Positions 1-20,463 of a stretch of 20,463 bases of DNA are shown here, piece after piece; the first letter of the stretch is position 1, and every line of letters starts with the position of its first letter. The notes under the pieces were generated by a model. That model did not search any database and was not told the origin of the DNA. It saw only the letters and a program-made list of their open reading frames with translations. A program made the position numbers and the translations under genes. The DNA comes from a virus. Where the stretch lies: positions 1-20,463 of the IMG/VR virus record IMGVR_UViG_3300047476_000233; one strand, given 5' to 3'.

Positions 1-1
1 A

Positions 2-1264
2 CTTATTGTTATGGGATTAAAAGATGCTGAGAAGTCACACCATAATTTAGACAACCCAACACAAAAAGAATGGATCGAAGACATCATGAACGGTCATCAA
101 TTATCAGAGTCAGCTTTCAATGATGGATTTTATGCAGGAGAAACTGCAGCTCCATTGCAAATACCATTTGAAAAGGGTACAGAAGAATATAATCAATTCG
201 TAGATGGTTACTATCGTGGTAACTCTTCACGAGTCGTACGTCAAACAAATGAACAAGCACCAGTAGCACCATCAGTTGGTGTACACCGTATTGCTGTAAC
301 AGTATCAGATCCTGATCATCCTATGGTTACTAAGAGAGATGAGAAGTTACAGAAGTTTGTACGTGTTACACATCATGACGCAAAGGCAGCGATCGAACGC
401 GCTAAGAAACACTTCGCGAAGAAGGGTTGGAAAGTGCATGATGCTAACTACGCAGGTAATGTTCATGAGTCTTTACAAGAAGCAAAGATCGGCGACAAGG
501 TAGAGATCATTAGTGGTTCTGCTAAGGGTACGCGTGGTACTGTTGGCGAAATTCGCCATGGCCTATACAAAGGTGCACCTAAGACTTATACAGTTTATCA
601 TGGTGAGAAGGATGCAACTCAGGTTAAGCAACACTTAGTTAAGCGTATCAAAGAAGACTTAGATGAGTCTCATGTTGAGTTTAGAATCGATCACAGAGAT
701 AAATTAACTGGTGATCATAAAGCTACATTCGCATCTCATGGTGCTAAGGTGTCTGACACAACTGATAAAGCTACATATGTTAAAGTTCCATCTGACAAAG
801 CAGATTCATTCAAATCTGCAATGAAAGGTCATGGTAGTAAAGTAGAACTAGCTGAAAGTCGCAACCAAGCTGATAAGTATTGGGACGAAGCTGAAGAACA
901 TAAAGCTGAAGCTAAAAAACACAAGAATGGCACAGAAGCACATCACTTCCATATGTCTAATCACTACGATGCTATGCACAGATATCATTCTGACTTAGGT
1001 CAACATCGTGAAGCAGATAAAGCTGCTGATAAAGCTGAAGAGCACCACGAGAAGTCTTTACAAGCCAGTAAAAATGGAATGGCAGAAGAAGGTTTTGAAG
1101 TACCAAAAACTGAAGAAGTAGCAGCTAATAATGTCGGCGGCGGAGCAATTGCTGGTACACAAGGCGATGCAGGTAAAAAAGCTGTCATGACTAAAGAACC
1201 ACTAAAGCGTAAACCACTTGCTAAGTTCAGTAAGTTTGTTTCACAAGACCATGAGAATGCATGA
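2..1264 (+). CDS. KOW-domain phage protein, probably virion-associated (5' partial)
   Basis: The frame is open to the left edge. The first ATG is at 11, but no Shine-Dalgarno sequence precedes it, so the gene probably starts outside the window. Numbering from that ATG: residues 33-72 have a spacing of Gly and aromatic residues (FNDGFYAG then VDGYYRG) that recalls the ribosome modulation factor fold; 90-150 is a mixed alpha/beta segment; 160-183 is a KOW-like motif (KIGDKVEI, then KGTRGTVGEI); about 285-355 is a His/Lys/Glu-rich helical region; near 375 is a VGGGAIAG motif followed by a basic tail. The next gene overlaps its stop. I do not recognise a defined function. Its place before a fibre-like gene and a lysis cassette suggests a late virion or assembly protein, which is inference. 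Confidence 0.75.
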   Translation, partial: LIVMGLKDAEKSHHNLDNPTQKEWIEDIMNGHQLSESAFNDGFYAGETAAPLQIPFEKGTEEYNQFVDGYYRGNSSRVVRQTNEQAPVAPSVGVHRIAVTVSDPDHPMVTKRDEKLQKFVRVTHHDAKAAIERAKKHFAKKGWKVHDANYAGNVHESLQEAKIGDKVEIISGSAKGTRGTVGEIRHGLYKGAPKTYTVYHGEKDATQVKQHLVKRIKEDLDESHVEFRIDHRDKLTGDHKATFASHGAKVSDTTDKATYVKVPSDKADSFKSAMKGHGSKVELAESRNQADKYWDEAEEHKAEAKKHKNGTEAHHFHMSNHYDAMHRYHSDLGQHREADKAADKAEEHHEKSLQASKNGMAEEGFEVPKTEEVAANNVGGGAIAGTQGDAGKKAVMTKEPLKRKPLAKFSKFVSQDHENA

Positions 1265-2493
1265 TGCTACCTAAGTACCAAAAAATTAAATTTACTACAG
1301 GCGATAAGATCACTGAGAGCTTAGGCGAAAGACCGTTCACATTAGAGTCTGCAAAGGGTTATGATCTAAGATTGAAGGCTGATACTAACGAAGTTTTAGT
1401 TGGTAGAGATGGTCACATCACGTTGACTGATACTGCACAACTAGACTTCGGAGTTGAAGGTGCATATATTAGAAAAGAGAACAGCGATTTAGTTGTATCT
1501 GGAAATAGTGATAATGTTATCATCAGAGCTGGTGATGCTGAGTTTACATTCAATACAGATGGAGAACTATTAGATGCTAATGGTGATCCAGTAAGTGGCG
1601 GCGGTGTCAGCGGTGATCCACGTCTAACGATCCACGGTTACTTAGACGGTGTTACTGTACCAGGAATTGATGCACGATATGTATCATTCACCACTGGTGA
1701 TGAACCAATCACTGCATTGTATTTAACTAAGTATATCAGTACAGATAATAGAGCATGGTTTGCTATTCAAGAAGGCCCAGCGTGGACTATTAGTCAAGCT
1801 GCTATCACTCCACAGATGTTAGCATATGGTCACTTCGGACCAAATGCTCAGATTGTTAATCAGCTAGGTTCTAATTTATTATCTACAACAAACTATACGT
1901 TGCAACCTAATACTACATATACAATATGGATCCAACAGATCAATGCACAGTGTGAGTATGCATTCTCAACTTCTGTTAATGATCGCGGTGGTCATACATA
2001 TGAATCATATTCTAGCACTAAAGCTTCACCAACAGTAAAAACAATATACACGTCTATTGGCCAAGGTCCAGCAGTATTAGCTGAGAATACAACATTAAGT
2101 AATGCTCAATTAGAAGGATCTACTACACACGGTCAATTGATCGAAGCTATCCAAACAAAGATATCTGCAGGTTTAGTAACTACTCATGACTTTAGAACAG
2201 GTTCTACATGGTATCACAGTTTGATATCACAGAACTTTACACCAAACTTTACTAACGTACCTTCAGATAATCAACGTGTCATTCAGTGTAAATTAATCTT
2301 GGCTCAAGGATCTACACCATATATACCTAGTGCAGTTCAAGTAAACGGAAGCAGTGCTACAATTAATTGGTTGGGTTCTACACTTCCTACTGGTACTGCT
2401 AACAAAAAAGAGTTAGTAACATTTACATTAATTAGAACTGGTTCTGCTTGGACTGTATTAGGCAAACTAGAAACATATGGACCTTCAGCATAA
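1261..2493 (+). CDS. Probable tail-fibre-like structural protein
   Basis: 410 residues. The start overlaps the previous stop (ATGATG); the second ATG at 1264 is equally possible. The protein is rich in Ser, Thr, Asn and Gly with alternating beta-type segments and no catalytic motif, as in phage fibre and adhesin proteins. The N-terminal 130 residues look like short repeated beta strands (LRLKADTNEVLVG, then VVSGNSDNVIIRAG) ending in a Gly-rich linker near residue 115. The C-terminal 80 residues (ATINWLG, FTLIRTG, a final TYGPSA) resemble a C-terminal module I recall from structural proteins of T4-like marine phages; that match is from memory. Spanin genes follow directly, an arrangement common in tailed phages. 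It could instead be a baseplate or head-decoration protein. Confidence 0.7.
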   Translation: MMLPKYQKIKFTTGDKITESLGERPFTLESAKGYDLRLKADTNEVLVGRDGHITLTDTAQLDFGVEGAYIRKENSDLVVSGNSDNVIIRAGDAEFTFNTDGELLDANGDPVSGGGVSGDPRLTIHGYLDGVTVPGIDARYVSFTTGDEPITALYLTKYISTDNRAWFAIQEGPAWTISQAAITPQMLAYGHFGPNAQIVNQLGSNLLSTTNYTLQPNTTYTIWIQQINAQCEYAFSTSVNDRGGHTYESYSSTKASPTVKTIYTSIGQGPAVLAENTTLSNAQLEGSTTHGQLIEAIQTKISAGLVTTHDFRTGSTWYHSLISQNFTPNFTNVPSDNQRVIQCKLILAQGSTPYIPSAVQVNGSSATINWLGSTLPTGTANKKELVTFTLIRTGSAWTVLGKLETYGPSA

Positions 2494-3092
2494 TGTGGTT
2501 TCTTACATCATTTTTACCAGATTGGTTAGTAACATACTTCGTTCACATCATATTTGTTGTGGGATTGGTATCAACGTTTGCAGCTAGCATAGTAGCAAAG
2601 CTTCCTGTTATAAGTAACTATGGAAGATTAGTTCAACCAATAGGTATGATCTTACTAGCACTAGGTATCTTCTTAGAAGGTAGTTGGTGGAACGAAAGAG
2701 GTTGGCAATCTAAAGTTGCAGACCTTGAGAAGAAGGTAGCTATAGCAGAACAAAAATCTGCAGAGGCTAACACAAAGATTGAGACTAAGGTAGTCACAAA
2801 GATTCAGGTAATTAAGGAAAACGTGAATGAAAACAAGAAAGCAATTGGCCTATACGTTCATGATAGCTGTCAGCTGTCTAATGCTGCAATCATGCTCCAC
2901 GACAGTGCCAGTCAAAATGAAGTTTCCGGAAGCGCCATCGGTTCTGTTAGAGGAACCTCCGAAGTTAAAGTGCCAGAGCTGCTCGCAACAGTCACAGAAA
3001 ACTACGGCACCTGCTACGAAACAATAGAAAAACTAAAAGCTTGGCAAGACTGGTATAAAACGCAAAAGAAAATATATGAAGAGGTAAAATGA
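2493..3092 (+). CDS. i-spanin (Rz-like) with two N-terminal hydrophobic segments
   Basis: Inner-membrane half of the two-component spanin that links the membranes and disrupts the outer membrane at lysis. The ATG at 2493 overlaps the preceding TAA; an upstream TTG at 2448 would overlap the fibre gene by 46 bases and is less likely. The 199 residues show two hydrophobic segments (about 12-35 and 46-62), a long charged coiled coil (about 70-118), and a C-terminal region with Cys residues and a TVTENYGTCYETIEKLKAWQ stretch typical of Rz proteins. A lipoprotein gene lies inside it in the +1 frame, as in lambda Rz/Rz1. Classical Rz has one membrane anchor, so two segments are unusual: an N-out, C-out topology or a fused holin-like part is possible. 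The spanin role rests mainly on the nested architecture. Confidence 0.82.
   Translation: MWFLTSFLPDWLVTYFVHIIFVVGLVSTFAASIVAKLPVISNYGRLVQPIGMILLALGIFLEGSWWNERGWQSKVADLEKKVAIAEQKSAEANTKIETKVVTKIQVIKENVNENKKAIGLYVHDSCQLSNAAIMLHDSASQNEVSGSAIGSVRGTSEVKVPELLATVTENYGTCYETIEKLKAWQDWYKTQKKIYEEVK
2827..3027 (+). CDS. o-spanin lipoprotein (Rz1-like), nested in the i-spanin gene
   Basis: 66 residues, entirely inside the i-spanin gene in the +1 frame. A good Shine-Dalgarno (AAGGA, 2814-2818) lies 8 bases before the ATG. The protein has a Lys/Arg N-terminus, a hydrophobic core and a lipobox LQSC with the lipidated Cys at residue 23. The mature part is short and Pro/Ser/Gln-rich, with two further Cys in a CQSC motif. 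This is the normal form of an outer-membrane o-spanin, whose mature end meets the periplasmic C-terminus of the i-spanin. Embedded Rz1 genes are well known, so function and reading are both well supported. Confidence 0.88.
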   Translation: MKTRKQLAYTFMIAVSCLMLQSCSTTVPVKMKFPEAPSVLLEEPPKLKCQSCSQQSQKTTAPATKQ

Positions 3093-3481
3093 AGAAGCTT
3101 GCACTAATCTTATTAACAAGTTTGTTAACAGGTTGTACAGTATTTGATGCCTACTTCATGGCGGGTTATGATAATCAAGAATACTATTTAATAAATAAGA
3201 TACGCACTAAAGCTCAGATAGCTCAGAAGTCATGCGATAAACCAATAGATGTTAAACAGCAAGTCAATGATATTTTATACACTTCAATAGAGCTAAGAAA
3301 CTTTTCACAATATATACCACGCAATCCAGAAGCACATAAGATGGCAGCGCAGATGGTAGAGCTATCAGAGCAACTTAAATTCGATGAAAAGACTTCACCA
3401 GTCTTTTGTAAGATGAAGCTTCAGCAGGTCGAAAGAAATGCTGACAAAATTCAACAAGTCCTAGGGAGCAAGCCACGATGA
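3089..3481 (+). CDS. Putative lipoprotein of the lysis region
   Basis: 130 residues, with an ATGA overlap with the i-spanin stop and GAGG five bases before the ATG. The N-terminus is a clear lipoprotein signal: MKK, a hydrophobic stretch, and lipobox LTGC with Cys16. The mature protein is mostly helical, with two more Cys (about 49 and 107) that could form a disulfide in the periplasm, and ends in a basic SKPR. It sits in the lysis operon and presumably acts in the envelope. It might be a second o-spanin-like factor, a lysis regulator or an exclusion lipoprotein. No family name is certain. Confidence 0.75.
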   Translation: MKKLALILLTSLLTGCTVFDAYFMAGYDNQEYYLINKIRTKAQIAQKSCDKPIDVKQQVNDILYTSIELRNFSQYIPRNPEAHKMAAQMVELSEQLKFDEKTSPVFCKMKLQQVERNADKIQQVLGSKPR

Positions 3482-3684
3482 ACACGATAGAAGTTCAAGC
3501 ATATTATGCAGAATATACTGCAGCATACGAAAGTGGTCAAATCTCGAAAGACGAATACCTTAATCTGCTTCAAGGGCTAGAAGTAGAAAATGCAGTAGCA
3601 AATACTGCAGCAGAGTTACAACTCAAAGAGCAGCTTAATGTTGCTATCAATGCAGCAATCTCAATCGTTTCAGCTGTAGCCTAA
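3478..3684 (+). CDS. Small hypothetical protein, last gene of the late block
   Basis: 68 residues, with an ATGA overlap with the preceding lipoprotein gene and a GGGAG Shine-Dalgarno upstream. It is helical and acidic (AYYAEYTAAYESGQIS, then DEYLNLLQGLEVE), ending in a weakly hydrophobic Ala/Ile/Val-rich tail. I do not recognise it. The tight coupling to the lipoprotein gene supports a shared transcript and expression with lysis or structural genes. Confidence 0.65.
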   Translation: MNTIEVQAYYAEYTAAYESGQISKDEYLNLLQGLEVENAVANTAAELQLKEQLNVAINAAISIVSAVA

Positions 3685-3703
3685 AATATATAAAACAAAA
3701 CTG

Positions 3704-3732
3704 TGTACTTGCATTCGCAGGTATGGTATAAT
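3704..3732 (+). promoter_or_regulatory. Sigma70-like promoter for the nrdA unit
   Basis: -35 TGTACT (3704-3709), 17-base spacer, extended TG, -10 TATAAT (3727-3732). It belongs to the seven-member promoter set of this window. There are 28 bases between the -10 and the nrdA ATG, with CGGAG at 3747-3751 as ribosome binding site. It marks the switch from the late-type block to the metabolic block. Confidence 0.82.
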
Positions 3733-3760
3733 ATTCTTCTGTAATCCGGAGTTTTAAATA

Positions 3761-6061
3761 ATGCACAATATTAATGTAACAAAAAGAGACGGAGTAGCTG
3801 AACCGTTCGACGTGAACAAGATCCACAAAGTTCTTGAGTGGGCCACAGAAGGTATTAATGGAGTCTCGATCAGCGAGATCGAGTTGAAAGCCAACATTCA
3901 AATCAATGATGGCATGAAGACTGATGATATCCACGAGTTACTCATCAAGTCAGCAGCTGAACTTATTTCCGAGCACACACCTAACTATCAATATGTTGCT
4001 GCTCGTCTAGTTAACTATAAGCTACGTAAACAAGTCTATGGTGAATACGAACCATGGTCTCTCATCACTATCACTACACAGAATATTATGCGTGGTGTTT
4101 ATGATGGTCAAGTCTTGAACGAATACACCGAACAAGAGTTTGATCACCTCGATCGTTATATTAAACATGATCGTGACAATGAATTTACGTATGTAGGCAT
4201 GGAACAATTCCGCGGTAAGTACTTAGTGCAAGATCGTTTAACTAAAGTACCATATGAAACACCGCAAGTATTGTACATGCTTATCGCGATGAATCTCTTT
4301 ATGCAATATCCAAGAGAGACGCGCATGAAATATGTAAAGGAATACTACGATGCAATTTCTCAATTTTATATTAGCCTTCCTACCCCAATCATGGCTGGGC
4401 TTCGCACTCCTACTCGTCAGTTTAGTAGCTGTGTGCTTATTGAGTCAGGTGATTCTCTGGACTCCATCAATTCGACGTCGACTTCCATTGTCCGTTACAT
4501 TTCTAAAAAGGCTGGGATTGGTATCGGCGCTGGTAGCATTCGTGCTATTGGTAGTCGTATCGGTGACGGTAGCGTTATTCACACTGGCCTCATCCCCTTT
4601 CTAAAGTATTTCCAAGCTGCTGTAAAATCATGTTCACAAGGTGGTGTTCGTGGTGGAGCAGCAACTGTTTATCTTCCTATCTGGCATCTCGAGTTTGAAA
4701 ACCTTATTGTATTAAAGAACAATAAAGGAACTGAAGAGACTCGTGTACGCCACATGGATTACACATTCCAGTTTAATAAGACTATGTACGAGCGTCTATT
4801 AACTGGCGGGAACATTACTCTGTTCTCACCCGATGAAGTGCCTGATTTATACGAAGCATTCTATGCAGATCAGGACAAGTTTAAAGAGTTGTATGAAGCG
4901 TATGAACGCAAAGACGGTATCAGAAAGAAAACACTATCAGCAATGGAAGTGTTCACACAGTTCTTAACAGAACGGAAAGATACTGGTAGAATTTACCTAA
5001 TGAACGTAGACCATGCAAATAGTCATGGTGCTTTCATCCCTGAAAAAGCACCTATCCGCATGTCTAACCTGTGTTGCGAAATCGATTTACCTACAAAACC
5101 TTTAACTTCAGCGGAGGATGAAAATGGAGAGATCAGTCTGTGCACTCTGTCGGCCATTAACTGGGGACTCATCAATGAGCCAAGAGAATTCGAAAAGTAT
5201 TGCGACCTCTCAGTCAGAGGACTCGATGCTTTGCTTGACTACCAATGGTATCCAGTACCAGCGGCAGAAAGGTCAACAAAAAATCGCCGCCCTCTTGGTA
5301 ACGGCATCATCAACCTCGCATACTTCCTCGCAAAGCGCGGATTAAAGTATGATGACAATGCATTACCAGTAATCGATGAGTATGCAGAAGCATGGTCATA
5401 CTACTTGATTAAAGCATCTGTTGAATTGGCAAAAGAAAGGGGTGCATGTCCATCTCATCATGAGACTAAGTACTCTCGTGGAGAAACACCAAATAATACA
5501 TACAAGAAGGAAGTGGATGAGTTAGTACCACATCAAGAACGTATGAATTGGTTCGATCTTAGACAAGATCTAATTCATTTTGGTATTCGTAACTCCACTC
5601 TAATGGCTTTAATGCCAGCAGAAACATCTGCACAGATTAGTAACTCTACTAATGGTATCGAACCACCACGAGCACTCGTATCGTTCAAGCAATCCAAAGA
5701 CGGTGTGATGGCACAAGTTGTACCTGGTTACCATAAGTTAAAGAATAGTTATGATTTGTTGTGGAATCAAAAATCTCCTGAAGGTTACCTAAAGATTTGT
5801 GCTGTATTGCAGAAGTACATCGATCAAGGTATCTCAGTGAACACCTCATACAATCCAGAAAACTATGAAGATAATAAAGTGTCAATGTCTGACATGATTA
5901 AGCATCTCGTAATGTTCTATAAGTATGGTGGAAAGCAACTATATTATTTTAATACATATGACGGCGCTGGTGAATTGCACGAGAAAGATTTTAAAGCAAT
6001 CGAAGAGCAACTCTCTCAGCCAGTTGATGGTGAAGAGGATTGTGAAAGTTGCAAGATATAA
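3761..6061 (+). CDS. nrdA: Ribonucleoside-diphosphate reductase alpha subunit, class Ia
   Basis: Large subunit of the aerobic reductase that converts ribonucleoside diphosphates to deoxy forms for phage DNA synthesis; it acts with nrdB just downstream. 766 residues, close to E. coli NrdA (761). Residues 1-95 form an ATP cone (regulatory site). Catalytic positions are all present: Cys224 in FSSCVLI, Asn436 and Cys438 and Glu440 in SNLCCEI (thiyl radical site), Cys461 in SLCTLSAIN, the Tyr pair in LYYFNTYDGA for radical transfer, and a C-terminal redox pair Cys761/Cys764 that glutaredoxin or thioredoxin can reduce. The ATG at 3761 follows a Shine-Dalgarno CGGAG. The 3' end overlaps a small cysteine-rich gene by 13 bases. 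The gene looks intact. Confidence 0.97.
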   Translation: MHNINVTKRDGVAEPFDVNKIHKVLEWATEGINGVSISEIELKANIQINDGMKTDDIHELLIKSAAELISEHTPNYQYVAARLVNYKLRKQVYGEYEPWSLITITTQNIMRGVYDGQVLNEYTEQEFDHLDRYIKHDRDNEFTYVGMEQFRGKYLVQDRLTKVPYETPQVLYMLIAMNLFMQYPRETRMKYVKEYYDAISQFYISLPTPIMAGLRTPTRQFSSCVLIESGDSLDSINSTSTSIVRYISKKAGIGIGAGSIRAIGSRIGDGSVIHTGLIPFLKYFQAAVKSCSQGGVRGGAATVYLPIWHLEFENLIVLKNNKGTEETRVRHMDYTFQFNKTMYERLLTGGNITLFSPDEVPDLYEAFYADQDKFKELYEAYERKDGIRKKTLSAMEVFTQFLTERKDTGRIYLMNVDHANSHGAFIPEKAPIRMSNLCCEIDLPTKPLTSAEDENGEISLCTLSAINWGLINEPREFEKYCDLSVRGLDALLDYQWYPVPAAERSTKNRRPLGNGIINLAYFLAKRGLKYDDNALPVIDEYAEAWSYYLIKASVELAKERGACPSHHETKYSRGETPNNTYKKEVDELVPHQERMNWFDLRQDLIHFGIRNSTLMALMPAETSAQISNSTNGIEPPRALVSFKQSKDGVMAQVVPGYHKLKNSYDLLWNQKSPEGYLKICAVLQKYIDQGISVNTSYNPENYEDNKVSMSDMIKHLVMFYKYGGKQLYYFNTYDGAGELHEKDFKAIEEQLSQPVDGEEDCESCKI

Positions 6062-6210
6062 AAGAATTAGCTATAAAAAGGTATGAGATCTGTTCGACGT
6101 GCCCGCGTAAAACAGATCTTTTAAAAGTCGAACGTTGTAAAGAATGTGGATGTGTACTGCTGTTAAAGATTATAGTACCATCTTTCAAATGTCCGCTAGG
6201 GAAATGGTAA
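6049..6210 (+). CDS. Small cysteine-rich zinc-finger-like protein with a TTG start
   Basis: 53 residues. The frame has no ATG or GTG; the only usable start is TTG 6049, with GAAGAGG about 10 bases upstream, and it overlaps the nrdA end. Cysteines at 15, 18, 30, 33, 35 and 48 form CxxC, CxxCxC and a final CPLGKW. This layout recalls a small family of phage proteins with conserved CxxCP, CKxCGC and CPxGKW motifs (from memory). It probably binds one zinc, perhaps two. nrdB begins on the next base after its stop, so it is cotranscribed with, and probably translationally coupled to, both reductase subunits. Function unknown; the position invites a link to reductase activity, which is inference. 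Confidence 0.78.
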   Translation: MQDIKELAIKRYEICSTCPRKTDLLKVERCKECGCVLLLKIIVPSFKCPLGKW

Positions 6211-7332
6211 ATGTCAGTATTTAAAATAAAAGATAAAAGTCATCTCGAATCACCGATGTTCTTTGGTGAACCAGTCGATATTGCTCGCTACGATACAGTA
6301 CGTTATTCACAGTTTGAAAAGTTAACAGATAAACAACTTGGTTTCTTTTGGAGACCAGAAGAAATGGATCTATCTAAAGATCGTAAAGACTTTAATGATC
6401 TAAACGAATTCGAACAACATATCTTTACATCTAATCTTAAACGACAGATCTTACTTGATTCTGTTCAAGGTCGTTCACCAAACCTAGCATTCTTACCAGT
6501 TGCATCTGTACCAGAACTTGAAGTAATGGTTGAAACATGGGCATTCTTTGAGACTATTCATTCACGTTCATATACACATATTATTAGGAATGTTTATGCA
6601 AATCCTTCGAAGATTTTTGACGAAATCAAAACTATACAACCTATTCTCGATTGTGCTCATGACATTAGTGTTTATTATGATGACTTCATTAGTTACAGCC
6701 GTTATTATGAAATGCTTGGACTCGGAACTCATACAGTTAATGGTGAAACCATACGCATCGACTTATATGAACTGAAGAAGAAACTATTCTTATGCTTGAT
6801 GAGCGTATACATACTCGAAGGCATTCGTTTCTATGTTTCATTTGCATGTTCTTGGGCATTTGCTGAACTCAAGAAGATGGAAGGCAATGCTAAGGTCATT
6901 AAGTTTATTGCTCGCGATGAGAATACCCATCTTGCAGCATCAACATCTATCATTAAGTTCTTGATTAAAGATGATGAAGATATGGCAAAGATTCGCCAAG
7001 AAACTGAGAAGCAAGTTGAAGGCATGTTTAAAGCAGCTATCGAACAAGAAAAAGAATGGGCAAAATACCTATTTAAAGATGGTTCGATGATTGGTTTGAA
7101 CGAGAAGTTGTTGGCTGATTATGTAGAATGGATTGGTTGCCGTCGTATGCGTACATTAAGCTATCACTGTCCATATACTGTATCACAGTCAAATCCATTA
7201 CCGTGGACAGAGAAGTGGATTGCTGGCGGCAACGTACAAGTTGCACCACAAGAAACAGAGATCACAAGTTATATTACTGGTGGCGTTAAGCAAGACGTCT
7301 CAGCCGATACACTAAAAGGATTGTCATTATGA
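6211..7332 (+). CDS. nrdB: Ribonucleoside-diphosphate reductase beta subunit, class Ia
   Basis: Small, diiron-tyrosyl radical subunit of the reductase. 373 residues, near the E. coli NrdB length. Iron ligands are all present: Asp83 (LLDSVQGRSP), Glu114 and His117 (FFETIHSRSYTH), Glu203 (ILEGIRFY), Glu237 and His240 (RDENTH). The radical Tyr is Tyr121 in SRSYTH. The spacing matches E. coli ligands D84, E115, H118, E204, E238, H241 and Y122 with a constant offset of one. The ATG directly follows the stop of the preceding small gene. No intron or frameshift is seen, unlike the intron-bearing T4 nrdB. The stop overlaps the glutaredoxin ATG. Confidence 0.97.
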   Translation: MSVFKIKDKSHLESPMFFGEPVDIARYDTVRYSQFEKLTDKQLGFFWRPEEMDLSKDRKDFNDLNEFEQHIFTSNLKRQILLDSVQGRSPNLAFLPVASVPELEVMVETWAFFETIHSRSYTHIIRNVYANPSKIFDEIKTIQPILDCAHDISVYYDDFISYSRYYEMLGLGTHTVNGETIRIDLYELKKKLFLCLMSVYILEGIRFYVSFACSWAFAELKKMEGNAKVIKFIARDENTHLAASTSIIKFLIKDDEDMAKIRQETEKQVEGMFKAAIEQEKEWAKYLFKDGSMIGLNEKLLADYVEWIGCRRMRTLSYHCPYTVSQSNPLPWTEKWIAGGNVQVAPQETEITSYITGGVKQDVSADTLKGLSL

Positions 7333-7562
7333 TTATTGTATATTCTAAGAAGGTTTGCCCTAACTGCATTAAAGTTAAGAGCTTATTAGAATCTAAAGGA
7401 ATCAAATATCAAGAAGTAGATGTTGAAACAAATGCAGCAGGTCGTGATGTGTTGTTGAATCATAGCTTGCGCTCAGTGCCTCAAGTATTTCACGGTGAAC
7501 AACTCATCGGAGATTTTGAGAAGACAAAAACTTGGCTAGAATTAAAAGAACAAACACTATGA
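7329..7562 (+). CDS. Glutaredoxin / NrdH-like thiol reductant
   Basis: 77 residues with a full glutaredoxin fold: beta strand MIIVYS, redox motif CPNC at Cys10 and Cys13, a cis-Pro context SVPQVF, and a Gly-Asp near IGDF. It is expected to reduce the C-terminal Cys pair of NrdA. An ATGA overlap with nrdB supports translational coupling. The CPNC dipeptide differs from the CPYC of bacterial glutaredoxins and the CVYC of T4 NrdC. Confidence 0.92.
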   Translation: MIIVYSKKVCPNCIKVKSLLESKGIKYQEVDVETNAAGRDVLLNHSLRSVPQVFHGEQLIGDFEKTKTWLELKEQTL

Positions 7563-7750
7563 CAAAGAAGACATTAGAGTGTGGTACATGTGGAGCTGAA
7601 GCTACTATAGAGTTTGATTACGATCAGATCAATGAAGAGCCACAGTATTGTCCATTCTGCGGGTCGTCATATATAGAAGAGGAACTAGAGGATGATCTAG
7701 ACCTTCTTAAGAATGGCGGATTCGACGATGACATGGATATACAATGGTAA
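7559..7750 (+). CDS. Small zinc-ribbon protein with acidic tail
   Basis: 63 residues from the ATG at 7559, which overlaps the glutaredoxin stop (ATGA); an upstream ATG at 7532 would overlap by 31 bases and is less likely. Cys8/Cys11 (CGTC) and Cys31/Cys34 (CPFC) form a zinc ribbon, followed by a strongly acidic tail (EEELEDDLD). It could be a nucleic-acid mimic or a polymerase-associated ribbon. Function unknown. Confidence 0.75.
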   Translation: MTKKTLECGTCGAEATIEFDYDQINEEPQYCPFCGSSYIEEELEDDLDLLKNGGFDDDMDIQW

Positions 7751-8156
7751 GCCTTACGAGCTAGGCGAACAGACACACAAAGAAGTATATGGTTTTGTTT
7801 ACCTAATTACTGATACAGTCACATCTAAACAGTATGTAGGTAAAAAACTATTTTGGTCAAGCAGAACCAAACAGGTGAAGGGCAAAAAGAAAAGATTAAA
7901 GGTCGAGTCAGATTGGAAGACTTACTTTGGATCTAATAAACTTTTGCTAGAAGAAGTTGCAAAGAATGGTGAAGATCGGTACAAGCGAGAAATTCTCCAT
8001 TTATGTGCAGGAAAAGGAGAATGTAACTACCTTGAAGCACATGAACAGTTTACTCGCAATGTATTAACTAGCGACCAATATTATAATGATTGGATTATGG
8101 TGAAAGTGCATAGAGCACACATTAAGGGTTTACAACAGACAAAAACTGTGGTATAA
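7728..8156 (+). CDS. GIY-YIG nuclease-like protein
   Basis: 142 residues from ATG 7728; a second candidate, ATG 7713, adds five residues. I chose 7728 because MTW plus a short polar lead matches how I recall relatives beginning. GIY-YIG elements: GFVYLI (22-27), YVGKK (36-40), a basic region with Arg84/Arg87, and a downstream Glu103 in YLEAHEQF that fits the catalytic acid. Known relatives include T4 endonuclease II (DenA) and Seg homing enzymes. There is no DNA-binding extension, so a homing role is doubtful; host DNA degradation or DNA repair is more plausible. Its stop codon TAA lies inside the TATAAT of the next promoter. Confidence 0.72.
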   Translation: MTWIYNGKPYELGEQTHKEVYGFVYLITDTVTSKQYVGKKLFWSSRTKQVKGKKKRLKVESDWKTYFGSNKLLLEEVAKNGEDRYKREILHLCAGKGECNYLEAHEQFTRNVLTSDQYYNDWIMVKVHRAHIKGLQQTKTVV

Positions 8157-8157
8157 T
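8129..8157 (+). promoter_or_regulatory. Sigma70-like promoter, predicted leaderless start of RNase H
   Basis: -35 TTTACA (8129-8134), 17-base spacer, extended TG, -10 TATAAT (8152-8157). The ATG of the next gene is only 7 bases after the -10, where transcription is expected to start. No Shine-Dalgarno is present. Confidence 0.85.
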
Positions 8158-8164
8158 ATACATT

Positions 8165-9016
8165 ATGATTATCATCGACTACTCTCAAATCTCTATCGCA
8201 GCTTTCTATGCTCAGCCAAACGCTGAGTTAACCGAAGGTTTCTTGCGACATCTTATCCTTAATACTATTCGTATGTACTCTAAAAAGTACAAAGACGAAT
8301 ATGGCCAAATTGTTTTAGCCTGCGACGGTGGAAACTCTTGGCGTAAAGGTATTTTCCCACAATATAAAGCTCATCGCAAGAAAGCTCGCGAAGAATCCAA
8401 GATGGATTGGAAACTATTCTTCGAGCTGTTGACCATGATTCGTGAAGAGATCAAAGAAAACTTCCCATATAAGGTAGTGCATCTTGATCGTACCGAAGCT
8501 GACGATGTTATCGCTACTCTTGTAGAACAGACTCAAGAATTTGGTAAGAACGAACCAGTCATGATCATCTCCTCTGACGGTGACTTTATTCAACTACAAA
8601 AGTACAAGAATGTCAAACAGTTCTCGCCAATCCAGAAGAAAGTGGTTACCGACTCCAACCCTCATCTCTACTTGTTTGACCACATTATTCGTGGCGATAA
8701 AGGTGATGGTATTCCTAACATCTTATCTGGTGATAATGCCATTGTTGAAGGTACGAGACAAAGTGCTATCACTCAGAAAAAGTTAGATGAATGGTTGAAG
8801 AGCGCAGAGGATCTTAAGTCAGTAATGAATGAAGAAACTTATCGTAATTATCAACGTAATAAACAGTTGATCGATCTATCAATGATCCCTGAGAATATTA
8901 AAACCAACATTATAAATATGTATGAGAACCAAACTGTTGCACCACGTGCAAAGATTTTGGACTATCTAATTAAAAAACGTTGTAAGATGTTGATCGATTC
9001 AGTACAAGAGTTCTAA
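8165..9016 (+). CDS. rnh: RNase H / 5'-3' flap exonuclease, T4 Rnh family
   Basis: Removes RNA primers and trims 5' flaps during lagging-strand synthesis; FEN-1 superfamily. 283 residues against about 305 in T4; the difference is mostly a missing N-terminal lead. Metal-binding acids are visible: Asp5 (IDYSQ), Asp54 (CDGG), Glu111/Asp113/Asp114 (EADDVIA), Asp138/Asp140 (SSDGDFIQL) and Asp178/Asp181 (RGDKGDG). The stretch from SSDGDF to VKQFSP and the C-terminal QEF closely resemble T4 Rnh as I recall it. Because the metal ligand is residue 5, the ATG at 8165 must be the start; this anchors the claim that the transcript is leaderless. Confidence 0.94.
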   Translation: MIIIDYSQISIAAFYAQPNAELTEGFLRHLILNTIRMYSKKYKDEYGQIVLACDGGNSWRKGIFPQYKAHRKKAREESKMDWKLFFELLTMIREEIKENFPYKVVHLDRTEADDVIATLVEQTQEFGKNEPVMIISSDGDFIQLQKYKNVKQFSPIQKKVVTDSNPHLYLFDHIIRGDKGDGIPNILSGDNAIVEGTRQSAITQKKLDEWLKSAEDLKSVMNEETYRNYQRNKQLIDLSMIPENIKTNIINMYENQTVAPRAKILDYLIKKRCKMLIDSVQEF

Positions 9017-9020
9017 ATAT

Positions 9021-9455
9021 ATGGCAAAAAAATTATTAATCACCGAGATCTTAGAGTTAGTTGCTAAGACAGAGTCACGCAAAGACAAGATTGCTATCTT
9101 GCGCGAGCACAACTCGCTTGCATTACGTGATATCTTAAAGGGTGCATTTGACGATAATATCCAGTTCATTCTACCACCAGGAGTTCCTCCTGTCAATGAG
9201 GATGAAAAGAGATTATACGATAAGACTCGCTTAGGATCAGAGACTAAAAAGTTTAGGTACTTTGTCAAAGGTGGACCAGGCGAACAAGTCAATCGCATGA
9301 GACGCGAGAAGATGTTTATCGATATCCTATACAGGATCGACAGCAAAGAGATCCCACTTGTTTGTCACATGAAAGACAAGACACTCGATGGGGTGTTTAA
9401 AGGACTTACTAAAAAATTAGTACAAGAAGCGTTCCCAGGACTCATAAACAAATAA
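9021..9455 (+). CDS. Conserved phage protein, DUF6433-like
   Basis: 144 residues, 4 bases after rnh and in the same transcript. AAGAG lies about 10 bases before the ATG. The N-terminal half has helices (LITEILELVAKTESR, KIAILREHNS), followed by a Pro-rich loop (LPPGVPP) and a Tyr/Lys-rich segment. I associate this pattern with DUF6433, a family seen in T4-like phages; the assignment is from memory. No catalytic motif is seen. Its pairing with rnh suggests a replication role, which is inference. A terminator follows. Confidence 0.75.
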   Translation: MAKKLLITEILELVAKTESRKDKIAILREHNSLALRDILKGAFDDNIQFILPPGVPPVNEDEKRLYDKTRLGSETKKFRYFVKGGPGEQVNRMRREKMFIDILYRIDSKEIPLVCHMKDKTLDGVFKGLTKKLVQEAFPGLINK

Positions 9456-9461
9456 ATAACA

Positions 9462-9480
9462 GTATGAGTGTATCATACAC
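9462..9480 (+). repeat. Small imperfectly nested palindromes
   Basis: Two overlapping inverted repeats: GTATGA (9462-9467) with TCATAC (9473-9478), and GTGTAT C ATACAC (9468-9480). They cannot form hairpins at the same time. No T-tract follows, so this is not a terminator by itself; the 13-base odd palindrome could be a protein-binding site. Confidence 0.4.
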
Positions 9481-9492
9481 AAATTAACACGG

Positions 9493-9527
9493 CGGACCAA
9501 GTCTTAACTGACTGTGGTCCGTTTTTT
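9493..9527 (+). terminator. Rho-independent terminator after the rnh unit
   Basis: CGGACCA (9493-9499) pairs with TGGTCCG (9515-9521); the stem is continued by AGTC/GACT with one bulged G. Six T residues follow (9522-9527). It closes the nrdA-to-DUF6433 region. Confidence 0.9.
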
Positions 9528-9606
9528 ACTTCTAGAGGAGACTTTATAGCAAATATTCTATATTATGCGATTTGATTAAACTTACAATTTAACCATAGGA
9601 GAACAC

Positions 9607-9774
9607 ATGGTTCCTTCCCAAATAGAAAAACTAAAAAAAGATTCAAGAGAGCTTGAGCATTGTATAGCGCGAATGAAAAAGGAGGGTCGAAGCGACAAAG
9701 TCAGTCAGCTTCAGATGAAGAAACAGCAGGTCGATAATTATATCGGCAGAATCGCAGAAGAATATTACCAATAA
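9607..9774 (+). CDS. 55-residue coiled-coil protein
   Basis: Short open frame with a strong Shine-Dalgarno AGGAG (9597-9601) five bases before the ATG. The product is highly charged and helical: heptad-like Leu/Ile/Met spacing from IEKLKKD through VDNYIGRIAEEYYQ, with no Cys pair and no membrane segment. It stands alone between a terminator and a UUCG hairpin, and I found no promoter of the local consensus before it, so it may depend on read-through or on a promoter type I cannot recognise. Function unknown. Confidence 0.68.
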   Translation: MVPSQIEKLKKDSRELEHCIARMKKEGRSDKVSQLQMKKQQVDNYIGRIAEEYYQ

Positions 9775-9796
9775 AGGCAGGTGATCCATATCTCGG

Positions 9797-9820
9797 CACG
9801 GGGAACTTCGGTTCCCCGTG
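9797..9820 (+). terminator. Very stable C(UUCG)G hairpin, possible terminator or mRNA end
   Basis: A perfect 10-base-pair stem (9797-9806 with 9811-9820, CACGGGGAAC / GTTCCCCGTG) closed by a UUCG loop with the C-G closing pair, the exceptionally stable tetraloop known from T4 mRNAs. The next bases (TTCGTTCC) are only moderately T-rich, so it may act as a weak terminator, an RNA 3' stabiliser or both. Confidence 0.75.
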
Positions 9821-9860
9821 TTCGTTCCCCAGCATGGAAAAAATATTTTCAGGGGGCCTA

Positions 9861-9889
9861 TGTACAAGCAAGAAAAACCGTGGTATAAT
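9861..9889 (+). promoter_or_regulatory. Sigma70-like promoter, predicted leaderless start
   Basis: -35 TGTACA (9861-9866), 17-base spacer, extended TG, -10 TATAAT (9884-9889). The ATG follows after 6 bases, with no Shine-Dalgarno. Confidence 0.85.
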
Positions 9890-9895
9890 AGATCT

Positions 9896-10231
9896 ATGCT
9901 GATCTATACTAATCAATCATCTAAAAAGCGCAAGCACAAACCAACTGCTAAGCAACGCGAGTTGGCTGCATCATGGGACGCGCTCCTCAAGAAGTACGAG
10001 CCTAAAAAAGTATTGCCTAAGGTTGCTGCAGTCAAAGCGCCTAAGCCATACGTACGCGAGACGCCGCACTATCCTTCACTGAATAGTGGCTATCACGACT
10101 GTACAAAAAAGCAGCAACATCACTACACCGGTGACAAGATGCTTGGTATCGGTACACTTCACAAGTCTAATGCCGTACCAGTCTTTAGTAGCGATGACGC
10201 GAAAGAGATTAGTCGTATGCGCAGAGGATAA
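9896..10231 (+). CDS. Conserved phage protein with C-terminal GIGTLHKSNAVPVF motif
   Basis: 111 residues from ATG 9896. The frame is open further upstream to 9818, but that stretch runs through the promoter and hairpin, so the inner ATG is chosen. The N-terminal half is basic and Lys/Pro-rich (KKRKHKPTAKQ, then KAPKPY), the C-terminal half has YTGDKMLGIGTLHKSNAVPVF and ends KEISRMRRG. I recall the C-terminal motif from uncharacterised proteins of many phages. The basic N-terminus suggests nucleic-acid contact. No enzyme motif is seen. Single-gene unit with its own promoter, followed by a GC-rich structured region. Confidence 0.8.
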   Translation: MLIYTNQSSKKRKHKPTAKQRELAASWDALLKKYEPKKVLPKVAAVKAPKPYVRETPHYPSLNSGYHDCTKKQQHHYTGDKMLGIGTLHKSNAVPVFSSDDAKEISRMRRG

Positions 10232-10262
10232 TCTCCAGTTTTATTCCAAGTCGAAATAGCGT

Positions 10263-10313
10263 GGGGGTCACCCCGGGCCCCCTTGACTCCCCCAGTTTGA
10301 GGGGCCCTGGGGG
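10263..10313 (+). other. GC-rich multi-hairpin element in an AT-rich intergenic region
   Basis: A patch of G and C runs in a 222-base gap between genes (10232-10453). Competing pairings are visible: GGGG/CCCC around TCA (10264-10274), GGGCCCC (10275-10281) with GGGGCCC (10301-10307), and CCCCCAG (10289-10295) with CTGGGGG (10307-10313); GGGGG at 10263-10267 can also pair with CCCCC at 10289-10293. No T-tract follows. It may be a Rho-independent-like end without U-tract, a structured RNA or a processing site. The rest of the gap up to the promoter at 10398 shows nothing I can name. Confidence 0.6.
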
Positions 10314-10397
10314 TAGCTAAAAGTACTAATTTCCTGCAATAGTCTACAGTTTTAGTCAAGTAAAAAGTCCAATGAAATCAATAACTTGCAAGGGCTA

Positions 10398-10426
10398 TGT
10401 ACAAGTAGCATGTTTTAGGGTATAAT
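10398..10426 (+). promoter_or_regulatory. Sigma70-like promoter of the 10454-14598 unit
   Basis: -35 TGTACA (10398-10403), 17-base spacer, -10 TATAAT (10421-10426); here the base pattern before the -10 is GGG rather than TGG, so the extended element is absent. 27 bases separate the -10 from the next ATG, which has an AAAGGA ribosome binding site. The sequence around it closely repeats the promoter at 9861. Confidence 0.82.
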
Positions 10427-10453
10427 AGATCCATAAATTGAAAAAGGACATAT

Positions 10454-10678
10454 ATGATATACGGCACTTATAAAGGAAAAAACTACGGAGATCGACATGG
10501 AGGTCCATTCGATCGCGGAGCTGCAGACTCTTATTATGGTCGTCTTCGCAATCCACACTACTATGTTGGTGGCACTGGAACTAGTGATGAAGTGACAGAT
10601 TTGACTGCAGAAGAAATTGAAGCGTATCACGCTGGTTATGACTACAATGAAGAATTTGGCGATAAAAAGGAGTATTGA
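10454..10678 (+). CDS. Conserved small phage protein (GDRHGGPFDRG motif)
   Basis: 74 residues, AAAGGA before the ATG. The N-terminus has GDRHGGPFDRGAADSYYGR followed by PHYYVGG, then LTAEEIEAYHAGYDYN and a charged end. This arrangement is one I recall from small proteins shared by many phages and some bacteria, with a C-terminal AYxxGYxxN helix reminiscent of ribosome modulation factor-like folds. No function is established. First gene of a long polycistronic unit. Confidence 0.8.
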   Translation: MIYGTYKGKNYGDRHGGPFDRGAADSYYGRLRNPHYYVGGTGTSDEVTDLTAEEIEAYHAGYDYNEEFGDKKEY

Positions 10679-10680
10679 TC

Positions 10681-10887
10681 ATGTTAGCATATTGTGACTA
10701 CATCGCAAAAGTAATTAACGAATCACTTAAGAAAGACTCCGCAATGATCGGTGCATCTTATGTAGATTCTGTTGGCAAGATCAACTATGATCTTGGTCCA
10801 AAGGGTGAATTTATGTCAACCAAAAAGACTATGTCTGTGATTGACAAAAATGGTAAATCGTATCGTGTAACTGTAGAGGAGTTTTAA
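10681..10887 (+). CDS. Small hypothetical phage protein
   Basis: 68 residues from ATG 10681, with AAGGAG (10667-10672) eight bases upstream; a TTG at 10675 is in frame but badly spaced. The sequence begins MLAYCDYIAKVINESLKKD and ends in a beta-type segment (KSYRVTVEEF). I do not recognise it. It is tightly packed between conserved genes of the same unit. Confidence 0.75.
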   Translation: MLAYCDYIAKVINESLKKDSAMIGASYVDSVGKINYDLGPKGEFMSTKKTMSVIDKNGKSYRVTVEEF

Positions 10888-10889
10888 TC

Positions 10890-11273
10890 ATGGGTTTGGA
10901 TATGTACGCTTATCGTGTTAAGCAAGAACACGTTGTGAATGATTTTGAGTTTAATAGTAATCAAGACGACACCATTGAAGATTTGGCTTATTGGCGCAAG
11001 TTTAACGCTCTTCACGGCTGGATGGAACGTCTATATAAAGATCGCGGTGGTCCTAAAGAAAGCTTTAACTGTGCACCTCTTCGATTACATCTAGAGGACT
11101 TGGATCGACTTCAGCGCGATATCGGCGAGAATAACCTAGTGCCAACTGAAGGATTCTTCTTTGGTTCACAGACGATCTACCCTGAAGATATCTCATCTGC
11201 TATGAAGTTTATTTTCGAAGCACGCGAAGCTATCAAGCAAGGTGATGCAGTCTACTACGATTCATGGTGGTAA
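10890..11273 (+). CDS. Conserved phage protein (MGLDMYAYRV ... YWRKFNALHGWM)
   Basis: 127 residues with a GAGGAG ribosome binding site. The N-terminal GLDMYAYR, the central YWRKFNALHGWMERLY, FNCAPLRLHLEDLDRL and GFFFG, and the Trp-Trp end mark a family found in many phages and some bacteria. I recall members labelled phosphoglycerate kinase in phage genomes; nothing here supports that. Function unknown. Confidence 0.82.
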   Translation: MGLDMYAYRVKQEHVVNDFEFNSNQDDTIEDLAYWRKFNALHGWMERLYKDRGGPKESFNCAPLRLHLEDLDRLQRDIGENNLVPTEGFFFGSQTIYPEDISSAMKFIFEAREAIKQGDAVYYDSWW

Positions 11274-11274
11274 A

Positions 11275-11496
11275 ATGACAAAATTAATTAGAGATGTGAT
11301 TACGGTCAACAAAGCACAATGTAAGTTGTGTAATGACATCATAGAATCTACAAATCGACATGACTTCAAACGATGTTCATGCGGTGAGATTGCAGTTGAT
11401 GGTGGAACATCTTACATCAAGAGAAGTGCTAAGGATTTGAGTAACATCATTGAGCTTAGCGAAGGTTATCAAGAAGAATATGAGGCACAATTTTAA
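11275..11496 (+). CDS. Small zinc-binding phage protein
   Basis: 73 residues from ATG 11275, two bases after the previous stop. Cys16/Cys19 (CKLC) and Cys34/Cys36 (CSCG) frame the conserved stretch DIIESTNRHDFKRCSCG, then VDGG and SYIKRS. This looks like the small family with IESxxxHDFxxCxCG that I recall from phage and bacterial genomes (DUF7695-type, name from memory). A zinc knuckle binding nucleic acid or protein is likely. Confidence 0.8.
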   Translation: MTKLIRDVITVNKAQCKLCNDIIESTNRHDFKRCSCGEIAVDGGTSYIKRSAKDLSNIIELSEGYQEEYEAQF

Positions 11497-11711
11497 TGGT
11501 TATTCGAGCAAAACGAAATAGTACTCCTGTGATCGACCTCACAGGACCTGATGGTAATGCATTCTGTCTACTCGGTAATGCACGAAAGCTTGCTAAGGAT
11601 CTTGGTTTAGACGGTAAAGCTATTACTGAAGAAATGATAACTGGAGACTATGAGCATTTAGTCTCTACCTTTGATAAGTATTTTGGTGATTATGTAATTT
11701 TGGAGCGTTAA
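11496..11711 (+). CDS. Conserved small phage protein (VIDLTGPDGNAF motif)
   Basis: 71 residues; the ATG shares one base with the preceding stop. Motifs VIDLTGPDGNAFCLLGNARKLAK, then EEMITGDYEHLVSTFDKYFGDYVILER. The same arrangement recurs in uncharacterised proteins of many phages. It is a small alpha/beta protein without catalytic signature. Confidence 0.8.
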   Translation: MVIRAKRNSTPVIDLTGPDGNAFCLLGNARKLAKDLGLDGKAITEEMITGDYEHLVSTFDKYFGDYVILER

Positions 11712-12074
11712 ATGAGCGGTTTATATAATATGTTGTTTGGTGAGAACGCCTCACAAAAAGATTTTTTGTTTAGTCTTTTAGATAAGACTGCTGGTGACTT
11801 TGGTCGTTATCGTGATATCTATGTCACTGAAGATCATATCGTTGTCCACACTCGTAACGGTGGTGGTAATCGTGAAGATTATGAAGATGTTTTTGATGAA
11901 ATGTCAGAACATCCTTTATATGCTTATGACGAAGATGATGACTACGATTGCACTTATGCTAATATCTACTTCAAGCATCCAGTTGAACATGCTGAAGTCT
12001 TAAAGGAAATGGCTGCAGGTACAATCACTCCTAGTGAAAAGTGGAAAATGTTGTTTGCTGCATTGGAGAAGTAA
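11712..12074 (+). CDS. Conserved phage protein (HTRNGGGNRED motif)
   Basis: 120 residues, starting on the base after the previous stop. RYRDIYVTEDHIVVHTRNGGGNRED is the core of a family known from diverse phages; it is followed by an acidic DEDDDYD segment and a C-terminal PSEKWKMLFAALEK helix. Function is not known. Strong acidity suggests interaction with a basic partner. Confidence 0.8.
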   Translation: MSGLYNMLFGENASQKDFLFSLLDKTAGDFGRYRDIYVTEDHIVVHTRNGGGNREDYEDVFDEMSEHPLYAYDEDDDYDCTYANIYFKHPVEHAEVLKEMAAGTITPSEKWKMLFAALEK

Positions 12075-12075
12075 A

Positions 12076-12594
12076 ATGGGAATTCGTTGGATTGAGAACG
12101 TTGCATGGGACGACGTAAAGAATGGTTGGCACTCTGACATGGGTCCAAATGCAATGTTGATCCAGATCATGGATCCTCCTGGCAACTTTCCAACACCTAA
12201 GCACCAATTTAAAGAAGTGCATCAGTTTGACTTCCTCGATATTGAAGACAACGATGTGAAGAATAATCCTGATTGGGCTGAAGCTGCTATTAATGATGAG
12301 CAAGCCACTGAGATCGTGCGTCTGTTGCAACATGCACTAGATAATAGCATGAATGTATTGGTTCATTGCTTTGCAGGTGTTTGTCGTAGCGGTGCAGTTT
12401 GCGAAGTTGGTACTCTTATGGGTTTCACTGCAACTGATCGCTATCGTCAACCAAATCTTCGTGTCAAGCACATGATGATGCGCAAGCTTGGAATGTATTA
12501 TGATGAAAACGAGGAGTCCAAAGGGACTGGTGGCAGCATTAGTGCTGGAGGAATCCTCATCCCATTTGGTGGAGATTTTGGAGTAAAGAATTGA
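12076..12594 (+). CDS. Protein tyrosine / dual-specificity phosphatase-like enzyme
   Basis: 172 residues from ATG 12076; an upstream ATG at 12034 would overlap the previous gene by 41 bases. VLVHCFAGVCRSG carries the PTP signature HCx5R(S/T) with His97, nucleophile Cys98, Arg104 and Ser105. An acidic residue in the DPPG or later loops could act as general acid. The superfamily removes phosphate from proteins, but also includes RNA 5'-triphosphatases such as the baculovirus enzyme. The gene overlaps the RNA ligase start by four bases, so an RNA substrate is a reasonable alternative to a protein one. The residues needed to decide cannot be read from the signature alone. Confidence 0.82.
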   Translation: MGIRWIENVAWDDVKNGWHSDMGPNAMLIQIMDPPGNFPTPKHQFKEVHQFDFLDIEDNDVKNNPDWAEAAINDEQATEIVRLLQHALDNSMNVLVHCFAGVCRSGAVCEVGTLMGFTATDRYRQPNLRVKHMMMRKLGMYYDENEESKGTGGSISAGGILIPFGGDFGVKN

Positions 12595-13475
12595 ATAAAG
12601 AACAACTAGCTGACTTCGTAGTGAAGAACCCATCTTTGGTTTCAAAGAAGCCAGCTGGTGATGGGATCTTCGTCTTGAAGTACAAGCGCAAGGTATTTTA
12701 TGACAACTTGTGGAATGAATACTTAGAAGAATGTCGTGGTACTATCGTCGATGATGACTTCAACATCGTGCAATACCCATTCACAAAGATCTATAACTAT
12801 GGAATCGAAGCTAAAGCTCCAAAGTTAGATGAGTCTACAAATGTAACTGCTTATCGCAAGGTAAACGGTTTCATGGCAGCTGTGACATGGTATAAAGATG
12901 ATATTCTAATCTCGACTACAGGATCGACAGATTCAGACTACGTCAATTACGTACGCGAGATGATTGGTGAAGACATTGAACATTATCGTTTTGTGTGCCA
13001 GAACAATGCTGACTACACTTATATGTTTGAGTGTTGCCATCCATCAGATCCACACATCGTACCAGAAGAAAATGGTATGTACTTGTTAGGTGTGCGCAAG
13101 AAACAATATGCATCAGTAGTAGAGGTTGGTGATTGGATGGAAGGCGCTGCATTTCTTTTGAAGTGTAAGTTGCCTGAGAAGTACAATGTCACACTTGAAG
13201 ATCTATTACAGATGTCTAAGAAATGCAAGCATGAAGGCTTTGTATTTTATACTGATGATGGTTTATCTGCAAAGATTAAATCACCATATTATTTGGTTAA
13301 GAAGTTTGTTGCACGTAACCCACGTACAGATAAACTTATGAGACCAGATATTAAAAACAACATGGATGAAGAATATTATCCATTGATCGATGCGATTCAA
13401 GCTAACATCGAAGCATACACAGCTCTTGATGAACAAGCTAGATTGACGTGGGTCAGAGAATTTTTGGAGAAATAA
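12591..13475 (+). CDS. RNA ligase, T4 Rnl1-like, shortened C-terminus
   Basis: ATP-dependent RNA ligase that joins 3'-OH and 5'-phosphate RNA ends through a lysyl-AMP intermediate. The TTG start overlaps the previous TGA and has GGAG (12580-12583) seven bases upstream. Motifs: Arg49 (CRGTIV), nucleotidyl Lys90 (YRKVNG), Glu147 (MFECCHP), Glu215 (HEGFVFY), Lys228 and Lys230 (SAKIKSPYY). Offsets to T4 Rnl1 residues R54, K99, E159, E227, K240 and K242 rise smoothly, which supports homology. The protein has 294 residues against 374, so most of the C-terminal domain that gives T4 Rnl1 its tRNA preference is missing. It probably repairs RNA broken by host defences. Substrate choice may differ from T4. 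Confidence 0.9.
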   Translation: MNKEQLADFVVKNPSLVSKKPAGDGIFVLKYKRKVFYDNLWNEYLEECRGTIVDDDFNIVQYPFTKIYNYGIEAKAPKLDESTNVTAYRKVNGFMAAVTWYKDDILISTTGSTDSDYVNYVREMIGEDIEHYRFVCQNNADYTYMFECCHPSDPHIVPEENGMYLLGVRKKQYASVVEVGDWMEGAAFLLKCKLPEKYNVTLEDLLQMSKKCKHEGFVFYTDDGLSAKIKSPYYLVKKFVARNPRTDKLMRPDIKNNMDEEYYPLIDAIQANIEAYTALDEQARLTWVREFLEK

Positions 13476-13681
13476 TGGATAGTGCACAGTACATTCCAGT
13501 ATTAGAAAAGAGTTTGCAAGAGGATATTGTCTATAGACTACGCAAACGCGCGGAAATCCGTAGACAAATCCCAACTCGCAAGAGTGTGCAAGAAGGACAA
13601 CGAGATAGGATTGCAGACTTGTTAGAAGAAGCTGCAAATGAAATTGAAGGATTAAGAAATGAGAGACTTCGTAACGAGTGA
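13475..13681 (+). CDS. Small conserved helical phage protein
   Basis: 68 residues; the ATG shares one base with the ligase TAA. DIVYRLRKRAEIRRQIPTRK and DRIADLLEEAANEIE are stretches I recall from short proteins in many phages. It is helical and charged throughout, with no Cys pair or membrane segment. The next gene begins inside its 3' end. Function unknown. Confidence 0.8.
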   Translation: MDSAQYIPVLEKSLQEDIVYRLRKRAEIRRQIPTRKSVQEGQRDRIADLLEEAANEIEGLRNERLRNE

Positions 13682-14222
13682 TATTCACTTTGGACACAAG
13701 AACATTATGACGTTTTGTCCTGTGACTCGCGCAAGATTTAACAACGATGTTGACTATATGAACGAACAGATCATTAAGGAGTGGAACGAAGTAGTCACTC
13801 CACAAGATCATACGTACATCTTAGGAGACGTTGCGTTCTGCGCAGCAAGTAAGGCTGCAGGTTTTCTGCGTCGTATGAATGGCTTCAAGACATTAATTGC
13901 TGGTAACCATGACACAAAGTTAATTAAGGATCCAGAGTTTAGAGGTTGTTTTAAGGAGATCGTGCATTACATGACTATGAGTCATAACGGTACACGCGTT
14001 GTAATGTTCCACTTCCCAATCTCTGAGTGGGATCAAATGCATCGTGGTTCTGTTCACCTGTTTGGTCACGTTCATGGTGGTCCGCATAGTTTAGAAGGTG
14101 CACGTGCATTAGACGTTGGTATGGATGCAACTGGTAGAGTAGTTGTACCATTAGATGAGATGGTAACTAAGGCATTACAAGGCACTATTCGTTCACATCA
14201 TGGAAAGTATGAAAATGCGTAA
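13659..14222 (+). CDS. Calcineurin-like metallophosphoesterase
   Basis: 187 residues with all motifs of the metallophosphoesterase fold: Asp8/His10 (SDIHFGH), Asp57 (GDVAF), Asn83/His84 (GNHD), His118 (MFHFP), His137/His139 (GHVHG). The two-metal site appears complete. Members act on phosphomonoesters, phosphodiesters, cyclic phosphates or nucleic-acid ends, so the substrate is open. Overlaps on both sides place it between the RNA ligase module and a P-loop kinase, which makes a 2',3'-cyclic phosphate or 3'-phosphate activity worth considering; that is inference. Confidence 0.9.
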   Translation: MRDFVTSDIHFGHKNIMTFCPVTRARFNNDVDYMNEQIIKEWNEVVTPQDHTYILGDVAFCAASKAAGFLRRMNGFKTLIAGNHDTKLIKDPEFRGCFKEIVHYMTMSHNGTRVVMFHFPISEWDQMHRGSVHLFGHVHGGPHSLEGARALDVGMDATGRVVVPLDEMVTKALQGTIRSHHGKYENA

Positions 14223-14598
14223 ATTAGTTTTGATTCGTGGATTGCCAGGTTCTGGCAAGTCTACACTTGCTAAGTCACTGAAAAACTTTATTCACCTTGA
14301 GACTGATCAGTTTTGGGGTCCAGAATATAAGTTTGATGTTTCTAAACTTGGTGAAGCACATGCTTGGTGTCAAGCTCAAACACGTAAGTGGTTGCAAGAT
14401 GACTTTGATGTAGTAGTATCTAATACGTTTACTACTAAGAAAGAACTTCGTCCTTACTTTGTAATTGCAGAAGAGTTTGGCATCAAGCCATCTGTATACA
14501 TCGCACAAGGAAACTTTGGTAACGTTCATAACGTACCAGAGGAAACTCTGTTTAAGATGAATGCACGATTTGAGTACAACATTGACGAGCTACTTTGA
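14200..14598 (+). CDS. P-loop kinase, possible polynucleotide 5'-kinase
   Basis: 132 residues. Starts at 14200, 14209 or 14215 are possible; 14215 has GGAAAG about 7 bases upstream. Walker A is GLPGSGKS (14-21 from the first ATG), followed by Asp36 in LETDQFW, placed like the substrate-activating Asp35 of T4 Pnkp. The arginine equivalent to T4 Arg38 is not obvious, and the HAD 3'-phosphatase domain of T4 Pnkp is absent. It could phosphorylate RNA or DNA 5' ends, a nucleotide or another small molecule. It lies at the end of the unit, just before a terminator. Confidence 0.78.
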   Translation: MESMKMRKLVLIRGLPGSGKSTLAKSLKNFIHLETDQFWGPEYKFDVSKLGEAHAWCQAQTRKWLQDDFDVVVSNTFTTKKELRPYFVIAEEFGIKPSVYIAQGNFGNVHNVPEETLFKMNARFEYNIDELL

Positions 14599-14624
14599 TA
14601 ACCTGTGTACAGCAGGTTATTTTT
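14598..14624 (+). terminator. Terminator hairpin whose loop is the next -35 box
   Basis: A perfect 8-base-pair stem, ATAACCTG (14598-14605) with CAGGTTAT (14613-14620), a 7-base loop TGTACAG and five T residues (14620-14624). It begins in the last base of the kinase stop. The loop contains the -35 hexamer TGTACA of the promoter that follows. Confidence 0.8.
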
Positions 14625-14634
14625 ATGGTATAAT
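14606..14634 (+). promoter_or_regulatory. Sigma70-like promoter inside the terminator, predicted leaderless start
   Basis: -35 TGTACA (14606-14611), 17-base spacer, extended TG, -10 TATAAT (14629-14634). The ATG at 14642 comes 7 bases after the -10, with no Shine-Dalgarno. Confidence 0.85.
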
Positions 14635-14641
14635 ATAACCT

Positions 14642-14926
14642 ATGATAAATTTAATATTAAACACTTTCGCATGGATCAAAGATGACTGGCAAAGCCATAA
14701 AATTCGTTTTATTGTTGAACTCGTTGCTTGGGCTATTAGCATTGGTTGCAGTATCACTATGGCTCTCACCGTTCCCAACCCCCCACTTCTTATCCTATAC
14801 CCTATTTGGATTGCCGGTTGCGCTATGTATGGTTGGTCTGCCTATACTCGTAAATCATTTGGTATGCTTGCTAATTATCTTCTACTCACCACAATCGACA
14901 CAATCGGACTAATTCGTATGTTATGA
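14642..14926 (+). CDS. Small integral membrane protein, about three segments
   Basis: 94 residues. Hydrophobic segments lie near 25-43, 47-66 and 72-92, after an amphipathic N-terminus (FAWIKDDWQSHKIRF). Conserved-looking polar and aromatic residues (WAISIGCSI, VPNPPLL, YPIWIAGC) inside the segments suggest a transport-type fold rather than a simple anchor. I recall near relatives in T4-like phages but no function. The start codon follows the -10 so closely that the message is likely leaderless. The stop overlaps the next ATG. Confidence 0.78.
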   Translation: MINLILNTFAWIKDDWQSHKIRFIVELVAWAISIGCSITMALTVPNPPLLILYPIWIAGCAMYGWSAYTRKSFGMLANYLLLTTIDTIGLIRML

Positions 14927-15525
14927 TTAGAGGTTTAGAAATAACTCATATGATAGTTGATGAACTTGCAACTCTAAATTCCTCATTTACAGATAACGAA
15001 GTAAAAAGGATTCAAACACTAAAGAGTCTAATTAAGAAACAGGCTGAACATAAGCTATCACAGTTGCCTAGTGAGTTATCAAGCGCAATTACTGCTCACT
15101 GTATTTTAACTGGAGGAGTAACAGCATCTATAGCACATTGGGAAGACCCAAATGATTTAGATTTTTATGTTGTAAAACCAGTTATGCTTCTCAAGATAGA
15201 GTCTCTTATAAAGAAACACATTGATTTAGTTGCAGACGTAAATCCAAAATATATAGAAAAGTTCGTTGATGGAAAGTGTATCACTGGTAACGCTGTGACT
15301 TTTACTAATGGTGTGCAAGTAATTACACGTGGAACGTTCGATGAGATGCATAAAGTGTTTGATTATATTCACTGTCAACCATATTATGATTTTGCATTTG
15401 ATAAGTTTTTTATTAGTAGAAAACAGTTTCATGCCATCATGCAGAAAAAATTAATTAAGAACCCAAATGGTGTTTCTGAAGTAGATAGAGAACAAAAATT
15501 CAAGGAACGTGGATGGAAACCGTAA
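14923..15525 (+). CDS. Nucleotidyltransferase-fold protein
   Basis: 200 residues, ATGA overlap with the membrane protein gene. LTGGVTASIAHW at Gly64/Gly65 followed by NDLDFYV with Asp78 and Asp80 is the DNA polymerase beta-type nucleotidyltransferase signature (GG/GS, then DxD). A later FDYIHCQPYYDFAFD region resembles a conserved stretch I recall from phage members. The third catalytic acid is not obvious. CCA-adding, poly(A) and antitoxin-type enzymes share the fold; activity cannot be chosen from sequence alone. Confidence 0.72.
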   Translation: MIRGLEITHMIVDELATLNSSFTDNEVKRIQTLKSLIKKQAEHKLSQLPSELSSAITAHCILTGGVTASIAHWEDPNDLDFYVVKPVMLLKIESLIKKHIDLVADVNPKYIEKFVDGKCITGNAVTFTNGVQVITRGTFDEMHKVFDYIHCQPYYDFAFDKFFISRKQFHAIMQKKLIKNPNGVSEVDREQKFKERGWKP

Positions 15526-15710
15526 AACTAGTAGTAAAATGGTTGCTCTTGACAGGAGGAATGTTATTTTGGTTTTTCGTGTTCGTGAATTACCTTCAAC
15601 CCGAAGAAAGGATTTATAATTGTGAACTTGCTGAAATATCTCCAGATTTTCCTATCGATGTGAAGAATGAATGTAGGAGACTAAAAAGTGGCAGAACAAT
15701 CTCAACGTGA
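15513..15710 (+). CDS. Single-pass membrane protein, conserved small phage type
   Basis: 65 residues overlapping the previous gene by 13 bases. One hydrophobic segment (about 7-27, VVKWLLLTGGMLFWFFVFVN) is followed by YNCELAEISPDFPIDVKNECRRL. The two Cys and the LAEISPDFP motif look conserved from what I recall of other phage proteins. A topology with the Cys part in the periplasm would be possible with a disulfide. Function unknown. Confidence 0.78.
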   Translation: METVKLVVKWLLLTGGMLFWFFVFVNYLQPEERIYNCELAEISPDFPIDVKNECRRLKSGRTIST

Positions 15711-15945
15711 AAAACATGGAGAGCGATTCTTTCAGAAGATTAAGAAGATCGCTCGCAAAATGAAACTTGCAAAAGAGTTTAATCATGAACATGCGTTAAA
15801 ACATCCACACAAGTACCATAAGGCGTCATTATTTAATTGCGGCAATGCTAACTGTGTTATGTGTATGAATCCTCGCAAAGCTTTCAATGAAAAGACTATG
15901 CAAGAACGTAGGTTTGAACAAGCTGAGAAGATTAAAGATGACTGA
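15688..15945 (+). CDS. Small conserved phage protein with CGxxxCxxC motif (GTG start)
   Basis: 85 residues. The GTG at 15688 has GGAG upstream at a workable distance, and the frame has no better ATG. Basic helical N-terminus, then HKYHKASLFNCGNANCVMCM with Cys51, Cys56 and Cys59, and NPRK. The Cys cluster with nearby His residues suggests a metal site. I recall this pattern from uncharacterised phage proteins. Confidence 0.78.
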   Translation: MAEQSQREKHGERFFQKIKKIARKMKLAKEFNHEHALKHPHKYHKASLFNCGNANCVMCMNPRKAFNEKTMQERRFEQAEKIKDD

Positions 15946-16096
15946 AGATAGACAAATGGTAATGATGGCTGTAATCGAAGGTAAACTCGACGCATCACAT
16001 GTAACTATGGAAGAAATCCAAGAGTTGGAAGATCGAGTCTTTGAATTAATCGCAGATCGTAAATCGCCATTTCAAACATGGGAAACACTACAATGA
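15938..16096 (+). CDS. 52-residue hypothetical protein
   Basis: ATG 15938 overlaps the previous stop by 8 bases; an in-frame start further upstream is less compact. The protein is acidic and helical (TMEEIQELEDRVFELIADRK). Overlaps on both sides support a real gene in this unit. Function unknown. Confidence 0.65.
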   Translation: MTEDRQMVMMAVIEGKLDASHVTMEEIQELEDRVFELIADRKSPFQTWETLQ

Positions 16097-16248
16097 ATAT
16101 GCACGAATTAGATGTTTTATGTGGTAACTTGCAGCAAGAAAATGAAGAACTGCGAAAAAAGATAGCTATGCTCGAGCAAGAATGTCGTGCACTTCGTGAT
16201 CAACTAAAATATGCTGAGGCACAGGTGTACAATGGTCCAACAATGTGA
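16093..16248 (+). CDS. 51-residue leucine-zipper-like coiled-coil protein
   Basis: ATGA overlap with the preceding gene. The sequence is almost a pure coiled coil: heptad-spaced Leu from LDVLCGNLQQENEELRKK through LEQECRALRDQL. The 3' end carries the next promoter: its -35 TGTACA is in the codons GTG TAC AAT, and its stop TGA supplies the TG of the extended -10. No Zn motif or membrane segment. It may dimerise or bind a host or phage partner. Confidence 0.65.
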   Translation: MNMHELDVLCGNLQQENEELRKKIAMLEQECRALRDQLKYAEAQVYNGPTM

Positions 16249-16254
16249 TATAAT
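16226..16254 (+). promoter_or_regulatory. Sigma70-like promoter embedded in a gene end, predicted leaderless start
   Basis: -35 TGTACA (16226-16231), 17-base spacer, extended TG, -10 TATAAT (16249-16254). The next ATG is at 16260, 5 bases after the -10. No Shine-Dalgarno. Confidence 0.84.
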
Positions 16255-16259
16255 ATATC

Positions 16260-16583
16260 ATGAGTTTGGAAGAATTCTTTGTAGCGAGTAATGATGACGA
16301 GATTAAAGCAAAAATTAGGCAGCGTAGAGCGCAAATGCTCGTGCACTCTTGCATATATTATGAGCTTAATGACAACATCATTAGCGACCATCTTTGGCAA
16401 AAATGGGCTGACGAGCTTGAAGAATTACAAAGGAACAATCCTAATTGCTGCAATATTGGGTTTTTTGACAGTGAATTCTCTAATTGGACTGGTGCAACAG
16501 GTAATCACCTACCGCACCGTGATCCTTGGGTTATGAGAAAATCACAATATATTATGATGTTACATAGGAATAAGTATGGATAA
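16260..16583 (+). CDS. Small phage protein resembling the Ia region of NAD-dependent DNA ligase
   Basis: 107 residues. IRQRRAQMLVHSCIYYELNDNIISDHLWQKWADELEELQ has the spacing of the N-terminal Ia helices of bacterial LigA (a Tyr-Tyr, then isD, then W or YD and EL..L), the part that binds the nicotinamide end of NAD. The rest ends in PHRDPWVMRKSQ. No nucleotidyltransferase domain or Lys active site follows, so it is not a ligase. I recall the family from many phages without known role. The resemblance is from pattern only. The next gene begins within its 3' end. Confidence 0.75.
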   Translation: MSLEEFFVASNDDEIKAKIRQRRAQMLVHSCIYYELNDNIISDHLWQKWADELEELQRNNPNCCNIGFFDSEFSNWTGATGNHLPHRDPWVMRKSQYIMMLHRNKYG

Positions 16584-17091
16584 GATCACATTGTACCTTG
16601 ATATGGACGGAGTTATTTGTAACTTCGAGAAGGCATATCGCGAGATGTGGAACGAATTTAAGTTTGATCGCGAACGTTTTCGTGAAGCTGTTGTTAATCG
16701 TCGTATCTTCGAAACACTTGAATGGATGCCTAACGGTGAAATATTCATCGATGAAGTCAAGCGTCTTGCTGATGCGTACAAGTTAAACGTAGAGATGCTT
16801 ACGTCTACTGGTTCTCATCGTACAGAGATGAAGAATGCAGCTATGGAACAAAAGACTGCATGGTTATGCAATAAAGGAATCCCTTGGAAGGCAAACTTTG
16901 TTTGCGCAAAGCCAGAAAAGTCTGCATACGCCATCGAAGGCAAGACTATCTTAATCGATGACATGCCAGGTTGTACTGAACCATTTATCGAAAAAGGTGG
17001 TATTGCATTCTTACACAATGATGCAGATTTTCGTGCAACCATTGATAAGTTGGATTGGTACTTAGACGAACGTACTAAGGAATTCGTATGA
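16576..17091 (+). CDS. HAD-family 5'-nucleotidase-like phosphatase
   Basis: 171 residues. Motif I LDMDGVI with Asp9 and Asp11, a motif II region MLTSTGS, and a late acidic motif ILIDDMPG place it in the HAD superfamily, closest in style to 5'(3')-deoxyribonucleotidases (NT5C type). It would dephosphorylate nucleotides and so shape the pool made by the reductase, or remove 3' phosphates from nucleic acids. AGGAA precedes the ATG. It overlaps both neighbours. Confidence 0.82.
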   Translation: MDKITLYLDMDGVICNFEKAYREMWNEFKFDRERFREAVVNRRIFETLEWMPNGEIFIDEVKRLADAYKLNVEMLTSTGSHRTEMKNAAMEQKTAWLCNKGIPWKANFVCAKPEKSAYAIEGKTILIDDMPGCTEPFIEKGGIAFLHNDADFRATIDKLDWYLDERTKEFV

Positions 17092-17750
17092 ATATCTTCT
17101 ATCTAAGTAAAGATCCTGTCGAGGCAGCACAAGCACATCTCGATAAGCATGTCGTAAAGATGATCTTAGAATATGCACAACTGCTTTGTACTGCTCATCG
17201 TATCAACGATGGTACAGAGCGTGTTGTGCTTTCTGATTCTGGTCGCAAAAAGAAAGTGTGGGAATTACCTGATGGTCGTGATAGTGTGTTGTATTCTGCT
17301 ACACATGCTAATCATCCTTCTGCTATCTGGGCAAGACAAACATCATGCAACTATGAATGGTTATACAAACTATTTGTAGCTACATGCGAAGAGTATACAT
17401 ATCGGTATGGCAAAGTACACGTTACTGACACTAAACTTAGACAAGTGCTTAAGCAACATCCAACACGTATTGGTAAATCTGAAATTTGGGTTGGACCGAC
17501 ACCTGCAATGCCTGACGAGTGTAAAGTACCAGGTGATCCACTTGCGTCATACAAACGTTATTATATAGATAAAAAGGCTGACATGGCAAAATGGACTAAT
17601 CGTCAGCCACCACAGTGGTTTATTGAAGGATTAAAACAAAAAGATGCCTACGTACGCTTATCAATGCAAGAATTGCAATCATTATTTCGAAGAGATCCTA
17701 AAAATGTCTCAGCGCGACGAACCCGTAAGTCAACCGTGTCCAGAGTGTGA
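17088..17750 (+). CDS. Pyr_excise-like phage protein with overprinted C-terminal tail
   Basis: 220 residues. MNIFYLSKDPVEAAQAHLDKHVVKMILEYAQLL is the typical opening of a phage family related to pyrimidine dimer DNA glycosylase-like proteins (PF03013-type, from memory). Conserved parts continue through HPSAIWARQ, WLYKLF and YYIDKKADMAKWTNRQPPQWF. The last 36 residues, from about DAYVRL, lie over the next gene in another frame and are Arg/Lys/Ser-rich. That tail is longer than I expect for the family. The enzyme activity is uncertain; DNA repair is plausible. Confidence 0.8.
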   Translation: MNIFYLSKDPVEAAQAHLDKHVVKMILEYAQLLCTAHRINDGTERVVLSDSGRKKKVWELPDGRDSVLYSATHANHPSAIWARQTSCNYEWLYKLFVATCEEYTYRYGKVHVTDTKLRQVLKQHPTRIGKSEIWVGPTPAMPDECKVPGDPLASYKRYYIDKKADMAKWTNRQPPQWFIEGLKQKDAYVRLSMQELQSLFRRDPKNVSARRTRKSTVSRV

Positions 17751-17895
17751 AGGTGAAATATATCGTACTCTTGAAACTGGTGGATTAATTTCTGATTCGA
17801 AGAGCATTCATACACGAGCTGGTACAGATTTTAATAATAGACTAAAGCAGATCAAAAAAGTATCTGGCCGAAAAAACACAATCAAGCATATCTAA
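17644..17895 (+). CDS. FmdB-type zinc-ribbon protein
   Basis: 83 residues. MPTYAYQCKNCNHYFE with Cys8/Cys11 and CPEC with Cys32/Cys35 give the zinc ribbon of the FmdB regulatory family, which is common next to phoH in T4-like phages. The C-terminal half is basic. It overlaps the upstream frame by 107 bases, and a Shine-Dalgarno is weak. The PhoH start overlaps its stop. It may regulate transcription or bind nucleic acid. Confidence 0.85.
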   Translation: MPTYAYQCKNCNHYFEEILKMSQRDEPVSQPCPECEGEIYRTLETGGLISDSKSIHTRAGTDFNNRLKQIKKVSGRKNTIKHI

Positions 17896-18653
17896 TGGTA
17901 ACCACAAAAAATACTAAAAAACCTAAAGCTGCCACCAGTGCACATGATGCTATTCAACAAGTATCATTAACAAAAAAGTTACCACGTCTTAAGATCGAAC
18001 ATCTTCAAAGAGTTGATCCATTAACTGATAACCAATCTCAAGCTTTCCATGCATATCATAAAGGTCGTAATCTGATCTTATCAGGTTCAGCCGGTACAGG
18101 TAAGACATTCTTGTCAATGTATCTCGCATTACGTGAAGTATTAGAAGGCAACGGACCATATAAAAAAGTAGTAATCGTACGTTCTATTGTACCCACACGA
18201 GACATTGGCTTTTTGCCAGGAGATGAGCAAGAGAAGAAGGAAGTGTACATGCTTCCTTACATCGACATCTGTACAGAATTGTTTGGTGAAAAGAATGCTT
18301 TCGAACGACTATTTGAGAACGGTCAGATTGAATTCCTAACTACATCATTCATTCGCGGTACTACACTAAATAACTGTGTTATCATCCTAGATGAGATGCA
18401 AAACTGTGTATTTAGAGAACTTGATACTGTAATCACTCGTGTTGGCCAAAATGCAAGGTTTATCATGTGTGGCGATTACTATCAATCAGACTTCGATAAA
18501 GACAAAGATAAACAAGGTATCGTTGGCTTTATGAAGATTGTCGAATCAATGAACTCATTCCACCACGTTGAGTTTAAGTGGGCCGACATTGTTCGTTCTG
18601 ACTTTGTCAGAGATTATATTGTCACTAAGGAAACTTTAAAAATCTCATCATGA
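17895..18653 (+). CDS. phoH: PhoH-like P-loop ATPase
   Basis: 252 residues. Walker A GSAGTGKT (64-71), Walker B CVIILDEMQN (Asp166, Glu167), and the characteristic VRSIVPTRDIGFLPGD and ARFIMCGDYYQSDF segments define the PhoH family. These proteins are ATPases of the helicase-like P-loop group, linked to RNA handling in bacteria and frequent in marine phages. The first 40 residues are a basic, low-complexity lead. The ATG shares a base with the preceding stop. Confidence 0.94.
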   Translation: MVTTKNTKKPKAATSAHDAIQQVSLTKKLPRLKIEHLQRVDPLTDNQSQAFHAYHKGRNLILSGSAGTGKTFLSMYLALREVLEGNGPYKKVVIVRSIVPTRDIGFLPGDEQEKKEVYMLPYIDICTELFGEKNAFERLFENGQIEFLTTSFIRGTTLNNCVIILDEMQNCVFRELDTVITRVGQNARFIMCGDYYQSDFDKDKDKQGIVGFMKIVESMNSFHHVEFKWADIVRSDFVRDYIVTKETLKISS

Positions 18654-18817
18654 GCAGCAATAGAGAAAGCGCCCAGCAGAATAGGCGTAGTAAGAAACGT
18701 GAACGTCCTGATTATGAAAATTCAAAACATATTCAGCACAAACTAAAACGAATGTTTAGTAAAGATAAGATTGCGAAATATAAACGATATGATCCAGAGG
18801 AAGATATTTACTCATAG
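18650..18817 (+). CDS. 55-residue basic protein
   Basis: ATGA overlap with the phoH stop. MSSNRESAQQNRRSKKRERPDYEN is strongly basic, followed by a Lys-rich helix and an acidic end (DPEEDIYS). It overlaps the downstream nuclease start. It could bind nucleic acid. I know no family. Confidence 0.62.
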   Translation: MSSNRESAQQNRRSKKRERPDYENSKHIQHKLKRMFSKDKIAKYKRYDPEEDIYS

Positions 18818-19481
18818 ACCTATCGATCTTGGTTATGATGATCTATTAACAGAATCAACCGAGGAAGGTAGAAAGTATGTCACTCCAAATGGAGAGAAGT
18901 ATCCATCCATTACAACTGTGCTTGGGCATTTTACAAAGCATCAGATTATGGAGTGGAGAAAACGTGTTGGAGAAGAAGAAGCTAATAAAGTATCTCTTCA
19001 TGCAACAACTGGTGGCACTGCGCTTCACAAGGTTTGTGAACGCTACTTAGATAACGAAGATGACTACTTACAAGGTGCGATGCCGCACGTGCAAGGAATG
19101 TTCAACTCGATCAGGCCAATATTGGATGAGCGAATTGGAGTGGTATACATGCAAGAAGTGCCGCTCTACTCGACGCACCTCAGACTGGCTGGCAGAGTGG
19201 ACGTCATCGCGGAATTCGATGGAGTACCGTCAATCATCGACTTCAAAACTTCAAAAAGAAGAAAAACCGAAGAAGACATCAAAGACTACTTCGAGCAAGA
19301 AGCTGCATACGCAGTGATGTATGAAGAACGAACTAAGAAGCCTATTGTTAACTTAGTTACCATCATGGCAGTTTTAGATGGACCACCACTTGTGTTTAAA
19401 GAACACAGAGACAATCATGTGAATGATCTGATATATAAAATACGATTATACGAAAGAGAAAAAGGAATTCGTTATGCATAA
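18789..19481 (+). CDS. PD-(D/E)XK exonuclease, RecB-like
   Basis: 230 residues from ATG 18789; an in-frame TTG at 18771 adds six residues. I prefer the ATG because MIQRKIFTHRPIDLGY fits the family opening I recall. Catalytic signature: His80 (TALHKVCE), Glu123 (MQEV), Asp138 (GRVDVIAEF), Asp151 and Lys153 (IIDFKTSK). YPSITTVLG near the N-terminus is also typical. Expected to degrade or process DNA ends in replication or recombination. The final ATG overlap leads into the ClpP-like gene. Confidence 0.88.
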   Translation: MIQRKIFTHRPIDLGYDDLLTESTEEGRKYVTPNGEKYPSITTVLGHFTKHQIMEWRKRVGEEEANKVSLHATTGGTALHKVCERYLDNEDDYLQGAMPHVQGMFNSIRPILDERIGVVYMQEVPLYSTHLRLAGRVDVIAEFDGVPSIIDFKTSKRRKTEEDIKDYFEQEAAYAVMYEERTKKPIVNLVTIMAVLDGPPLVFKEHRDNHVNDLIYKIRLYEREKGIRYA

Positions 19482-20148
19482 AAACAATCCGGCACAAGTC
19501 CAACAAAACTCTTCTCTTCAGAAGGCATTTGTAAACAAGTCCATTAATCAGTTACACTCATTCTACCTTTCAGGTAACATCGAAGATCCATCAGAGTATG
19601 TTGCATGGTTTGAATTGATGCGAAACGCAGGAGAACATGATGTGATTCAGATTCACATCAACTCATATGGTGGAGATCTATTCACTGCCATTCAGTTCAT
19701 GCGTGCAATCGCTGATACTCCAGCACACGTCATCTGTTCAGTTGAAGGCGCATGCATGTCGGCTGCTACAATGATCTTCTTGTGTGCAGATACATTCGAA
19801 GTAAGCGAGCATTCTATGTTTATGTTCCACAATTACTCAAGCGCAACATTCGGTAAAGGTGGAGAGATGTTTGACAACATTGTTCACGAGCGTAAATGGT
19901 CAGAACATCTATTAAATAGAATCTATGATGGCTTCTTGAAAGACGAAGAGATCGCATCCTTGTTACACAACAAGGACATTTGGATGGATGGCGAAGAAGT
20001 TCTAAAACGCCTAAACGAACGTCAGAAAAAATTTGAGAAATTGGCCAAAGATAATGCAAAGAAATTACAAAGTAAAGCTCCTGCTAAGAAACCCGCAGCA
20101 AAACAGCCTCCACGAAAAGGAAGTCCTAATAAAAAGCCAGTCAGTTGA
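19474..20148 (+). CDS. ClpP-like serine protease with basic C-terminal tail
   Basis: 224 residues with GGA before the ATG. ClpP fold features: INSYGGDLF (usually NSPGG), nucleophile Ser96 in EGACMSAATM, His119 in MFMFHN, and Asp168 in NKDIWM, giving a complete Ser-His-Asp triad. Instead of the usual ClpP end, residues 187-224 form a Lys/Pro/Ala-rich tail (KAPAKKPAAK and on). In phages such proteases either mature the head or act with host Clp ATPases; its distance from any head gene seen here favours the second, by inference. Confidence 0.88.
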   Translation: MHKNNPAQVQQNSSLQKAFVNKSINQLHSFYLSGNIEDPSEYVAWFELMRNAGEHDVIQIHINSYGGDLFTAIQFMRAIADTPAHVICSVEGACMSAATMIFLCADTFEVSEHSMFMFHNYSSATFGKGGEMFDNIVHERKWSEHLLNRIYDGFLKDEEIASLLHNKDIWMDGEEVLKRLNERQKKFEKLAKDNAKKLQSKAPAKKPAAKQPPRKGSPNKKPVS

Positions 20149-20176
20149 TGATTGTCTGCTGCAAGTAACAAAGCGG

Positions 20177-20205
20177 TTTACAAATATCGAAAAGTGTGGT
20201 ATAAT
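20177..20205 (+). promoter_or_regulatory. Sigma70-like promoter of the last unit
   Basis: -35 TTTACA (20177-20182), 17-base spacer, extended TG, -10 TATAAT (20200-20205). A 32-base stretch with AGAGGA lies before the next ATG at 20238. Confidence 0.84.
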
Positions 20206-20237
20206 ATCTCCTATAGAGGAAATATTTACTGCACAAC

Positions 20238-20463
20238 ATGGAAATCCCATTACCAATCAGTCTAGTTAGCATGCTGTTTTCAGCGACGATGAATACATCG
20301 ATTGCTGCTAATGGCACAGGAGAATGGCATTTTGGTCCTGATGTTAGCGAAAACTTTGCTTGTCAAAAAGCAGAGACGCTAGCAAGGATCGATGCCATTC
20401 GTTCCGTGGTTGGTGAGAATATCTTCATTGATGAGTTCTATCAATGTAAGGAAGTAAATGACG
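20238..20463 (+). CDS. Secreted protein with signal peptide (3' partial)
   Basis: 75 residues are visible before the window ends. The start ATG 20238 has AGAGGA about 17 bases upstream, rather far; an inner ATG at 20271 is possible. The N-terminus is hydrophobic up to TSIAAN, a plausible signal peptidase site near residue 24, then GEWHFGPDVSENFACQKAE with Cys42 and Cys70. The GEWxFGPDxSENxAC stretch recalls a small envelope-type family; the match is from memory. A secreted phage protein with its own early-type promoter could modify the host envelope. Confidence 0.68.
   Translation, partial: MEIPLPISLVSMLFSATMNTSIAANGTGEWHFGPDVSENFACQKAETLARIDAIRSVVGENIFIDEFYQCKEVND

Follow-up and report, generated by a model that had tools for sequence, protein, structure and literature searches.

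In T4-type phages, promoter early stem-loops (PeSLs) are described as 'composite conserved promoter-terminator motifs' (PMC4503421). The locus analyzed here resembles them in layout: in 15 of 15 aligned rows, a stem-loop-capable sequence lying between variable small genes is followed by a promoter that is of early type by its sequence. It comes from a 20,463-base IMG/VR phage contig (the whole of this stretch is hereafter referred to as the window), in which a GC-rich patch with several possible folds had been picked out by a sequence-only reading. The element is real and conserved; it is specific to one group of T4-like phages, and Rfam does not name it. We interpret it, with a probability of about 0.4, as a clade-specific non-coding boundary element of these phages, equivalent to the transcript-end or insulator half of a terminator-promoter cassette.

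Genomic setting and distribution of the element

The large genes of the window all lie on one strand and, on the basis of the ORF list and profile matches, form a T4-like gene set. PHROG profiles identified exonuclease, PhoH-like and ClpP-like protease families; the small subunit of ribonucleotide reductase was named through matches in annotated phages, and another gene is taken by us to encode the large subunit. Positions 10256-10320 form the only stretch of the window containing a 50-mer of at least 70% GC (best value 76%, window mean 39.2%), and the description of the patch as exceptional in an AT-rich genome was thus borne out. When composition was checked more widely, in a 167.6-kb relative (G001; GC 35.2%), three stretches reached this level, the element and two others that look like Gly-rich coding repeats. 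The element does lie, as had been noted, in a gap, flanked by the stop codon that ends the 9896-10231 gene and by the promoter at 10398, but conservation extends beyond the interval first delimited (Table 1).

Table 1. Positions of the element, its parts and the neighboring features (window coordinates unless a locus is named)
Feature	Position	Strand	Basis or remark
Early-type promoter of upstream gene, TGTACA-17-TATAAT, with AGGGGGCCTA directly 5' of -35	9861-9889	+	
Upstream gene, 111 aa, phrog_27048, no assigned function	9896-10231	+	Ends directly 5' of element
Conserved non-coding element, moves as a unit	10232-10310 (about)	+	Alignment, divergence test, L008 junction
Element 5' part (T-run, CCAAG, GAAA, GCG), AT-rich, sequence-conserved	10237-10261	+	Alignment
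GGGGGTCACCCC, small potential hairpin	10263-10274	+	Alignment, folding
G/C box 1, GGGCCCCC	10275-10282	+	Alignment
G/C box 2, AGGGGCCC	10300-10307	+	Pairing with box 1 possible; absent from L010
Promoter of next operon, TGTACA-17-TATAAT, with AAGGGCTA 5' of -35	10398-10426	+	
G-run box at -35, example	9852-9861		
G-run box at -35, example	L194 15124		
G-run box at -35, example	L193 14518	-	

A coding function was rejected, as no frame with a conserved start stays open in all 15 rows, and core changes are spread over the three codon positions (29, 20 and 34), with none favored. No tRNA or tmRNA was detected. Searches against Rfam at gathering score returned no match for the window, L012 or L007; a permissive search returned CyaR, CrcZ, MEG8 and others, with scores far under the gathering values, and these were judged to be chance matches. 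The suggestion of a replication element received no support from GC skew, which makes no turn at the element: in both the window and G001, the cumulative curve keeps rising across the site. This test is weak, since origins of the T4 type need not show a turn in skew.

The two halves of the element were searched for with separate, independent DNA patterns, which matched in 14 and 18 stretches; together with L010 and L035, these matches place the element in 22 IMG/VR contigs besides the window, counted by contig name. A relative of the upstream gene is encoded at 19 loci, 13 of which (L002-L014) carry the element and six of which (L015-L020) do not. It was not found either in sister loci with the same gene and promoter (e.g. 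L039, L042, L043, L045 and L050), and L038 has neither the element nor the upstream gene. On a tree of the neighboring DUF6433 protein (a Pfam match; 35 rows, 18 of them element-bearing), the distribution of the element requires three changes, versus 11.8 for shuffled labels, and one gain followed by two losses is a possible history. A sequence model was scanned against 59 sources (sister loci, other T4-like records and G001), with matches in the window and G001 only, and the core was matched once per record in the four element-bearing records among eight searched. A host repeat was rejected, as exact matches to the core pattern were found in none of 84,980 bacterial and archaeal genomes. In isolated phages, DNA similarity searches did not find the element, the matches falling on the promoter part of the query (219-259); the sequence model had no match in Acidovorax phage ACP17, Synechococcus phage BUCT-ZZ01 or Delftia phage PhiW-14, the closest isolates that encode the upstream gene. 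The literature within reach of our search, which excluded most subscription papers, contained no description of the element or of the GGGGCC box considered below. In another T4-like contig (L262), positions 7017-7814 hold a gene whose product we take to resemble the curli secretion protein CsgG.

The distance from the upstream stop codon to the core is 42-45 bases in all 14 rows that include the upstream gene. A TGTACA-N-TATAAT promoter lies downstream of the core in all 15 rows, with 57-128 bases to the -35 box and no common helical phase, and a fixed spacing to the promoter was therefore rejected. The genes on both sides differ between relatives. In L008, other genes separate the phrog_27048 gene from the element, and the last of these (6304-7269, presumably encoding a carbamoyltransferase) runs straight into the block with an exact 5' junction and stops at a TAA within it, the promoter still lying downstream. 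The 3' end of this gene is fused to the element, so that its last codons are element sequence. The L008 junction indicates that the element has a sharp 5' border, stays 5' of a promoter and tolerates translation of its first half. Elsewhere in the region, AATGAAATCAATAACTTGCA is conserved 10-25 bases 5' of the -35 box (10363-10390 in the window) in most element-bearing and some sister loci. At three promoters (9889-9896, 8157-8165 and 16254-16260), 5-7 bases separate the end of the TATAAT from an ATG, and the corresponding mRNAs would thus be leaderless or nearly so.

Conservation of sequence and of pairing

Divergence was calculated as the mean over all pairs of the 15 distinct rows. It was 0.171 in the core (columns 14-60), versus 0.503 at the four-fold sites of the upstream gene, and rose past the core to 0.335 in columns 61-84 and 0.663 in columns 85-105. 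Between the window and L024, differences were found at 16 of 23 four-fold sites and at 2 of 46 core positions. The far lower divergence of the core indicates that the block is functional, unless exchange keeps the copies alike, and the expectation of a functional element of some kind was in this respect upheld. Absence from close relatives, with random changes in both stem arms, had been named as an outcome that would count against it; the element is instead present and conserved in them. The composition is extreme for the genome, which would fit an artefact of sequencing or assembly or a GC patch arisen by chance, but 22 further contigs, drawn from many metagenomes, carry the element in the same position; this, together with selection against change, refutes such an explanation, to which we attach a vanishingly small probability.

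Folding in silico produced the several mutually exclusive stems that had been proposed: GGGG(GUCA)CCCC, GGGGG/CCCCC and GGGCCCC/GGGGCCC. The minimum-energy state accounts for 0.9% to 4.7% of the ensemble of the window element and, among the 14 sequences folded, the minimum-energy fold varies from phage to phage. The energies are nevertheless ordinary for the composition: the 111-nt window fold had a z-score of -1.02 (35 of 200 dinucleotide shuffles as good) and the 86-nt fold a z-score of -0.63 (49 of 200), and all 14 sequences lay near their shuffled controls (z from +0.84 to -1.67). As fold energy is not clearly below that of the shuffles, the stems are what composition gives.

The co-variation in related phages that the sequence-only reading had asked for was sought with a consensus fold and an arm-swap test, in which the pairing energy of arms matched within a phage is compared with that of arms swapped between phages. 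Neither gave any. The RNAalifold consensus contained nine pairs, one of them with a two-sided change, and its covariation term was +0.29. For one stem of the element, matched arms paired no better (-12.31) than swapped arms (-12.66, sd 0.21), and for the other there was no gain from matching (-15.59 versus -15.58, sd 0.04), although for the GGGCCCC/GGGGCCC stem, in which paired bases almost never change, the comparison has little power. A control hairpin about 450 bases upstream (9797-9820; 14 element-bearing loci, 10 distinct arm pairs) was, by contrast, clearly positive, with -18.42 for matched and -12.57 for swapped arms and none of 5000 permutations as good. The phages have therefore diverged enough to reveal RNA co-variation where it is present, and the failure of the element's arms to co-vary while the control hairpin does so implies that what is conserved is the sequence. 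On these comparisons, conservation of the element is conservation of sequence, and its stems are potential ones. The region containing the control (9774-9827) has a conserved AAAGG.AGGTGATC..TATCTCGG followed by the hairpin with strongly co-varying arms, in element-bearing and sister clades alike; its AGGTGATCC part is, we presume, similar to the complement of the 16S rRNA 3' end.

The statement that no T-tract follows the element held for the window (two T in the next eight bases), but not for 4 of the 15 rows, which have at least five T within that distance; T6 in L007 and T5 in L008 follow the stem directly. Calling of terminator-like sites in the window returned none at the element.

G-run boxes at early-type promoters

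A GGNC..TA box directly 5' of the TGTACA -35 was found at 24 of 59 distinct promoters in element-clade loci, versus none of 21 in sister loci and none of 13 in farther loci (element clade against sister loci, Fisher p = 1.8e-4, for rows that are not phylogenetically independent). The eight GGGGCC sites of G001, counted on either strand, comprise five at promoters, two in the element and one elsewhere, which we take to be tRNA-like in appearance. All three GGGGCC sites of the window are at a promoter or the element, and the 95,856 bases of sister loci contain none. At the place of the G box, sister loci L039, L045, L046 and L048-L051 have an AT-rich near-palindrome, ACTAATTTAGTCAACTATT, 5' of their promoters.

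A scan of IMG/VR for GGGGCCTATGTACA identified 98 places in 92 fetched loci, 66 with a -10 box at the right distance and 32 without. In several T4-like phage groups, a G-run followed by CC and TA, extending up to GGGGGGCCTA, lies directly 5' of the -35 TGTACA; the box promoter pattern had no match in 84,980 bacterial and archaeal genomes. As T4-like contigs with the box but no match to the element model exist, the box is wider in distribution than the element. Conversely, in the element-bearing loci L007 and L008 the adjoining promoter has no G box. A link between box and element may be considered suggestive; if true, this clade would have a transcription factor and a promoter code of its own still to be discovered.

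Proposed boundary role, rival readings and known systems

The boundary interpretation is based on four features: the element starts at the stop codon of a gene, is under selection at the level of sequence, always lies upstream of an early-type promoter of the next operon, and behaves as one block whose 5' border is sharp. RNA polymerase starting from the 9861 promoter would read into the element, where the G/C-run stems formed in the RNA (the GGGG-CCCC hairpin and GGGCCCC/GGGGCCC) would stop, pause or end the transcript, and the next operon would then depend on its own promoter. The 5' part, with its T-run, GAAA and GCG, would be read sequence-specifically by a protein or the polymerase, as a hairpin on its own has no need of it. 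We infer termination at the element, in line with the T6 and T5 that follow the stem directly in L007 and L008 and with the five or more T within eight bases in 4 of the 15 rows. The hairpin-then-promoter layout recurs at 9797-9820 and 9861, and the loose distance to the promoter is such as a transcript-end element would allow; this spacing and the L008 layout favor a boundary or transcript-end role over a fixed-geometry activator. Against a boundary role, 11 of the 15 rows, including the window, have no T-tract after the stem, fold energies are about those of shuffled controls, the arms do not co-vary, and box 2 is missing in L010. Most of the conserved columns would also be dispensable for a hairpin, and in L008 the ribosome would translate the element's first half.

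The main rival is a role in DNA binding. The G/C boxes may be a cluster of operators for a factor that recognizes the GGGGCC(C)TA box 5' of early -35 sequences as well, the element loading or titrating this factor near the promoter of the next operon. The presence of the box at 24 of 59 element-clade promoters and at none of those in sister or farther loci, the concentration of GGGGCC at promoters and the element (7 of 8 sites in G001 and 3 of 3 in the window) and the preservation of sequence rather than pairing all point in this direction. However, the spacing to the promoter varies without helical phase, the box is absent from the promoters adjoining the element in L007 and L008 and present in other T4-like contigs without the element by the sequence model, and an element made of G/C runs contains GGGGCC from composition alone. 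We consider this reading rather unlikely. Slightly less probable again is a G-tract regulatory code, in which a factor would read GGGGCC at early -35 boxes and the element would be a dense cluster of boxes serving as its loading or control site, with sister phages lacking both. A different explanation is a recombination junction that related phages exchange often enough to keep its copies similar, and that has no regulatory role of its own. Flanking gene content varies while the block stays, with the exact 5' junction seen in L008, and PeSL-type cassettes are reported to mediate shuffling in T4-like phages (PMC4503421). Exchange would, however, need to spare just this block, as the flanks are fully diverged within 20-40 nt; moreover, the element is single-copy in the four element-bearing records searched and tracks the gene tree (three changes versus 11.8), which makes such a junction improbable. 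A switching RNA or attenuator, in which GCG-GGGGG/CCCCC-CGC would exclude GGGG/CCCC together with GGGCCCC/GGGGCCC, had been raised at the outset and has in its favor the alternative pairings in silico, the differences in minimum-energy fold among relatives and the stem with T-run of L007 and L008. It fared poorly: swapped arms pair as well as matched ones while the control hairpin co-varies, the consensus fold offers a covariation term of +0.29 with a two-sided change in a single pair, no Rfam family matches at gathering score, and the element, having the promoter of the next operon downstream, is not in the leader of that operon. We judge it to have a low probability, similar to that of a recombination junction. 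The locus thus provides a clear case in which GC-run folding hints at a switching RNA that co-variation, tested alongside a positive control hairpin of the same phages, does not support.

Whichever role it has, the element is a non-coding block of T4-like phages, outside Rfam, that is more constrained than the silent sites of the neighboring gene. It differs from riboswitches in that its stems do not co-vary and it is not in the leader of a regulated gene. It resembles Rho-independent terminators in its GC-rich stem and in the T5-6 tail of L007 and L008, but the window and most relatives have no T-tract, the stem is not co-varying, and the conserved 5' T-run and GAAA/GCG are foreign to terminators. 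The neighboring promoters resemble T4 early promoters (UP/-35/TGn/-10) in their -35 box, the TGn-like GTGG 5' of the -10 box and the TATAAT (cf. PMC2988021), and differ from them in the G-run and CC directly 5' of the -35 box of some promoters, a box not mentioned in the accessible part of that source. With PeSLs, the element shares, in addition to its layout, a position at a junction of gene exchange, as L008 shows; it differs in being a long G/C-run block conserved in sequence, mostly without a T-tract, and in being single-copy per record rather than present in many copies, the layout alone recurring at 9797-9889. If it is a boundary element, it would be a sequence-conserved relative of the gene-shuffling terminator-promoter cassettes of T4-like phages.
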